NCBI GenBank assembly: GCA_016124805.1
Contig: WGND01000001.1
Span: 1-64,000, forward strand
DNA length: 64,000 nucleotides
Source: Hyphomicrobiales bacterium
GTDB taxonomy: Bacteria > Pseudomonadota > Alphaproteobacteria > Parvibaculales > Parvibaculaceae
Direction: 5' to 3'
Shown: piece after piece, positions 1-64,000 of the stretch
How the letters are laid out: each line of letters opens with the position of its first letter
How positions within the stretch are numbered: position 1 is the stretch's first letter
Position numbers and translations under genes: made by a program
Notes under the pieces: generated by a model
What the model saw: only the letters and a program-made list of their open reading frames with translations
What the model was told of the DNA's origin: nothing
Database searches by the model: none

Positions 1-91
1 ACGCATCATGGCTTTAGCAGCAAATGAGCGTGCGGGAGGTCGAGTCCGAATATGGCGAGCGCAAACCGGCGAGGCGGCCTAGAATGGCGAC

Positions 92-1570
92 ATGAAAGAG
101 CCACTTGACCCCGATCTGTGCTATCGCGCGATGCAAGCCAAAGATGCCCGTTTTGACGGTCGCTTCTTTGTCTGCGTGTCATCGACAGGCATTTATTGTC
201 GGCCCGTCTGTCCGGCGCGCGTGCCCAAGAAGAGCAACTGCCTCTTTGTGCCGAGTGCGGCGGCAGCGGAAGAAAAAGGCTATCGCTCCTGTCTGCGCTG
301 CCGCCCCGAGACCGCGCCGGGAACGCCCGCCTGGGCTGGCACGGAAGCCTCGGTGGCGCGCGCCTTGCGGCTGATTGAAGAAGGCGCGCTTGATCAGGGA
401 TCGCTGCCCGCACTTGCCGAGAGACTGGGGCTGGGTGAGCGGCATTTGCGGCGGCTCTTTGTGAGCCATGTCGGCGCGGGCCCGCAGGCCGTGGCGGCCA
501 ACCGGCGGCTGCTGACGGCACGCCAACTCATCCATGAAACAGCCTTGCCGCTTTCCGAGATTGCCCATGCGGCAGGCTTTCAAAGCCTGCGACGCTTCAA
601 TGATGCGATGCTCAAAGCCTATGGCGCGGCCCCCGGCGCCGTGCGACGCCGCGCCGGGATTGCCCAACAGGCGGCGGGCAGCATCGAATTGCGTCTGGGC
701 TATCGGCCGCCCTATGACTGGCCGCTGGTGCTGCGCTATCTGGCCGGACGCGCCATTCCGGGCGTGGAAGTCGTCGATGATGAAAGCTACCAGCGCACAT
801 TCAGGCTGGGTGGCGCAACAGGATGGCTGCGCGTGACGCAGGCCCCCAAAGGCCATGGCCTGCTTGTCCGCATTCATGCCGAAGGACGCCTGCCCGTGCG
901 CCAGCTTGTGGCACGCCTGCGGCGGCTCTTTGATCTCGATGCCGACCCTGACGCGATTGCAAAGGCGCTGGCACATGACCCCTTGATCGGGCCCCGTCTG
1001 CGCGCGCTTCCGGGCCTGCGGGTGCCGGGTGCCTTTGACGGGTTCGAGCTCGCCATTCGCGCAATCCTTGGCCAGCAAATTTCCGTGAAAGGCGCGACGA
1101 CCATTTCAGGCCGGCTGGCCGCGCGACATGGCCGGCATATTGAGACCGATGTGCCGTCACTGCGTTTTGTTTTTCCCGATGCCGAGGCGCTTTCCCGTGG
1201 CGATCTTTCGGGGCTTGGCCTGACAGGCGGGCGCATGAACACTCTCACAGCGATGGCAAGAGCCGTCCATGAGGGCCGCGTTGATTTCTCCCCCGCTGAA
1301 AGCCTGGATGCCAAGATTGAAAGCTTCTGCGCCTTGCCCGGGATCGGCGAATGGACCGCGCATTATGTCGCGTTGCGCGCGATCGGCGAACCCGATGCCT
1401 TTCCGGCCTCCGATCTCGCCTTGCGCAAGGCTGCCGGGGATGGCGAGGTGATGGCGACAAAAGCGCTGGAGGCCCTGTCGCAACACTGGCGACCCTGGCG
1501 GGGCTATGCAGCCCTCGCCCTATGGATGGGCGGCATTGACGCTGACGACAGAAAGGCGCATGCCGCCTGA
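92..1570 (+). CDS. Ada N-terminal/AraC regulator fused to AlkA 3-methyladenine glycosylase
   Basis: Bifunctional alkylation-damage protein of 492 aa. Residues 1-75 match the Ada zinc/methylphosphotriester domain: Cys36, Cys40, Cys67 and Cys70 occupy the positions of the four Ada zinc ligands, one of which accepts methyl groups from phosphotriesters. An AraC-type double HTH follows (about 85-185). The rest is AlkA-like: an AlkA N-domain, then a helix-hairpin-helix GPD glycosylase domain with LPGIGEWTA and the catalytic Asp441 in FPASDLAL. By family knowledge it would excise 3-methyladenine-type bases and act as a methylation-activated transcription factor. The O6-methyltransferase domain of E. 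coli Ada is absent and is supplied by the next gene 38 bp downstream. ATG start chosen because the Ada domain begins there. Confidence 0.93.
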   Translation: MKEPLDPDLCYRAMQAKDARFDGRFFVCVSSTGIYCRPVCPARVPKKSNCLFVPSAAAAEEKGYRSCLRCRPETAPGTPAWAGTEASVARALRLIEEGALDQGSLPALAERLGLGERHLRRLFVSHVGAGPQAVAANRRLLTARQLIHETALPLSEIAHAAGFQSLRRFNDAMLKAYGAAPGAVRRRAGIAQQAAGSIELRLGYRPPYDWPLVLRYLAGRAIPGVEVVDDESYQRTFRLGGATGWLRVTQAPKGHGLLVRIHAEGRLPVRQLVARLRRLFDLDADPDAIAKALAHDPLIGPRLRALPGLRVPGAFDGFELAIRAILGQQISVKGATTISGRLAARHGRHIETDVPSLRFVFPDAEALSRGDLSGLGLTGGRMNTLTAMARAVHEGRVDFSPAESLDAKIESFCALPGIGEWTAHYVALRAIGEPDAFPASDLALRKAAGDGEVMATKALEALSQHWRPWRGYAALALWMGGIDADDRKAHAA

Positions 1571-1608
1571 AGCAGGTGGCATGACACAGATGGAAAAGAG
1601 GCACAGAA

Positions 1609-2118
1609 ATGAAACCCGCCGAAATTGATTTTGCCGTACGCCCGATGAAAACGCCCATCGGCACCATCCGTCTTGTCGCCGTGGAAGAAGGTCTGGTGGG
1701 GGTGCGCTTTGCCAATGATGCCTCTCGCATACGCGACGGCCTCGACAACGCCTCGGCCGAGACGCATCTCGACAATGCAGAAAAAGCGCTCAGCGAATAT
1801 TTCGCCGGCACGCGAAAGGATTTTTCGCATCTGCCGGTGCTGGCAAAGGGTACAGCCTGGCAACTCAAGGTCTGGGGCACGCTTTTCAAGATCCCCTTTG
1901 GCCAGACAAAATCCTATGCCGAGATCGCGCAGAGCGTGGGCAATCCAAAAGCCATGCGCGCCGTTGGCCTTGCCAATGGTCGCAATCCCATTCCGATCAT
2001 CATTCCCTGCCACCGCGTGATCGGCGCCAATGGCACGCTGACCGGCTTTGGCGGCGGGCTGCCTGCAAAGAAATGGTTACTGGAACATGAAGGCGTGGCG
2101 GCGCGTCCGATGATTTGA
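1609..2118 (+). CDS. ogt: Methylated-DNA--protein-cysteine methyltransferase
   Basis: 169-aa suicide repair protein that transfers the alkyl group of O6-methylguanine (and O4-methylthymine) to its own cysteine. The signature PCHRV is at residues 133-137 with the acceptor Cys134, followed by the conserved GGG(L) loop and KKWLLEHE helix near the C-terminus. The length matches the short Ogt form without an Ada domain. It lies 38 bp downstream of the Ada-AlkA fusion on the same strand, so the pair probably forms an adaptive-response operon in which the three Ada activities are distributed over two polypeptides. Confidence 0.95.
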   Translation: MKPAEIDFAVRPMKTPIGTIRLVAVEEGLVGVRFANDASRIRDGLDNASAETHLDNAEKALSEYFAGTRKDFSHLPVLAKGTAWQLKVWGTLFKIPFGQTKSYAEIAQSVGNPKAMRAVGLANGRNPIPIIIPCHRVIGANGTLTGFGGGLPAKKWLLEHEGVAARPMI

Positions 2119-2190
2119 GGTGACGACACAAAAGCCTATGATGAAATCCGAAATTGCGAATCATCGGCATTGTTATTCAGGGAGGCCTTA

Positions 2191-2370
2191 ATGTTGGGTC
2201 ATGGCTATTATGGGTTTTGGTGGCTTATCATTGCGGTACTCGACGTGTTGGCCATCATCCGCATCGCGCAGAGCTCGGCCGAACCGATCTGGAAAGCCAT
2301 CTGGATTGTCGTCGTGATTGCGCTGCCAGTGCTCGGCCTGATCATCTGGTGGCTGTTCGGCCCCAAATGA
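2191..2370 (+). CDS. Small two-helix membrane protein (PLDc_N-like)
   Basis: 59-aa hydrophobic protein with two predicted transmembrane segments (around residues 6-22 and 34-55). The C-terminal helix ends in IIWWLFGPK, which is the pattern of the PLDc_N/PLD-nuclease-N-terminal family of small inner-membrane proteins. The ATG at 2191 is preceded by GGAGG at 2181-2185; an in-frame TTG further upstream has no comparable ribosome-binding site. Function unknown. Confidence 0.7.
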   Translation: MLGHGYYGFWWLIIAVLDVLAIIRIAQSSAEPIWKAIWIVVVIALPVLGLIIWWLFGPK

Positions 2371-2485
2371 TCTTTGGGCGGATTGAATGTACACAATCTA
2401 ATATGTCGACTATGTTTTCCCTCAACTAGGTGATTACTTTTATTGCTGCTTGAGCAGTATATTCTCGAATATTTGGGGTGATAAC

Positions 2486-2842
2486 ATGTCGGTAGAAACT
2501 ACAAATGGCCTTCAAGAAACGCCTAAAACAGCCCCGCAAAAATTTTGTTTTGCATGTGGCGAGCAAGTCGACCCGAGAGCAGAGATCTGCCCAAAATGTG
2601 GCGTCCGCCAGAAAAATCTGACTAATTCAAACAATAAGAACAGAATTACTGCTGCTATTTTAGCTCTCGTATTGGGTGGAATTGGTATTCATCGATTTTA
2701 TCTTGGAAATACGGGTCTAGGCCTATTGTATTTAGTCTTTTTCTGGACATTTATCCCGGCAATTGTAGCATTTGTAGAATTTCTTATTTTCCTCTTTATG
2801 AGTGATGAAGAATTCGATCGATCATATAATTCAGGGGCTTAG
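2486..2842 (+). CDS. Zinc-ribbon TM2-domain membrane protein
   Basis: 118-aa protein. The N-terminus carries a zinc-ribbon, CxxC-x10-CxxC (FCFACG...ICPKCG, about residues 22-39). A TM2 domain follows: a glycine-rich first helix ending in GGIGIHRFYLG, then a second hydrophobic helix. TM2 proteins are small membrane proteins of unknown role; the ribbon suggests a zinc-dependent regulatory or scaffold function, which is inference only. The ATG at 2486 follows GGGGTGAT; an upstream TTG at 2450 is in frame but lacks an SD. Base composition and codon use are clearly AT-richer than the flanking genes, suggesting acquisition. Confidence 0.75.
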   Translation: MSVETTNGLQETPKTAPQKFCFACGEQVDPRAEICPKCGVRQKNLTNSNNKNRITAAILALVLGGIGIHRFYLGNTGLGLLYLVFFWTFIPAIVAFVEFLIFLFMSDEEFDRSYNSGA

Positions 2843-2868
2843 GCTATACGGACATTCCTGATATTGTC

Positions 2869-3528
2869 TCAATTTTTGTCGTGGAAGAATTCTTCCAGAC
2901 GGATACGCCCGTCGCGCGGCAAGGCGCGAAGCGGCACATTGCCTGAAAAACGCGCCATGACGCTCATTGTTTCTTCGAGCGGCACCGGCGCGTTTTCTGA
3001 TTCACTGACCACGATGACGCGCGGGCCAAGGCCATTGCGCTGCATGACATCCAGCGTTGTCAGCGTGTGGCTGATGGTGCCGAGATAGGACCCGACAACC
3101 AGCAGCGGCGAGATGCCGATATGGATATTGAGTTCCTGCATCCAGTCGAGAACGGTATGCGTTTCATCGAGCGGCACCATAAGGCCGCCCACACCTTCGA
3201 TGATGAGCGGATCATGGGCGTGGGAGGCGGCAACACATTCAGCGATCAGGTCATCAAATGAAATGAAGGCGCCCTCGCGGGCTGCCGCCATATCGGGCGA
3301 AAGGGCTGCCTTGAAACGCCAGCGCGAGACGCGGGCGGCATGATCCATCGTGACGGGTTCACCCATGGCGGCCAGCAGATGGGCTGTGTCACTATCCGGG
3401 AAGGTTTTGTCATTAAAGCCGCTGACGACAGGTTTGATGGCATAGGCGCGCAGCTCGCGCGTGAGCATGGCCGAGACATAGGTCTTGCCGATATCGGTTC
3501 CGGAAGAGGTGACGAAGATGGGTGTCAT
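2869..3528 (-). CDS. bioD: ATP-dependent dethiobiotin synthetase
   Basis: 219 aa. Forms the ureido ring of dethiobiotin from 7,8-diaminopelargonate, CO2 and ATP, the penultimate step of biotin synthesis. The P-loop GTDIGKT lies at residues 10-16, and the family motif EGVGGLMVPL is in the middle of the protein. It is the last gene of a three-gene operon read leftward (quinone oxidoreductase-like, bioF, bioD). Its ATG lies one base beyond the bioF stop codon, so translation is probably coupled. Confidence 0.95.
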   Translation of the reverse strand: MTPIFVTSSGTDIGKTYVSAMLTRELRAYAIKPVVSGFNDKTFPDSDTAHLLAAMGEPVTMDHAARVSRWRFKAALSPDMAAAREGAFISFDDLIAECVAASHAHDPLIIEGVGGLMVPLDETHTVLDWMQELNIHIGISPLLVVGSYLGTISHTLTTLDVMQRNGLGPRVIVVSESENAPVPLEETMSVMARFSGNVPLRALPRDGRIRLEEFFHDKN

Positions 3529-3529
3529 G

Positions 3530-4699
3530 TTATTCGGCAGCCCTTTTGGTCATGATCTTTTCACGGACGATTGTTGCCAGACGGGCGATATCCGCATCGC
3601 TGTGTCTGGCCGTGAAGGTGAAACGCAGCCGCGCGGTGCCTTCGGGCACCGTTGGCGGGCGAATGGCGGTGACGAGGAAGCCCTCCGCCTCAAGCAAGGC
3701 CGATGCGGCCAGTGTTTCATCAGCCCCGCCCAGTATGAGCGGTACGATGGGACTTTCGGCAGGCGCCAGATTGAGCGCGCGCGTGAAGCGCTGTGCTTTC
3801 TGAACCGGCAGGGCGGCATAGGCAGGCTCGGTCTCGATCACATCAATCGACGCAATGGCTGCCGCAATGGCCGCCGGCATGAGCCCGGTTGAATAGATGA
3901 GCGTGCGGGCGCGCGTGCGGATAAAATCGCAAACCGGTTTGGACGCGCAGAGATAGCCGCCATAGCCGCCAATGGCTTTGGAGAGCGTGCCCATCTGCAG
4001 CGGCACGTCGACCTTCGCGCCGGTGACGAAACTCGAGCCGCGCCCGGCGCCCACCACACCGATGCCATGGGCATCATCGGTCATCAACCAGGCATCATAT
4101 TTTGCCGCGAGCACGGCCAGTTCGGCGACAGGCGCGAGATCGCCATCCATGCTGAAGACGCCATCCGTGAGGATGAGACAGTGACGCGCGGCCTCGCGAT
4201 GCTGGCGCAACAACTCTTCGAGATGCGCCAGATCATTATGCCGGAAATTATGCGCGGTCGCGCCAGAGAGCTGCGTGCCGGTGAGCAGACAGGAATGGGA
4301 AAGCGCGTCGGCCAGAATGAGATCGCCGGGGCGGGCAAGCGCCGGGATAATACCGATATTTGCCAGATAGCCCGAGCCGAAGACCACGCAATCTTCCGAC
4401 TGTTTCAACTTGGCGAGACGTTGCTCAAGTAAGCTGAAAAGCGGTGTGTTGCCTGTGACAAGGCGCGAGGCACCGGAGCTTGTGCCATAGCGCTTTGTCG
4501 CGTCATTGGCCGCCGCGATCACATCCGGATGATGAGAGAGATTGAGATAATCATTGCAGCAGAAGGAAATCAGCGTCCGTCCGTCGCGATGCACCTCGAC
4601 ATCGTTGAAACGATCCGTCTCGACAAGACGGCGGCGCAAGCTCTGCGCTTCAAGGGCGTCAAGCTTCTGCGTGACGAATTGATCCAGCGACCGGCTCAT
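3530..4699 (-). CDS. bioF: 8-amino-7-oxononanoate synthase
   Basis: 389-aa PLP enzyme of the alpha-oxoamine synthase family. It condenses pimeloyl-ACP or pimeloyl-CoA with L-alanine to give 8-amino-7-oxononanoate (KAPA). The PLP lysine is Lys241 in GTLSKAIGGYGG; the preceding TDDAHGIG motif and SGASRLVTGN are also intact. Its start overlaps the stop of the upstream oxidoreductase gene by 4 bp (ATGA), and bioD follows immediately. Confidence 0.96.
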   Translation of the reverse strand: MSRSLDQFVTQKLDALEAQSLRRRLVETDRFNDVEVHRDGRTLISFCCNDYLNLSHHPDVIAAANDATKRYGTSSGASRLVTGNTPLFSLLEQRLAKLKQSEDCVVFGSGYLANIGIIPALARPGDLILADALSHSCLLTGTQLSGATAHNFRHNDLAHLEELLRQHREAARHCLILTDGVFSMDGDLAPVAELAVLAAKYDAWLMTDDAHGIGVVGAGRGSSFVTGAKVDVPLQMGTLSKAIGGYGGYLCASKPVCDFIRTRARTLIYSTGLMPAAIAAAIASIDVIETEPAYAALPVQKAQRFTRALNLAPAESPIVPLILGGADETLAASALLEAEGFLVTAIRPPTVPEGTARLRFTFTARHSDADIARLATIVREKIMTKRAAE

Positions 4700-5676
4700 G
4701 CGCCCATCCTGATGACGGGCTTGCCGACCATCTTGCGCGTGAGAAGGCGCTGCAGGACATCACCGGCTTCTTCGAGGGGAAAGCTGGCGGTGGGTTCGGG
4801 GTGGATTTTGCCATCGACAACCCAGTCGCAAAGCTTGTGCAACAGGGGCCCGTTAAAACCGGGATCTGCCCGCAGCTCGCCACCCCAGTCCACGCCGACA
4901 AGCGAAGATCGTTTCAACAGGGCGAGATTGAGCGGCAGTTTCGGAATCTCACCGGCCGCAAAGCCAACCACAAGATGGCGGCCGCCCGGCGCGAGACAGC
5001 GGAAGGCTGTTTCGGAAAAAGCGCCGCCCACCGGATCATAGACAACATTGACGCCGCGCTTTTCGAGCATGGCGTCAAGCGACTTTCGCCAGTTAGTATC
5101 TGAATAATCCACAACCATATCCGCGCCATGGGCTTTTGCGGCGTCGCGTTTGTCTGGCGTTGAAGCCGCGGCGATGACGGTCGCGTCCATCGCCTTGGCC
5201 ACATCAATGGCGGCCATGCCGACACCCCCGGCAGCCCCCAGCACCAACACATGCTCGCCGGGCTGCAGCTTGCCGCAGGTCTCCAGTCCATAAAGGGCGG
5301 TGCAATAGGAAATGAGAAAGCCGGCAGCGGCCTCCATGCTCATGTCATCAGGCAATGTCGTGCAGGCCTCGACGGGCAGCAGCACTTTTTCTGCCAGCGC
5401 ACCGCGCGGGGAGAGCGCCATGACGCGCTCGCCGATGAGATCGCCGGACACACCTTCACCGACCGCTTCGATAATACCGGCCACTTCCGAACCGGGAATG
5501 AAGGGCAGGGGCATTTTCACCTGATAGGTGCCCTGCACCAGGAGCGCATCAACATAACCAAGGCCTGCCGCCTCGACGGACAAGACGACCTGACCTGGCG
5601 CGGGCACCGGGTCTTCCATCGTCTCGACCTTCAGGGCTGAAGGCTCCCCATAATTGACGCAGCGTGTGGCTCGCAT
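4696..5676 (-). CDS. NADPH:quinone oxidoreductase-like MDR protein, first gene of the bio operon
   Basis: 326 aa, medium-chain dehydrogenase/reductase superfamily, zeta-crystallin/QOR type without the structural zinc cysteines. The N-terminal GroES-like domain is followed by a Rossmann fold with VLVLGAAGGVGMAAIDVAKA (about residues 143-162) for NADPH binding. It is the promoter-proximal gene of the leftward operon with bioF and bioD, sharing a 4-bp ATGA overlap with bioF. A QOR-like gene is not a known biotin-pathway enzyme; its link may be only transcriptional, or it may act on an unidentified precursor. Divergent from bioB, with a 128-bp shared promoter region. Confidence 0.85.
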   Translation of the reverse strand: MRATRCVNYGEPSALKVETMEDPVPAPGQVVLSVEAAGLGYVDALLVQGTYQVKMPLPFIPGSEVAGIIEAVGEGVSGDLIGERVMALSPRGALAEKVLLPVEACTTLPDDMSMEAAAGFLISYCTALYGLETCGKLQPGEHVLVLGAAGGVGMAAIDVAKAMDATVIAAASTPDKRDAAKAHGADMVVDYSDTNWRKSLDAMLEKRGVNVVYDPVGGAFSETAFRCLAPGGRHLVVGFAAGEIPKLPLNLALLKRSSLVGVDWGGELRADPGFNGPLLHKLCDWVVDGKIHPEPTASFPLEEAGDVLQRLLTRKMVGKPVIRMGA

Positions 5677-5804
5677 GGACTTAACCTTTTATGTCTCTTG
5701 ATTTTTCTGACTGCACCCTAGCCTGCCTTGCATTGCGGGGAAAGCGGCCTATGCTTCGGCAAAACAAGCTTTCACCCCATCCTGATCAGGGGAATTGACG
5801 AGAT

Positions 5805-6869
5805 ATGTCCATCCAGACCCGCACCGACAAGCCTGCTGCCGCCCCCACCCTGAACGCAGCGCGTACCGACCCCGATGTGCTGCGCCATGACTGGTCGCGC
5901 GAAGAAGTGCAGGCGCTTTATGCCCTGCCCTTTAATGACCTGATGTTTGAAGCGCAGATCGTGCATCGCCGCTGGTTCAAGGCCCATCAGGTGCAGATGT
6001 CGACACTGCTCTCGATCAAGACAGGCGGCTGCCCGGAAGATTGCGGCTATTGCGCCCAGAGCGCGAAATTCGATACCGGCCTGAAAGCCTCCAAGCTGAT
6101 GGAAGTGGAAAAGGTGCTGGCCGAAGCGCGTCGCGCAAAAGAAGCCGGCGCCACGCGCTATTGCATGGGGGCCGCCTGGCGCGAGCCCAAGGATCGCGAC
6201 ATGGACATGGTCTGCGCCATGGTCGAAGGCGTGAAGGAAATGGGGATGGAAACCTGCATGACGCTGGGCATGCTGTCCGGCCAGCAGGTGCATCGTCTGG
6301 CCCAGTCCGGCCTCGACTATTACAACCACAATATTGATACCTCGGAAGAATATTACGACAAGATCGTCAGCACACGAAGCTTTGCTGACCGCCTCGACAC
6401 ACTGGAGCGCGTGCGCCAGGCCGGGATCAATGTCTGCTCGGGCGGCATTGTCGGCATGGGCGAAAGCAAGGATGACCGGCTTGGCATGCTGATCGCGCTC
6501 GCCAATCTGGAAGAGCATCCCCAGAGCGTGCCGATCAATATGCTGATGCCGATGGAAGGCACCCCGCTTGGCAAGAGCGAGAAGGTTGATCCCATCGACT
6601 TCGTGCGCATGATTGCCGTTGCGCGCATCATGATGCCGCAATCGGTGGTGCGTCTGGCTGCCGGTCGCGAGCTGATGTCGGAAGAACAGCAGGCACTCTG
6701 CTTCCTTGCCGGTGCCAATTCGATTTTTGTCGGCGACAAGCTCCTTACCGCCAAAAACCCCGAAGCAGACAAGGACAGCAAGCTTTTTGCCAAGCTTGGC
6801 ATTGAACCGATGCCAGCCCATAGCTGCCCGGCGGAAAAAGACGTCTCAGCCGACCGCGCGGTCGGCTGA
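5805..6869 (+). CDS. bioB: Biotin synthase (radical SAM)
   Basis: 354 aa. Inserts sulfur into dethiobiotin using a radical-SAM [4Fe-4S] cluster and a sacrificial [2Fe-2S] cluster. The SAM cluster motif CxxxCxxC is Cys76, Cys80, Cys83 in [19 protein letters not shown] and the late [13 protein letters not shown] block are typical of BioB. Divergent from the qor-bioF-bioD operon. The last eight codons, including the TGA stop, are formed by one half-and-half reading of a perfect palindrome that also encodes the C-terminus of the convergent gene, so both proteins end SADRAVG. Confidence 0.97.
6846..6869. terminator. 24-bp perfect palindrome: shared bidirectional terminator inside two coding ends
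   Basis: The 12-base half-site TCAGCCGACCGC is followed directly by its exact reverse complement. On the plus side GTTTTTCG follows, and on the minus side the sequence outward reads GACGTCTTTTTC, so an intrinsic terminator can work in either direction. The palindrome is entirely coding: it holds the stop codon and last seven sense codons of bioB and, read backwards, the same for the GIY-YIG gene. Confidence 0.85.
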
Positions 6870-7190
6870 GTTTTTCGTCTGCCATACTGCAAGACGTGTT
6901 TTTAGTTCAGATGAGAGGTCATAGGGCGTCATGTCCTTGATCTCGAACTGATCAAGTATCGCGAAGCAAAAATCATCCTCACCCTGATGGCGCCAGACAG
7001 ACTGCAGCTTTCTGTTTGGATGCGAGCCATTGCGCAGCGTGAAACGGACCATGTTTTCAGCGGTTTCAATGTTGCGGCCGGGGCCGACCCAGCATTGCCC
7101 CGTTGACCGGCATCGAAGCTCGTAAATGCCTGCAAATATCTTGCGCTCCTTATAGTCGCGCGCGATCTGCCGCTTTTGCATTTTATCCAT
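6846..7190 (-). CDS. GIY-YIG nuclease family protein
   Basis: 114 aa. A GIY motif (AGIYELRCR, about residues 20-28) followed by WVG in place of YIG, then an Arg/Asn-rich helix (NRKLQSVWR), gives the pattern of small standalone GIY-YIG domains. Catalytic competence is uncertain because the second motif is degenerate and the usual late Glu cannot be assigned confidently. The ATG at 7190 has an AGGAGAGG ribosome site lying over the end of the upstream gene (stop at 7192), indicating cotranscription. It converges on bioB and shares its final eight codons with it through a palindrome. Confidence 0.7.
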
Positions 7191-7191
7191 A

Positions 7192-7776
7192 TCAGCCTCT
7201 CCTGACCGGCTTGCGCGGTGGCAGCGGCGGCACGATGCGGGAGAGCTTCTGATTCAACCGGAAATGCGCCGCCTTGTCGGCAGGTTGCACCCAGTCACGC
7301 CCAATGGCCTGCCAGTCAGAATCGGCAACATCAATACCGAGGCTTGTCAGCAGCCCGCCCTCGCAGACGACGATTTGCGTGCGATAGGGAAAGAGAAAAC
7401 CGCCCTGCCCCAGGGCCGCGCGGGCTTCCTCATAAGTCACAAACCAGGCATTGAGATAGAAGCTCGTCCGGGGTGGAAAAAGCCGCGTGGTATCGAAAGG
7501 CGGCATTTCGATATGGGCTTCGGCCTTGAGATGCGCCCAGTCACGAAAGCCCATTTCGCGCGCAATCACGGCAAGGGCATGTTTGCGCTGGATCAGCGAC
7601 CTGTCGGCAAGAAGCGCATTGGGATTGCCATCGGGCCAGAGCACCGCCAGACGATGGGCTGCACCATAGGCTCGACGCTTGTCGTCACTGGCAAAATCCT
7701 TGAGCAATCTGCTCGCGCGGATTTTATATTCGTCGAGGGGTGGAATAAGGGCTTTGTCTGACGGGTCCGCTCGCAC
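7192..7776 (-). CDS. Hypothetical protein with short helical 'REMGFRDWAHLK' repeat-type N-domain
   Basis: 194 aa if started at the GTG at 7776, chosen because AGGAGGA sits five bases upstream; an upstream in-frame start would add 28 residues of unconvincing sequence. The segment around KHALAVIAREMGFRDWAHLKAE resembles the N-terminal helical module found in some glyoxalase-superfamily and ankyrin-type bacterial proteins. The remainder (with PPRTSFYLNAWFVTYEEARA) is not recognised. Upstream partner of the GIY-YIG gene; the pair sits between bioB and bioA without an obvious biotin role. Confidence 0.6.
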   Translation of the reverse strand: MRADPSDKALIPPLDEYKIRASRLLKDFASDDKRRAYGAAHRLAVLWPDGNPNALLADRSLIQRKHALAVIAREMGFRDWAHLKAEAHIEMPPFDTTRLFPPRTSFYLNAWFVTYEEARAALGQGGFLFPYRTQIVVCEGGLLTSLGIDVADSDWQAIGRDWVQPADKAAHFRLNQKLSRIVPPLPPRKPVRRG

Positions 7777-8036
7777 GGGGTCCTCCTGCTGTTTGAAAAT
7801 CGTCGGTCCGAAACAACGGCAAACAAGACGGAAGTGATGCGAACGATAAATTCGTCTCAACTATCGGCGAAGGTGAGTTCCTCTTTTTCGGACAATGGCA
7901 CCCTTCGCAGCACCAGGGGACTATTTAACGCCTTCATCTGCTTTTGCCAAGCACCTGCCTGAATGCACGTCACAAGACTTGCCATGGCGGCGCAAAAACG
8001 GCCTATTTGCCAAAATGATGAAGAAAGGTCCGCCTC

Positions 8037-9338
8037 ATGTATATGCCGCCCGCCAATCCGCTTGCAACGAACAACCCCGCCTGGCTGCGCGACGGCGCGC
8101 CGCATCTCTGGCTGCCCTATACGCAGATGCAGACCGTGCCGATGCCGCTGCCGGTGGCGCGGACGGAGGGTGTGCGGATCGTTCTGGATGATGGCCGCGA
8201 ACTGATTGACGGCATTTCTTCCTGGTGGACGGCCGCCCATGGCTATAACCATCCCCATATACGCGCCGCTGTGACCGAGCAGCTCGGCAAGATGCCCCAT
8301 GTGATGCTGGGCGGACTTGCCCATGAACCCGCCGCCCGCCTTGCCAAACGTCTGGCCGATCTCACGCCGGGCGATCTGGCGCATGTCTTCTTCTCGGAGT
8401 CCGGCTCCGTCTCGGTCGAGATCGGCATGAAAATCGCCGTGCAGTACTGGATCAATCAGGACCGGAAGGGCCGCACACGCTTTGTGAGCTTCAAGGGCGG
8501 CTATCACGGCGACACGCTGGCGACCATGTCGGTCTGCGACCCGGATGAGGGCATGCACACGCTCTTCAAAGGGGCCATTGCCGAGCAGGTGCTGGCCGCC
8601 CTGCCGGTCGACGAGGAAGCCACCGACCGGCTTGATGCGCTGCTCGCCGCCAACGCCGCCACGCTTGCTGCCGTGCTGGTGGAGCCGCTGGTGCAAGGGG
8701 CGGGCGGCATGGTGTTTCACGATGCGGCAACGCTCAAGCGCCTGCGCCAGCTCTGCGACAAGCATGGGCTGCTGCTGATCGCCGATGAAATTTTTACCGG
8801 CTTTGGCCGCACGGGCGCGCTCTTTGCCTGCGATCAGGCGGGCATCGTGCCCGACATCATGACGCTTTCCAAAGCACTGACCGGCGGCACCATGGCGCTG
8901 GCGGCGACCATCGCCCGGACACCCATTTTCGAGGCCTTTCTGGGGACCGACCCGGCCAAGGCGCTTATGCATGGCCCGACCTATCAGGGCAATGCGCTGG
9001 CCTGTGCGGCGGCCAATGCCTCGCTCGACCTCTTTGAGCGTGAGCCCCGACTGGAGCAGGTCGCCGCCATCAGCGCGCAGCTTGCCCGCGAGCTGGAACC
9101 GGCCCGCGCCCTGCCCGGCGTCGTCGATGTGCGCGTTAAAGGGGCCATCGGGGTGATCGAACTTGAAGCCATGCACGATATTGACGGCATGAAGCGCCGC
9201 TTCGTGGAGGCCGGGGTCTGGATCCGCCCCTTTGGCCGGACTGTTTACACCACACCGCCTCTGGTGATCGAACCGACCGATCTTGCCCAAATTACAGGCG
9301 CCATGGTCAATGTGGTGGCGAGCCATAGGCCCAAGTGA
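8037..9338 (+). CDS. bioA: Adenosylmethionine-8-amino-7-oxononanoate aminotransferase
   Basis: 433-aa class III aminotransferase converting KAPA to 7,8-diaminopelargonate with SAM as the amino donor. The PLP lysine is Lys279 (TLSKALTGG). DGISSWWTAAHGYNHP near residue 60 and ADEIFTGFGRTG before the lysine are characteristic of BioA rather than other class III enzymes. Separately transcribed from bioB and from qor-bioF-bioD. No BioC, BioH or BioZ gene is in the window. Confidence 0.95.
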   Translation: MYMPPANPLATNNPAWLRDGAPHLWLPYTQMQTVPMPLPVARTEGVRIVLDDGRELIDGISSWWTAAHGYNHPHIRAAVTEQLGKMPHVMLGGLAHEPAARLAKRLADLTPGDLAHVFFSESGSVSVEIGMKIAVQYWINQDRKGRTRFVSFKGGYHGDTLATMSVCDPDEGMHTLFKGAIAEQVLAALPVDEEATDRLDALLAANAATLAAVLVEPLVQGAGGMVFHDAATLKRLRQLCDKHGLLLIADEIFTGFGRTGALFACDQAGIVPDIMTLSKALTGGTMALAATIARTPIFEAFLGTDPAKALMHGPTYQGNALACAAANASLDLFEREPRLEQVAAISAQLARELEPARALPGVVDVRVKGAIGVIELEAMHDIDGMKRRFVEAGVWIRPFGRTVYTTPPLVIEPTDLAQITGAMVNVVASHRPK

Positions 9339-9567
9339 GTCGAAACTGCCGCGTTGGACATACTTTTTATGGTGGTATGCGGATTTTTCTCTGCCACATG
9401 TTGAGTTTCAACGGCCACACACATTACTCTCAAATCAGGGACCGATTCGGTTTCCTCTTTTCGTTCAGAATCGTATGGAAGGCCGTCGCACAGAAAGTGT
9501 TTCGGCCTTGAGGGCAAATTATTCCAGCCGCAGAGGATAAGCGGCACTTAGAGGGAAGGCGCAAGCC

Positions 9568-10278
9568 ATGCACGTCATCGCATTCGCCTCGCAAAAGGGC
9601 GGCTCCGGCAAAACCACGCTGGCAGGACATATCGCCGTTGAAGCGGAGCATCAGGAAGCCGGACCGGTCGCACTGATCGACACTGACCCGCAGGGCAGCC
9701 TTTCACAATGGTGGAATGCCCGCGAGGCCGAGCGTCCCTTCTTTGTGCGGCCCTCCCATAACGGACTGAAGGCCGATCTGGCGCGCCTCAAGGAAGGCGG
9801 CGTGGAGCTCGTCATCATCGACACCCCGCCTGCCATCACCAAAACAATCGCCGAAGTGATTGCGCTGTCCGATCTGGTGGTCATTCCCACCCGCCCCAGC
9901 CCGCATGATCTGCGTGCCGCCGGCGCCTCGGTGCGGCTCTGTGAAGAACTTGGCAAGCCGCTTGTCTTTGCGGTGAATGGCGCCAGCCCGCGGGCCCGCA
10001 TCACGACAGAAGCCGTGATCGCGCTTTCCCAGCACGGGCCTGTTGCTCCCTCCGTCATCCACCAGCGGATCGATTTTGCCTCCAGCATGATTGATGGTCG
10101 GACCGTGATGGAGATTGCATCTCAGACCAAATCAGCAGATGAGATTTTTGAACTCTGGTCTTTTCTGGAAAACCGGCTGAAGGGACGCGAAACATCGCCC
10201 CTTCTTTCACCTGTGGCCTCGACACGTGATTCCAGCGTAGACTCGGCAATCGGCAATATCTTGCGAGGGGCTGCCTAA
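9568..10278 (+). CDS. ParA/MinD-type ATPase
   Basis: 236 aa. The deviant Walker A box KGGSGKTT starts at residue 10, so the protein is a short ParA without an N-terminal HTH. A second motif LIDTDPQGSLSQWW and a Walker-B-like VIIDTPPAIT follow. Such ATPases position plasmids, chromosomes or protein complexes by dimerising on DNA or membrane. There is no parB or parS next to it; instead the next gene, one base after its stop, encodes a SPOR-domain membrane protein. That favours a role in cell-pole or division-site positioning over plasmid partition (inference). Confidence 0.88.
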   Translation: MHVIAFASQKGGSGKTTLAGHIAVEAEHQEAGPVALIDTDPQGSLSQWWNAREAERPFFVRPSHNGLKADLARLKEGGVELVIIDTPPAITKTIAEVIALSDLVVIPTRPSPHDLRAAGASVRLCEELGKPLVFAVNGASPRARITTEAVIALSQHGPVAPSVIHQRIDFASSMIDGRTVMEIASQTKSADEIFELWSFLENRLKGRETSPLLSPVASTRDSSVDSAIGNILRGAA

Positions 10279-10279
10279 T

Positions 10280-11248
10280 ATGACGAAGAAGCCGGCTTCC
10301 CTGACGGGCGATTTGTTGGCCCGCAAAGGCGAAGCCACCCCCCTGCCCACGGATCCCGGGGCAAGGATGACGATTTCCTCCGGCCGCCAGCCCCATCTTG
10401 AGGGCATTGGCACGGCGGGGCATCTGGACATCAGCACGTCGGAAGGTCTCTATGGTGAGGACACCAGGGAGACTTCCGAGATGGAAAATGAGTCCGAACG
10501 CCCCCGGCCGCCGGAGCCGGAAATCATCTACACACCTGACGAAGATGAAGGTGGCGGGGGGCGCACGCGCCTGATCGCGGCGGGCCTGCTTGGCGCTGTG
10601 CTGATTGGCGGCGTCATTCTGGCCCTGTCGCAGCCGAAATCTGACAGCGTCGCGCCGCTCGCAACCGAAATTGCCGATGCACCCATGGCGACGACGACGG
10701 ATACAGCGCCGCTGGCCGAAAGCACTGACGACGGCCCGTTCAGCGCCGCCCCTTCCAATCAAAGCGGCCTGTCGAGCCCGGATGAGGTCGCCGCAGCGCT
10801 CGCACCCGGCAATAATGACGAAACAGATGCGGTCGCTGACAGCACGGCGGAAAATGCGCTGGCCGACAGCCTGCCCGCGACAGCGGTGCCTGAGGCTGCC
10901 GAACCGGAAGCCATTGTGCCTGAAACGGTTCCGGCGCAAGTGGCCGAGACAACCCCGGCCACCCCGCCGGCGCCTGTGGCAGACGCCGCACCTGCAAGCG
11001 GTGGTGCCTATGTGGTCCAGCTTCTCGCATTGCGCGATGAAGCCAGCGCCAAAACGGCCTGGGCCGGCCTTGTCAAGAAACAGCCCTCGCTTGCCGGCCA
11101 TGCGCTGGATATCGAGAAGGCCGATCTTGGCGACAAGGGCGTCTATTACCGCGTGCGGGCCGCCGGTTTTGAGACCAAAAGTGCGGCTGCAAGCTTCTGC
11201 GGCGCGCTCAAGGCCAATGGCCAGGATTGCATCGTTCGCAAGCGCTGA
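10280..11248 (+). CDS. SPOR-domain inner-membrane protein
   Basis: 322 aa. A cytoplasmic N-terminal part of about 95 residues is followed by a single TM helix (about 97-117, LIAAGLLGAVLIGGVILAL). Then come a long Ala/Pro/Glu-rich periplasmic linker and a C-terminal SPOR domain (about 245-320, YVVQLLALRDEASAKTAW... to CIVRKR). SPOR domains bind denuded septal peptidoglycan, targeting proteins to the division site. The gene starts one base after the parA-like stop and is almost certainly cotranscribed with it. A hairpin terminator follows at 11271-11300. Confidence 0.85.
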   Translation: MTKKPASLTGDLLARKGEATPLPTDPGARMTISSGRQPHLEGIGTAGHLDISTSEGLYGEDTRETSEMENESERPRPPEPEIIYTPDEDEGGGGRTRLIAAGLLGAVLIGGVILALSQPKSDSVAPLATEIADAPMATTTDTAPLAESTDDGPFSAAPSNQSGLSSPDEVAAALAPGNNDETDAVADSTAENALADSLPATAVPEAAEPEAIVPETVPAQVAETTPATPPAPVADAAPASGGAYVVQLLALRDEASAKTAWAGLVKKQPSLAGHALDIEKADLGDKGVYYRVRAAGFETKSAAASFCGALKANGQDCIVRKR

Positions 11249-11270
11249 CCCCTTCGACATCCATGACAAG

Positions 11271-11300
11271 CGCCTCCGGCCTTTCACGCCGGGGGCGTTT
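11271..11300 (+). terminator. Intrinsic terminator after the parA-SPOR operon
   Basis: Ten-base arms CGCCTCCGGC and GCCGGGGGCG (one G-T pair) with a 7-base loop, followed by TTTTC; 22 bp after the SPOR gene stop. Confidence 0.75.
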
Positions 11301-11385
11301 TCATGTGCTCCTGTTTGCGCAGACCGCGAGGGGGTCGTAGGGTCACGCCATCGAAATTCAAAACAAGAAAATGACAGGAACAGAA

Positions 11386-12030
11386 ATGATTGACGCCGTG
11401 ATCTGGGATTTTGGTGGCGTGTTCACCACGAGCCCCTTTGAGGCTTTTGCCCGTTTTGAGAAGGAAAAAGGGCTGCCGGAAAATTTCATCCGCACCATCA
11501 ACAGTCAGAATTATGAGACCAATGCCTGGGCATTGTTCGAACAGAACGCCATCGACATGGATGCGTTTGACGAAAAATTCGCGCAGGAATCAAAAGCGCT
11601 CGGCCATGAAGTGCGCGGACGCGATGTGATTGCGCTGCTCTCGGGCGATGTCCGACCCGCCATGGTGGAAGCGCTTCGACGCTGCAAGGCCAGGGTCAAG
11701 GTCGGCTGCATTACCAATAATGTGGCCGCCGGCGAAGGGGCGGGCATGGCACAGACCCATGCCAAGGCGCAGGCCGTGCAGGAAATCTTCGCCCTGTTTG
11801 ATCATGTGATCGAGAGTTCAAAGGCTGGTGTGCGCAAGCCCGATCCGAAAATCTATCTCATGTCCTGCGAGGCGCTGGGCGTGTCGCCGGACAAGGCTGT
11901 CTATCTCGACGATCTGGGGATCAATCTCAAACCGGCCAAAGCCCTCGGCATGCAGACCATCAAGGTCACCGGGGCCGAACAGGCGATTTCCGAACTCGAA
12001 GCCATTACCGGCTTTGAGCTCAGCGCCTAA
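11386..12030 (+). CDS. HAD-superfamily hydrolase (subclass IA)
   Basis: 214 aa from the ATG at 11386, which has AGGAA eight bases upstream; an in-frame ATG at 11371 would add five residues. HAD motif I is WDFGGVF with the nucleophile Asp, motif II is CITNN, motif III is the lysine in VRKPDPKIY, and motif IV is VYLDDLGINL. The DFGGV form, in which the usual second Asp is Gly, is found in the epoxide-hydrolase-N-terminal/ACAD10-like branch. Substrate cannot be inferred from sequence or neighbours. Confidence 0.85.
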   Translation: MIDAVIWDFGGVFTTSPFEAFARFEKEKGLPENFIRTINSQNYETNAWALFEQNAIDMDAFDEKFAQESKALGHEVRGRDVIALLSGDVRPAMVEALRRCKARVKVGCITNNVAAGEGAGMAQTHAKAQAVQEIFALFDHVIESSKAGVRKPDPKIYLMSCEALGVSPDKAVYLDDLGINLKPAKALGMQTIKVTGAEQAISELEAITGFELSA

Positions 12031-12035
12031 AGAAA

Positions 12036-12058
12036 GGGCCGCGTCCTGGACGCGGCCC
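12036..12058. terminator. GC-rich hairpin between convergent HAD and TerB-like genes
   Basis: Eleven-base arms (GGGCCGCGTCC and its complement) separated by one base. On the minus strand it is followed by TTTCTTTAG, on the plus strand by CCTTCAATT, so it fits best as the end of the leftward gene but lies just after the rightward HAD gene too. Confidence 0.6.
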
Positions 12059-12098
12059 CCCTTCAATTCATGTCTGCCAGTCATGGCGGCAAAAGGGC

Positions 12099-12536
12099 TC
12101 AGGCTTTCTGGGCCGCTTCCACATCTGCCGGTGAGAGACCGATTTCCTTGCCGAGCTGATGGATCATCGTGGCTTCCAGCTTATGGACCAGGCCGTCGGA
12201 CAGGGCGACCTCCCAGAGCATCTTCACCACATTCTTGCGTTCGTCCATGGTGAAGCCATCGCTGATGGCCTTGGTGAAAATCCATTCGCCCATGCCGATC
12301 TTCTGACGGCTGACAGCCAGTTCCAGCAAAGCGGCTGCATCGGCGTCATCGAGCTGAAAGTGACGGCTCAGAATGTTGCGGATGGCGGCTTTTTCAGAAT
12401 CGGCGAAATCGTCGTCACGGCGGGCCGCCTCAACGAGCAGTGCCGCAGCAGCCAGACGCTTGGCCTCTTCGCTCATGGGAGCGCCGCCCTGCGTTGAAAG
12501 CCCTTTTTTGAGCGCCTTGATAATTGTTTCCAGCAT
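12099..12536 (-). CDS. TerB-like tellurite-resistance-family protein
   Basis: 145-aa all-helical protein matching the TerB/DjlA N-terminal-like family: an acidic metal-binding helix LLVEAARRDDDFADSEKAAI near residues 33-53 and a second, related helix LWEVALSDGLVHKLE later. No other ter genes are nearby, so a general stress or metal-sensing role is more likely than a complete tellurite-resistance locus (inference). It lies downstream of the RND exporter on the same strand with a 127-bp gap containing a small hairpin. Confidence 0.8.
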   Translation of the reverse strand: MLETIIKALKKGLSTQGGAPMSEEAKRLAAAALLVEAARRDDDFADSEKAAIRNILSRHFQLDDADAAALLELAVSRQKIGMGEWIFTKAISDGFTMDERKNVVKMLWEVALSDGLVHKLEATMIHQLGKEIGLSPADVEAAQKA

Positions 12537-12663
12537 TGTGTTGCTCCCCTATGCAGGCCGCATTCATGCATGCGGCTTAGCCTGTCCTTTTATATCGTTA
12601 TGGCGGGCGAGACTATAACGAGTCATCCATTCTGTCGCCTCCCACGATGCGTTTGGGCCGATT

Positions 12664-14994
12664 TCACGTCATTTTTGTCCGCATCGGGCTCGGGCGACCG
12701 GGAAAAACAAGCTCCAGCACCGTGGCCAGCGCCGGCATGAAGACCAGAACGAGGATAATCTCGAGACCGAAGATCAGCGCAAAGACCCCTCCAAGATCAC
12801 GGAGAAAGGCATTTTCTGCCCCCAGCCAGACAAGTGCGGTCAGGACCGGCAGCAGCGCGCCTGCCAGCACGCCCATGCCGGTTTCCTCCAGCGCCAGACG
12901 GCAGGAATCGGTGATGTTGCGGCCTTCATTCTGATGCTCGCGGATGGCCATGGCGGGCGGCAGGATGAGGCCGATGCCGACCGTCAACGCCAGCGCCATG
13001 ACGGGCAGCAAGGGCATGGTGAGCGGCTGATGGACCGCTCCCATGAAGCCGAGACCGAAGGCCGAACAGAGGAGCAACGGCAGCAGGCAGATCGCCGCAA
13101 TGCGCCAGTCGCGCCAGACCAGTACAAGAACCGCCATCAGGACAATGCTGAACCAGGCCATGATTGCGGGTTCTGCGCTCATGAGCGTGTCGTTGCGCGC
13201 CGCCTTGAGCGCCAGCGCCCCGGTTATCGCTTCAATCGTGATGTCCTTGCTGGGATGGCTTGTAACATAGGATTCGATGGCCGCCATGGCGGTTGCAATG
13301 GTGGGGGCGCTGCGATCGCGCAAATAAAGCCTGAACTGGTATTTGGTGCAGTCGGCATTCATCAGATGCGTGAGGCCCGGCGTGGTTGAAACGGCCTGCC
13401 CCAATGTCTCGCGATTGCGCGGCAGCACTTCCCAGCGCGGATTGTTCTCGTTCCATCCGGCGGCAGACCGCTTGACGGCCTCGGGCAGTGAGCGGACCTG
13501 ACGGATGCCGGGCGTGTTGCGCAGGGTGTAGGACATATCCTCAAGATATTTCATCAGCGGATAGGCAATGCAGGTGCGGCTGGGCCCTGCAAGGATGAGG
13601 GTGAGATCGTTCAGCGCATAGGGAAATGCGGTCGCCAGCAGCTCGTTGCCGTCTTCATTTTCTTCGCCCTGAAGTGACACGAAGCCGCCATCGCCCAGCG
13701 GACGCTGCCCTGCGTAATAGGCGGCGACAACGAAAAGTGGCAGCGCCAGAAGAAGAACCGGGATGGCGCGGCGGGGGCGGGCGACCTTGCCGAGCTTGAG
13801 CATCAGCTGGCCGATAAAGGCAGAAAATCTCGACGGCGTGGCCGCATGCGAGCCGGGCAGATAGCTCAAAAGCAGCGGCAGCAGAACAAGGCAGGCCAGC
13901 AGGGCGAGGAGCGAGCCCAGCGCGGCACCTTCGGCCACCCGCCGGATCAACGCCACCGGCACAAGATAGAGCGTGGCAAAGGCCAGAAATGTGATGATGC
14001 CAATCAGAAGGGCGGAAGGCAGAACAGCGCGAAAAGCCTCGCGGGCCGCCATTTCCGGTGTCATGCCCTGCGCACGGGCCTGTCGATAGGCAAGGGTGAC
14101 GCGGATGGCGTGGGTGCCGGCCAGCGCATAGACGGCAAAGCTTGCCGTCAAGGCATAGAGGTCAGCTGGAAAGAAGGCCAGTCGCATGGCCCCCTGCGAC
14201 CAGATGACGGCAATGATGATGCTCGCGCCCGCCAGCAGACCGGGTCCAAACGAGGTCGTGATGACAGGCATGAGGACCAGCGCCAGCAGCAGGGCACCTG
14301 CAAACCAGAGGAAATTCTGATCGGCAAGGGGACGCAGGACCGGCGGCGTGATGTCGGGCAGGAGCACGCTGAGCCGGGTTTCGCCATCAGTAAAGCGCAC
14401 CAGAAATTCAGGTGACAGGGCCGCGCGCAACACCCTGAGACCATCGGCCTGCGCGCCCGGTATCTGGGGACCGGCGATCTCGGCTGTCACCAGCGCCACG
14501 CGATCATCTGTCGAGACAAGCAGGCCGCGCCAGCCTGCCTGCGCCGCATGGCTCGGCAGCGCCGCCAGAGTCTTGTCCGGCATGGCCGTCTTGGCTTTTT
14601 CCGGCAATTCAAGCAGGGGACGGGGTGAAATGCTCTCGCTTGTCGCTTCGAGATAGCGGATATCGGGGCTCCAGAGAGATCGAACGCTGTGGGGCCGGAT
14701 ATTGGGTAAGCTCGCGATCTCATCGGCCAGCAGCTTCAGCTTGCGCAAGAAGCCGTCGGTCCAGATTGTTCCCTCACGCGCCTCCAGCATCAGGATCAGG
14801 CGTCCCATGGGCATGGGCTCGCCATGTTTCTGCCAGGCCTGCACATAGGGGTGCTCCATGGGCAGGAGCCGGGTGGGGTCCGGCGCGGCGGAAGCCATGA
14901 AGCAGGCGTAAAGGGCTACCAGCGTGATCGGGGCGAGGGTCATGAGAATGACGGGCCGCAAACGAAACACCAGCAATTCCAGAAACTTGATCAT
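12664..14994 (-). CDS. RND/MMPL-family exporter
   Basis: 776 aa. One N-terminal TM helix (about residues 14-34), a large periplasmic domain, a block of hydrophobic helices (about 225-440), a second periplasmic domain and a C-terminal TM block (about 615-770) give the two-fold RND layout typical of MMPL/HpnN-type lipid or hydrophobic-compound exporters. It is shorter than drug-type AcrB (about 1040 aa) and no membrane-fusion protein or outer-membrane channel gene is adjacent. The start is 237 bp from the divergent diiron gene at 15232, so an association with the catabolic cluster is possible but unproven. Confidence 0.82.
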   Translation of the reverse strand: MIKFLELLVFRLRPVILMTLAPITLVALYACFMASAAPDPTRLLPMEHPYVQAWQKHGEPMPMGRLILMLEAREGTIWTDGFLRKLKLLADEIASLPNIRPHSVRSLWSPDIRYLEATSESISPRPLLELPEKAKTAMPDKTLAALPSHAAQAGWRGLLVSTDDRVALVTAEIAGPQIPGAQADGLRVLRAALSPEFLVRFTDGETRLSVLLPDITPPVLRPLADQNFLWFAGALLLALVLMPVITTSFGPGLLAGASIIIAVIWSQGAMRLAFFPADLYALTASFAVYALAGTHAIRVTLAYRQARAQGMTPEMAAREAFRAVLPSALLIGIITFLAFATLYLVPVALIRRVAEGAALGSLLALLACLVLLPLLLSYLPGSHAATPSRFSAFIGQLMLKLGKVARPRRAIPVLLLALPLFVVAAYYAGQRPLGDGGFVSLQGEENEDGNELLATAFPYALNDLTLILAGPSRTCIAYPLMKYLEDMSYTLRNTPGIRQVRSLPEAVKRSAAGWNENNPRWEVLPRNRETLGQAVSTTPGLTHLMNADCTKYQFRLYLRDRSAPTIATAMAAIESYVTSHPSKDITIEAITGALALKAARNDTLMSAEPAIMAWFSIVLMAVLVLVWRDWRIAAICLLPLLLCSAFGLGFMGAVHQPLTMPLLPVMALALTVGIGLILPPAMAIREHQNEGRNITDSCRLALEETGMGVLAGALLPVLTALVWLGAENAFLRDLGGVFALIFGLEIILVLVFMPALATVLELVFPGRPSPMRTKMT

Positions 14995-15135
14995 GAGCTG
15001 GTTCCGTGTGCGCGGCAGCAGGTGCCGCCGTGAAGGCCGTCAAAGCGAGAATAGCGGCTTGGCATCGCAAAACACCCGGAAATAGCACAAATCCGGGCCA
15101 AATTCATGCTTCCTTAAAGCTGTTGAGGTTAAACT

Positions 15136-15149
15136 TGACGCTCCCGTCA
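15136..15149. promoter_or_regulatory. TGAC-N6-GTCA palindrome upstream of first diiron gene
   Basis: TGAC and GTCA separated by six bases and followed by TTTTT, 82 bp before the ATG. It ends 8 bp upstream of a good -35 box. The same palindrome with the same spacing occurs three times in the TetR/second-diiron intergenic region. Confidence 0.65.
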
Positions 15150-15157
15150 TTTTTATC

Positions 15158-15185
15158 TTGACCTGTAATCGTTCCCGCTTATCAT
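15158..15185 (+). promoter_or_regulatory. Sigma70-type promoter of first diiron gene
   Basis: TTGACC at 15158-15163, a 16-bp spacer and TATCAT at 15180-15185, each one mismatch from consensus. The predicted start is about 40 bp before the ATG, which has a GAGGAGGAA ribosome site. Confidence 0.55.
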
Positions 15186-15231
15186 TTTCAGCAAGCAACC
15201 TGGCCGTACGCGGCTTTGAGGAGGAATATTT

Positions 15232-16365
15232 ATGACTGAAGTTCGCCAGATCACGAAGGACGATGCCTATGACGCCGTCGCGCCGGATGATTTTCCCGCG
15301 ATGATGGAAGTCGAGCGCTACGGCTCGCGTTCCACGGCTTTCGACAAGATCATTTCCGCGACCCATGACCATTTCTGGGATCCGCTGGACGAAAAATATA
15401 TCGACTTCAACGAGCCCTTCGATCTGGAAAACCAGATGATGATGCCCGAGGAGCTGGTGCCTGAGCTGAAGCTGCCCAGCTTCCAGAAGCTGACCGAAAA
15501 GCAGAAGATCAAATTTGCCAATGAAAGCGCCCGCTGGATGCTTTCATCGATCCTGCATGGTGAAGCCGGCGCGCTGGCCCTGTCGGCCTCGCTCTGCCAC
15601 ATCCTGAAGGATCCGGGCGCGCAGGAATATGCCGCCAATCAGGCCCGCGAAGAAGCCCGTCACGTCACCGGTTTCTCGCGCTACATCAAGGCCCGCTGGG
15701 GCAAGCCGCTGGCGGCCGGTGCCACACTCGGCAACCTGCTCACCGACATTGTGAATTCCAAGGAAGTTTACAAGAAGATCGTCGGCATGCAGATGCTGGT
15801 TGAAGGCCTGGCCATGGGTGCCTTTGCGACATTCTATGCCAAGTCGAATGACCCGCTGATGGTCAAGCTAATGCAGCTGGTGATGACGGATGAAGCCTTC
15901 CACCACAAGTTCGGCAAAATCTGGGCCGATCGCACAATCCCCAAGCTGAGCGAAGAAGAGCAGAACATCATCGAAGACTGGGCGGCGGAATGCTTCCAGA
16001 CGCTGCTGTTCAACCTTGTCAATCCCGAGCAGAAGCAGGCCATTTACGGCCAGTTCGGCCTCGACTGGCAGCAGGTCCAGCTTGAGATGCTCGAAGCCTT
16101 TGGCGATGAAGACCGTCGCGAAAGCATGAAGGAAGGCACCAACATCTTCCGTGTGCTGATCAAGACGCTTCTCAAGGCTGGCATCATCACCGACCGCACC
16201 AAGGCTTTCTATGCCGTCTATGTGAACATGGATGAGCTGAAGAGCGAAGGCGATCACATGGTGGGTGACGACATTGCTGAAGAAGGCATCAAGTTCCTTC
16301 AGAAGATCAATTTCGGCACCAATGCCGATGCGCTGAAAAATGTGACGATCGCGGCAGCTGAATAA
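15232..16365 (+). CDS. Ferritin-like diiron protein, paralog 1
   Basis: 377 aa. It has all six ligands expected of a carboxylate-bridged diiron four-helix bundle: Glu111 (ILHGEAGA), Glu141/His144 (EEARH), Glu191 (LVEGLAMG) and Glu221/His224 (DEAFHH). The fold class includes ribonucleotide reductase R2, R2lox and AurF-type oxygenases; I cannot place it in a named subfamily. A near-identical paralog at 20633 has the same numbering for every ligand. Between the two lies an aromatic meta-cleavage operon, so an oxygenase or desaturase acting on the same substrate is the leading hypothesis. A strong SD precedes the ATG, and a strong terminator shared with the convergent monooxygenase gene follows. 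Confidence 0.82.
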   Translation: MTEVRQITKDDAYDAVAPDDFPAMMEVERYGSRSTAFDKIISATHDHFWDPLDEKYIDFNEPFDLENQMMMPEELVPELKLPSFQKLTEKQKIKFANESARWMLSSILHGEAGALALSASLCHILKDPGAQEYAANQAREEARHVTGFSRYIKARWGKPLAAGATLGNLLTDIVNSKEVYKKIVGMQMLVEGLAMGAFATFYAKSNDPLMVKLMQLVMTDEAFHHKFGKIWADRTIPKLSEEEQNIIEDWAAECFQTLLFNLVNPEQKQAIYGQFGLDWQQVQLEMLEAFGDEDRRESMKEGTNIFRVLIKTLLKAGIITDRTKAFYAVYVNMDELKSEGDHMVGDDIAEEGIKFLQKINFGTNADALKNVTIAAAE

Positions 16366-16398
16366 GCACTGCGTCGACCGATAAGCGAACATGAACAA

Positions 16399-16426
16399 GG
16401 GCGGCCTTTCGGGGCCGCCCTTTTTT
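16399..16426. terminator. Intrinsic terminator between first diiron gene and FAD monooxygenase
   Basis: GGGCGGCC, a short loop, GGCCGCCC and TTTTTT on the plus strand. Located 34 bp after the diiron stop and immediately before the stop of the convergent gene. Confidence 0.85.
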
Positions 16427-16427
16427 A

Positions 16428-17921
16428 TCAGCTGATAGCCGCGAGATAGGCCTTCGCCAGATCATCTGCCCTGCCGGTGCCGAAGACATAGCGGTCCGGC
16501 CGGACAATGACGGCCTCGGCATCCACACCGGCGAGCCATTTCGCAAGCAGGCCGTCATCCTCCACATCACGTCCGAGCACCACAGCGCGCAACCCTTCAG
16601 GCATGGCGACATCAACAGGGTGCGTCGTGATGAACCAACCCTGATGGCAGAGCGCATCATCAAGCCGTTCTTTACGGCCCCCCTGCCGGATCATGGGCTG
16701 GGGAAAGAGCGATCCTGCCTTGGCCGACGCATGAAGACAGCCTTCCGCAAGCGGCGGCAAACCGGGCGTGGGGCCGGCGCCATTTGTCTTTTGCGCAGCG
16801 ATCATGTCGGCATCGCGTTTGGCGGCGGCATCCGGGTCAAGCGTGCAGATGACCTTGCCCATGCCGATGGCGACTTCAATGATATAACGCACATGGGGAT
16901 CGCGCTCGCGCTGATAGCTGTCGAGAAGCTTTTCCCCTGCCCGGCCCTGCAACACGGCGGCAAGCTTCCAGGCAAGATTGGCGGCATCACGCACACCCGA
17001 GCACAGGCCCTGCCCCATGAAGGGCGGCATCTGATGGGCGGCATCGCCCACAAGCAGAGCCGAGCTCTTGCGCCATTCATGCGCGACAAGGCCATGGAAA
17101 CGATAGACGGCCTTGCGCACCAGCTCGACCTGACCGGGCCGCACCTGGTCTTTCAGCAGATCTTCTATGCGCTCATCCTCAAGCATCTCATCAGGGTCTT
17201 CACCGGGCAGCAGCATGAACTCCCAGCGTCTGCAGCCGGGCGACATGGGCATGATGGTAACGGGCCGCCTGGGATCGCAGCTCTGCACCCCGAAAGGCGA
17301 TAAGCCCTCCTCATCTTTGGCCACGGTGTCGATGACAAGCCATGGCTCGTCAAAGGCAAAATCATAGAGGGTAATGCCGAGCGCCTGTCGTACGCGACTG
17401 GCACCACCATCTGCCCCGATGATGAACCGGGCTTCGACAGAGGTTTCCACGCCTGCCGCATCCGCAATGGTCGCAGCAATACCGCTCTCATCATTACGAT
17501 CAAGCGAGACGAAAGACACGCCCGTCCGCGCATCGACCTGCGGCATGGCTTCTATCACATCGCGCAGCGCCTTCTCCAGGCTGGGCTGATGAAACATGTA
17601 GCTGGGCGACCAGCCCGAAACGGTTGGCTCTTCCCCCTGATCAAAGCGCAGGAGAATTTCGCCCTCGGCATTGCGGAATTCATAGCTGCCCATGGGGCGA
17701 AGCGTCGGCGCCAGCACATCGGTAATGCCGAGCTGCTGAAAGACGCGCATGATCTCGTGATCGAAATGGGCAGCGCGCGGCGCGCGATAGATTTCCGTTT
17801 CCTTGTCGATGACAAGAACCTTCACCCCCCATTGGCCGAGCAGGCCAGCCAGCACCGCCCCGACCGGTCCCATGCCGACGATCAGCACATCGGTCTTGAT
17901 GCCTCCCCCCGCCTGCGCCAT
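16428..17921 (-). CDS. FAD-dependent aromatic hydroxylase (MhpA/PheA-like)
   Basis: 497-aa class A flavoprotein monooxygenase. Rossmann motif GMGPVGAVLAG lies near residue 16, the DG motif is ARFIIGADGGASRVRQ, and the GD motif is LVGDAAHQMPPFMGQGL. These proteins hydroxylate phenolic rings with NAD(P)H and O2; the closest recognisable relatives are 3-(3-hydroxyphenyl)propionate hydroxylases. Its start codon overlaps the stop of the FAH-family gene, making it the last gene of the TetR-dioxygenase-FAH-hydroxylase operon. The inferred role is to produce a catechol for the extradiol dioxygenase. Confidence 0.88.
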   Translation of the reverse strand: MAQAGGGIKTDVLIVGMGPVGAVLAGLLGQWGVKVLVIDKETEIYRAPRAAHFDHEIMRVFQQLGITDVLAPTLRPMGSYEFRNAEGEILLRFDQGEEPTVSGWSPSYMFHQPSLEKALRDVIEAMPQVDARTGVSFVSLDRNDESGIAATIADAAGVETSVEARFIIGADGGASRVRQALGITLYDFAFDEPWLVIDTVAKDEEGLSPFGVQSCDPRRPVTIMPMSPGCRRWEFMLLPGEDPDEMLEDERIEDLLKDQVRPGQVELVRKAVYRFHGLVAHEWRKSSALLVGDAAHQMPPFMGQGLCSGVRDAANLAWKLAAVLQGRAGEKLLDSYQRERDPHVRYIIEVAIGMGKVICTLDPDAAAKRDADMIAAQKTNGAGPTPGLPPLAEGCLHASAKAGSLFPQPMIRQGGRKERLDDALCHQGWFITTHPVDVAMPEGLRAVVLGRDVEDDGLLAKWLAGVDAEAVIVRPDRYVFGTGRADDLAKAYLAAIS

Positions 17922-18781
17922 CAGATGACCTCGGCTTTCATGACGCCTTCAATCTCGCCGACGCCATCGATCTCGACGCGCACGACATCGCCTTCCTTGA
18001 GAAAGACCATCGGGTCCATGGCCGCACCAATGCCGCCCGGCGTGCCCGTGAAAATGAGATCGCCCGGTTCCAGCGTCATGGCTTTGCTCAGATGCACGAT
18101 CTGGTCATAAATGTCGAAAATCAGATGTCTGGTGTTGGAGGTCTGGCGCAGCTCGCCATTGACCAGACAGCGAATATTGAGCGCGTGAGGATCGGGAACC
18201 TCGTCCGGCGTCACAATCCATGGGCCGAAAGGGGCATGGGTGTCGAAGGACTTGCCAAGTGTCCATTGCGGTGTGGTGTGCTGCCAGTCGCGCGTCGTCA
18301 TATCATTGCCGGCGGCAAAGCCGAAAATCACATCGGCGGCTTTTTCCTTGGGCACATTTTTGCAGCGTGTGCCGATGACCGCGACAAGCTCCGCTTCGTA
18401 ATCGATGAAGGGCGAGGCGGCCGGCATTTCAATCGGGTCAAAGGGTCCGTTGACGGATGTGACGGCCTTGGAAAACCAGATCTGATGCTTGGGCATCTCC
18501 ATCTTTGATTCAGCGACATGGTCGGCATAGTTGAGACCGATGGCGAAAATCTTTCCGGGTCGCTGGACCGGCGCCATGAGATGCACTTCGGCAAGCGGGT
18601 GATCCGGCTTCGCCTTATCTGCCAGTGCTTCGAGCTTCGGACGCCACGCCGTCCATGACTGCATCAGCGCAATCATTTCAGGGGGTGCGTCCGGCAGATG
18701 TTTAGCAATGTCGATCAGGCCGCCCTCTTTCACGAGGCCAAGACGCGGCGTGCCGTCCGTTTCATAGGTTGCGAGTTTCAT
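17921..18781 (-). CDS. Fumarylacetoacetate-hydrolase-family protein
   Basis: 286 aa. Two-part FAH layout with IGLNYADH near residue 80, metal ligands in DYEAELVAVIG, then GNDMTTRDWQ and a C-terminal FTGTPGGIG. Family members hydrolyse or decarboxylate oxo-acids from catechol meta-cleavage (for example acylpyruvates or 2-oxohepta-4-ene-1,7-dioates). It sits between the ring-cleaving dioxygenase and the hydroxylase, so it most likely processes the ring-cleavage product. The exact substrate cannot be read from sequence. Confidence 0.88.
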   Translation of the reverse strand: MKLATYETDGTPRLGLVKEGGLIDIAKHLPDAPPEMIALMQSWTAWRPKLEALADKAKPDHPLAEVHLMAPVQRPGKIFAIGLNYADHVAESKMEMPKHQIWFSKAVTSVNGPFDPIEMPAASPFIDYEAELVAVIGTRCKNVPKEKAADVIFGFAAGNDMTTRDWQHTTPQWTLGKSFDTHAPFGPWIVTPDEVPDPHALNIRCLVNGELRQTSNTRHLIFDIYDQIVHLSKAMTLEPGDLIFTGTPGGIGAAMDPMVFLKEGDVVRVEIDGVGEIEGVMKAEVI

Positions 18782-18808
18782 TTTCTGATTCCGGATTGTT
18801 GTTGATCG

Positions 18809-19735
18809 TCAGCCCATTGTCGGCGGCAAGGCGGGTCCCCATTGGGTGCCGACGAGCTCATCAACCGATGACTGTCGTGAGCCCCAGGCAGTATCAAGCA
18901 GGTCGCCATCGGTCCAATGTTCAACGGCATGGCCCCAGGGATCACGCCAATAGTCGAATATCTGGCTCCCGAGGAAGTGCCGCCCGACGCCCCATTCATG
19001 CTGGCGTTCCTTGGCGGCCAGAAAGGTATTGCCCACCATCAGGTCGTCAAGACCCGCGACCTCGAAGGCAGCATGATTGAATTTGGGCGTGCCGGTGCCC
19101 ATGAGGAACAGCGTGTGGTGATCGCTTGGCGTCTCGCCCCGGTCGCAGCGCATGAAAGCGCCGATGGCAAGCGAGGGATCACCAAGGAAGATTTCATCGG
19201 AGGTGATGAAGCCGAAGCGCGACTTGTACCATTCTTCCGAAATGCGGAAATCGGTGACGTTGAGCACGCAATGACCGATGCGCAGCACCTGCGAGGGCCC
19301 ACCGCCAACACGCAGCAATTCATTGAGGCGCGGCTTGTCGCTTGCGTCATTAAAGCCCGGCAGCCTGCGCGAGGGCTGGGGGGTGCTGCGCGCCCGGCCC
19401 GCCACAACCTCCACGACATAGCCATCGGGATCGGTGAGCCGGACAAGCTTGCCGCCGCCGGGACCTGTGATGTCTTCGACGGGCAGGTTTTCAGCCGCCG
19501 CCAGTGTTTCAAGATCGGCAAGGGATGCCGCCTCAAAGGCAACGGCGGCAAAGCCCGGCTCGCCGCGCTCTGTCACATGCACAAAGGCGTCGCCATCGGT
19601 GCCCTTCATATAGAGATGGGTGTCGTCGCGATGCGCACGGCTCAAACCGAAATCAATCAGGAATGATTCCATCGCGTCGAGATCGGGCGCGGTAAAGCGG
19701 ACATAGGCAATGTCCTGAATTTTTATGATGCTCAT
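18809..19735 (-). CDS. Type I extradiol ring-cleavage dioxygenase (VOC family)
   Basis: 308 aa, two VOC modules. The C-terminal module carries the complete extradiol set: metal ligands His155 (IGHCVLN), His221 (FNHAAFEV) and Glu272 (AVEHW), plus residues that line up with the BphC acid-base and binding positions (His207/208, His253 in VGRHFLGSQ, Tyr262). It is therefore expected to be a functional Fe(II) or Mn(II) catechol 2,3-dioxygenase-type enzyme. The N-terminal module lacks this set, as is normal for two-domain type I enzymes. Second gene of the leftward operon, 41 bp after the TetR gene. Confidence 0.88.
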   Translation of the reverse strand: MSIIKIQDIAYVRFTAPDLDAMESFLIDFGLSRAHRDDTHLYMKGTDGDAFVHVTERGEPGFAAVAFEAASLADLETLAAAENLPVEDITGPGGGKLVRLTDPDGYVVEVVAGRARSTPQPSRRLPGFNDASDKPRLNELLRVGGGPSQVLRIGHCVLNVTDFRISEEWYKSRFGFITSDEIFLGDPSLAIGAFMRCDRGETPSDHHTLFLMGTGTPKFNHAAFEVAGLDDLMVGNTFLAAKERQHEWGVGRHFLGSQIFDYWRDPWGHAVEHWTDGDLLDTAWGSRQSSVDELVGTQWGPALPPTMG

Positions 19736-19776
19736 GTCTCTCTCCCATATGGCCCTCTTGATGGGGCCAGATTTTT

Positions 19777-20436
19777 TCAGAGAAGCGCGCTATGCGCTTT
19801 CCCGATTGTTTCTTCGGCGCCGGCGCGCGACATGCCGAGCCCGGTGAGCAGCATGATTCCCATCTGTTGCATGAAGGGCCGCGCGAGCCTGATCTCCGAC
19901 ACATTCTGAAGATGCGAAATGGTCGCCATGGTGGTGCCGACCACAAAGGTGACGCCGGCCTCCTCTGTCGGGCAGGTGAAAACCCCCGCCGCCATGCCGT
20001 CGCGAATATCGCTCAGCAGGCCGACATTCAGCGGGTGCCTTGCATCCGTGATGCTGGAGATGAGACGCACAAGCGTCGGCAATTTCTGGCGCTCCTTGAG
20101 CGAGAAGCGGATGCAGATCGTGACGGCCCGCGCCATGCGCAAGGCCGGATCGCTGACGCCATTGTTCAGATGCCCGATTTCATCTTCGATGCGGGCGCGC
20201 GTTTCGGCAGCGATCACGCGAGCCAGATCTTCCTTGTCCGCAAAGTGATTATAGAAGGTGCCCTTGGCCACATCGGCGCGCATGACGATCTCGTCGATGC
20301 TGACGGCATCAAGCCCCCGCTCGCCTGACAGCCACTCGGCCGCCTCAAGCAGGGCAGCGCGCGTACGTTCGCGGCGCTGGGCGACGCGTCCCAGCGGTTC
20401 CTTCTGCGTTTTCAAAGCGGAATCGACAAGCGCCAT
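19777..20436 (-). CDS. TetR-family regulator of the twin-diiron catabolic cluster
   Basis: 219 aa. The N-terminal TetR HTH (AALLEAAEWLSGERGLDAVSIDEIVMRADVAKGTFYNHF, written here only to locate it: residues about 29-67) is followed by a helical ligand domain. Confidence 0.
   Translation of the reverse strand: MALVDSALKTQKEPLGRVAQRRERTRAALLEAAEWLSGERGLDAVSIDEIVMRADVAKGTFYNHFADKEDLARVIAAETRARIEDEIGHLNNGVSDPALRMARAVTICIRFSLKERQKLPTLVRLISSITDARHPLNVGLLSDIRDGMAAGVFTCPTEEAGVTFVVGTTMATISHLQNVSEIRLARPFMQQMGIMLLTGLGMSRAGAEETIGKAHSALL
19777..20436 (-). CDS. TetR-family transcriptional regulator
   Basis: 219 aa. A TetR HTH occupies about residues 25-70, ending in VAKGTFYNHFADK, and is followed by a helical ligand-binding domain. 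First gene of the leftward operon with the extradiol dioxygenase, FAH-family hydrolase and FAD hydroxylase. Its own promoter (TTGACT-N17-TATTTA on the minus strand) is overlapped at both boxes by TGAC-N6-GTCA palindromes, which indicates autorepression. Two further copies lie upstream of the two diiron genes. The ligand is probably a substrate or intermediate of the pathway (inference). Confidence 0.9.
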   Translation of the reverse strand: MALVDSALKTQKEPLGRVAQRRERTRAALLEAAEWLSGERGLDAVSIDEIVMRADVAKGTFYNHFADKEDLARVIAAETRARIEDEIGHLNNGVSDPALRMARAVTICIRFSLKERQKLPTLVRLISSITDARHPLNVGLLSDIRDGMAAGVFTCPTEEAGVTFVVGTTMATISHLQNVSEIRLARPFMQQMGIMLLTGLGMSRAGAEETIGKAHSALL

Positions 20437-20458
20437 GGGTCATCCTCATTCTTGATAA

Positions 20459-20490
20459 TGACTAAATAGTCAAAAATGACTTTTTAGTCA
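20459..20490 (-). promoter_or_regulatory. TetR-gene promoter overlapped by two TGAC-N6-GTCA operators
   Basis: Two perfect 14-bp palindromes at 20459-20472 and 20477-20490, 18 bp centre to centre, both of the form TGAC-N6-GTCA. On the minus strand the right one supplies the -35 (TTGACT at 20491-20486) and the left one the -10 (TATTTA at 20468-20463), with a 17-bp spacer. Repressor binding here would block RNA polymerase. Confidence 0.8.
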
Positions 20491-20523
20491 AATTATTTTC
20501 CGAACGAGCGAGTCCGCACAAAA

Positions 20524-20537
20524 TGACGCAGGTGTCA
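20524..20537. promoter_or_regulatory. TGAC-N6-GTCA operator upstream of second diiron gene
   Basis: TGAC and GTCA with a six-base spacer, embedded in longer arms AAAATGAC and GTCATTTT (20520-20541). It ends 95 bp before the ATG. A weak -35-like TTGCGG starts 8 bp after it, the same gap as at the first diiron promoter. Confidence 0.65.
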
Positions 20538-20632
20538 TTTTCGGATTGCGGAAAGGCAGACGAGTACCCACAATTATTTTAAGAGATTAGCCGCGCGCGT
20601 CGCGAAGGCTTGCCAGATGAGGAGAGAAACCC

Positions 20633-21760
20633 ATGAACCCGACCCGTCAGATCACGAAGGACAATGCCTATGAGGCCGTCGCACCCGATGATTTCGAGGC
20701 GATGATGGATGTGGACCGCTACAACAAGCGGACCGGCGCCTTCGACAAGATTATCTCGGCGACCCATGACCATTTCTGGGACCCGCTGGACAAGCGCTAT
20801 ATCGACTATAGCGAGCCCTTTGACAGCGAAAACGAGATGCTGATCGACCCCTCGCTGGTGCCAGAACTCAATCTGCCCTGTTTCCAGAAATTGTCGGAAA
20901 AGGAAAAAGTCGCCTTCGTCAATGAGACAGCGCGGTGGATGATGTCGGCGATCCTGCATGGCGAGCAGGGCGCCATGAACCTGTCGGCCTCGCTCTGCCA
21001 CATCCTGCTCGATCCGGGTGCGCAGGAATATGCGGCCAATCAGGCCCGCGAAGAAGCCCGCCACGTGACGGCCTTTGCCAAATATGTGCAGGCCCGTTTT
21101 GGCAAGCCCCTGCCCTGCGGTGAAACGCTGGCCGGTCTGCTTTCCGAGATGGTCAATGCCAAAGAGGTCTACAAGAAGATCGTCGGTATGCAGCTTCTCG
21201 TCGAAGGTCTGGCGATGGGGACTTTTGCCACCTTCTTCAACACGGCGCGCGATCCGCTGCTGGTGAAGCTCTGCCAGCTGGCCATGACGGATGAGGCGTT
21301 CCACCACAAATTCGGCAAGATCTGGGCTGACCGGACCATTCCCAAGCTCGACGAAGAAGAGCGTCACCTGATTGAGGACTGGGCGGCAAGCTGCTTCCAG
21401 ACGCTGCTCTTCAACCTCGTCAATCCGGAACAGAAGCGCGCGCTTTACGCGCCCTTCGGTCTGGACTGGGAAGTGGTGCAGGCCGAGATGCTGGACGCCG
21501 TCACCGATGAAGCCCGTCGCGAAGACATGAAGGAAGGCACCAATATTTTCCGTGTGCTGATCAAGACCCTGCTGCGGGCCGGCATCATCACCGACCGTAC
21601 CCGCCCCTTCTATGCCACCTATGTGGATATGGAAGAACTCAAGAATGAAGATGAACGCATGGTGGGCGATGATATCGCCGAGGCAGGCATTGCCTATCTC
21701 AAAACCATCAACTTCAACAATGGCAAAGGCGCGCCCAAGGCGTCGGTTGCTGCCGAATAA
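20633..21760 (+). CDS. Ferritin-like diiron protein, paralog 2
   Basis: 375 aa. Highly similar along its whole length to the protein at 15232, with the same diiron ligands at the same numbers: Glu111, Glu141/His144, Glu191, Glu221/His224. Differences concentrate in the N-terminal 100 residues and the C-terminal tail, so the pair could differ in substrate or form a heteromer. It is divergent from the TetR gene across a 196-bp region with three TGAC-N6-GTCA palindromes, and ends in its own terminator. The exact family and reaction are not recognised. Confidence 0.82.
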   Translation: MNPTRQITKDNAYEAVAPDDFEAMMDVDRYNKRTGAFDKIISATHDHFWDPLDKRYIDYSEPFDSENEMLIDPSLVPELNLPCFQKLSEKEKVAFVNETARWMMSAILHGEQGAMNLSASLCHILLDPGAQEYAANQAREEARHVTAFAKYVQARFGKPLPCGETLAGLLSEMVNAKEVYKKIVGMQLLVEGLAMGTFATFFNTARDPLLVKLCQLAMTDEAFHHKFGKIWADRTIPKLDEEERHLIEDWAASCFQTLLFNLVNPEQKRALYAPFGLDWEVVQAEMLDAVTDEARREDMKEGTNIFRVLIKTLLRAGIITDRTRPFYATYVDMEELKNEDERMVGDDIAEAGIAYLKTINFNNGKGAPKASVAAE

Positions 21761-21790
21761 TCAACGCACCACGCTTCGTGACGCAGGGGC

Positions 21791-21822
21791 AGGGCGGTTT
21801 CCGGGGGAAGCCGCCCTTCTTC
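21791..21822 (+). terminator. Intrinsic terminator after second diiron gene
   Basis: AGGGCGG and CCGCCCT pair, extended inward by TTTCC with GGAAG, three-base loop, followed by TCTTCTTC; 30 bp after the stop codon. Confidence 0.65.
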
Positions 21823-21876
21823 TTCGGGGGTGATGTTCTTATGTGCCTTGAGCCCTGCTTTCTGTAAACTGGAGCC

Positions 21877-22803
21877 ATGGACCAACAGACAATCGACGAA
21901 TCCCTGCAGGGCGCGCTACGCGAGGTTATTCCCGATCTGCCGACGGGGCTCTGGCATCTGGCCGGCGAAGGCGTGTGGGGCAAGGTGCTCGACCTCCATG
22001 ACGGCACCATGCTGAAGCTTGTGCATCGCAATGGCGGCATCGGCTCCGGGGATACCAAACTCATCCGCGAGACCCGCGCGCTGGACCTTCTCAACGGCTT
22101 GCGCACCGACATGTTCGTCGTGCCGAAACTCATTGGCCAGGAAAGATGGAGCAATGGCTGGATGCTGGGTGGCGCCTATATGGGGCCACCGCTTGCGGGC
22201 TGGCTGCGCATGGAAAAACTGCCCGGCCATTGCGCCGACGAAACCATGCTGCATGGTGCGGGCGCGAGCGAGCGCGACCGGCTCGGCGAGTCAATTGGCG
22301 CGGCCATTGCGACCTTCCATGAAGAAGCGGCAGCCCGGCTGGGTGAGGCAAGCGGGTTTGGTGACCCGATGCTGCGCACGCTGAAAGAAGCCGAGCCACG
22401 CTTGAACGGCCCGCATGACAAGGCCCGGCTGGAGGCCCTGCGCGCAGGATGGACCAGGGCTGGCGGCAAGGCCGTGCCGCTGCATGGCGATCTCAACCTG
22501 ACCAATATACTGAAGGGCGGGCCGCGCGATCCGCTTGGCTTTATTGATCTGGCCGAGTTCGGCATGGGCGCTGCCGAATATGATCTGCATCATTTCGAGA
22601 TGTCGGGTCCGCTGCGCGACGCTGTATTCCGCGGCTATGGCGCGATCACAGGAGCCATGCCAGACATGGATCTCTATCGCATGGGGGTTGCGGCATCGGC
22701 CGCCACCACGCTTGCCATTGCCGGCGGCGGCGGGCATCCGCGCGAGGCCGCGCGGCGTCGCTACTGGCTGGACGAATCCCTTTATCAGGCTGGCATAGAC
22801 TAG
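21877..22803 (+). CDS. Aminoglycoside-phosphotransferase-like small-molecule kinase
   Basis: 308 aa with the APH/choline-kinase fold. An N-lobe lysine lies in TMLKLVHRNGG, the catalytic loop is LHGDLNLTNIL, and the metal motif is FIDLAEFGMG. These enzymes phosphorylate hydroxyl groups of small metabolites (fructosamine, homoserine, choline, aminoglycosides); no feature identifies the substrate. The ATG has CTGGAG just upstream. The following gene (mmcB-like) starts nine bases after its stop and is probably cotranscribed. Confidence 0.8.
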   Translation: MDQQTIDESLQGALREVIPDLPTGLWHLAGEGVWGKVLDLHDGTMLKLVHRNGGIGSGDTKLIRETRALDLLNGLRTDMFVVPKLIGQERWSNGWMLGGAYMGPPLAGWLRMEKLPGHCADETMLHGAGASERDRLGESIGAAIATFHEEAAARLGEASGFGDPMLRTLKEAEPRLNGPHDKARLEALRAGWTRAGGKAVPLHGDLNLTNILKGGPRDPLGFIDLAEFGMGAAEYDLHHFEMSGPLRDAVFRGYGAITGAMPDMDLYRMGVAASAATTLAIAGGGGHPREAARRRYWLDESLYQAGID

Positions 22804-22811
22804 GTTTTTCG

Positions 22812-23300
22812 ATGGCTGAGAAAGACGACATCTCGGGATTTGCCGAAGAGGAAGATGCTTTCATCCTTTTTGACGGACGCCAGTCGCCGACGGCGGCGGC
22901 TGTGCAGCGGGGCTGCTGCCGACTGCTGGGGCAGATGGCCTTTGCGCCGGTGACAGAACTGACACTGGCAACCGGACGGCGCGCCGACATTGTTGCGCTC
23001 GGGCTCAAGGGCGAAATCATCATCATCGAAATCAAATCGAGCCTGGCTGATTTTCGCGCGGATTCGAAATGGGAAGACTATCTGGACTTCTGCGACCGCT
23101 TTTTCTTCGCCGTGCCGCCGGAATTCCCTCGCGAGGTCCTGCCGGAAGAAACCGGGCTCATTATCGCTGATCGCTATGGCGCGGAAATCCTGCATGAAGG
23201 CCCGGTGAGCAGGCTGCCGCCTGCCCGCCGCAAGGCCATGACACTGCATTTTGCCCGTGTCAGTGCGCGGCGCGTCCTGCGCTTCCTTGATCCGGACTAG
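22812..23300 (+). CDS. mmcB: MmcB-family DNA repair protein
   Basis: 162 aa, PD-(D/E)XK nuclease-like fold. The core is RRADIVALGLKGEIIIIEIKSS, with the Asp of RADIV and the E-x-K of IEIKSS as the expected metal and catalytic residues (about residues 57-77), followed by WEDYLDFCDRFFFAVP. MmcB is known from Caulobacter as a mitomycin-C-inducible repair protein and is widespread in Alphaproteobacteria. It ends next to the convergent regA stop with no gap. Confidence 0.87.
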   Translation: MAEKDDISGFAEEEDAFILFDGRQSPTAAAVQRGCCRLLGQMAFAPVTELTLATGRRADIVALGLKGEIIIIEIKSSLADFRADSKWEDYLDFCDRFFFAVPPEFPREVLPEETGLIIADRYGAEILHEGPVSRLPPARRKAMTLHFARVSARRVLRFLDPD

Positions 23301-23879
23301 CTATTTCGGCGCGCGCTTGGCGAGAATGCGCTGAAGCGTGCGGCGATGCATGTTGAGGCGACGGGCCGTCTCCGAGACATTGCGTCCGCATAATTCATAG
23401 ACGCGCTGGATATGTTCCCAGCGCACACGGTCAGCGGACATGGGATTTTCAGGCGGATCGGCGCGATCCCCACGCTTGGCAAGCAGCGCTGCTTCAATGG
23501 CATCGGCATCCGACGGCTTGGCCAGATAATCCACCGCCCCAAGCTTCACAGCCGCAACAGCCGTGGCGATGTTGCCATAGCCGGTGAGCACCACGATGCG
23601 GGCATCGGGGCGGGCGTCTTCGATAGCGGAAACAACATCAAGACCATTGCCATCTTCCAGGCGCAGATCGACGACAGCAAAGCCCGGCTTTTTGGATTTG
23701 GCCAGATCCTTGCCGTCCTTGACGGTGCTTGCCGTTGATACGTCAAAGCCACGGCTTTCCATGGCGCGCGCCAGACGTGTGAGGAAGGGCACATCATCAT
23801 CGACAAGCAGAAGCGTGCGATCCTCGGGCAAGACAGGCGTTTCATCGCTTGCGCCTTGCGGCGTCTCTATTTCAGTCAT
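23301..23879 (-). CDS. regA: RegA/ActR/PrrA redox response regulator
   Basis: 192 aa. The receiver domain has acidic residues Asp27/Asp28 and phospho-acceptor Asp71 (VVDLRLEDGNGL). A proline-rich hinge leads to a Fis-type HTH (RVYELCGRNVSETARRLNMH, about residues 155-174) nearly identical to RegA proteins. It is a global activator/repressor of photosynthesis, respiration, carbon and nitrogen fixation genes in response to redox state. Downstream of regB on the same strand, with a 115-bp gap. Confidence 0.93.
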   Translation of the reverse strand: MTEIETPQGASDETPVLPEDRTLLLVDDDVPFLTRLARAMESRGFDVSTASTVKDGKDLAKSKKPGFAVVDLRLEDGNGLDVVSAIEDARPDARIVVLTGYGNIATAVAAVKLGAVDYLAKPSDADAIEAALLAKRGDRADPPENPMSADRVRWEHIQRVYELCGRNVSETARRLNMHRRTLQRILAKRAPK

Positions 23880-23994
23880 TCCTGGACCCAGCCTTATTCC
23901 ACAATGAGAAGGGGGAGATTTTAGGCCTTTAGACGGTCAAGTCCAAGCCTGACCGGGCAAGATTGACCTGTATCATATTGTAGCAGACAAAACC

Positions 23995-25392
23995 TTAAAC
24001 CGCCTGTGGATATGCGGGATCGGCCTCAATCGCCTTGCGCTCCCAACGAACCGTCACCAATGCACCCGTTTTGCCGTCATCCCGGTTGCCGATTTCGACC
24101 GTGGCGCCGGTGCGCTCCAGCAGGGTCTTGCCGATGAAAAAGCCCAGCCCCATGCCCTCATGGGCGCTTTCGGGGTCAGGGGGCCGCTTGCCTGCGGGCA
24201 GGCGCGGCCGTGTTGTGACATAGGGCTCGCCCAGACGTTCGAGCACATCGGCACTAAAACCGGGGCCGTCATCACAGATGGTGACCGTGACGCGGCGCTT
24301 GTCATGCTGGCCGGTGACGCGCACTTCCCGGCGTGCAAAATCGGCCGCATTCTCGATGAAGTTGCCCAGCCCATAGAGCATTTCCGGACGCCGCCAGATC
24401 TCCGGCTCCTCGTCCATGTCCTCATTGGCAATCACTTCGATAGCGAAATGCACATCCATTTCGCGATGGGGTTCGACGATCTCGTCAAGCAGCACATGCA
24501 GCGGCAGACGCGAATGGACCGCGTCTTCCTCCTCGGGGCGCTTGGAGAGGCGCGAGAGAATGTCCTTGCAGCGCTCAGCCTGACCTGCGAGCAGTTTCAA
24601 ATCCTCGCGCAGATCTTCGTCGGAATGGCCGCCCCGCAGCAGCTCCTTGGAAACAAGGGCGATCGTCCCGAGTGGTGTGCCGAGTTCATGTGCAGCGGCA
24701 GCGGCCAGACCATCGAGTGCCGAGAGACGCTGCGCACGCGCCAAAACAAACTGGGTGGCGGCAAGGGCGTCCGACATGCGGCGGGATTCCTGTGCCACGC
24801 GCCAGGCATAGACCGACATGAAGGCAAGCCCCAGCATGAGGGCTGCCCAATTGCCCATGATGTAAAGCGGGGGCAGGGTGATGGGCCGCCCTTCAAACCA
24901 GGGCAGCGGCATGTAGAAAAAGGCGAGCAACGTCACATAGACGAGCGCGAGACAGAGCAGGAGCAGCGTGGAGCGCAGCGACAGCGTGGTCGCTGAAATG
25001 GTGACGGGTGCCATGAAGAGCAGCACGAAGGGGTTCTGCAGCCCGCCGGTGAGAAAAACGAGCACGGCAAGCTGCGCCAGATCGATGGCGAAATAGACCG
25101 CTGCCTGCCATTCAGGCAGCCGCGTGGTTGTGCGATAGCGCAGGGTCAGAAAAATATTGAGCCAGGCCGAGGCCGCAATCGCCGCAAGACAAAAGCCGAG
25201 CGGCAGATCAAAACCGAGGCCGAAATGCACAAAGAGAATGGCAGCAAGCTGACCGGCCACCGCCAGCCAGCGCAGAATGACAAGCGTCTGAAGGCGGACA
25301 CGACCGACGGGCTGGTTGAAGGCGTTGAGACCTGAAGCCGGCGTGAGACGCTGAAACCAGCGCTGATGTCCTGTCTCTTCCAGTTGCGTCAT
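23995..25392 (-). CDS. regB: RegB/ActS/PrrB redox sensor histidine kinase
   Basis: 465 aa from the ATG at 25392 (MTQLEETGHQ); in-frame codons upstream give non-homologous sequence. Six N-terminal TM helices contain the ubiquinone-sensing heptapeptide GGLQNPF at residues 116-122. The H-box is AAHELGTPLG with His235. Cys275 in ERCKDIL matches the redox-active cysteine of RegB. A HATPase domain with GLGFFIGKTLLERTGA follows. It would phosphorylate RegA encoded immediately downstream. Length and all sensory residues are normal, so the pair should be functional. Confidence 0.93.
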   Translation of the reverse strand: MTQLEETGHQRWFQRLTPASGLNAFNQPVGRVRLQTLVILRWLAVAGQLAAILFVHFGLGFDLPLGFCLAAIAASAWLNIFLTLRYRTTTRLPEWQAAVYFAIDLAQLAVLVFLTGGLQNPFVLLFMAPVTISATTLSLRSTLLLLCLALVYVTLLAFFYMPLPWFEGRPITLPPLYIMGNWAALMLGLAFMSVYAWRVAQESRRMSDALAATQFVLARAQRLSALDGLAAAAAHELGTPLGTIALVSKELLRGGHSDEDLREDLKLLAGQAERCKDILSRLSKRPEEEDAVHSRLPLHVLLDEIVEPHREMDVHFAIEVIANEDMDEEPEIWRRPEMLYGLGNFIENAADFARREVRVTGQHDKRRVTVTICDDGPGFSADVLERLGEPYVTTRPRLPAGKRPPDPESAHEGMGLGFFIGKTLLERTGATVEIGNRDDGKTGALVTVRWERKAIEADPAYPQAV

Positions 25393-25484
25393 GAAATGGC
25401 CCTCCGCGCGACATTGCGGGGCTTTTGCCCCTTTGCCATGCAGTCTAGCGCCATGTTGCCGCCGTGCCGATGCGCAAATGCGCG

Positions 25485-26555
25485 CTAGCTGTTGGACGGC
25501 CAGGCTGATGTGGGGGGCAGGGTGCGCGTTTCGCCGATGCGCATGATCCAGACATTTTCGTCCTCCAGCCCCTTGTCGCGACCGGCAGCGCGGAAACGCA
25601 CTGGCGGCTCGAAGGGGGGTTCGACTGTCAGAAGCACCGTGCCCCAATGCATGCCGACGGCGCGGCGGGCACGCAGATCAATCGACATCTGGATCGCCTC
25701 TTCCGGCGTAGCGTGCGAGGCCTTCATCATCTTGCGCGGCGCATAGGCACCGATGCCGAGAAGGGCTGTATCGAAGGGGCCATATGTCTTGCCGAGTTCG
25801 TCGAAGACCGGGCCATAGCCGGAATCGCCACCAAAGAAAGTGTGATGGCTGGAACTCTTGATCGAGAAGCCGGCCCAGAGCGTCTTGTTGGTATCAAGGC
25901 CGACGCGCCGCGACCAATGCACCACCGGAAGTGCTGTAAAGCGCACGCCGCGATAATCCTTGCTCTGATACCAGTCGAGCTCAATCACATTGGTGAAGCC
26001 GCGCTGGAGAAAGAAGGAGCCGAGTTTCAGCGGCACGATGACCAGCATGCGCTCCTTGCCCGGCAGGCGGGCGAGCGCTCGCTCGTCAAGATGGTCATAA
26101 TGATTATGGCTGACGATCAGCACATCGATGGGGGGCAGCTTGTCAATGGCGATACCCGGCTCGACGAAACGCTTCGGCCCCAGCGAACCGGGACCGGCAT
26201 TATTCGAGAGATAGGGATCGGTGAGAATGGTGAGACCAGCCTGACGGATGAGGAAGCAGGCATGGCCGAGCCAGGTGAGATAATCATCCTTGCCTGCGTG
26301 ATGGCTCGCCAGCGCATGAGAGGCTTCCACAGCGGGGACAACATGGCCTTCGGGCACATCGACCTTGCGGGCGCCGATCTTGATCATCTCGACAAAGAAG
26401 GGGGCGGCATAGCGCAGGCGACCCTGACCACGGCTCTTGCAGCCGGGCGGATTGCGAAAGGTCCCATTGGGCAGATGGTGCCACGGCCGCTCCGCCGTTT
26501 TGACACCCTTTTCGGGCTTGCCGGTGCCGACGCTGTCGTCTTTGCGTTTACTCAT
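25485..26555 (-). CDS. Metallo-beta-lactamase-fold hydrolase (NAPE-PLD/UlaG-like)
   Basis: 356 aa. The metal motif HNHYDHLD lies around residue 150, followed by FGGDSGYG and MHWGTVLL, the pattern of the NAPE-PLD-like and UlaG-like branches of the MBL fold. The N-terminus (SKRKDDSVGTGKPEKGVKT) is basic with no signal peptide, so it appears cytoplasmic. In eukaryotes the family hydrolyses N-acyl-phosphatidylethanolamines; the bacterial substrate is uncertain. Monocistronic between regB and the ankyrin gene. Confidence 0.83.
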   Translation of the reverse strand: MSKRKDDSVGTGKPEKGVKTAERPWHHLPNGTFRNPPGCKSRGQGRLRYAAPFFVEMIKIGARKVDVPEGHVVPAVEASHALASHHAGKDDYLTWLGHACFLIRQAGLTILTDPYLSNNAGPGSLGPKRFVEPGIAIDKLPPIDVLIVSHNHYDHLDERALARLPGKERMLVIVPLKLGSFFLQRGFTNVIELDWYQSKDYRGVRFTALPVVHWSRRVGLDTNKTLWAGFSIKSSSHHTFFGGDSGYGPVFDELGKTYGPFDTALLGIGAYAPRKMMKASHATPEEAIQMSIDLRARRAVGMHWGTVLLTVEPPFEPPVRFRAAGRDKGLEDENVWIMRIGETRTLPPTSAWPSNS

Positions 26556-26609
26556 AATGTCAAAGGTAGTGCGCCCGCGCCGCGGCGCAAGATGTCATAA
26601 CGCGCCATG

Positions 26610-27245
26610 CTATTGCGCACCGGCCGCCACCAGCAGATCGACAATATCGCCAAAGTGACGCTCGCGCGCCAGATCGAGTGCGCTGCGCCCCGTCACATCG
26701 GTTTCTTCGGGATCGGCATCATGCTTGAGCAGTTCATCCACGACATTGGTGTTATGCGCCCGGATGGCGATGAGCAGCGGCACGTCGCGGTCGGCCCCGA
26801 CACGGTCCGGGTCGGCACCGGCTTCCAGCAGCAGCCTGGCGAGATCGGCCCGGCCCGACAGGGCCACCGATGTCAGCGCGGTGCGGCCATCGGGTGCGCG
26901 CCGGTCCACATCAGCGCCCTGATCCAGCAGCATCTGGACGGCGTCATAATGGCCATTTTCAACCGCGACAATCAGCACCGGCACACCATTGGAGCCGGTC
27001 TCATTGGCGGTGACGCCGGCCACCAGCAGGGCATTGATCTTGCCGACATCGCCATTGCGCGCAGCATCGATCATCTCATTGTCATTCACATAGCTGTCCT
27101 GCACCGAGGCTGGCACGGCAAAGGCGGCTGATGGCCAGCCTGCCAGCGCCAGACAAAGCCCGAGAAAACCCAGAAACAGGCGGGATTTCGGTGAATTTTC
27201 TGACCTGAGAGCCAATAAAGACGGATAGATACGAAGATGACGCAT
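26610..27245 (-). CDS. Exported ankyrin-repeat protein
   Basis: 211 aa from the ATG at 27245; a longer frame to 27347 starts with implausible sequence. An N-terminal signal peptide (hydrophobic LFLGFLGLCLALAGW, predicted cleavage after AFA) is followed by about five ankyrin repeats (MIDAARNGDVGKINALLVAG, then repeats spaced about 33 residues). Periplasmic ankyrin proteins such as AnkB are linked to oxidative-stress protection in other bacteria; here the function is unassigned. Divergent from the Sco gene. Confidence 0.85.
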   Translation of the reverse strand: MRHLRIYPSLLALRSENSPKSRLFLGFLGLCLALAGWPSAAFAVPASVQDSYVNDNEMIDAARNGDVGKINALLVAGVTANETGSNGVPVLIVAVENGHYDAVQMLLDQGADVDRRAPDGRTALTSVALSGRADLARLLLEAGADPDRVGADRDVPLLIAIRAHNTNVVDELLKHDADPEETDVTGRSALDLARERHFGDIVDLLVAAGAQ

Positions 27246-27415
27246 TTCGTCGAAGACCTTTTTCACGCTAGATAGGGGCAGCCTGGAGCGGCTTTCATGC
27301 GCCAGGTTCGCCTGCCCGCAGCGTGCACACGCGTTATGTAACCCCAAGCGCCAATCATCTACAGGCAGAGCGCCCGCTGCAAGCTTTTCGAACCGTTGAG
27401 AGACAGGAACTGACC

Positions 27416-28027
27416 ATGGGTAAATCGCAACGCCTCATCATTCTGGCCCTTCTGGCCTCGATTGCCGCCCTCGCCGTGCTGCTGGTGGCGCAGATCAGCG
27501 CCTCGGGCCCCAAGGGCGAAGCGCCTGTCGTCTCCACAGGCAAGCCGCAGGTGGGCGGCCCCTTCACGCTGACCGATGAAACCGGCAAAACGGTCACGCA
27601 GGATGATTTCAAGGGTCAGTTCATGCTGATCTATTTCGGCTTCACCTTCTGCCCCGATGTCTGCCCCACCGAGCTGCAGGTGATGGCAGCCGCGATCAAC
27701 GCGCTGGGCGATGATGCCGATCAGGTGACACCGATCCTCATCACGGTGGACCCGGCGCGCGACACGCCCGAGGTGATGGCCAAATATGTGCCGCAATTTT
27801 CACCGCGCCTCAAAGGCCTGACAGGCACGCCCGAACAGATTGCCCAGGTCGCCAAGGAATATCGCGTCTTTTATGAGAAGGTGCAGGATGATTCGTCCAC
27901 GGATTATACGATGGACCATTCCTCCATCGTCTATCTGATGGGCCCGGATGGCCAGTTCCTGAGCTTCTTCCCGCCCGCAACAAGCCCGGACGAGATCGCC
28001 GCCAAGATCAAAAGCTTTATCGGCTGA
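27416..28027 (+). CDS. SCO1/SenC-family copper chaperone
   Basis: 203 aa starting at the ATG at 27416 (ACAGGA upstream). An N-terminal membrane anchor (about residues 6-25) precedes a thioredoxin-like domain. Copper ligands are Cys79 and Cys83 (CPDVC) and His167 (TMDHSS). It delivers copper to the CuA site of cytochrome c oxidase or acts as a thiol-redox partner. In Rhodobacter the sco homolog (senC) lies beside regA; here regBA is only a few kb away. Confidence 0.92.
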   Translation: MGKSQRLIILALLASIAALAVLLVAQISASGPKGEAPVVSTGKPQVGGPFTLTDETGKTVTQDDFKGQFMLIYFGFTFCPDVCPTELQVMAAAINALGDDADQVTPILITVDPARDTPEVMAKYVPQFSPRLKGLTGTPEQIAQVAKEYRVFYEKVQDDSSTDYTMDHSSIVYLMGPDGQFLSFFPPATSPDEIAAKIKSFIG

Positions 28028-28035
28028 GCGCGCGA

Positions 28036-28851
28036 CTAGACACCGGCTGCCGAGCGGAACAGGAGCTCGGTGTCGGCATCGGCGGGAAAGAAACTCTCGA
28101 TACGCAGTTCATCGGCGGTCACATCCTGCGCGGTGCCAAAGGTCGCGATCACCGTGAAGAGCGAAATCTTCATGCCGTCTTTCACGATCTCAAGCGGCAG
28201 CACGGGCAGCAGGGCGGCATCCTCGGCGGGATAGAGAAGCTGCTCATCCTGATAGCGCGAAAGCTCCGCGAGCACCGCCTTCATCTCCTCGCCGCCCAGG
28301 GCGTCTGCCTCGCGCTCGGCGCGATGCCAGAGAAGCACGGCAATCGCATCCCAGTTGGCGACCAGCGGGCGGATGCCTTCAGGATGAAACATGACGCGCA
28401 TGAGATTGCGCTGCGTGCCGCCCACACGCGCCCAGACATCCTCGCCCAGCATGGCGAGCATCATGTCGAACGGCGCATTGGTCATGCGGATGTTCCAGGC
28501 CCGGTCAATGGCAACAGCAGGAAAGGGCTCATGATTGGTGAGCATCATCTTCACCGCGCCCATGATCTGGCCCATCTGGGGGTCCTCCAACGGGCGCGCC
28601 TTGAAGGCCGGCGCAAAGCCTGCCGCCGTCAGCCAGTCATTGCGTTCGCGCAAGGGCACCTCGAGTGTTTCGGAGAGTTGCAGGATCATGCTGCGACTGG
28701 GCCGCGCACGGCCTGATTCCAGATAGCTGACATGGCGCTGCGAGACGCCCGCCGAGAGCGCCAGATCAAGCTGGGAGAGACGGCGCTTCTGCCGCCAGCT
28801 CTTGAGGATATGGGGGAAGCCTGTTTCACTTCCCATCGACTGTAGCGACAT
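28036..28851 (-). CDS. XRE-type regulator with MmyB-like ligand domain
   Basis: 271 aa from the ATG at 28851, which has a GAGGAGGAGAG ribosome site. The Cro/CI HTH spans about residues 10-65 (RRLSQLDLALSAGVSQRHVS). The remainder (AIDRAWNIRMTN..., GIRPLVANW, VLLWHRAERE) is the MmyB-like ligand-binding domain common in regulators that flank oxidoreductase or SnoaL-type genes. Divergent from the DUF2834-like and SnoaL-like genes, which it most likely controls through the palindrome in the 122-bp intergenic region. Confidence 0.87.
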   Translation of the reverse strand: MSLQSMGSETGFPHILKSWRQKRRLSQLDLALSAGVSQRHVSYLESGRARPSRSMILQLSETLEVPLRERNDWLTAAGFAPAFKARPLEDPQMGQIMGAVKMMLTNHEPFPAVAIDRAWNIRMTNAPFDMMLAMLGEDVWARVGGTQRNLMRVMFHPEGIRPLVANWDAIAVLLWHRAEREADALGGEEMKAVLAELSRYQDEQLLYPAEDAALLPVLPLEIVKDGMKISLFTVIATFGTAQDVTADELRIESFFPADADTELLFRSAAGV

Positions 28852-28899
28852 GACTCTCCTCCTCTTTGACCGGAGTATCGCCCCGCCCCGTTCTGCATT

Positions 28900-28920
28900 C
28901 AATAACCTCCAAGGTCGTTG
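28900..28920. promoter_or_regulatory. Imperfect palindrome in the XRE/DUF2834 divergent promoter
   Basis: Core ACCT-N3-AGGT flanked by CAA on the left and TTG on the right at symmetric distance. Eight of ten arm positions pair less one central mismatch. Candidate operator for the XRE regulator. Confidence 0.4.
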
Positions 28921-28973
28921 CGGGCAGACCGGCGGACGCCCAATCTGGGCCCGATCAACAACAGGAGGTTCCC

Positions 28974-29273
28974 ATGAATGGACGCTTGATCGCTCTTTTG
29001 GCCGTGATTGTCGGCTTTGGCATTCTCTCCACGCTCGCCCTGATGGATGTGGGCTATCTCGGCATTATCGAGCCGCATTTCAAAAGCTATGGCGCGGCAC
29101 AGGTCTTTGTGGACCTCGTGATCGTCTGCCTGCTCGCCTGCATCTGGATGGCGCAGGACGCCCCGCAGCAGGGCCTGCCCGCCTGGCCCTTCATCATTCT
29201 GACGCTGGTCGCCGGCTCCTTCGGGCCGCTGATCTATCTGGTGGTGCGCACACTGCGCGCCAAAGCCGCCTGA
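28974..29273 (+). CDS. DUF2834-like three-helix membrane protein
   Basis: 99 aa from the ATG at 28974, which has an AGGAGG site. Three predicted TM helices (about residues 4-22, 41-58 and 70-88). The layout and the ending PLIYLVVRTLRAK resemble small DUF2834-type membrane proteins. First gene of a likely two-gene unit with the SnoaL-like gene 35 bp downstream, divergent from the XRE regulator. Function unknown. Confidence 0.7.
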   Translation: MNGRLIALLAVIVGFGILSTLALMDVGYLGIIEPHFKSYGAAQVFVDLVIVCLLACIWMAQDAPQQGLPAWPFIILTLVAGSFGPLIYLVVRTLRAKAA

Positions 29274-29308
29274 CAATTCAGCATCAACAAAGCGAAAGGG
29301 AGAGAGAC

Positions 29309-29689
29309 ATGAGCGAAACCAGCCCCGTTGCCATCATCAAGGCCTTCATGGCTGCCATGGCCGTGAAGGATTATGACAAGGCGCTGCCCTATGTGGCGGA
29401 TGATTGCGCATATACCAATATCCCGATGGGCACGGTGACCGGCCCCAGGGGCATGCGCGACCTGCTGGAGCCTTTCTTTGCGCCGACCATCGAGAATGAA
29501 TTCCGCGTGCTGCGTGAAGTGGTGAGCGGCGATACCGTGGTGCTCGAACGGCTCGACCGGCATTTGCTGCCCGATGGCTGGGTGGAACTGCCCGTGACGG
29601 GCATTTTCGAAATCAGGGACGGCAAAATTGCTCTGTGGCGGGACTATTTTGACCTTGCGACCATCATGACGAAATGGCCAAGCGCGTAA
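29309..29689 (+). CDS. SnoaL/limonene-epoxide-hydrolase-like protein
   Basis: 126-aa single-domain NTF2-like protein (VAIIKAFMAAMAVKDYDKALPYVADDCAY, cited by position: residues 7-35; then GIFEIRDGKIALWRDYFD near the C-terminus). The limonene-1,2-epoxide hydrolase family keeps an Asp-Arg-Asp triad; the terminal WRDYFD provides Arg and Asp, and an earlier Asp is available, but activity is not proven. Confidence 0.
   Translation: MSETSPVAIIKAFMAAMAVKDYDKALPYVADDCAYTNIPMGTVTGPRGMRDLLEPFFAPTIENEFRVLREVVSGDTVVLERLDRHLLPDGWVELPVTGIFEIRDGKIALWRDYFDLATIMTKWPSA
29309..29689 (+). CDS. SnoaL-like / limonene-1,2-epoxide-hydrolase-like protein
   Basis: 126-aa NTF2-like single-domain protein. The opening helix contains FMAAMAVKDYDKALPYV, and the C-terminal strand is FEIRDGKIALWRDYFD, the usual signature of the SnoaL/LEH group. 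LEH enzymes use an Asp-Arg-Asp triad; the terminal WRDYFD could supply part of it, but catalysis is not established. The ATG at 29309 has AGGGAGAGAG upstream. Probably cotranscribed with the upstream membrane protein and ended by the terminator at 29720-29750. Confidence 0.8.
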   Translation: MSETSPVAIIKAFMAAMAVKDYDKALPYVADDCAYTNIPMGTVTGPRGMRDLLEPFFAPTIENEFRVLREVVSGDTVVLERLDRHLLPDGWVELPVTGIFEIRDGKIALWRDYFDLATIMTKWPSA

Positions 29690-29719
29690 GCTTGCGCGTC
29701 AGGCTTACGGAACTCAAAA

Positions 29720-29750
29720 GGCGTCACGGGAAACCGTGGCGTCTTTTTTA
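29720..29750 (+). terminator. Intrinsic terminator after SnoaL-like gene
   Basis: Arms GGCGTCACGG and CCGTGGCGTC (two G-T pairs) with a GAAA-type loop, then TTTTTT. It also marks the left edge of the AT-rich stretch. Confidence 0.8.
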
Positions 29751-29837
29751 TTCAGGTCACTACGCTTTCCTAGCTAGACAAAGTCATAATTCAGATCTGC
29801 CAAGCGACAAAATTTTGTGAATATGAATTTCTTGAAT

Positions 29838-29854
29838 AATCATGGCCAATGATT
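29838..29854. promoter_or_regulatory. Inverted repeat upstream of the ParB-like gene
   Basis: AATCAT-N5-ATGATT, 52 bp before the ATG in a very AT-rich leader. Possible operator or self-recognition site of the ParB-like protein; no more than a candidate. Confidence 0.3.
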
Positions 29855-29906
29855 ACAGTTTTTAATAACAATTTTTTGTAAATAAAATGATTATTAAGAG
29901 GACTTC

Positions 29907-31217
29907 ATGGCTTATAAGAAAATTCCCATCTCGGACCTGATTGTTAATCCTGCAAATGATCGTCACGGTGAACTGGAAAACGAAACTGCAGCCATCGCGC
30001 AACTCTTCGCGACTCAAGAATTGCATATGCGCAATTTGGCCAAGGATATCGCGACAAACAAAGATGTCTTTGAGCCACCACTCGTTTACCCGGATGGAAA
30101 CAAGTTCATAGTGGCAGATGGGAATCGTCGCACAACTTGTCTCAAGTTGCTTTCATCACCGCGTCGGGCACCAACACCTGAACTTCAAAAATTTTTTTCC
30201 GACCTTCGACAAAACTGGGGTGATAGTTTTCCAGATAAAATTGAGTGCCGCGTCGAGTCTGATCGCGACCGCGTGGATGACATACTCTATCGTCGTCATA
30301 CAGGTGTGCAGGGGGGTATAGGCCAAAGTAATTGGAACGACAGAATGAAGAAAAATTTTGTTGTTCGTACCGGCAAAAGTAAAAGTTTGCATCTAGCTGA
30401 TGAAATTGAGAAACGGCTCAAAACGGCAAACTTACTCCCTACAAAGAAAATTCCGCGCTCTAATATGAATCGACTCCTATCATCCGAAGCGTTACGAAAC
30501 CGCGTTGGAATATCTGTCCGAAAAGATAAGCTGGAATTCATTCGAGATGAAAATACGTCGCTTGAGGCGTTGAGCAGGATTGCCACAGATTTAGCCAACA
30601 AGACCAAAACTCTTGAGGATATATGGAGCACCACTTCTAAACTCAAGTACTTGGACGAGTTGGACGCTGAAGGAATTCTCCCAACTGTCCATGATGTGGT
30701 CACATCTGAATCGTCATCTCAAAAGACATCATCATCGACATCGACGGATGCTTCGAAGTCCGTTTCGCGAAAACCCAAACCTTGGCCGCATATTATTACG
30801 GAGGCCGAGCATGGGATTTCTTGGAGCGCGAGGACTCATCGACATCAAGAAATTTGGGAAGAACTTCAATATAAGCTTTTGCTATCAGATCACCCCAACG
30901 CAATTTCTGTCCTTCTCAGAGTTCTGCTTGAGCTATCAATTGAAAACTACATCAAGCAATCCAAAGTCACATCGGCTCACCCAAACGATAAACTCTCAAA
31001 CAAGGCTGCTAAAGTTGCTGCACATATGGAGGAAAAAGGTTTAATCGATAAAAAGTATCTTGGAGACATTAAAAAGCTTCAACAGGGTGAAGCCCTTATT
31101 TCGACAGATACCCTTAATCGCTACGTTCACTCGTCTAATTTTCGTGTTTCCCCTGAACACCTGAAAAGTCTCTGGGGGACTCTCGAAGAATTTATTATCA
31201 ACTGCCTGAAAGCATAA
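29907..31217 (+). CDS. ParB/sulfiredoxin-fold N-domain protein with unassigned helical C-domain
   Basis: 436 aa. Residues 1-90 form a ParB N-terminal-like domain: PISDLIVNPANDRHG, a loop ending EPPLVYPDGN, then ADGNRRTTCLKLL, where DGNRR replaces the GERR box of partition ParB. No ParB HTH or dimer domain is evident. A basic, Ser/Thr-rich linker (about 265-290) leads to a helical C-terminal domain (about 310-436) containing HPNAISVLLRVLLELSIENYI, which I cannot assign; HEPN-like architecture is possible. The gene stands alone, is far more AT-rich than its surroundings, and has an AAGAGGAC ribosome site. The composition, isolation and nuclease-related fold suggest an acquired defence or element-maintenance gene (inference). 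Confidence 0.7.
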   Translation: MAYKKIPISDLIVNPANDRHGELENETAAIAQLFATQELHMRNLAKDIATNKDVFEPPLVYPDGNKFIVADGNRRTTCLKLLSSPRRAPTPELQKFFSDLRQNWGDSFPDKIECRVESDRDRVDDILYRRHTGVQGGIGQSNWNDRMKKNFVVRTGKSKSLHLADEIEKRLKTANLLPTKKIPRSNMNRLLSSEALRNRVGISVRKDKLEFIRDENTSLEALSRIATDLANKTKTLEDIWSTTSKLKYLDELDAEGILPTVHDVVTSESSSQKTSSSTSTDASKSVSRKPKPWPHIITEAEHGISWSARTHRHQEIWEELQYKLLLSDHPNAISVLLRVLLELSIENYIKQSKVTSAHPNDKLSNKAAKVAAHMEEKGLIDKKYLGDIKKLQQGEALISTDTLNRYVHSSNFRVSPEHLKSLWGTLEEFIINCLKA

Positions 31218-31270
31218 AATCCTTGATCTAAGAGGCTAAATTGAACCGCTGTCTCTATGAGCCTCTCTAC

Positions 31271-31299
31271 TTGACGCCCTCGCCGCTCGCGCCTATCTT
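31271..31299 (+). promoter_or_regulatory. Sigma70-type promoter of leuA leader
   Basis: TTGACG at 31271-31276, exact 17-bp spacer, TATCTT at 31294-31299. Six bases separate the -10 box from the A of the leader-peptide ATG at 31306, so transcription probably begins at the start codon. Confidence 0.7.
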
Positions 31300-31305
31300 T
31301 CACCC

Positions 31306-31383
31306 ATGAACCGCGTATTGCACATTGCTGACCTCGCTCTCAGCCTCGCCCTATTGGGCAAGGGCACGCTTCTGCGCGCGTAG
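31306..31383 (+). CDS. Leucine-rich leader peptide of leuA (leuL-type)
   Basis: 25-codon ORF with eight leucine codons, six of them between codons 10 and 23 (LALSLALL core), using CTC, CTA, TTG, CTT and CTG. No Shine-Dalgarno site exists upstream, consistent with a leaderless transcript starting at its ATG. The stop codon TAG lies in the loop of an 8-bp perfect hairpin (TTCTGCGC and GCGCAGAA, 31370-31390). Position before leuA and leucine content fit attenuation by leucyl-tRNA supply. No U-tract terminator is obvious, so the downstream switch is not resolved. Confidence 0.65.
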   Translation: MNRVLHIADLALSLALLGKGTLLRA

Positions 31384-31504
31384 CGCAGAACATCATCCGG
31401 CTCATCCATATATCTTTTCCCGTTTATTTTGATTGCGACTTCGCCTTAGCTTTTCTGGCAGAGTCGTTACCCAGCGCTGACCCGCGCTGCCGGAGCAAGA
31501 CGCC

Positions 31505-33157
31505 ATGTTGAAAGACCCTTCGCAAAAATACCGCGCTTTTCCGCCGATTGACCTGCCTGACAGGCAATGGCCGAACCGCGCCATCACGCAGCCGCCGATC
31601 TGGATGAGCACCGATTTGCGCGACGGCAACCAGTCGCTTTTCGAGCCGATGGATGCCGACCGCAAGATGCGGATGTTCGAGCTTCTGGTGCGCATCGGCT
31701 TCAAGGAAATCGAGGCGGGGTTTCCCTCCGCCTCCGACACTGATTTCAACTTCATCCGGGAGCTGATCACCGGCGGGCATGTGCCGGACGACGTGCGCCT
31801 TGAGGTCTTGACCCAGGCGCGCGAAGAACTGATCACGCGGACCATGGAAAGCCTGCGCGGGGCCAGGCACGCGCTGGTGCATGTCTATAATGCGACCGCG
31901 CCCAATTTCCGCGATGTCGTGTTTCAGCAGGGCAAGCAGGGCGTGAAGGCCATTGCCATGGAGGCGGCACGCCAGATCAAGTCGCTCGCCGCCGGGCAGC
32001 CCAAAACCGACTGGCGCTTTCAATACAGCCCCGAGGTTTTTTCCGGCACGGAGCTCGAATTTGCCAAGGAAGTGGTGGATGCCGTGACCGAAATCTGGGA
32101 GGCAAGCCCGGAGCGCCCCGTCGTCATCAATCTGCCAGCGACGGTCGAAATGGCCTCGCCCAATATCTATGCCGACCAGATCGAATGGATGCATCGCAAC
32201 CTCAAGCGGCGCGAGGGCATCATCCTCTCGCTGCATCCCCATAATGATCGCGGCACGGCGGTGGCCGCTGCCGAGCTTGGCATGATGGCGGGTGCTGACC
32301 GCGTGGAAGGCTGCCTCTTTGGCAATGGCGAACGCACGGGCAATGTCGATCTCGTGACGCTGGCGCTCAATCTCTATTCGCAGGGGATTGATCCGGGGCT
32401 TGATTTTTCACAGATCAACGAGGTCGCGCGCACGGTTGAATATTGCAACCAGTTGCCGATCCATCCGCGCCACCCCTATGTGGGCGATCTGGTGTTCACC
32501 GCTTTTTCCGGGTCGCATCAGGATGCGATCAAGAAGGGCTTTGCCGCGCGCAAGGAAGGCGACATCTGGGAAGTGCCCTATCTGCCGGTGGACCCGCATG
32601 ATCTGGGGCGCACTTACGAGTCGATCATTCGTGTAAACAGCCAGTCGGGCAAGGGCGGCATCGCCTATCTGCTTGAAACGGAATATGGGCTGGCTTTGCC
32701 GCGCCGGCTGCAGGTGGAGTTTTCTTCAATCGTGCAGAAGATTGTCGATGTGTCGGGCAAGGAAGTGCGCGCCGCCGATATTTACGAAATCTTCGCCGAT
32801 GAATATCTGCGCCGAGAGACACCGATTGCCTATGTCAGCCATTCGCTGTTTGACGAGGCGGGCAAGCAGGGCGTGCGCATGGTGGTGAAACGCAACGGCC
32901 AGGAAGAAACGCTGAGCGGGCTAGGCAATGGCCCGATTGATGCCGCCATGAATGCGCTCGGCCTGCCGCTGCAGGTGCGCCACTATGAAGAACATTCGAT
33001 GGGCTCGGGCTCGGATGCGCGCGCTGTTGCCTATGTGGAAGTGGCGGACCCTGATGTGGCCGGTGATATTTTCGGTGTGGGGATTGATCCCAACATCATC
33101 ACCGCTTCGTTCCGCGCGATGATCAGCGCGGCCAACCGGGCAGCCACGCGCAAGTGA
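31505..33157 (+). CDS. leuA: 2-isopropylmalate synthase
   Basis: 550 aa. Commits 2-oxoisovalerate plus acetyl-CoA to leucine synthesis. The aldolase-type barrel begins with [16 protein letters not shown] (catalytic Arg/Asp), has the metal motif [11 protein letters not shown], and the C-terminal LeuA regulatory domain is present (about 430-545), so leucine feedback inhibition is expected. The length matches the longer LeuA class used by many Alphaproteobacteria and Actinobacteria. Preceded by a leucine-rich leader ORF and followed by a hairpin terminator. Confidence 0.95.
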
Positions 33158-33176
33158 TCTTCTGGTGAATTTGAGG

Positions 33177-33211
33177 CGGGGCGGGTGTGCTGATATGCGC
33201 CTGCCCCGTTT
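33177..33211 (+). terminator. Hairpin terminator after leuA
   Basis: CGGGGCGGG and CCTGCCCCG (one G-T pair), 14-base loop, followed by TTTC; 20 bp after the leuA stop. Confidence 0.6.
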
Positions 33212-33385
33212 CACGACTGTCGGCCTATGCTGCTTTGAGGGAGCGGGCGGTCACTTTTCGTGGCATGCTGTGGGTGATTCGTCGCGCTGCCGCAAGGCTC
33301 CGTTTCGCCTTGCCCCGACATGAACCACACCCTGTAACGCTGGATTGATGATCCGGCGCCTCGCGTATCCCGAAGGCCGTCACCC

Positions 33386-34159
33386 ATGACAAAGCCCGCC
33401 AAACCCGCTGCCCTGCAAGTCGACACGCTGATGATCAACGGGCGTGCCGTGCCCGTGCATGTGCGCCACAATCCGCGCGCGCGTCGCATCATTGTGCGCG
33501 TCGATCTGACAATGGGCTCGGTGGAGGTGACAACGCCGAGCAAGAGCGGGGCGCGGCGGGCGATGCAGTTTGCCGCCCAGCAGCGCGAATGGATTGCCGA
33601 GCGCCTGCTGCGTGTGCCGAGTGCGGTGCCTTTTCGCGATGGCGAGGTGGTGCCCTTTTGCGGCGAGGATCATCTGATCCGTCATGTCGGGCTGCGCCGC
33701 CCGGCGGGTATCAAATCCGGCCCGGTGTGGCGGGTGACACATGCGGACAGCGACGCCATGCCGGAGATTTGCGTTACGGGTCATGAAGATTTCATCCAGC
33801 GCCGCATTGGCGACTGGATGCGCAATGAAGCGCGCGTCGAACTCAATGAACGTTCGCTTTTCCATGCCGAACAGTTTGATGTGCGGCCCGCGCGCATCAC
33901 CGTGCGTGACACGACCACGCGCTGGGGCTCCTGTTCGCCGACGCGGGCGCTCTCCTTTTCCTGGCGTCTCATTCTCGCGCCTTCCTATGTGCTGGATTAT
34001 GTCGCTGCGCATGAGGTTGCGCATCTGCGCCACATGAACCACGGGCCGCGCTTCTGGGCGCTGGTGCGTGAAGGGATTCCGCATTATGAGCGCGCCAAGA
34101 CATGGCTTGAAGTGAACGGGCCGGGGCTGCATCGTTACGGCATCGCAACAACGGACTAG
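33386..34159 (+). CDS. YgjP/SprT-like zinc metallopeptidase (DUF45)
   Basis: 257 aa. The zinc motif is AAHEVAHLRHMNHGPRFW (HExxH plus a third His), preceded by the DUF45 signature TTRWGSCSPTRALSFSWRL. YgjP-like proteins are cytoplasmic proteins of uncertain substrate related to M48/SprT peptidases. No signal peptide. The ATG lies in GTCACCC context with a weak SD; the next unit starts 68 bp downstream with its own promoter. Confidence 0.87.
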   Translation: MTKPAKPAALQVDTLMINGRAVPVHVRHNPRARRIIVRVDLTMGSVEVTTPSKSGARRAMQFAAQQREWIAERLLRVPSAVPFRDGEVVPFCGEDHLIRHVGLRRPAGIKSGPVWRVTHADSDAMPEICVTGHEDFIQRRIGDWMRNEARVELNERSLFHAEQFDVRPARITVRDTTTRWGSCSPTRALSFSWRLILAPSYVLDYVAAHEVAHLRHMNHGPRFWALVREGIPHYERAKTWLEVNGPGLHRYGIATTD

Positions 34160-34160
34160 T

Positions 34161-34189
34161 TTGACTTCCCTCCCTGATAAGAATATTTA
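34161..34189 (+). promoter_or_regulatory. Sigma70-type promoter for PF10118-like and isomerase-like genes
   Basis: TTGACT at 34161-34166, 17-bp spacer, TATTTA at 34184-34189, 38 bp before the ATG of the next gene; begins directly after the stop codon of the DUF45 gene. Confidence 0.65.
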
Positions 34190-34227
34190 CGAAGTTAAGC
34201 ATTCGATCTCTCGGGAGGAGAAGGGGC

Positions 34228-35124
34228 ATGGCCGTTACGGATGTTGCCGGGGCAACAGAGGCAGAGCGCATGATCGTGCGCCGCCCGCCCTTTTCCTTCA
34301 CGCAGGAAAGCGCCGTTTTCTGGAACGCGAAGCGGCCGGAATTTTCGCAGATCGTGAATGCCGCCTCGCTGGCGATGCCCTATCTCGAACCCTATCTCAT
34401 CAAGACCATGCGCGAGGCGCGCCCGCTGATCAGCGACCCGAAGCTGGTGCGCGATCTCGATCTTTATTGTGCGCAGGAATCATCCCATTACCGCCAGCAT
34501 CGCCGTTTCAATGACGCGCTGAAAGCCGAGCTGCCCGAGGCGGTGACTGCCAGCGAAGAAATCCTTGCCGCCGATTATGAATGGCTCGGCAAGAACCGTT
34601 CGCTGAGGTTCAACCTTGCCTATGCGGAAGGCTTTGAATCCATGGCGCTTGCCATCGGCCATATGCTGATCCGGGACCGCGTCTATCTCTTTGGCGGGTC
34701 AAACAGTGAGGTTGCCTCGCTCATTCTCTGGCATTTTGCCGAAGAGATCGAGCACAAGGCCGTCACCTATGATGTGTTTGCGCATGTCTCGGGCAGCGTC
34801 TTCTGGCGGCTGGTCGGGTTGTTCTATGCAACGGGGCATATTTTCTGGCGCACGCGGGCGGGCTATCAGCGCCTGTTGAAAGCCGAGGGGTTGTGGCGCA
34901 ACTGGCGCTCGCGTCTGGCGCTCGGCCGTGTTCTCATTCGTGTACTGAGCATATTGGCGGCGCGCTTCGTGCTGATCCTGGTACCTGGCTACCACCCCAA
35001 CAAGATTGCCGATCCGGCCTGGATGACAAAATGGGTGGCGCTGCATCAGGCCGATGACAAGGCAACCGCGCGCCTTGATACGAACCGCCTGCACGAAGCC
35101 GACCCCGTGCCGCTTTCGGCCTGA
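34228..35124 (+). CDS. PF10118-type predicted metal-dependent hydrolase
   Basis: 298 aa. Helical protein with three carboxylate/histidine motifs spaced like a metal-binding bundle: Glu84/His87/His91 (CAQESSHYRQH), YAEGFESMAL about 50 residues later, and WHFAEEIEHK. A hydrophobic stretch follows near the C-terminus. PF10118 proteins are annotated as predicted metal-dependent hydrolases with no defined substrate, but the motifs look ferritin-like, making this a third candidate diiron protein in the window. Strong GGGAGGAGAAGGGG ribosome site. Likely operon with the membrane protein 23 bp downstream. Confidence 0.8.
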   Translation: MAVTDVAGATEAERMIVRRPPFSFTQESAVFWNAKRPEFSQIVNAASLAMPYLEPYLIKTMREARPLISDPKLVRDLDLYCAQESSHYRQHRRFNDALKAELPEAVTASEEILAADYEWLGKNRSLRFNLAYAEGFESMALAIGHMLIRDRVYLFGGSNSEVASLILWHFAEEIEHKAVTYDVFAHVSGSVFWRLVGLFYATGHIFWRTRAGYQRLLKAEGLWRNWRSRLALGRVLIRVLSILAARFVLILVPGYHPNKIADPAWMTKWVALHQADDKATARLDTNRLHEADPVPLSA

Positions 35125-35147
35125 CCTGAGACAAGCGAGACCAACTC

Positions 35148-35642
35148 ATGAGCGAAATGCCTTCCCGCCTGCGCGCCCTGCTGTTTCTCAACGGCACCGG
35201 CCTTTTCATTCTGGCGATTTCCATCGGCTGGATCTGGTTCTTCGCACTGCTCAACAGCATCGTGCTGTGGCCGCTGCCGATTGATATTCCCGTCTCCATT
35301 CCCGATGACGGGCGGGCCTGGCGCATGGCGCATATGGAAGGGATTACGCAAGGCCTGCTGCTGATGGCGGTGGGTCTGGGCGGGCAATTCATGCGGCTCA
35401 GCGAGAAACAATATAAATGGCTTTTCTGGTCGTCGCTGACATCGGCCTGGCTTTTCACCATCCCGACAATTTTCAATGCCGCCTTCGGGACGCGTGGTCT
35501 TGCCTTTGGCGGCGGGCCTTTCAAGGGCGGCCTTGCCAACAACATCATCTATCTGACGGGCTGGCCGCCCATCATCGCCATTCACATCATGCTGGCGCTG
35601 ATTTTTCTGGGTGTCTGGCGCTATCTGCGCGTGACGTCCTGA
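35148..35642 (+). CDS. Four-helix membrane protein resembling styrene-oxide isomerase
   Basis: 164 aa with four predicted TM helices (about 12-36, 62-82, 92-112 and 132-158). Size, topology and two motifs recall styrene-oxide isomerase StyC: WRMAHMEGITQG around His62 corresponds to the StyC region containing its heme-ligating His, and TRGLAFGGGPFKGG corresponds to the conserved RGLTFG..F loop. The comparison is from memory, so the assignment is tentative. It is cotranscribed with the PF10118-like gene. A Meinwald-type epoxide isomerase or another heme membrane protein are the alternatives. Confidence 0.55.
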   Translation: MSEMPSRLRALLFLNGTGLFILAISIGWIWFFALLNSIVLWPLPIDIPVSIPDDGRAWRMAHMEGITQGLLLMAVGLGGQFMRLSEKQYKWLFWSSLTSAWLFTIPTIFNAAFGTRGLAFGGGPFKGGLANNIIYLTGWPPIIAIHIMLALIFLGVWRYLRVTS

Positions 35643-35649
35643 CCCATCG

Positions 35650-38037
35650 CTAACGGCGCGCGCCGGGATGGCCGGGCTGCAGGGTGCTGGGGCGTGGCTG
35701 GGCGCCGCCGCCAAAGAGGCGCTCGAAAAAGCCGGGCTCTTCCCATTGGCGCGGTGCGTCTTCCGGCAGCGGGTCGGTATTGGTGGCGCGCAATTCCTCG
35801 ACCGTCATCGCTGCCGAGGTGCTGTAGGGATCATAACTGCCGGGCAGGTTTGAGACCTGCACACGGGCCTGCGTTTCGATCATGAAATTGTGCCAGATCT
35901 CGGCGGGCACATTGCCACCCGTCACCTTTTTCATGGGCGCGCCATTGTCATTGCCGACCCAGACACCCACCACAAGATCCGCCGTATAACCGATAAACCA
36001 GGCGTCACGGAAATCCTGCGTGGTGCCGGTTTTGCCTGCGCTCTGGCGATTTGCGAGCGCTGCCTTGCGGCCCGTGCCCGATGTCATCACGGCCTTGAGC
36101 ATCTCGTTCATTTCGCCGAGCACCTTCAGGTCAATCACGGGGCCGATACCCGAGCCCTCACGACGATAAAGGGCTTCGCCTGTCTGGTTTTCCACCCCGT
36201 CAATGCCATGCGGAATGACGCCATAGCCGCCATTGGCAAAGGTCGCATAGGCAGCCGTCAGCTCCAGCAGATTGACATCGCCTGTGCCGAGCGCCAGCGA
36301 CAGGTTGGGTGGCAGATCGCCGGTAATGCCGAGCCGCTGTGCCGTACGGATGACCTGACGGATCCCGACTTCGGAGGCAAGCTGGACAGCGACCGTGTTG
36401 ATGGATTTTGACAGGGCTGTGCGCAGCGTGACCGGCCCCTCGAATTTGTCGCCGTAATTGGAGGGCGACCAGCTGCCATAGGAAACCGGGCGATCCACGC
36501 GCACGGTCTCCGGTGTCAGCCCCTGCTCCATGGCGGTGAGATAAACAAAAGGCTTGAAGGCGGAGCCCGGCTGCCTGTTTGCCTGCACCGCGCGATTGAA
36601 CTGACTCTGCACATAGGAGCGACCGCCCACCATGGCGCGCACGGCACCATCCGGGCTCAGCGCCACAAGGGCGGCCTGCGTGATGTTCATCTCCGCGCCA
36701 TGCTCGGCGAGTGCCTGCTGCACAAAGCGTTCGGCTTCCCGCTGCAGATAAGGGTCGATGGTCGTCTGCACCACCACATCCTTGTCAAGGCGTCCGGCAT
36801 AGTCGGGCAGGCTGTCGGCGATCCAGTCGACAAAATAGTTGATGGAGCCGCTATTGGAGTAACCCGACATGGAGGCGGGGCGGGTAACGGCCGTCCGCGC
36901 ATCCGCCGTGGTGATGTAACCGGCGTTGACCATGTTCTGGAGTACGATGCGGGCGCGCTCACGCGCGAGATTAATGTCGTTTGACGGGGCATAGCGCGAC
37001 GGTGCCTTGAGCAGGCCCGCCAGCATTGCCGCCTCCGGCAGGGAAAGTGCGCGGGCGGGCTTTTTGAAATAGCGTTCCGAGGCCGCCTCGATGCCATAGG
37101 CCCCGCCGCCGAAATAGACGCGGTTGAGATAGAGCGTCAGGATTTCCTGCTTGCTCAGCCGCATCTCCAGCCACACCGCCAGGATCATCTCTTCCAGCTT
37201 GCGCGACAGAGTACGCTCCGGCGTCAGAAACACATTCTTGGCAAGCTGCTGGGTAATGGTCGAGCCGCCCTGCACATAGGCCCCGGCCCGAAAATTCTGC
37301 ACCATGGCGCGCGCCAGACCGATCGGATCGACACCAAAATGATAATAGAAACGCTGGTCTTCCGTCGCGATCACGGCCTCGCCGACATAGGGCGGCAAAT
37401 CGGCCAGCATGACATTGCCGCCGAGAAGATCGCCGCGATGGGAAAGCGCCTGCCCGTCAGCGGCGACAATGCTGACGGAAGGGTTGTGCTCAATGTCATA
37501 AAGCGAGGCGGTCTGTGGCAGGTTCATGCCGAAATAGATGAAAACGCAGCCAAGCAGAATGGCCCCCCATATCGCCAAGACGACAAGCCAATAGGTCAGC
37601 CGCCGCAGCAGGCCTCTGGATGGCTTTTTGGACTTTGCCTTGCGCGCGCCCGTCCGTGGCTGGGGCCGTGTGATCGGCACGGCACGCGGCTTGGGCGCTG
37701 TCTTCTTGACCTTCGGCTTGTTGCCTTGCGGGGCTTTGGGCTTTGTTTTGGGCCGTGTTTCAAAGCGCGGCTCGACCCGGTCGCGCGATGATGGTCGCTG
37801 ACGCGAGCCCCACCTCACCGGCTCATCCCAGTCGTCATCATCCTCATCGGGATCATCGGGACCGTAGAGATCATCGGCGTCATCATCGAAATCATCAATG
37901 TCATCGGGATCGTCATAGCCGTCATGGGCAGGTCGGCGGCTGCGATTGACGTCAATCCCGACGCGAACAGGTTTGAGGCCCGCCACGCGGCGAAGCGTCC
38001 TGGGTTCCCCCTGCCTGTTCCTGCCGTTGCCGCCCAT
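35650..38037 (-). CDS. Class A penicillin-binding protein 1A family
   Basis: 795 aa. A cytoplasmic N-terminus of about 150 residues has a striking Asp-rich stretch (about 40-70) followed by a Lys/Arg/Pro-rich basic stretch, then one TM helix (about 150-172). The GT51 glycosyltransferase domain contains ATEDQRFYYHFGVDP and GGSTITQQLAKN. The transpeptidase domain has the SxxK nucleophile in PGSAFKPF (about 491), SKSIN, and KTGTT (about 666). It polymerises and crosslinks peptidoglycan. A CtrA-type box sits 66 bp upstream of the start, suggesting cell-cycle control. Confidence 0.92.
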   Translation of the reverse strand: MGGNGRNRQGEPRTLRRVAGLKPVRVGIDVNRSRRPAHDGYDDPDDIDDFDDDADDLYGPDDPDEDDDDWDEPVRWGSRQRPSSRDRVEPRFETRPKTKPKAPQGNKPKVKKTAPKPRAVPITRPQPRTGARKAKSKKPSRGLLRRLTYWLVVLAIWGAILLGCVFIYFGMNLPQTASLYDIEHNPSVSIVAADGQALSHRGDLLGGNVMLADLPPYVGEAVIATEDQRFYYHFGVDPIGLARAMVQNFRAGAYVQGGSTITQQLAKNVFLTPERTLSRKLEEMILAVWLEMRLSKQEILTLYLNRVYFGGGAYGIEAASERYFKKPARALSLPEAAMLAGLLKAPSRYAPSNDINLARERARIVLQNMVNAGYITTADARTAVTRPASMSGYSNSGSINYFVDWIADSLPDYAGRLDKDVVVQTTIDPYLQREAERFVQQALAEHGAEMNITQAALVALSPDGAVRAMVGGRSYVQSQFNRAVQANRQPGSAFKPFVYLTAMEQGLTPETVRVDRPVSYGSWSPSNYGDKFEGPVTLRTALSKSINTVAVQLASEVGIRQVIRTAQRLGITGDLPPNLSLALGTGDVNLLELTAAYATFANGGYGVIPHGIDGVENQTGEALYRREGSGIGPVIDLKVLGEMNEMLKAVMTSGTGRKAALANRQSAGKTGTTQDFRDAWFIGYTADLVVGVWVGNDNGAPMKKVTGGNVPAEIWHNFMIETQARVQVSNLPGSYDPYSTSAAMTVEELRATNTDPLPEDAPRQWEEPGFFERLFGGGAQPRPSTLQPGHPGARR

Positions 38038-38102
38038 GATGCATGCATCCTGCTGCCCGCGCCTGACGCGCGAAACTCCACAGGGAAGCTAAAGGGGGAT
38101 GG

Positions 38103-38118
38103 TTAACGTGCTGTTAAC
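38103..38118. promoter_or_regulatory. Perfect CtrA-type box TTAA-N7-TTAAC
   Basis: TTAA at 38103-38106, seven bases, TTAAC at 38114-38118, an exact match to the CtrA consensus of Alphaproteobacteria. Located 66 bp upstream of the PBP1A start codon and between that gene and the end of the EF-hand gene. Confidence 0.7.
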
Positions 38119-38182
38119 AATTGCCGCATCTCCATCCCCCTCTCGCCGGGACAGGCCTGGTCCGGTCGCCCGTCCCTAAAGG

Positions 38183-38890
38183 TTAGGCGGTGAGCTCAAA
38201 TCCCTGCCTGCCGGTCCCGGCCTGCCCTTCGAAAAGGGAGGTCATTCGCTGCAGATAGGCTTCAAGCTGCTTTGAGATATCCGTGGTCGACGACGTGCTG
38301 GTGGTCTGTGTGGACCCGTCTTCCTCATCGTCCGAAGACGTCGCTTCCAGCAGAAGGTCAGCCAGGCTCGTTCCCTGCGACGATCCGGACGGCGGCGGCG
38401 GCGGTGCCTTGCCCGACTTCATCTCGTCGCCGAACGCACTGAGTTCGTCAGATGTCAGCTCCCCGTCGCCATCTGAATCGATTTTGGAAAAGAGTTCAGC
38501 CGACTTTGTGCTGTCGCTGCCCTGGGGGCCTGCCGCCGCAAATTCATCCGCGGAGATGGTACCGTTGCCATCCTCATCAGCCCTGTTCAGCAAATCGGTT
38601 GCCGGATCAAAGCCACCCTGCTGCTGCAACTGAATGAAGGACCCCTGCGTGCTGGAGGCCATGCTGGAGAAGAAGGCGCTGAGCTCATCCGACGACAATG
38701 TGTTGTCGCCACTGGAGTCAATCTGCTTGAAGAGATTTTCAATCTTGCTCTTGTCGGCAGATTTTGCCTGATCACCGGCAGAAAATTCTTCCAGAGAAAT
38801 ACCGCCATCGCTATTCGCATCGGCCTTGTTGAAGAGGCTCTGCTGAAGCTGTTGCAGGTAGTAGCTGCTTGATTGTGATGTGATTTGCAT
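38183..38890 (-). CDS. Four EF-hand calcium-binding protein
   Basis: 235 aa. Four EF-hand loops: DANSDGGISLEEF (about 19-31), DSSGDNTLSSDEL, DEDGNGTISADEF and DSDGDGELTSDEL. Each has Asp/Asn/Ser at the first coordinating positions and Glu at position 12, so all look able to bind calcium. The N-terminus (MQITSQSSSYYLQQLQQSLF) is not a Sec signal peptide. Some databases label similar proteins XopAW-type effectors, but no type III system is visible here. It is divergent from a TetR gene whose palindromic operator lies in the shared 151-bp region. Confidence 0.85.
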   Translation of the reverse strand: MQITSQSSSYYLQQLQQSLFNKADANSDGGISLEEFSAGDQAKSADKSKIENLFKQIDSSGDNTLSSDELSAFFSSMASSTQGSFIQLQQQGGFDPATDLLNRADEDGNGTISADEFAAAGPQGSDSTKSAELFSKIDSDGDGELTSDELSAFGDEMKSGKAPPPPPSGSSQGTSLADLLLEATSSDDEEDGSTQTTSTSSTTDISKQLEAYLQRMTSLFEGQAGTGRQGFELTA

Positions 38891-38996
38891 GTTTCACGTC
38901 CTCATATCATTGACAAAGCGCCGCCTCGACAGCGACGGAGTCACGGCTCTTGACCGTTAACCCATATGGCAATGTGCAAGGGGTGCGCAGGGTCGT

Positions 38997-39014
38997 TTCA
39001 AACAGCTGTTTGAA
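38997..39014. promoter_or_regulatory. 18-bp perfect palindrome, TetR operator candidate
   Basis: TTCAAACAG directly followed by CTGTTTGAA, 27 bp before the TetR ATG and 106 bp from the divergent EF-hand gene start. Form and position are typical of TetR/AcrR autoregulatory operators. Confidence 0.7.
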
Positions 39015-39041
39015 TTTGACTGGGGCAATCGGGGTACGAGT

Positions 39042-42717
<3,676 letters not shown>

Positions 42718-42774
42718 GTTCTTCTTTCTCCGGGGCCAATGCCCGTTTCTGGCATTCAATCGTCAAAACAAATT

Positions 42775-43968
42775 TCAATTCCATTCGGTGGCGATCAGGC
42801 CACCTGCCACCCGCAGGCTCTGGGCGCGGGCGCCGAAACCCTCAAACAGCGACGGGTCGGTGCCTGTCATGAAGGCCTGTAGCTGCAGCGCCACGATCTC
42901 GTCAAACAGCGCCGCACGCCGGTCGCGATCAAGATGCGCGGCCACCTCATCCAGCAGCAGCAGCGGCGGCTTGCCCAGTGCTGCCAGAAGCCGCGCATTG
43001 GCCAGCACGATGCCGATCAGCAGCGCCTTCTGTTCCCCTGTCGAGCAGATGCGTGCCTCGCGATCCTTGGGCGCGTGGCGCACCAGAAGATCGCTGCGAT
43101 GGGGCCCTTCCAATGTCCGGCCTGCCCCGGCATCGCGACGGCGCATCTCGCGCAGATGCGTCCTGAAGCCTTCTTCCACATCAACTGCTGCACGGCTTGC
43201 AAGCTCGGCCTCCAGCATTCCGTCAATGGCGATCTCGGCGCGGGGAAAAGCGCCTTCGCCTGATGCCTCAATGGCGCCGCGCAGCCGCGCCAGCGTGTCG
43301 AGCCGGGCGGCGGCGAGGGCGACACCATGTTCGGCCATCTGCTCTTCAAGCCCGCCAAGCCAGGCATCGTCAAATATCTCATCGCTCAGCAACCGGTTGC
43401 GCTCGCGCAGGGCCCGGTCATAGGCATTGGCGCGGGTGCCATGGGCCGGATCAAAGCCCATCACCAGCCGGTCGAGAAACTTGCGGCGCTCGGTTGCCCC
43501 CTCGACAAAGAGGCGATCCATTGCCGGTGTCAGCCAGACGATCCGCAGATGCTCGGCCAGCACCCCTGCACTTGAGGCCGCCTGACCATCAATACGCACG
43601 GCGCGTGAGCGCGCATGTGTTTCAACGCCTGGCTCAATCCCTGTGCCCAGACGCAGCGGGCCTTCCGGTCCCTCAATCGTGGCTGCCACGGCCCAGCCGC
43701 CTGCGCCATCGACGCGCGCAATCTCGGCAAAGGGTGCCCCGCGCAAACCACGCCCGGGCGAGAGCAGCGACACGGCCTCCAGAAGATTGGTCTTGCCCGC
43801 GCCATTTTCGCCGGTGAGAACCACAGGGCGCCCATCCAGCGCCAGCTCGGCGCGTGCATAGGAGCGAAAGTCGGTGATCACCAGCCGACGCAGGCTCACA
43901 ACCGCGCTTGCCGTCATGGCGTAAGCACCGGCATCGATCCGGCCTGCAGGTTTTTCAATCGCCGTCAT
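42775..43968 (-). CDS. recF: DNA replication and repair protein RecF
   Basis: 397 aa from the ATG at 43968; a GTG at 44001 is in frame but nearly overlaps the dnaN stop, and a later ATG at 43917 would also preserve the domain. SMC-like ATPase: Walker A GENGAGKTNLLEAV, signature region STGEQKALLIG, Walker B PPLLLLDEVAAHLD. Loads RecA at gaps. 35 bp downstream of dnaN and 57 bp upstream of the clpP-like gene. Confidence 0.94.
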   Translation of the reverse strand: MTAIEKPAGRIDAGAYAMTASAVVSLRRLVITDFRSYARAELALDGRPVVLTGENGAGKTNLLEAVSLLSPGRGLRGAPFAEIARVDGAGGWAVAATIEGPEGPLRLGTGIEPGVETHARSRAVRIDGQAASSAGVLAEHLRIVWLTPAMDRLFVEGATERRKFLDRLVMGFDPAHGTRANAYDRALRERNRLLSDEIFDDAWLGGLEEQMAEHGVALAAARLDTLARLRGAIEASGEGAFPRAEIAIDGMLEAELASRAAVDVEEGFRTHLREMRRRDAGAGRTLEGPHRSDLLVRHAPKDREARICSTGEQKALLIGIVLANARLLAALGKPPLLLLDEVAAHLDRDRRAALFDEIVALQLQAFMTGTDPSLFEGFGARAQSLRVAGGLIATEWN

Positions 43969-44003
43969 GTTACCCGTATGTCGCGCAACAGCGCCTGACA
44001 CCG

Positions 44004-45122
44004 CTATACACGCATCGGCATCAGAACATAGATCGCCTTGTCGTCTTCGCTGTCGCGAACCAGTGTCGGCGATCCGGAGTCAGCCAGCACGAATGTCGCT
44101 TCCGCGCCATCAAGCTGGCCTGTGATATCGAGCAGATATCGCGCGTTGAAACCGATCTCGATCGGCGCGCTGCTATAGGACACCGACAATTCCTCGGTGG
44201 CGCTGCCTGAATCCGGATTGATCACGGAAAGCGTAAGGCGACCTTCTTCAAGGTTGAGCTTCACGGCGCGTGACTTTTCCGTCGAGATCGTGGAGACGCG
44301 ATCAACAGCTTCAGCAAAGCGCTTGCCATCGACCTGAAGCGTCTTGTCATTATCGGTCGGAATGACGCGACCATAATCAGGGAAGGTCCCGTCGATCAGC
44401 TTGGAGGTCAGCACAACGCCGCCAAACTCAAAACGGATCTTTGTTTCAGAGACACCGATGGCCAGCGTGCCCGCTTCGCCCTCGAGCAGCTTCTGCAATT
44501 CAACAACCGTCTTGCGCGGCACGATGACGCCTGGCATGCCGGCTGCGCCGTCGGGCAGATCGTGATCGACCTGGGCAAGACGATGACCGTCTGTGGCGAC
44601 CGCGCGCAGCACGCCCGTTTTGCCGCTCTCGACGGCGTGGAGATAGATGCCGTTCAGATAGTAACGCGTTTCTTCGGTCGAGATGGCAAAGCGTGTCTTG
44701 TCAATCAGGCGACGCATCACATCGGCAGGCATGTCGAAGCGATGGGGCAGCGCGCCGGCGGCCATGGCCGGAAAGTCTTCCTGCGGCAAAGCCTGAAGGG
44801 CAAAGCGCGAGCGGCCTGAGGTCAGCTGCAGGCGGCCTTCATCGCTGCCGGTCGAGAGCTCCACTTGGGCGCCATCGGGCAACTTGCGAACAATGTCGTA
44901 AAGCGTGTGGGCCGGTGCCGTGGTGCCGCCCGCCTGGGCGACATCCGCATCGATTGCCTCGACCACCTCAATATCGAGATCCGTCGCGGTCAGGCTCAAC
45001 TGCCCGTCCTGCGCCCGGATCAGCACGTTGGAGAGGATCGGAATGGTGTTCCGGCGCTCAACAACAGATTGCACATGGTTGAGAGACTTGAGCAGCGCGC
45101 CCCGTTCAATCGTAATCTTCAT
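44004..45122 (-). CDS. dnaN: DNA polymerase III beta sliding clamp
   Basis: 372 aa with three repeated clamp domains, starting MKITIERGALLKSLNHVQSVVERRNTIP (residues 1-28) and ending in the conserved VLMPMRV. Confidence 0.
   Translation of the reverse strand: MKITIERGALLKSLNHVQSVVERRNTIPILSNVLIRAQDGQLSLTATDLDIEVVEAIDADVAQAGGTTAPAHTLYDIVRKLPDGAQVELSTGSDEGRLQLTSGRSRFALQALPQEDFPAMAAGALPHRFDMPADVMRRLIDKTRFAISTEETRYYLNGIYLHAVESGKTGVLRAVATDGHRLAQVDHDLPDGAAGMPGVIVPRKTVVELQKLLEGEAGTLAIGVSETKIRFEFGGVVLTSKLIDGTFPDYGRVIPTDNDKTLQVDGKRFAEAVDRVSTISTEKSRAVKLNLEEGRLTLSVINPDSGSATEELSVSYSSAPIEIGFNARYLLDITGQLDGAEATFVLADSGSPTLVRDSEDDKAIYVLMPMRV
44004..45122 (-). CDS. dnaN: DNA polymerase III beta sliding clamp (dnaN)
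   Basis: 372 aa, the normal length for a clamp built of three repeated domains. The N-terminus has SVVERRNTIPILSNVLI, and the C-terminus ends YVLMPMRV, both diagnostic of DnaN. It encircles DNA and tethers polymerase III and other replication factors through their clamp-binding motifs. Follows dnaA with a 389-bp gap and precedes recF on the same strand, the classic replication gene order. Confidence 0.97.
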   Translation of the reverse strand: MKITIERGALLKSLNHVQSVVERRNTIPILSNVLIRAQDGQLSLTATDLDIEVVEAIDADVAQAGGTTAPAHTLYDIVRKLPDGAQVELSTGSDEGRLQLTSGRSRFALQALPQEDFPAMAAGALPHRFDMPADVMRRLIDKTRFAISTEETRYYLNGIYLHAVESGKTGVLRAVATDGHRLAQVDHDLPDGAAGMPGVIVPRKTVVELQKLLEGEAGTLAIGVSETKIRFEFGGVVLTSKLIDGTFPDYGRVIPTDNDKTLQVDGKRFAEAVDRVSTISTEKSRAVKLNLEEGRLTLSVINPDSGSATEELSVSYSSAPIEIGFNARYLLDITGQLDGAEATFVLADSGSPTLVRDSEDDKAIYVLMPMRV

Positions 45123-45511
45123 GGTCTCTCTTCAGTCCCCTGTCCTGGGTTTCTTCAGACCTGCCCTCAGATCCGTCTGTAAGCCGCCATGGCGACCCCC
45201 TCATCTCGTTGCGCTATTCCAAGGCCGACTTCCCGACCGCGGTGACTCCATCGCCTGCCGGCGGCACTGAGCAAACAATGCAACCGACCCCATGGGGACC
45301 GTGCGAACGGGAAAATCAGCGCATCATCCAACAAAAAAGACCCGAAAAAGGGCTTGCCGGATTGCGTTCCGGCAGGCCGCCGGAAGTCCGCAGAAATTCG
45401 CTGAATGAGTATATCAGATCATTGACATGATGCACGTTTTTCAGCACCGCGCGCGAGTCGGTGAGATGGCTGAAAAATGACTTTATTTCAATGACTTAAG
45501 AAGTCGCGGGA
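45123..45511. other. dnaA-dnaN intergenic region with tandem hairpins
   Basis: No convincing gene. On the minus strand (the direction of dnaA) TGCCGG-N8-CCGGCA (45355-45374) is followed by a short CCC/GGG hairpin and TTTTTT (45332-45352), which together look like the dnaA terminator. The rest would hold the dnaN promoter. No near-consensus DnaA boxes were seen here. Confidence 0.5.
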
Positions 45512-47020
45512 TCAGCTCGAGCCCTGACCGCCTTCCAGCATGCGGCGCAGCAGGTCCACATCCTCGCCCAGACCCGAATCACTCTGCCGCAACTCGTCGA
45601 TTTTGCGCACGGCATGAATGACGGTGGTGTGATCGCGCCCCCCGAATTTGCGGCCGATTTCCGGCAGTGAACGAGTGGTGAGCTGCTTGGAGAGATACAT
45701 GGCGATCTGGCGGGGGCGGGCCACAGCGCGGGCCCGGCGGGCCGAGAGCATATCGGCCATGCGAACATTGAAGTATTCGGCCACGCGGCGCTGAATCTCT
45801 TCAATGGTGATTTTCCGGTCGTTACAGCGCAGCAGATCGCGCAAGACTTCCTGTGCCATGTCGAGCGTGACGGGGCGCCCGACCAGCGAAGCATAGGCGC
45901 AGACGCGCTTCAGGGCGCCTTCCAGCTCGCGCACATTGGAGACAATGCGACGGGCGAGGAATTCGAGCACAAGCGGGGGAATATCTATGGGCGGCCCGTT
46001 GCGTGCGATGACTTCCTCGGCCTTTGCCTGAAGAATGCCCAGGCGCAGCTCATAATCAGTCGGATGAATGTCAGCCGCCAGACCCCAGCCGAGGCGCGAG
46101 CGAATGCGCTCCTCAATGCCTTCAAGATCGGAGGGGGAACGGTCAGCCGAAATGATGACCTGACGGTTGTGATCAATCAGCGCATTGAAGGTGTGGAAGA
46201 ATTCTTCCTGTGTTGAATCCTTGCCGGAGATGAACTGCACATCATCGATCATCAACACGTCCACGGAGCGGAATTGCTGCTTGAAGGCCATGGTGTCCTT
46301 GAAGCGCAAGGCGCGGACAAACTGATACATGAATTTTTCAGCCGAGAGATAAAGCACCTTGCGTTCAGGATGGCGGGTGCGGATCTCCCAGGCAATGGCA
46401 TGCATGAGATGGGTCTTGCCCAGCCCCACGCCGCCATAGAGAAAAAGCGGATTGAAGGTGACGTCGGTTGTCTCGGCCACGCGGCGGGCCGCGGCATGGG
46501 CGAGCTCATTCGATTTGCCCACCACAAAGGCGTCAAAGGTGAAACGCGGATCAAGCGGCGCGCCGACGCCAGCATCTTCAAATCCGGCGGGCACCGTTGC
46601 AGGCGCCGCCATGGCGACCGTCCGCTCGGTTGCGGGTTCGGGCGCCACCTGAGTGGCAGCCTGCTTTGCCTCATAGACGCGCTCGACGGGCCGCGGCACA
46701 TCTGCACTGACCATCAATTCGATGCGCTGACAGGCCGCATCCTCATCACGCCAAAGCGTGGCGAGGCGTTCGGCAAAATGGGATTGGATATAGTCGCGGA
46801 AGAACTTTGTCGGCACGGCCAGCAAAACGCCGCCATCGCCCACACCGATAAAATCGATCGGCTTGACCCAGCTTGAAAATGTCGCCTCGCCCAGCTCGGC
46901 CAGCAGGCGCGCGCGCACACGGCGCCATTGCGCTTCCAGATCGGCCGTGGCGTTGACAGGAGAAGCGTCCGCGTCATGGGCGCGTGCGGCGGCAGTTGCG
47001 TTCATCGTTTTATCGTCCAC
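45512..47020 (-). CDS. dnaA: Chromosomal replication initiator protein DnaA
   Basis: 502 aa from a GTG at 47020 with GAGGT upstream; an ATG at 47005 is the alternative. Domain I (RRVRARLLAELGEATFSSWV), a long Ala/Pro/Glu-rich domain II, and the AAA+ domain III with Walker A GGVGLGKTHLMHA and Walker B VDVLMIDDVQFI. Domain IV ends with the DnaA box-binding signature GRDHTTVIHAVRKI. Initiates replication at oriC. Separated from rpsT by a rhodanese gene and a 588-bp non-coding region. Confidence 0.97.
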   Translation of the reverse strand: MDDKTMNATAAARAHDADASPVNATADLEAQWRRVRARLLAELGEATFSSWVKPIDFIGVGDGGVLLAVPTKFFRDYIQSHFAERLATLWRDEDAACQRIELMVSADVPRPVERVYEAKQAATQVAPEPATERTVAMAAPATVPAGFEDAGVGAPLDPRFTFDAFVVGKSNELAHAAARRVAETTDVTFNPLFLYGGVGLGKTHLMHAIAWEIRTRHPERKVLYLSAEKFMYQFVRALRFKDTMAFKQQFRSVDVLMIDDVQFISGKDSTQEEFFHTFNALIDHNRQVIISADRSPSDLEGIEERIRSRLGWGLAADIHPTDYELRLGILQAKAEEVIARNGPPIDIPPLVLEFLARRIVSNVRELEGALKRVCAYASLVGRPVTLDMAQEVLRDLLRCNDRKITIEEIQRRVAEYFNVRMADMLSARRARAVARPRQIAMYLSKQLTTRSLPEIGRKFGGRDHTTVIHAVRKIDELRQSDSGLGEDVDLLRRMLEGGQGSS

Positions 47021-47141
47021 GTCTTCTTGACCTCATTCTTCCTGCCGCCCTAACCGACGACAGAAACCACGCACCTGATCGAGATATGTCTCTCCACAGG
47101 CACCGCCCGCATCTTCACACGCAACACACCCAACAACCCGA

Positions 47142-47618
47142 CTAGCTTTGCAACCAGGGCAGACCCGCCACCTTCCAGCCATTCAAGCTGCCCCGATGCC
47201 GCATCTCATCAAGGTCACCTTCAAAACCACCGGCCACATTGTAGCAGGGGCCATAACCGGACGCCGTCATGGCGACGGCCGCCGCACGGGAGCGCGCACC
47301 GGACCTGCAAAGGAACAGGAGCGGTGACTTGCCCGGCAGGGATGCAAGCTGGGCGGCAAGCTCCTCAACAAAGGCATCATTCTTTGCCATGGAGGGAAAA
47401 CCCTGCCACTCGTTCACGATCACCTGCTTGCCGATCACGGAAAGATCAGGCAAGCCCACAAATGACCATTCCGCGCGGGTGCGCACATCCACCAGCACCG
47501 CATCGGCGCTTTCAGACAGAACGCGCCAAGCCTCCATCACACTGACATCGCCAGCATAATCGGATGGCACGGCAGACAGCAGTTCCGGTGCCGCAGTTTT
47601 ATCCGTCAGGTTTGACAT
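47142..47618 (-). CDS. Rhodanese-like sulfurtransferase
   Basis: 158 aa from the ATG at 47618 (GGGGGT upstream). Single rhodanese domain with VLVDVRTRAEW and the active-site loop LCRSGARSR containing Cys104. Likely handles persulfide sulfur in the cytoplasm; no specific partner is evident. It lies 121 bp upstream of dnaA in the same direction, between rpsT and dnaA. Confidence 0.87.
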   Translation of the reverse strand: MSNLTDKTAAPELLSAVPSDYAGDVSVMEAWRVLSESADAVLVDVRTRAEWSFVGLPDLSVIGKQVIVNEWQGFPSMAKNDAFVEELAAQLASLPGKSPLLFLCRSGARSRAAAVAMTASGYGPCYNVAGGFEGDLDEMRHRGSLNGWKVAGLPWLQS

Positions 47619-48206
47619 GGACCCCCGTAAGCAATCATCGCCCAGCCCGTCAATCGGCGACAATTTTCCAACTTCGTTCAGAGACCTTCACCGCCCCGAC
47701 GGCTATATCTCTTGCATCGCCAACAGAGACAAAGTTCTTCGCAAGGGAAAATGCCTTGCGGCTTTTCCAACTCCATCACTTTCGCTCAGGTGGATATTTG
47801 GTTTTTTCGAATGATGCCAGTGAATACTGTAATCAGAATATATTTACCTAAAAATCACAGTATTCGCCGCCTCTTTCGAGGTTAACAACCATAGCGGCTG
47901 TGCATGAAAGTGGCAAGCAGAAGAATCGATAGCGTCAAAAAAACTTCGCATGCCGCGCGGCAATCCGATCCTTATAAATCACGCATTTGCAGCATTTCGC
48001 ACTAGTGGTAGCGGTGTGCAATGCGATCCTTACGCAGTGTTGTGTATCTGTTTTTTCCTGCACTCATGACGTGCAAATCTAGACTGTCTAGTTTGTGTCA
48101 GGATGCACACAGTTATACGACAAAAAGGCCCGCGAAACAGGTTTCGCAGGCCTCACATCCACAGCCTGGTCAGGCCGGAATTTCTTGCAGCTTCAGACGG
48201 TCTTGC
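47619..48206. other. AT-rich 588-bp non-coding region between rhodanese and rpsT genes; possible origin region
   Basis: No supported gene. It contains an inverted repeat GAATACTGT...ACAGTATTC (47822-47830 and 47857-47865) enclosing an AT-rich loop. It also holds an odd palindrome CTAGAC-T-GTCTAG (48079-48091), an 8-of-9 DnaA-box-like TGTGCATGA near 47900 and weaker ones near 47790 and 48041. Another 8-of-9 box, AGTGGATAA, lies at 48544-48552 upstream of rpsT. The location beside dnaA and the base composition fit an oriC or a regulated promoter region, but no cluster of consensus boxes is present. Confidence 0.4.
48121..48152 (-). terminator. Intrinsic terminator of rpsT
   Basis: On the minus strand, 12-base arms GGCCTGCGAAAC and GTTTCGCGGGCC (one mismatch) with a two-base loop are followed by TTTTTG. 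Located 55 bp after the rpsT stop. Confidence 0.85.
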
Positions 48207-48470
48207 TCAGGCAAGCGCCTTAACGCGCTGGGCCAGACGCGACACTTTGCGTGACGCGGTGTTCTTGTGCACAACGCCACGCTGCGAGGCGCGCATGATT
48301 TCAGGCTCGGCTGCCTTCAGCGCAACCGTTGCTTCAGCCTTGTCGCCCTTGGCGATCGCTTCTTCAACGCTACGCACAAAGGTGCGCATGCGGCTGCGGC
48401 GGTCTTTGTTGACTGCCGTGCGGGCAGCGATCTTGCGGATCGCCTTTTTTGCGGAGGGTGTATTCGCCAT
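48207..48470 (-). CDS. rpsT: 30S ribosomal protein S20
   Basis: 87 aa, very basic, starting [21 protein letters not shown]-like S20 sequence (first 20 residues after Met) with [16 protein letters not shown] in the middle. Binds the 5' domain of 16S rRNA early in assembly. Confidence 0.
48207..48470 (-). CDS. rpsT: 30S ribosomal protein S20 (rpsT)
   Basis: 87-aa, strongly basic helical protein with the S20 signatures [15 protein letters not shown] at the N-terminus and [16 protein letters not shown] in the middle. It binds the 5' domain of 16S rRNA during small-subunit assembly. rpsT next to dnaA is a recurrent arrangement in Alphaproteobacteria. It is followed by a strong terminator. A DnaA-box-like AGTGGATAA lies 74 bp upstream of its start. 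Confidence 0.96.
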
Positions 48471-48676
48471 CGATCTCGGACCTTTAACTCGCCTCTCGCC
48501 CCGTGGGCGCCGGCGGATATCTCGTTCAAAAAAGGCCGCACGGAGTGGATAACCACCGGCGGACCCCTAGAAAGCGGGGTTTATACGCGGGGGTTTGGGC
48601 GGCGTCAACCAGTCTGGCGCCGGATTCCGACCCTGTCTGCGCTCTATTTTCTGGCTGTTTGACCATTTCAGGCGGT

Positions 48677-49027
48677 TCACAGCCGGATGCCGAAGCGGGC
48701 CGCCAGCCAGATCGTTCCCAGATAGAGCAGAAAGGTCATGGCCGCGCTCAGGCCCAGGGCAGGCCAGAACCCTGCACCGCTGCGCAAAAGCCAGGGCATG
48801 ACGAGAAACAGCGGCAGGGAAGGCAGGACATACCAGAATGTCGCCTCCAGATGGGCGGCAATGCGCTCCCCGTCACCCGTTTCATTCCAGAGCCAGATCA
48901 CTGCCAGCAGCGAAAGGAGCGGCAGAGAGGCAATGAGCGCAGCAAAAGCGGGGCTTCGCTTGGCGATTTCGGAAATTGCCAGAATGATGAGCCCCGACAG
49001 GCCCGCCTTGATCAGGGCAAAAAGCAT
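48677..49027 (-). CDS. DUF3147-family membrane protein
   Basis: 116 aa from the ATG at 49027, with four hydrophobic segments (about residues 3-18, 26-44, 62-80 and 86-108). Sequence style (FALIKAGLSGLIILAISEIAKRSP) matches DUF3147 proteins, small inner-membrane proteins without known function. Its start lies four bases after the enoyl-CoA hydratase stop, so it is likely the last gene of that unit. Confidence 0.72.
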   Translation of the reverse strand: MLFALIKAGLSGLIILAISEIAKRSPAFAALIASLPLLSLLAVIWLWNETGDGERIAAHLEATFWYVLPSLPLFLVMPWLLRSGAGFWPALGLSAAMTFLLYLGTIWLAARFGIRL

Positions 49028-49031
49028 GGGC

Positions 49032-49808
49032 CTAGCGATGCTTGAAGGACGGCTCGCGCTTTTCAACAAAAGCGCTCATGCCCTCGGTCTGGTCATCGGT
49101 GGCAAACATCGAATGGAAGAGGCGGCGCTCGAAACGCACGCCCTCGCTCAGCGTGGTCTCATAGGCCCGATTGACCGATTCCTTGGTCATCATGGTGATG
49201 GGCAGCGACATGTCCGTGATGGTCTCAGCCACCGCCAGAACCTCCGTCATCAGGTCCGCGAGCGGCACAACGCGGCTCACCAGACCGGACCGCTCGGCTT
49301 CGGTGGCATCCATCATGCGGCCCGTCAGGCACATTTCCATGGCCTTGGACTTGCCGACAAAGCGCGTCAGGCGCTGCGTGCCGCCGGCGCCGGGCATGAC
49401 ACCGAGTTTGATTTCGGGCTGGCCGAATTTGGCATTGTCCGCGCAGATGATGAAATCGCACATCATGGCCAGTTCGCAGCCTCCCCCCAGCGCATAGCCT
49501 GCAACCGCCGCAATCACCGGCTTGCGGCAGCGCGTCACGCGCTCCCAATTGGCGGTGATGAAATCTTCCTGAAAGACATCCATATAGGATTTGCCGTGCA
49601 TCTGCTTGATGTCGGCACCAGCCGCAAAAGCCTTGTTCGAACCTGTGATCACAAGGCAGCGAATGCCGCTATCAGCTTCCAGATCGTCGATCGCGGCGGT
49701 CACATCATCCATCAGGCCATTGCTCAGCGCATTGAGCGCTTCGGGCCGGTTCAGCGTGATGACGCCAACAGCGCCTTTTTTGTCGACCAGAATGTTCTGG
49801 TAAGCCAT
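49032..49808 (-). CDS. Enoyl-CoA hydratase
   Basis: 258 aa from the ATG at 49808 (GGAGGAAG upstream). Crotonase fold with [11 protein letters not shown] for the oxyanion hole, and the two catalytic glutamates in [11 protein letters not shown] and [18 protein letters not shown]. Hydrates trans-2-enoyl-CoA in beta-oxidation. No other beta-oxidation genes are adjacent; the gene is commonly linked to mutM in Alphaproteobacteria, as here. Confidence 0.93.
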
Positions 49809-49859
49809 GGGTTCTTCCTCCAAGTGGACTGTCTATTTTTTTCCGAGCATATCGCGGAT

Positions 49860-50273
49860 TCATTCCGGCTCAATCGAGAAGCGAACCGTTGAGCCGTGAT
49901 CCGTGCCGGGTGCAATCTGGATTTCCAGACGTTCGCCTTCCCGGCGAAAAATCAGCAAATCACTGAAAAGTTCAAGTTTGGGCGCGCGTTCCCAGCCCAG
50001 GGCGGGCAGGGTTTCAATATAAAAGGCCCGCACCGCCTCGGGGCTTACAGGGCCTTGCGCGGCCGCGCGCACGATGCGGCCTGTGGGCTTGTCAAAAACG
50101 ATGCCGCCTTCACCGGTTTCACTCAAACCATTCATCAGCGGCATGTCTTCCACCGCATCAAGATAGCCGGTATGCGGCTCGGCACGGGCTGCCGCCATGG
50201 TCAGCGGCGCGGCCAGCAAAGCGGTCGCCATCATGACGCTGAAGAGAAAGCCGGAAAGGCGCCTTGGGGTCAT
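49860..50273 (-). CDS. Hypothetical exported protein
   Basis: 137 aa from the ATG at 50273. A signal peptide with hydrophobic core LFSVMMATALLAAPLTMA and probable cleavage near ARA precedes a small domain containing RAFYIETLPALGWER and FSDLLIFRREGERLEIQIAPG. This pattern recurs in small lipoprotein-like or exported proteins next to mutM and echA. Not recognised beyond that; function unknown. Confidence 0.7.
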   Translation of the reverse strand: MTPRRLSGFLFSVMMATALLAAPLTMAAARAEPHTGYLDAVEDMPLMNGLSETGEGGIVFDKPTGRIVRAAAQGPVSPEAVRAFYIETLPALGWERAPKLELFSDLLIFRREGERLEIQIAPGTDHGSTVRFSIEPE

Positions 50274-50310
50274 GCCGTTTCTCAATCCTTGGCCGTTTCT
50301 AATTTATGTC

Positions 50311-51183
50311 TCATCTCTGGCAGGTCGGGCAATAGAAGGTCGAGCGGCCCGCCTGCGTGATGCGTTTCACGCTACCGCTACAGCCGGGCTTTGAACAGGC
50401 TTGATCCTCCCGATCATAAACGGCAAAGGCGTGCTGGAAATAACCGAGCTCGCCGTCGGTCCGGGCATAGTCCCGCAAGGTCGAACCGCCCGCGGCAATG
50501 GCCTCGGTCAGAACCGCGCGGATGGCGGGCACAAGACGTTCGCTGCGCGCCGGGCCTGCGACGCTTGCCGCGCTTCGTTTGGGCGAGATGCCAGCGCGGA
50601 ACAGTGCCTCGCAGACATAGATATTGCCGAGCCCTGCCACATTGCGCTGATCCAGCAGGGCGGACTTGATCGGCGTCTTGCGGCCTTTAAGTGCCGCCAT
50701 CAGGCTGACAGCCGAGAATTCATTGCCAAGCGGTTCGGGTCCAAGCGCGGTCAGATGTTTGTTCGTCGCCATCTCGGCCTCGCTGAAAAGATCCATGAAT
50801 CCGAAGCGGCGATGATCGGCATAGATGATGCGCGTCCCGTCCTCCATGTCGAAAATGACATGATCATGTGTTTCAAGCGGCGGCATGGCGTGATGGAAGG
50901 CCCCCGGTCTGACGGGGCCATTCGCGCCTGCCAGATGGATGGTAAAGCGGCCCGACATGCCCAGATGCATGAGCAGCACCTCATCGCCCTCCAGATGGGC
51001 CAGCAGATATTTGGCCCGCCGGGACAGGCGCTCGATGCGGCGCCCGCCCAGCCGTTCGGCAAAGCGCTCGGGCAGGGGATAGCGCAGATCAGGGCGGCGC
51101 TGGGTCAACAAGGCAATGCGGCGCCCCTCCATGACCGGGGCGAGGCCGCGGCGGACCGTTTCAACTTCCGGCAATTCGGGCAT
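50311..51183 (-). CDS. mutM: Formamidopyrimidine-DNA glycosylase
   Basis: 290 aa starting exactly at [14 protein letters not shown], where Pro2 and Glu3 are the catalytic residues; two upstream codons in frame are excluded for that reason. The helix-two-turn-helix [14 protein letters not shown] and the C-terminal zinc finger (CSKPGCSG ... YCPTCQR) are complete. Removes 8-oxoguanine and FaPy lesions with AP-lyase activity. Divergent from ubiE by 80 bp, the arrangement common in Alphaproteobacteria. Confidence 0.96.
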
Positions 51184-51263
51184 GGGCAATATGTCTCAGG
51201 CGTGGGGCGACAGGCGGGAACAACGTAGCGCCATCAGCGCGGCTGCGCTATGGTCCGCCCAAC

Positions 51264-52055
51264 ATGAGCAGCAGCACAAAATCATCGGCAAACGCCAATT
51301 CTGGCAGCGAGACCATCGATTTCGGCTTTCGGGAAGTCCCCGAAAGCGAGAAACAGAAGCTTGTGCATGATGTCTTCGAACAGGTGGCCAGCCGCTATGA
51401 CCTGATGAACGACCTTCTCTCGGGCGGGCTGCACCGGGCCTGGAAGCAGGCCATGATCGATCAGGTCAATCCGCCCCGCAATGATCGCGCCTTTGCCCAT
51501 ATTGATGTGGCCGGCGGGACGGGCGATGTCGCCTTTCGCTGTCTTGATCGCGCCGGTGCAGGCACGCATGTGACCGTCTGCGATATCAATGCGCATATGC
51601 TGGGTGTGGGCAAAGCGCGCGCCGAAGCGCAGGCCCATCAGGGTCGCGTCGAATTTACCTGCGGCGATGCGGAAACGCTTCCCTTTCCCGATCGCTCCTT
51701 TGATGCCTATACGATCGCTTTCGGCATTCGCAATGTGACCCATCGCGACCGCGCGCTCAAGGAAGCCTATCGCGTGCTGAAACCGGGCGGGCATTTTCTC
51801 TGTCTGGAATTTTCGCAGGTTGTCGTGCCGGGGCTCGACGACATCTATAATGCCTATTCATTTGCAGCCGCACCGCGCATCGGTCAGATGGTGACGGGCG
51901 ATGGCGCGCCCTATCAATATCTCGTCGAGAGCATCCGCCGCTTTCCCGACCAGCCGACCTTCGCGCAGATGATCACGGATGCCGGCTTTGCGCGCGTCAG
52001 CTATCGCAATTTCACCGGAGGCATTGCTGCGCTTCACTCCGGCTGGCGACTCTAG
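51264..52055 (+). CDS. ubiE: Ubiquinone/menaquinone C-methyltransferase UbiE
   Basis: 263 aa. Class I SAM methyltransferase with [15 protein letters not shown] (motif I), [14 protein letters not shown] and the UbiE signature [15 protein letters not shown] and LEFSQV. Methylates the benzoquinol ring in ubiquinone synthesis. The ubiB gene follows 10 bp later, so the two are cotranscribed. Confidence 0.95.
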
Positions 52056-52065
52056 GACGCTGAAC

Positions 52066-53649
52066 ATGTTGCGCCACATGCGTTCCTTCATTCGCCTTGT
52101 CCGGGCCGCCCGTGTGCTCGGTCGCCATGACGCGCTTGTGCCCGCGCCCTTTCGGGAAGAAATGCCGCCGCTTCTGCTGGCCGCGATGCCGCTTGCCAAG
52201 CTGCGTTTGCCATGGGAACCCGTGCCGGACGTTCTGGATGGCAGTGATGGCGAAAGACTTGCTGCAGCGCTTGCCGAACTCGGCCCCTCCTATATCAAGC
52301 TCGGTCAGTTTCTGGCCACGCGGCCCGATCTGATCGGTGCCGATCTCGCCGGCGACCTCACCTCGCTGCAGGACCGGCTGCCCCCCTTCCCCACCGAACG
52401 GGCGCGCGCCATTGTGGCCGAAGGCATTGGCCGGCCGGTTGATGAACTCTTCAGCCGTTTCAGCGACGCGATTGCAGCAGCATCCATTGCCCAGGTCCAT
52501 CACGCTGCGCTGGCCCCGATGGGCGAGGAAACCAGCGAACGCGAGGTGGCCGTGAAAGTCTTGCGGCCCGATGTCGAGACACGCTTTGCAGATGATCTCG
52601 ACAGCTTCTTTCTGGCCGCGCACGTCATCGAACGCGTCTATCCGCCGTCGCGCCGCCTGCAGCCCGTCGAGATCGTGCAAACGCTTGCCGACAGCGTGAA
52701 GCTCGAAATGGATCTGCGCCTGGAAGCGGCTGCCATGTCTGAAATGGCGGAAAATATTTCAGACGACAAAGGCTTTCGTGTGCCCAAGGTGGAATGGGAC
52801 CTGACCTCGCAGCGCGTGCTGACGCTTGAATGGGTCAATGGCATTCATGCCTCCGACCGGGCAGGTCTCGTGGCCGCCGGTCACGACATGGCAAAGCTCG
52901 GCACACAGGTCATCCAGTCCTTCCTGACCCATGCCCTGCGGGACGGATTTTTCCATGCCGATCTGCATCAGGGCAATCTCTTCGTCGATCCTGACGGCAC
53001 GCTTGTCGCGGTTGATTTCGGCATCATGGGGCGCATCGGCGTCAATGAGCGCCGTTTTCTGGCCGAGATTCTTTTTGGCTTCATCATGCGCGACTATAAC
53101 CGCGTGGCGGAAATCCATTTCGAGGCGGGCTATGTGCCGCGTACCAAAAATGCGCAGGCCTTTGCCCAGGCCCTGCGCTCGGTGGGCGAGCCCATTTTTG
53201 GCCGCCCGGCCAGCGAAGTTTCCATGGGCCGCCTGCTCGCCCAGCTTTTTCAGGTGACCGAGCAGTTCGACATGAAAACACGGCCGGAACTCATCCTGCT
53301 GCAGAAAACCATGGTAGTGGTGGAAGGCGTCGCCCGGCATTTCGATCCCGAGCATAATATCTGGGAAAGTGCCGAACCCGTCGTGAAGGCATGGATCACG
53401 GCCCGTATGGCCCCTGAAGCCCGTCTGGAGGAGGCTGCAGCCGGCGCGCTGCAGATTGGCCGGGTCATGGCAAACCTGCCTGACATCCTCGACAGGGCCG
53501 AACGCGCTGCCCGCATTTTTGCCAATAATGTCGATGAAGAAGGCGTCCGCGTCCGAAGCGTGACCGGACATGACAAAAACCGCACCCATCCCGCCATCTG
53601 GGTTGCCATTGGCGCCCTGGCCACGCTGGTCCTGACCAAGCTGCTCTGA
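52066..53649 (+). CDS. ubiB: UbiB/ABC1 atypical kinase for ubiquinone biosynthesis
   Basis: 527 aa from the ATG at 52066, ten bases after ubiE. The conserved KxGQ motif (YIKLGQFLATRPD), the Ala-rich nucleotide loop AAASIAQVHHA, the VAVKVLRP lysine and HADLHQGNLF / VDFGIMGRI catalytic motifs are intact. A C-terminal hydrophobic helix (AIWVAIGALATLVLTKLL) anchors it to the membrane. Facilitates ubiquinone precursor access or complex function through ATPase activity. Confidence 0.95.
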   Translation: MLRHMRSFIRLVRAARVLGRHDALVPAPFREEMPPLLLAAMPLAKLRLPWEPVPDVLDGSDGERLAAALAELGPSYIKLGQFLATRPDLIGADLAGDLTSLQDRLPPFPTERARAIVAEGIGRPVDELFSRFSDAIAAASIAQVHHAALAPMGEETSEREVAVKVLRPDVETRFADDLDSFFLAAHVIERVYPPSRRLQPVEIVQTLADSVKLEMDLRLEAAAMSEMAENISDDKGFRVPKVEWDLTSQRVLTLEWVNGIHASDRAGLVAAGHDMAKLGTQVIQSFLTHALRDGFFHADLHQGNLFVDPDGTLVAVDFGIMGRIGVNERRFLAEILFGFIMRDYNRVAEIHFEAGYVPRTKNAQAFAQALRSVGEPIFGRPASEVSMGRLLAQLFQVTEQFDMKTRPELILLQKTMVVVEGVARHFDPEHNIWESAEPVVKAWITARMAPEARLEEAAAGALQIGRVMANLPDILDRAERAARIFANNVDEEGVRVRSVTGHDKNRTHPAIWVAIGALATLVLTKLL

Positions 53650-53772
53650 GACCGCCTATTTACCCTTTTTTCGAGGGGTAATTTTTACATCTACACATTC
53701 ACCAAGTGAAACCCTATATTCCCCTGATCAAAGTGACGCGCTTGAAGCGCGCCCTCAGGTCGGGAGAATGAA

Positions 53773-55068
53773 GTGGCCACGTCACCGGCATCCAGAAAGT
53801 CACCGGCAGCCCGAAAGCCATCCGGCAAGGACCAGATGCTGGCGGGCAAGCGTGTCCTGCTGATCATTGGCGGGGGCATTGCCGCCTATAAATGTCTTGA
53901 GCTGATCCGTCGCCTGCGCGAGCGCGGGATCAGCGTGCGCGCCGTGATGACCAAAGCCGCCGCCGAATTCGTAACACCGCTTTCGGTGAGCAGCCTGACA
54001 GGCGACAAGGTCTTTACCGATCTCTTCAGCCTGACGGATGAAGCCGAGATGGGCCATATCGAGCTTTCGCGCGATGCCGATCTGCTCGTTGTTGCCCCTG
54101 CCACCGCCGATCTGATGGCGAAAATGGCTCATGGGCTTGCCAATGATCTGGCCAGCACCGTGCTGATGGCCACCGACAAGCCTGTGCTGATCGCACCGGC
54201 CATGAATCTGCGCATGTGGCTGCATGCCGCCACCCAGCGCAATCTTGAAACCCTCAAAGGTGATGACATCCTGGTTGTCGGCCCCACTGAAGGTGACATG
54301 GCCTGCGGTGAATTCGGGCCGGGCCGCATGGCAGAGCCTGCCGAAATCATCGCGGCCATTGAGGCCCATTTCACTGGCGCCAAACCCGCCGCGCGTGGTC
54401 CCCTGTCAGGGTTGCGTGCCCTTGTGACGGCGGGGCCCACACATGAGCCGATTGATCCGGTGCGCTATATCGCCAATCGCTCATCGGGCAAGCAGGGCTA
54501 TGCACTGGCCGCCGCGCTGGCGAGGCTGGGCGCCGAGACTGTGCTGATTTCCGGTCCGACCGTGCTGCCCGCCCCGCCCGGTGTGACGGTCACGCGTGTG
54601 GAGACGGCCCGCGACATGCTGGCGGCCACCAAGGCGGCCCTGCCCTCTGACATCGCCGTCTGTGCTGCCGCCGTTGCCGACTGGCGCGTCGCCGAAGATG
54701 CCGAGCAGAAGATCAAGAAAAAGCCCGGCGAGAAGGGCCACAAGCTCGCGCTGGTGGAAAATCCCGACATTCTGGCGACGGTTTCGCAACTCAAAAAGGG
54801 CCGGCCCCAACTCGTGGTCGGCTTTGCCGCCGAAACCGAAAAGGTCATTGAGCACGCCACCGCCAAGCGCAAGCGCAAGGGCTGCGACTGGATCGTGGCC
54901 AATGACGTCTCGCCTGCCAGCGGCGTCATGGGCGGCGACCTCAACACCATTCACCTGATTTTTGACGGCGGCAGCGAAGACTGGCCGATCCTGCCCAAAC
55001 AGGCCGTCGCCGAACGACTGGCGCAGCGTATCGCCGATCACTTTACAGACAGGACGTCCGACAAATGA
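53773..55068 (+). CDS. coaBC: Bifunctional phosphopantothenoylcysteine decarboxylase/synthetase
   Basis: 431 aa, GTG start with GGGAGAA upstream. The N-terminal flavoprotein CoaC domain has [34 protein letters not shown] (catalytic His), APAMNLRMW and the CGE loop ([10 protein letters not shown]). The C-terminal CoaB domain starts [16 protein letters not shown] with the RSSGKQG strand. Catalyses two consecutive CoA-pathway steps. Overlaps dut by four bases. Confidence 0.95.
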
Positions 55069-55541
55069 GCTATGCCGTCGATATCGCCGTTCAGCGCCTG
55101 CCCCATGCGCATGGCCTTGCCCTGCCGCGCTATGAAACGGAAGGGGCCGCCGGCATGGACCTTCTGGCGGCAGTTGATGTGCACGAGCCTTTCGATCTGC
55201 TGCCCGGCAAATATGCCATGGTGCCGACGGGTCTGGCCATGGCCATTCCGATCGGTTTTGAAGCACAAATCCGCCCGCGCTCGGGCCTTGCCGCCAAGCA
55301 TGGTGTGACCGTGCTCAATTCGCCGGGCACCATCGACAGCGACTATCGCGGCGAAATCAAGGTCATCCTCATCAATCACGGAGCGGAAGCCTTCACCATT
55401 GAGCGCGGCTCGCGCATTGCACAAATGGTGATCGCGCCCGTGACGCAGGCAACGCTCAACGAGGTGGACCAGCTCAACGAAACGACACGCGGCACGGGCG
55501 GCTTCGGCTCCACCGGCATCGCGTCTGACGGCAACCGCTAA
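55065..55541 (+). CDS. dut: dUTP pyrophosphatase
   Basis: 158 aa. The five trimeric dUTPase motifs are present: [49 protein letters not shown] and the C-terminal GTGGFGSTG arm. Hydrolyses dUTP to dUMP, preventing uracil incorporation. Its ATG overlaps the coaBC stop (ATGA), and the Rrf2 gene starts 14 bp later. Confidence 0.96.
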
Positions 55542-55555
55542 GGGGGTTTGACGAC

Positions 55556-56005
55556 ATGCTACGCCTTTCGAAAAAAACATGGCTCGCCCTGGAAGCCGTT
55601 GTCGATGTTGCCATCAATGCGCGGCCTGATCCGGTGCAATCCAAGGAAATCACCAAGCGGCAGGGAATTCCGCAGCGCTATCTCGAACAGGTGATGCAGC
55701 AGCTCGTCCATGCCGGTATTCTCAAGGGTGTTCGTGGCCCGCGCGGCGGCTATCGTCTGGCGCGCGAGCGCCGACGCATCACGGTGGGTGAAGTGGTCCG
55801 TGTCGTCGGGCTGATGGAGTCGAGTGACGATCCGGTCTCGACGGGTCCGTCCGAACTTGGCGAGCGCGTGATCGCGCCTTTGTGGCAGGATGTGCAGAAG
55901 GATCTGATGGAACGGCTGGATAACATCACTGTTGAAGACCTCTGCCAAAAGGCAGAGGAAGCCGGCACGGCCAATGCGACCGTGCCCGCAGATTTCACCA
56001 TCTAA
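55556..56005 (+). CDS. Rrf2-family regulator beside cysK
   Basis: 149 aa. An N-terminal winged helix contains SKEITKRQGIPQRYLEQVMQ, with the Rrf2 motif GVRGPRGGYRLARERRRITV. It lacks the three-cysteine Fe-S ligand cluster of IscR (only Cys near residue 134 remains), so it resembles the CymR-like group that senses cysteine metabolites through partner enzymes. Directly upstream of the cysteine synthase gene, 30 bp away, supporting control of cysteine synthesis (inference). Confidence 0.85.
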   Translation: MLRLSKKTWLALEAVVDVAINARPDPVQSKEITKRQGIPQRYLEQVMQQLVHAGILKGVRGPRGGYRLARERRRITVGEVVRVVGLMESSDDPVSTGPSELGERVIAPLWQDVQKDLMERLDNITVEDLCQKAEEAGTANATVPADFTI

Positions 56006-56035
56006 CGACTCGTTCAATCGAGCAGGGAGGCCCCC

Positions 56036-56995
56036 ATGATCAATTCAAGCAAGCCCGGTCGCGGCCGGATCTATGACGACATCACACAGACGATTGGCGA
56101 CACCCCGCTGGTGCGCCTCAACAAGCTCGCCAAGGAAGCCGGTGCCGTCGGCGATGTGCTGCTGAAGCTGGAATTTTTCAATCCACTCGCCAGCGTCAAG
56201 GACCGCATCGGTGTCGCCATGATCGAGGCACTGGAAAAGCAGGGCAAGCTCAACAAGGACACGCTGATCATCGAGCCGACTTCGGGCAATACCGGTATCG
56301 CGCTTGCCTTTGTCTGCGCCGCCAAGGGCTACAAGCTGGTGCTCTGCATGCCGGAAAGCATGTCGATTGAGCGGCGCAAGATGCTGCTCCTGCTGGGTGC
56401 CCAGCTTGAGCTGACACCGCCCGAAAAAGGCATGAAGGGCGCGATTGCGCGGGCCGAAGAAATGCTGATGGAGCATCCCAATTCGGTGATGGCGCAGCAG
56501 TTCGACAACCCCGCCAATCCGCAGATCCACCGCGAAACGACGGCTGAGGAAATCTGGAACGATACCGACGGCAAAGTCGATGTCGTCATCTCCGGTGTCG
56601 GCACAGGCGGCACCTTTACCGGCGTCGGTTCGGTGCTGAAGAAATACAAGCCCGGCCTGCGCATGGTGGCCGTCGAGCCCGAAGACAGCCCCGTTTTGTC
56701 GGGTGGCCAGCCCGGTCCGCACAAGATTCAGGGCATCGGGGCCGGTTTTGCGCCCGGTAATCTCGATGCCTCGCTGATCGACGAGATCGTGACCATCGGC
56801 AATGAGACCGCTTTTGAATATGCCCGCAAGGCGGCACGCGAAGAAGGCGTGCCTTGCGGCATTTCTTCAGGCGCGGCCATTGCGGCGGCCCTGGAGGTTG
56901 CCTGCCGCCCCGAGATGAAGGGCAAAACAATTGTTGCCATCATCCCCTCCTTTGCCGAGCGCTATCTTTCAACGGCCCTGTTTGACGGTCTTTGA
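56036..56995 (+). CDS. cysK: Cysteine synthase A
   Basis: 319-aa PLP enzyme that makes cysteine from O-acetylserine and sulfide. Internal aldimine Lys55 in [12 protein letters not shown], the substrate loop [10 protein letters not shown], and the phosphate loop [12 protein letters not shown] are intact. The C-terminus ([15 protein letters not shown]) carries the aromatic YLST-type motif. Paired with an Rrf2 regulator immediately upstream. A 9-bp inverted repeat at 57034-57068 follows. Confidence 0.95.
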
Positions 56996-57097
56996 TCCGT
57001 CGCCTGTCGTTGCAGAAATCGCTTCCCGAAAAGCGCGCGTGAGCTCACCACAAAAGAGATCACGCGCGACTTTGTACTCTGACCGCGTGAGATTGAC

Positions 57098-57898
57098 ATG
57101 ACGAACACGACACCGCTTTTTACGTCAACAAAAGATGGCTGGACTGTCGCCGATGAAGCACAGGGCCCCTTTGGCGGCGTCCATGGCGGTGCCGTTTCGG
57201 CGCTGCTGATCGGCGAGGTTGAAATGGGAGCTGCCACGCGCGGGCTTGGCGAGATCGTGACCTCGACCATCTATCTTGTGCGCCCTGCCCCGCGTGCGGG
57301 GGTGACAACGCGTGTTGAGTCCATCCGCGAAGGTGGGCGCATCGCGCTGATTGAAAATTCGCTCATCGCCAGTGATAAAATTCACACCAAGGCGAGCATC
57401 TGCTTTCAGAAGCCGCTGGCTATCAAGGGGCTGCCAGGTGTGCCTTCACAAGCCGTTCATGATCCCGACGCCCTGCCCGTGTGGGGATTCATGGGACAGC
57501 ATCACAGCCCCGGCTTTCTGGATGTGGTCGATGCCCGTGCTGACCCCGGTGATCCGGCCAAGACCAAATGGATGCGCTTCACAAGGCCCCTCCATGCCGC
57601 ACCGACACCTGTTGCCGATGTTGTCGCCATGTCCGATTTTGCCACGCTCTTTTCGGCCCTTGATGATGGCGCACCCGAAGGAGCTGCGGGCTGGCCCAAT
57701 GCCGACCTCTCCGTCCATCTTTTGCGGGCGCCCATCGGGCCCTGGCTCGGCATGGCGCAGGAACGTTTCTGGCGCGACAATGGCCGCGGCTATACCGAAA
57801 CAGCGCTTTACGACGCGCATGGCCGGCTGGGTCGGGCCTGCCAGAGCGTCGTCATCCTGCCGCTGCCCGAGGGTCAGACGCGCAACATCAAACCATGA
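57098..57898 (+). CDS. Acyl-CoA thioesterase-family (double hotdog) protein
   Basis: 266 aa. The N-terminal hotdog contains GPFGGVHGGAVSALL and TSTIYLVRPAPRAGVTTRV; the C-terminal half contains LSVHLLRAPIGPWLGMAQERFW and GRACQSVVIL. That two-hotdog layout is the TesB-like/4HBT_3 type. Expected to hydrolyse acyl-CoA; substrate unknown. Monocistronic between cysK and the moeB-like gene. Confidence 0.82.
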   Translation: MTNTTPLFTSTKDGWTVADEAQGPFGGVHGGAVSALLIGEVEMGAATRGLGEIVTSTIYLVRPAPRAGVTTRVESIREGGRIALIENSLIASDKIHTKASICFQKPLAIKGLPGVPSQAVHDPDALPVWGFMGQHHSPGFLDVVDARADPGDPAKTKWMRFTRPLHAAPTPVADVVAMSDFATLFSALDDGAPEGAAGWPNADLSVHLLRAPIGPWLGMAQERFWRDNGRGYTETALYDAHGRLGRACQSVVILPLPEGQTRNIKP

Positions 57899-57967
57899 GC
57901 CCCTTTGATGGATCGCATTTGACAGGAGAGGCTGCGGCATCTCTCCTGAGGCTTGCAAGGGAACGCC

Positions 57968-58747
57968 ATGGCACTTTCTGATGATCAGGTCGAACGCTAT
58001 GCCCGCCATATCGTCCTGAAAGAAATCGGTGGGCCGGGACAGCAGAAGCTGCTGCAGGCGCGTGTGCTGGTGATCGGGGCAGGTGGCCTTGGCAGTCCCT
58101 GTCTGCTTTATCTCGCGGCAGCCGGCATTGGCACGCTCGGCATTGTCGATGATGATGATGTCAGCCTCTCCAACCTGCAGCGGCAGATCATTCACGGCAC
58201 GGGCGATGTCGATCACCCCAAGGTCGAAAGCGCGCGGGCGGCCATCGCCGCGATCAATCCCGATGTGAAAGTGATTGCGCATCGCACACGCCTCACCGCT
58301 GAAAACGCGGCCTCGCTCATCAGCGGCTACGACATTGTCGCCGATGGCTGCGACAATTTTGAAACGCGATTCATCGTCAATGATGCCTGCTATCACGCTC
58401 AGATACCGCTGGTCTCAGCGGCTGTCGGCCGCTTCGAGGGCCAGCTTGCCACTTTCAAGGGCTGGCTCACCGATGAGGATGGTCAGCCCATGGCCAATTA
58501 TCGTGATCTGGTGAGTGCTGCCCCGCCGCCCGGCAGCGTGCCGACATGCGAAGAGGCCGGGGTGCTCGGGGCGCTGACCGGCGTGATGGGATCGCTGCAG
58601 GCACTGGAGGTCATCAAGGAAGTGACAGGTGCGGGCGAAAGCCTTGCCGGACGGCTGCTGATCTATGATGCGCTCGCAACGCGGTTCCGCACCATCCGCC
58701 TGCGCCATGACCGCGCCAATCCGCTCAGCGGCAATCGGGCGCCATAG
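57968..58747 (+). CDS. moeB: MoeB/ThiF-family adenylyltransferase
   Basis: 259 aa from the ATG at 57968 (AAGGGAAC upstream). E1-like fold: nucleotide loop GAGGLGSPCLLYLAAAG, the DDDDVSLSNLQRQ motif, ADGCDNFETR, and SVPTCEEAGVLGALTGVMG. Adenylates the C-terminus of a small sulfur carrier (MoaD for molybdopterin, or ThiS). The paired zinc CxxC motifs of E. coli MoeB are missing, as in the shorter HesA-type forms. Without moaD or thiS neighbours the partner is not fixed. Confidence 0.85.
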   Translation: MALSDDQVERYARHIVLKEIGGPGQQKLLQARVLVIGAGGLGSPCLLYLAAAGIGTLGIVDDDDVSLSNLQRQIIHGTGDVDHPKVESARAAIAAINPDVKVIAHRTRLTAENAASLISGYDIVADGCDNFETRFIVNDACYHAQIPLVSAAVGRFEGQLATFKGWLTDEDGQPMANYRDLVSAAPPPGSVPTCEEAGVLGALTGVMGSLQALEVIKEVTGAGESLAGRLLIYDALATRFRTIRLRHDRANPLSGNRAP

Positions 58748-58750
58748 GCC

Positions 58751-59743
58751 TTACATGATGGCGGGGATGACGCGGTCCGGTGGACGGTGTCCGTCCATGA
58801 AGGTCTTGATATTGACAATGACCTTGCCACCCATCTCGATACGGCCTTCAATCGTGGCCGAACTCATATGGGGCAGCAGGACCACATTATCGAGACCGAC
58901 GAGGCGCGGATTGACGGTCGGCTCTTGCTCAAAGACATCAAGGCCGGCCCCGGCAAGCTCGCCGGCTTCAAGCGCGCGGGCGAGCGCATTCTCGTCAATG
59001 ATCTCGCCGCGTGCGGTGTTGACGATATAGGCATCAGGCCGCATCAGCTTCAGGCGCTTGGCATTGAGCAGGTGATAGGTCGCGGGCGTATGGGGGCAGT
59101 TGACCGAAACAATATCGACCTTGGGCAGCATGTCGTCGAGATTTTCCCAGAAGGTGGCGCCGAGCTCTTTTTCGATCACGGCATTGGTATGTTTGCGGTT
59201 GTGATAGTGGATTTCCAGACCGAAGGCTTTGGCGCGAAGGGCCACCGCCTGGCCGATGCGGCCCATGCCGATAATGCCGAGTTTCTTGCCATGAATGCGT
59301 CGTCCCAGCATCCAGGTCGGCGACCAGCCCGGCCATTTGCCTTCATGGTCGCGCAGATAGCGCGCACCTTCGGCCAGACGACGCGGCACACCCAGAATGA
59401 GCGCCATGGTCATGTCGGCCGTGTCTTCGGTCAGGACACCGGGTGTATTGGTGACGGTGATGCCCCGGCGGCGGGCGCTCTCGACATCGATATTGTCAAT
59501 GCCGGTGCCAAACTGGGCGATGAGGCGGAGATTGGGCCCGACCTGCGCCATCAGACGCCCGTCAATGCGGTCCGTGACGGTGGGCACCAGAACATCGGCC
59601 TCCTTCATGGCATCAACCAGCTCGGTTGCGCTCATGGGGTGGTCATCGCTATTCAGCCGAACATCAAACAATTCGCCCATGCGCGCCTCAATGGCGTCGG
59701 GCAATTTGCGGGTGACAATGACGAGGGGCTTTTTTGATGGCAT
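58751..59743 (-). CDS. D-2-hydroxyacid dehydrogenase (glyoxylate/hydroxypyruvate reductase type)
   Basis: 330 aa. Rossmann motif IGMGRIGQAVA, catalytic Arg in VNTARGEIID, Glu in FEQEPTVNP and His in LLPHMSSATIEG form the standard D-isomer-specific dehydrogenase set. GTGIDNIDVESARRRGITVTNTPGV, given by its ends, supports the GyaR/glyoxylate reductase group. Confidence 0.
   Translation of the reverse strand: MPSKKPLVIVTRKLPDAIEARMGELFDVRLNSDDHPMSATELVDAMKEADVLVPTVTDRIDGRLMAQVGPNLRLIAQFGTGIDNIDVESARRRGITVTNTPGVLTEDTADMTMALILGVPRRLAEGARYLRDHEGKWPGWSPTWMLGRRIHGKKLGIIGMGRIGQAVALRAKAFGLEIHYHNRKHTNAVIEKELGATFWENLDDMLPKVDIVSVNCPHTPATYHLLNAKRLKLMRPDAYIVNTARGEIIDENALARALEAGELAGAGLDVFEQEPTVNPRLVGLDNVVLLPHMSSATIEGRIEMGGKVIVNIKTFMDGHRPPDRVIPAIM
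58751..59743 (-). CDS. D-2-hydroxyacid dehydrogenase, glyoxylate reductase type
   Basis: 330 aa. Rossmann motif IGMGRIGQAVA, catalytic Arg in VNTARGEIID, Glu in FEQEPTVNP and His in LLPHMSSATIEG form the complete D-isomer-specific dehydrogenase set. The FGTGIDNIDVESARRRG segment fits the GyaR/D-glycerate dehydrogenase group, which reduces glyoxylate or hydroxypyruvate. Converges on the moeB-like gene and is divergent from the SH3-domain protein gene, a pairing seen in other Alphaproteobacteria. Confidence 0.9.
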   Translation of the reverse strand: MPSKKPLVIVTRKLPDAIEARMGELFDVRLNSDDHPMSATELVDAMKEADVLVPTVTDRIDGRLMAQVGPNLRLIAQFGTGIDNIDVESARRRGITVTNTPGVLTEDTADMTMALILGVPRRLAEGARYLRDHEGKWPGWSPTWMLGRRIHGKKLGIIGMGRIGQAVALRAKAFGLEIHYHNRKHTNAVIEKELGATFWENLDDMLPKVDIVSVNCPHTPATYHLLNAKRLKLMRPDAYIVNTARGEIIDENALARALEAGELAGAGLDVFEQEPTVNPRLVGLDNVVLLPHMSSATIEGRIEMGGKVIVNIKTFMDGHRPPDRVIPAIM

Positions 59744-59933
59744 GTCGGAACTCCGGATCGGTCCGGCACTTTTCCGGACTCCTGCCCCTCTTGTCTAGCA
59801 GAGGCTTTTGCCCGGCACAAAGACCCTTCTGCGCTTGATCGTGCCTGTGAGGCCCCGCATGGCTTGACCCGGCGCAAAATGGCTTGCCATATAGGGTCAT
59901 GCACCCCCCATGCCCCATAACATCGAGACACGC

Positions 59934-60524
59934 ATGATTTCCCGCTCCGCCCTTCAGCAGCATCGCTGGTTGCGCCCGGGGTCTCGGGGACTGCCGCTTT
60001 TGCTGGCGCTCTGTCTTGCCGCAGGGATAGGCATGCAGCTGCAGGCCACACTTGGCCACGCCGAAGAAGCGGCAAGCGGTGAGGCGCAGCTCGGCACAAC
60101 GGGTCTCCCCGTGCCCCGCTTTGTCAGTCTCAAATCCGGCAAGGTCAATGTGCGGCGCGGGCCCGGCACCTCCTATCCGGTGGACTGGGTTTTTGAGCGC
60201 CGTCGTCTGCCGCTTGAAATCATTGCCGAGTCGGATCGCTGGCGCAAAATCCGCGACCGGGACGGGGATACCGGCTGGATCTGGCATTCAATGCTGGATG
60301 GGCGGCGCAGCGGCATCGTGACGGGGGCAAGCGGGGAGCCGCCGCGCGCGATCTTTACCGAACCCGATCCCGGCGCGCCCGTTGTCGCGTTTGCCGAACC
60401 CGGCGTCATCGCCGAGCTCAAGAATTGCCATGGCAGCTGGTGCGAGGTGGAAGCCAATGGCTATAAGGGCTATCTGCCGCGCAAGGAACTCTGGGGTACA
60501 TTTCCCGGTGAGGATTTCGACTAG
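59934..60524 (+). CDS. Exported bacterial SH3-domain protein
   Basis: 196 aa from the ATG at 59934; an in-frame ATG at 59910 would lengthen the n-region by eight residues. A Sec signal peptide (GLPLLLALCLAAGIGMQLQA) is followed by two SH3b-type repeats: KVNVRRGPGTSYPVDWVFER with WRKIRDRDGDTGWI, and a second with FAEPGVIAELKNCHGSWCEV and GYKGYLPRKEL. Likely a periplasmic peptidoglycan-associated protein. Ends at a strong bidirectional terminator. Confidence 0.85.
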   Translation: MISRSALQQHRWLRPGSRGLPLLLALCLAAGIGMQLQATLGHAEEAASGEAQLGTTGLPVPRFVSLKSGKVNVRRGPGTSYPVDWVFERRRLPLEIIAESDRWRKIRDRDGDTGWIWHSMLDGRRSGIVTGASGEPPRAIFTEPDPGAPVVAFAEPGVIAELKNCHGSWCEVEANGYKGYLPRKELWGTFPGEDFD

Positions 60525-60532
60525 GCATGAAA

Positions 60533-60561
60533 AAGCCCGATGGGCTAACCATCGGGCTTTC
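60533..60561. terminator. Bidirectional intrinsic terminator
   Basis: AAAGCCCGATGG, a five-base loop and the exact complementary arm CCATCGGGCTTT, flanked by A-run on the left and T-run on the right. It serves the SH3 gene and the convergent DUF3501 gene. Confidence 0.9.
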
Positions 60562-60587
60562 CACTCGTCGGTTTCTCGACGAGGTGC

Positions 60588-61172
60588 TCAGGCAAAATCC
60601 TTGGCGAGCACTTCGCGGGTCTCTTTCGGGATCATGGCGATGTGGCCATAATTCTCATGCGTAAAGGCAATGGAAACCGGCACGGCAGAATCGCGGAATT
60701 TGGCAATCTGCGCCTCGCTAAAGGGGAAGTGCAGGAAATGCACTGATGATGTCTTGCCGTCATCCTTGGTCCGCTCGACATCGCTTTCAGGCACGGCCTG
60801 AATGCGATCGCCATCCAGATCAATGAAGATGTGGCTTTCGGCATCCGTCAGACGGCGCAATTCGCGGTCGCGCTGCACGGGATCGGTGATCTCGAACATC
60901 ATGGTCGCCACCAGTTCGTGACCATTGGGAATCAGCGGGTTATAGGCGGCCAGTTCATCGCTCACCTGCTCGTCGCCGCCGCGCTCGATATGCAGCATCT
61001 CGTGGATCTGCTGAAACATGGTGTCGTAATTTTCGAAATAGAACATCGCGAAGGGGCCCACGGGCACACGGCGCGCTTTCTTCATCGCCGTGATCTTCGC
61101 GCGACGCTCCTTGCGCTCGGCGGCATAGGTTTCATAGGGCAGAATATCGCTGCGTGTGATTTCTTTTTTCAT
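60588..61172 (-). CDS. DUF3501-family protein
   Basis: 194 aa from the ATG at 61172 (an in-frame ATG at 61181 is also possible). DUF3501 signature ITRSDILPYETYAAERKERR at the start, then FENYDTMFQQIHEMLHIERGG and a C-terminal FTHENYGHIAMIPKETREVL. Function undefined, but the family is genomically tied to the (Fe-S)-binding CCG protein and rubrerythrin, as here, pointing to oxidative-stress or iron-sulfur chemistry. Cotranscribed with the upstream Fe-S gene (stop at 61196). Confidence 0.87.
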   Translation of the reverse strand: MKKEITRSDILPYETYAAERKERRAKITAMKKARRVPVGPFAMFYFENYDTMFQQIHEMLHIERGGDEQVSDELAAYNPLIPNGHELVATMMFEITDPVQRDRELRRLTDAESHIFIDLDGDRIQAVPESDVERTKDDGKTSSVHFLHFPFSEAQIAKFRDSAVPVSIAFTHENYGHIAMIPKETREVLAKDFA

Positions 61173-61195
61173 CGCGCTCATCTCTTTCAAGCCTT

Positions 61196-62539
61196 TCAGA
61201 TCAGGCCCCAGGCACGGGCCATGATCTCGATCGGATGCTGGGGGGCGGGCGCTTCTTGTTCGCCCATTTCATTGATTTCCTGCACGAGATGCTTGGCTGC
61301 CAGGGGGCAGTCGGAGGTGACATATTTGTTGTTGGTCTTGGCCACATTGCGGGCGGCGGTCTTGCCGACCTTCATGGCCACGTCGAATGTTTCCTTCATG
61401 ACGCCGAAGGTGCCGCCATGGCCGGAACAGCGTTCCACGACATCGACCTTGGTGTCGGGAATGAGTTTCATCATTTCGGCTGATTTGGGGCCCATATTCT
61501 GGGCGCGGGCGTGACAGGCCAGATGCGCCGTGACGCCGCCTTCGACGGTGCGCAAGCCATCGGCCAGCCCTTCTTTCTTGGCGATATCGACAACATATTC
61601 ATCAATATCGAATGTCGCTTCGGCGAGGCGCTTCACATTGGCATTGTCGGGCAGCACAAGCGGCCACTCGAATTTGAACATGAGGCCGCAAGAAGCCGTC
61701 AACGCGATCACGTCATAGCCCTTGTCGATCCAGGCGACCATGTCGGCCGATACTTTCTCGGCCTGCTCGGCAACCTTGGCGAGATTGCCCTGCTCCAGAA
61801 AAGGCATGCCGCAGCAGCCGGGATAGGCAACTTCTGTTTCGACGCCATTATGCGCGAGCACAAGACGGGCGGCCTCGCCGACGCCGGGATTGTTGTAATT
61901 CACAAAGCATGTCGCAAAGAGCACCGCCTTGCGACCCTTGGCAGGCGCCTCCCGGGCAACAGTTGTACCGGCCTTGTCCTGCGCCTTGGCGCGCATCGTA
62001 AAAGTAGCGCCATGAAATTTCGGCAGTTCCGCGCGCCGGTCAATACCGGCCACCGCTTCAAGGGCCGGTCGCGTCAGGCTGTTGCCCTTGGCCGACCCCC
62101 AATTGGCAAGGCCCGCCACGGGGGCGGCCATTTTGCCGTTGCGGTCGGTCTGGGCAAGCTGCCCGGGCACGAAGGGAAAGCCCTCCGTTTTGGCCACGGC
62201 AGCGCGATAGCGCAGCATCAGATGGGGGAAATCGAGATTGAATTCATGCGGCGGCACATAGGGACATTTCGTCATGTAGCACATGTCGCACAGCGTGCAG
62301 GCGTCCACGACGGGGCCGAAATCAGCGCTTTTAACCTCATCCAGCTCCTCGGTGGGACTGTCATCGATCAGGTCGAACAGGCGGGGAAAGCTGTCGCAGA
62401 GATTGAAGCAGCGACGGCAGCCATGGCAGATGTCAAAGATGCGGCGCATCTCCACATCCAGCTTTTCCATGTCGTAAAAATCCGGGTTCTGCCAATCAAT
62501 CGGATGGCGCGTGGGCGCTCCGGTGCTGCCTTCTTGCAT
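61196..62539 (-). CDS. Heterodisulfide-reductase-type (Fe-S)/CCG-domain protein
   Basis: 447 aa. Two [4Fe-4S] motifs in the N-terminal third (CHGCRRCFNLC and CTLCDMCYMTKC; the latter has one extra residue in the last spacing) precede two CCG-type cysteine domains (GCCGMPFLEQG and CSGHGGTFGVM). This is the GlpC/HdrD-like architecture of subunits that pass electrons from a partner dehydrogenase to quinone or thiol. No catalytic partner subunit is adjacent. Overlap-free tandem with DUF3501; a terminator-like hairpin separates it from rubrerythrin. Confidence 0.88.
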   Translation of the reverse strand: MQEGSTGAPTRHPIDWQNPDFYDMEKLDVEMRRIFDICHGCRRCFNLCDSFPRLFDLIDDSPTEELDEVKSADFGPVVDACTLCDMCYMTKCPYVPPHEFNLDFPHLMLRYRAAVAKTEGFPFVPGQLAQTDRNGKMAAPVAGLANWGSAKGNSLTRPALEAVAGIDRRAELPKFHGATFTMRAKAQDKAGTTVAREAPAKGRKAVLFATCFVNYNNPGVGEAARLVLAHNGVETEVAYPGCCGMPFLEQGNLAKVAEQAEKVSADMVAWIDKGYDVIALTASCGLMFKFEWPLVLPDNANVKRLAEATFDIDEYVVDIAKKEGLADGLRTVEGGVTAHLACHARAQNMGPKSAEMMKLIPDTKVDVVERCSGHGGTFGVMKETFDVAMKVGKTAARNVAKTNNKYVTSDCPLAAKHLVQEINEMGEQEAPAPQHPIEIMARAWGLI

Positions 62540-62551
62540 CTTTTACCCCTG

Positions 62552-62588
62552 CAGAAAAGAAAGGCCGGGGACGATGATCGTCCCCGGC
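62552..62588 (-). terminator. Hairpin after rubrerythrin gene
   Basis: Perfect 12-base arms (GCCGGGGACGAT and complement) with a one-base loop; on the minus strand CTTTCTTTTC follows. It ends rubrerythrin transcription at least partly, 12 bp before the Fe-S gene start, so that gene depends on read-through or its own promoter. Confidence 0.75.
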
Positions 62589-62596
62589 ATTGTCGG

Positions 62597-63019
62597 TTAG
62601 CCGTTCAGGCTGTCGAGCGCTTTCTGGAAACGACCGGCGTGGCTTTTTTCAGCCTTGGCGAGCGTTTCGAACCAGTCGGCAATCTCGTCAAAGCCTTCGT
62701 CGCGCGCTGTGCGCGCCATGCCCGGATACATGTCGGTATATTCGTGCGTTTCGCCGGCGATCGAGGCCTTGAGGTTCATATCCGTTGAACCGATGGGCTC
62801 ACCCGTGGCCGGGTCACCCACTTCTTCGAGGAACTCAAGATGGCCGTGCGCATGGCCAGTTTCGCCTTCCGCTGTGGAGCGGAACACGGCGGCCACGTCG
62901 TTATAGCCTTCAACGTCGGCCTTCTGGGCGAAATAGAGATAGCGACGATTGGCCTGGCTCTCACCAGAAAAAGCGTCTTTCAGATTTTCCATTGTCTTGG
63001 AACCAGCGAGCGATGGCAT
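62597..63019 (-). CDS. Rubrerythrin-family protein lacking the rubredoxin domain
   Basis: 140 aa from the ATG at 63019 (AGGAGCAAC upstream). Only the diiron four-helix domain is present: Glu ligands in [22 protein letters not shown], and [14 protein letters not shown]. There is no C-terminal CxxC rubredoxin-like domain, so it is a short erythrin. Such proteins reduce peroxide or sequester iron under oxidative stress. Its promoter has an Irr-type ICE motif, and the downstream Fe-S and DUF3501 genes form the same conserved neighbourhood. Confidence 0.88.
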
Positions 63020-63170
63020 GTTGCTCCTCACCTTCTTTTCAATGTTGCGTTTCCGGCCACCAGAGAGTGGCGGATTTTGGGGGTCCAGCCATCAGGTGAT
63101 GGCCGGGGACGAATAAAATCAGAAAGCAGTCGTGAACTGCCCGATCCCGCATCTGCATGGAGATGACATG

Positions 63171-63219
63171 AATCTAGGTCGCGCCAGCGGCACGGTCAAT
63201 AGTTTAGAGCGATTCTAAA
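63171..63219 (-). promoter_or_regulatory. Rubrerythrin promoter with Irr ICE motif
   Basis: On the minus strand TTGACC (63199-63194), a 17-bp spacer and TAGATT (63176-63171). Three bp upstream of the -35 lies TTTAGAG-N3-TTCTAAA (63203-63219), one base off the published Irr iron-control element TTTAGAA-N3-TTCTAAA. The transcript would have a leader of about 145 nt containing the hairpin GCCATC-AGGT-GATGGC. Confidence 0.65.
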
Positions 63220-63258
63220 GTTAAGAACGACTCGCGATTAGCCCGAGAGGCGGCAGCT

Positions 63259-63684
63259 TCAGCTGCGCGGACGCGAATGCAGACGAACGATGACATCGAC
63301 GCGGGCGATGTCTGTGCCGTCAGGTGCCTTGGGCAGATTGGCGATGGTGATTTCGTCACCAGCAATATCCATCAGCGCGCCGTCATTCTCGATAAAGAAA
63401 TGATGGTGGTCATCGATATTGGTGTCGAAATAGGTGCGCGAGGAATCAACCACCACTTCACGCAGCAGATCAGCCTCGGTGAACTGATGCAGCGTGTTGT
63501 AGACGGTCGCCAGCGAAACGCTGACCCCTGCCTTCTGGGCTTCCTCATGCAGGGCTTCAGCCGTCACATGGCGGTCGCCGCCCTCAAACAGCATCCGGCC
63601 AAGCGCAAGGCGCTGGCGCGTCGGGCGCAAGCCGGCTTCCCGAAGGCGGGTCAATGTCTGGGCGTAGGGCCGTTCCTGTGTCAT
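63259..63684 (-). CDS. irr: Iron response regulator Irr (Fur superfamily)
   Basis: 141 aa. The Fur winged helix reads LREAGLRPTRQRLALGRMLF with recognition helix SLATVYNTLHQF. The HHH motif (His93-His95 in DDHHHFFIEND) is the Irr heme/metal-binding signature, and the CxxC zinc motifs of true Fur/PerR are absent. In Rhizobiales-type bacteria Irr represses or activates iron genes at low iron and is degraded on heme binding. irr followed by fabA is a conserved neighbour pair in this group; here they are divergent across 257 bp. Confidence 0.92.
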   Translation of the reverse strand: MTQERPYAQTLTRLREAGLRPTRQRLALGRMLFEGGDRHVTAEALHEEAQKAGVSVSLATVYNTLHQFTEADLLREVVVDSSRTYFDTNIDDHHHFFIENDGALMDIAGDEITIANLPKAPDGTDIARVDVIVRLHSRPRS

Positions 63685-63710
63685 CGCTGATCCCTGGTCG
63701 GACTCGCAGT

Positions 63711-63725
63711 TTGTAATCGTTACAA
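63711..63725. promoter_or_regulatory. 15-bp perfect palindrome at the irr start region
   Basis: TTGTAA-TCG-TTACAA, 27 bp before the irr ATG. A TTGACA -35 box on the minus strand at 63760-63755 would place transcription start near 63726, so the palindrome would lie at +1 to +15, a repression position. It differs from the ICE motif upstream of rubrerythrin. Confidence 0.5.
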
Positions 63726-63941
63726 TATGGAAGATGTAGTCAGTATGACGCTTTTGTCAAGGGCACCACCCCTTGAGGCGCAGCAAGGGTTTGCGCTGCT
63801 CCGCCATTATGTTACCAACGCCGCAGGAATGAAAGGGAAGTGGGTTTTGAGCCCCTTCTGGTCTAAGCTAATGCCTGTTAACCGTCATAATGGCGGACAG
63901 CCCTCAGAAGGGCTGAGGCCAGTAAATAAGAGCGGACGTCT

Positions 63942-64000
63942 ATGGCTGAAAAGAAGTCGAGTTATTCCTATGAAGATCTGCTGGAATGTTCCCATGGCCG
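63942..64000 (+). CDS. fabA: 3-hydroxydecanoyl-ACP dehydratase FabA, partial (cut by window end)
   Basis: Only the first 19 codons are present: MAEKKSSYSYEDLLECSHG, matching the conserved N-terminus of FabA. FabA introduces the double bond for anaerobic-type unsaturated fatty-acid synthesis. The irr-fabA adjacency seen in related genomes supports the call. The 5' region holds a short AGCCCT/AGGGCT hairpin at about 63899-63914. No clear SD is seen. Confidence 0.8.
   Translation, partial: MAEKKSSYSYEDLLECSHG

Follow-up and report, generated by a model that had tools for sequence, protein, structure and literature searches.

The window, as we call the whole 64-kb stretch of DNA analysed here, carries a gene for a long-form 2-isopropylmalate synthase, leuA, whose scores against NF002991 (878.6 bits) and TIGR00970 (793.4 bits) both exceed the cut-off. 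Upstream of leuA lies a short leucine-rich open reading frame (ORF), designated leuL, with a promoter-like site in front, a hairpin at its stop codon and a C-rich tract behind. The features of the locus are:

31271..31276, + strand: -35 element of leuL, TTGACG (letter check; TTGAC in 25/25 genus loci)
31294..31299, + strand: -10 element of leuL, TATCTT, ending 6 nt 5' of the ATG
31306..31383, + strand: leuL, predicted leaderless ORF of 25 codons, MNRVLHIADLALSLALLGKGTLLRA, 8 Leu; predicted transcription start at or adjoining 31306
31370..31390, + strand: stop-codon hairpin TTCTGCGC/GCGTA/GCGCAGAA, 8 bp (p = 0.01 against shuffled downstream sequence)
31393..31438, + strand: C-rich, G-poor, YC-rich tract, candidate Rho-loading (rut) region (C 26%, G 13%, 10 YC dimers)
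31433..31441, + strand: TTGCGACTT, which may pair with the 3' arm of the hairpin (CGCAG) and may be what is left of CGACTTA, both roles being putative
31492..31495, + strand: Shine-Dalgarno (SD) sequence of leuA, GGAG, nine nt before the leuA ATG and base-paired in the fold predicted for 31306-31520
31505..33157, + strand: leuA, long-form 2-isopropylmalate synthase, 550 aa (NF002991, TIGR00970, PF00682, PF22615, PF08502)

A leucine-rich ORF with its own promoter precedes leuA

The anatomy of promoter, ORF and hairpin was read directly from the sequence. Checking letter by letter, we verified what the first-pass annotation had described, i.e. TTGACG and TATCTT separated by a spacer of 17 nt, followed by an ORF of 25 codons, eight of them for Leu. 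Six nucleotides (TCACCC) separate the -10 element from the ATG at 31306, and the ORF ends with TAG at 31381-31383. Its Leu codons are, in order, TTG, CTC, CTC, CTC, CTA, TTG, CTT and CTG; CTG thus accounts for one of eight, compared with 49% in six neighbouring genes (211 Leu codons in all), and three of the eight are TTG or CTA, both rare among these genes. The annotation had also stated that leuL lacks an SD sequence, and indeed the 20 nt 5' of its ATG offer no favourable pairing to CCUCCU. Between 31200 and 31560 one promoter-like site was detected, against a mean of 0.2 in shuffled sequence.

Within the window the arrangement is singular. Scanning both strands of the 64 kb, we found leuL to be the sole Leu-rich short ORF in this promoter-ORF arrangement, and among 761 ATG-started ORFs of 15-40 codons (a count that includes nested starts) it is the one with 8 or more Leu and a Leu share of no less than 30%. 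The pattern TTGAC-N-N16-18-TANNNT-N6-8-ATG has three matches in the 3.2-Mb genome and its reversed form has one; of the three, leuL alone opens a short ORF, the other two opening long ORFs. By eye, these two starts belong to a ribonucleotide reductase-like large gene (L214) and to a gene resembling a TetR-type regulator. No comparable leaderless leader came up when the sequence upstream of an IlvB-type gene and of two TrpE-type genes in this genome was scanned under relaxed settings, over as much as 500 nt and from family-match starts that may lie off the true starts.

The gene on the upstream side (29907-31217, 436 aa) ends 53 bp before the leuL promoter. It matches the PADLOC anti-phage family PD-Lambda-5_A (E 2.9e-81) and has no Pfam or NCBIfam match at 0.001. 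Several relatives in the genus carry, by eye, other and mutually similar sequence at its place, and the gene therefore looks like an insertion, one that would have spared the leuL promoter.

The leader ORF is conserved in Parvibaculum

Among 27 Parvibaculum genomes, 25 leuA loci could be assessed; the genomes left out are G012, in which the long-form leuA was not found, and G005, in which the contig begins within leuA. The first-pass annotation had named absence of the ORF from close relatives as one of the observations that would speak against it, and a Leu-rich leader ORF was found in 25 of the 25 loci with equal promoter spacing. Every locus presents TTGAC, a spacer of 16-18 nt, a -10-like hexamer, 6-8 nt and an ATG, the last distance being 6 nt in 14 loci, 7 nt in 10 and 8 nt in one. 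The ORFs are 23-30 codons long and Leu-rich (n=25). The peptide sequence varies within the genus, whereas the Leu content, the promoter spacing and the stop hairpin are kept. Where 16 related leaders differ by gaps within the ORF, these measure 3 or 6 nt, the exception being one-base differences at the stop.

One group of Parvibaculum loci (L093, L095, L109, L110, L111 and L121) has a long spacer and also carries leuL. This group possesses a strongly conserved block from GCGACTTA to approximately CGGACCTTGCGCCCGTGGCAGTCCGG upstream of leuA with a predicted hairpin, and by eye the block contains in some loci a frame running into the leuA start.

The arrangement recurs outside the genus

To place leuL in a wider frame we scanned 83 non-genus alphaproteobacterial leuA loci, taken from 76 of 78 non-own genomes with a strong leuA match (G196 and G212 were left out) and from seven family genomes; two loci, L164 and L187, had short upstream sequence. 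A strict scan detected a Leu-rich ORF in the leaderless arrangement in 42 of the 83 and gave no match in 41, with a background of 0.05% in shuffled sequence and 0/83 on the reverse strand. The distances between -10 element and ATG, counted such that a single locus may contribute at several distances here and in the other histograms, peaked at 6 nt (14) and 7 nt (23), with lesser counts at 9 (6), 10 (7) and 16 nt (4). The same arrangement was present in 17 of 75 mostly beta- and gammaproteobacterial leuA loci, i.e. non-Parvibaculum loci that are beta- or gammaproteobacterial by title or titled just Proteobacteria, and in none of the shuffled sequences; here a distance of 6 nt was counted 10 times and one of 7 nt six times. 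Named organisms with the arrangement are Tistrella mobilis, Denitromonas and Janthinobacterium.

The peak at 6-7 nt, seen in all three locus sets, supports the leaderless start that the first-pass annotation had proposed. In promoters of the sigma-70 type, the usual spacing is such that a -10-to-ATG distance of 6-8 nt puts the transcription start at the ATG. Since leuL and its relatives show this distance, the predicted start of the leuL transcript lies at the ATG, and the mRNA probably begins at its own start codon. The exact start site, the translation of leuL and a response to leucine are predictions.

The stop codon lies in a hairpin that is not followed by an intrinsic terminator

The earlier claim that the leuL stop codon sits at the loop of an 8-bp hairpin was borne out letter by letter: the T and the A lie in the loop, and the 3' arm opens with the G. 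A stop hairpin of 6-8 bp is present in 25/25 genus loci, with p values of 0.000-0.035 each. Its arms are mostly TCTGCGC/GCGCAGA; those of L109, CTTCGT/ACGAAG, are consistent with compensated changes. In the class, 18 of 52 leaders (42 strict matches plus 10 added by hand, some of them near-duplicates) have the stop codon in a hairpin loop at p<=0.05, where 2.6 are expected, and the arms differ from leader to leader (CCCGGTACT/AGTGCCGGG, CTGTGCCG/CGGCACAG and CGCCGGCC/GGTCGGCG). Among the beta- and gammaproteobacterial leaders a stop hairpin at p<=0.05 was detected in just 2 of 17. An exact search for the pattern TCTGCGCNTRAGCGCAGAAM gave no match in 289 class genomes, a set that includes the genome of the window, in which the loop is too long for the pattern, and is otherwise free of members of the genus; the negative result thus applies to this hairpin sequence in the non-genus genomes of the sample.

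The annotation's further point, that no U-tract terminator follows, holds in the window and in the genus, as terminator-like sites were found neither in 31200-31560 nor in any of the 25 loci (0/25). In the class such sites are at background level (7/52, against 6/52 on the opposite strand). Rfam 15 searched at gathering score returned no hit in the window and none in two sets of 9 and 11 related loci.

A possible alternative partner of the hairpin lies downstream. The 3' arm could pair with a YTGCG segment, which is present in 17 of the 25 genus loci and missing in 8; this alternative pairing is short and without covariation.

A C-rich tract follows the hairpin in Parvibaculum

In the 46 nt past the stop hairpin, C exceeds G in 25/25 genus loci (mean C 38%, mean G 15%), the C content of the window tract (26%) being the lowest of the 25. 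Under strict conditions, which asked for a C:G ratio of 2 or more, no more than 15% G and 10 or more YC, 10 of the 25 genus loci passed, the window among them, and 15 failed; none of the 52 class leaders passed, and 0.25% of 46-nt windows across the 64 kb did so. Under a looser test (C at least twice G and at least 12 C), the tract was recognised in 21/25 genus loci versus 1/52 class leaders and 3.5% of the 64-kb windows; 124 of 2377 other stretches within the same upstream regions passed as well.

The anatomy best supports reading leuL as a leucine-sensing leader. Two switches had been proposed for it, a translational and a Rho-dependent one. Given that the locus has no intrinsic terminator and that a C-rich, G-poor stretch of 46 nt follows the hairpin, as in a tna-like Rho-dependent leader-peptide attenuator, the Rho-dependent one is tentatively favoured, a tract of this kind being indirect evidence for Rho. 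We thus propose, with a probability of roughly one half, that leuL is a leader that senses leucine and attenuates leuA without an intrinsic terminator, via a Rho-type switch after the stop hairpin. Every step of this switch is a prediction. Transcribed from its own promoter, the mRNA would begin at the AUG, and the first ribosome would therefore bind a bare 5' end; its speed over the eight Leu codons would report the level of charged tRNA-Leu. With ample leucine, the ribosome would complete leuL and leave at the UAG, the stop hairpin would re-form and the naked C-rich tract would be exposed to Rho, ending transcription before leuA. When leucine runs short, stalling at the late Leu codons would leave the ribosome on the 5' arm of the hairpin, and the freed 3' arm could pair with a YUGCG segment 42-52 nt downstream, closing the C-rich tract such that RNA polymerase would reach leuA. 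Because the strict form of the tract was found in 0/52 class leaders, the Rho step would be specific to the genus.

In class relatives the leader is predicted to pair with a second upstream ORF

Exploring the class loci between positions -450 and -20, we found the 7-mer CGACTTA in 56 of 83, with two copies in 29. Permuting its letters gives 630 7-mers, CGACTTA among them, which occur in a mean of 1.6 loci; the next highest reaches 26 and the reverse complement 1. One copy often lies within the leaderless leader (CTT-CGA-CTT-A) and the other in a second upstream ORF (uORF) closer to leuA. Pairing of the leader with downstream sequence exceeded that of shuffled sequence at p<=0.05 in 13/52 class loci, and pairing of the first 30 nt of the leader with the second-uORF start region did so in 11 of the 30 loci that have both uORFs. 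For 26 of these (30 minus four near-duplicates), the summed duplex energy of native leader/second-uORF pairs was -430, compared with -310 (sd 18) for permuted pairs, and beat all 20000 permutations. In both the 30 and the 26 loci, the second-uORF starts had been picked by hand once the leader/downstream pairings were known, and some bias is possible. The mean rank of the native partner was lowest (0.16) just upstream of the second-uORF start and amounted to 0.41-0.60 at -50, at -40 and from +30 onward.

The window itself contains no CGACTTA upstream of leuA; at 31433 it has TTGCGACTT instead, perhaps a relic of this motif. A TTG-started frame, LRLRLSFSGRVVTQR, occupies 31433-31480 directly after an in-frame TGA. 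It resembles the second uORF of other alphaproteobacteria (...LRLxxGR...) and is a possible relic as well.

These data allow a tentative reading for the class, to which we give somewhat less than even odds: many alphaproteobacterial leuA genes may be controlled by an undescribed two-stage leucine sensor, from a leaderless uORF A through a uORF B to leuA, without an intrinsic terminator. The 5' end of uORF A, which often ends in an LRLTxPxL-like sequence, would pair with the ribosome-binding region of uORF B, and uORF B would repeat CGA-CTT-A ahead of its own hairpin. Slow decoding of Leu codons in A would release B, and B would then gate leuA. The short-spacer Parvibaculum group to which the window belongs may represent a reduced form, in which A is kept, B is lost or eroded (TTGCGACTT) and a Rho-type tract is used instead.

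Alternatives to the proposed Rho-type switch

The main rival to the Rho-type switch is translational control, which we regard as unlikely for leuL, though likelier than the other alternatives. It transfers the class-wide pairing between leader and second uORF to the window, with leuA standing in for the latter: leuL would pair through its 5' end with the ribosome-binding region of leuA and hide the leuA SD sequence, and stalled ribosomes would open the pairing. In the class, the first 30 nt of the leader do prefer the start region of their own second uORF (26 loci). The predicted fold of 31306-31520 in the window (z -2.2; 7 of 200 shuffles fold equally well) pairs GCGU/UUGC (31313-31321) with GCAA/ACGC (31495-31503) and UCCGGC at 31396-31401 with GCCGGA at 31489-31494, which covers GGAG. 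A swap test over 13 genus loci covered 48 combinations; for the window, the native leuA start region ranked first at offset -10 and likewise at +20. Across the genus, however, the swap-test ranks were near 0.5, and pairing of the leader with the leuA start region gave a mean p of 0.49, with p<=0.05 in 3/25 loci, all of one subgroup; for the window p was 0.64, and 0.875 for the whole leader. When all downstream sequence was allowed as partner, p<=0.05 was reached in 5 of the 25 genus loci, the window having p = 0.39. Modelled ribosome stalls also left the leuA start of the window nearly unchanged, the mean opening energy being 10.1 in the free and 10.0 in the stalled state, with 7.6 as the lowest value for a single stall. 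Opening of the leuA start by modelled stalls was considered for all 25 loci too (means of 8.5 free, 7.2 stalled and 8.3 with the ribosome at the stop) and set aside, since a few loci drive the change.

Classical transcription attenuation with an intrinsic terminator, as in the enterobacterial leu operon, is improbable. A Leu-rich leader ORF before leuA and a hairpin at its stop codon are what this mechanism would lead one to expect, but the terminator-like site that it needs is missing from the window and from the 25 genus loci.

Just as improbable is that the conserved leaderless short ORF acts in trans, as a small protein or a dual-function sRNA, instead of or beside a sensor in cis, for which rnTrpL/peTrpL of S. 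meliloti sets a precedent (PMC7298713). The drift of the peptide within the genus, with Leu content, promoter spacing and stop hairpin staying in place, argues against such a role. Our leader search was anchored at leuA and covered other positions with the strict pattern in this genome.

Finally, a functionless chance combination of promoter and ORF, conceivable for so short an ORF, is contradicted by its presence in 25/25 genus loci and by the class-wide excess over shuffles, and we give it next to no weight.

Relation of leuL to known leaders

The first-pass annotation had pointed to trpL of Sinorhizobium, a leader peptide encoded from the very 5' end of its mRNA, and rightly so: S. meliloti rnTrpL begins with the ATG of trpL (PMC7298713). 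In the open-access literature searched, it is the alphaproteobacterial leader peptide documented as starting at the mRNA 5' end. This attenuator of trpE(G) resembles leuL in being a 5'-end leader ORF before a gene of its own pathway in an alphaproteobacterium (PMC7298713, PMC10117765); it responds to tryptophan and has a described transcription terminator, whereas leuL would respond to leucine and none was found for it. The enterobacterial leuABCD leader, of 28 aa with 4 Leu (PMC6123439), likewise places a Leu-coding ORF before leuA. Unlike that attenuator, leuL has no intrinsic terminator, no leader SD sequence and no Rfam match. A leader ORF with a run of Leu codons upstream of leuA is also shared with the actinobacterial LEU element, for which a base stem between this run and the leuA SD sequence was proposed; leader mutations of Streptomyces leuA did not fit classical attenuation (PMC1262725). 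For leuL, LEU-element-like pairing between the Leu run and the leuA SD sequence is not favoured, as it was no better than with shuffled start regions (window p 0.875; p<=0.05 in 2/25). In alphaproteobacteria, an ilvB leader peptide was predicted by Vitreschak et al. 2004, cited in PMC1273637; like leuL it is an amino-acid-coding leader before a gene of a branched-chain pathway, the gene being a different one.

No alpha- or betaproteobacterial leuA leader is described among the open-access literature matches listed, and Vitreschak et al. 2004 may treat leuA; the main text of two papers on S. meliloti start sites and Ribo-seq (PMC10117765, PMC3616915) does not name leuA. Leader-peptide attenuators are thus known, and what we call new here is one that appears to be leaderless, to serve leucine, to lack an intrinsic terminator and to be widespread. 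If true, a sensor ORF beginning at the very 5' end would be a general design, used at leuA across much of the class and in some betaproteobacteria. Attenuation that dispenses with an intrinsic terminator could then be studied conveniently on leuL, and the tuning of leucine synthesis in the bacteria that carry it would have an explanation open to test.

Other leucine-rich ORFs upstream of leuA

Six named plasmid records were scanned as well. The strict arrangement was detected in one of the six, that of Tistrella mobilis, and a relaxed scan yielded weak candidates in Sphingomonas, Cupriavidus and R. leguminosarum. Neither scan gave a leader in the S. meliloti and Shinella records. By eye, both of these have a 41-codon Leu-rich ORF in front of leuA, the hexamers TATAGG and TATAAG lying 7 and 9 nt, respectively, 5' of the ATG, and the ORF that the relaxed scan returned for R. 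leguminosarum is similar. In Cupriavidus metallidurans CH34 (megaplasmid, L211), a 49-codon Leu-rich uORF before leuA ends in SLLLSLPIGCRA, resembling the end of the rhizobial 41-codon ORFs (LLLLGLIRGCRVR); a weak promoter is predicted by the scan at a distance of 10 nt from the ATG. In five further loci (L008, L019, L026, L031 and L032), Leu leaders with ends of the GLLLRxxRx type are followed, upstream of leuA, by a CCCCTCCTGTTG-like stretch that resembles an anti-SD sequence.
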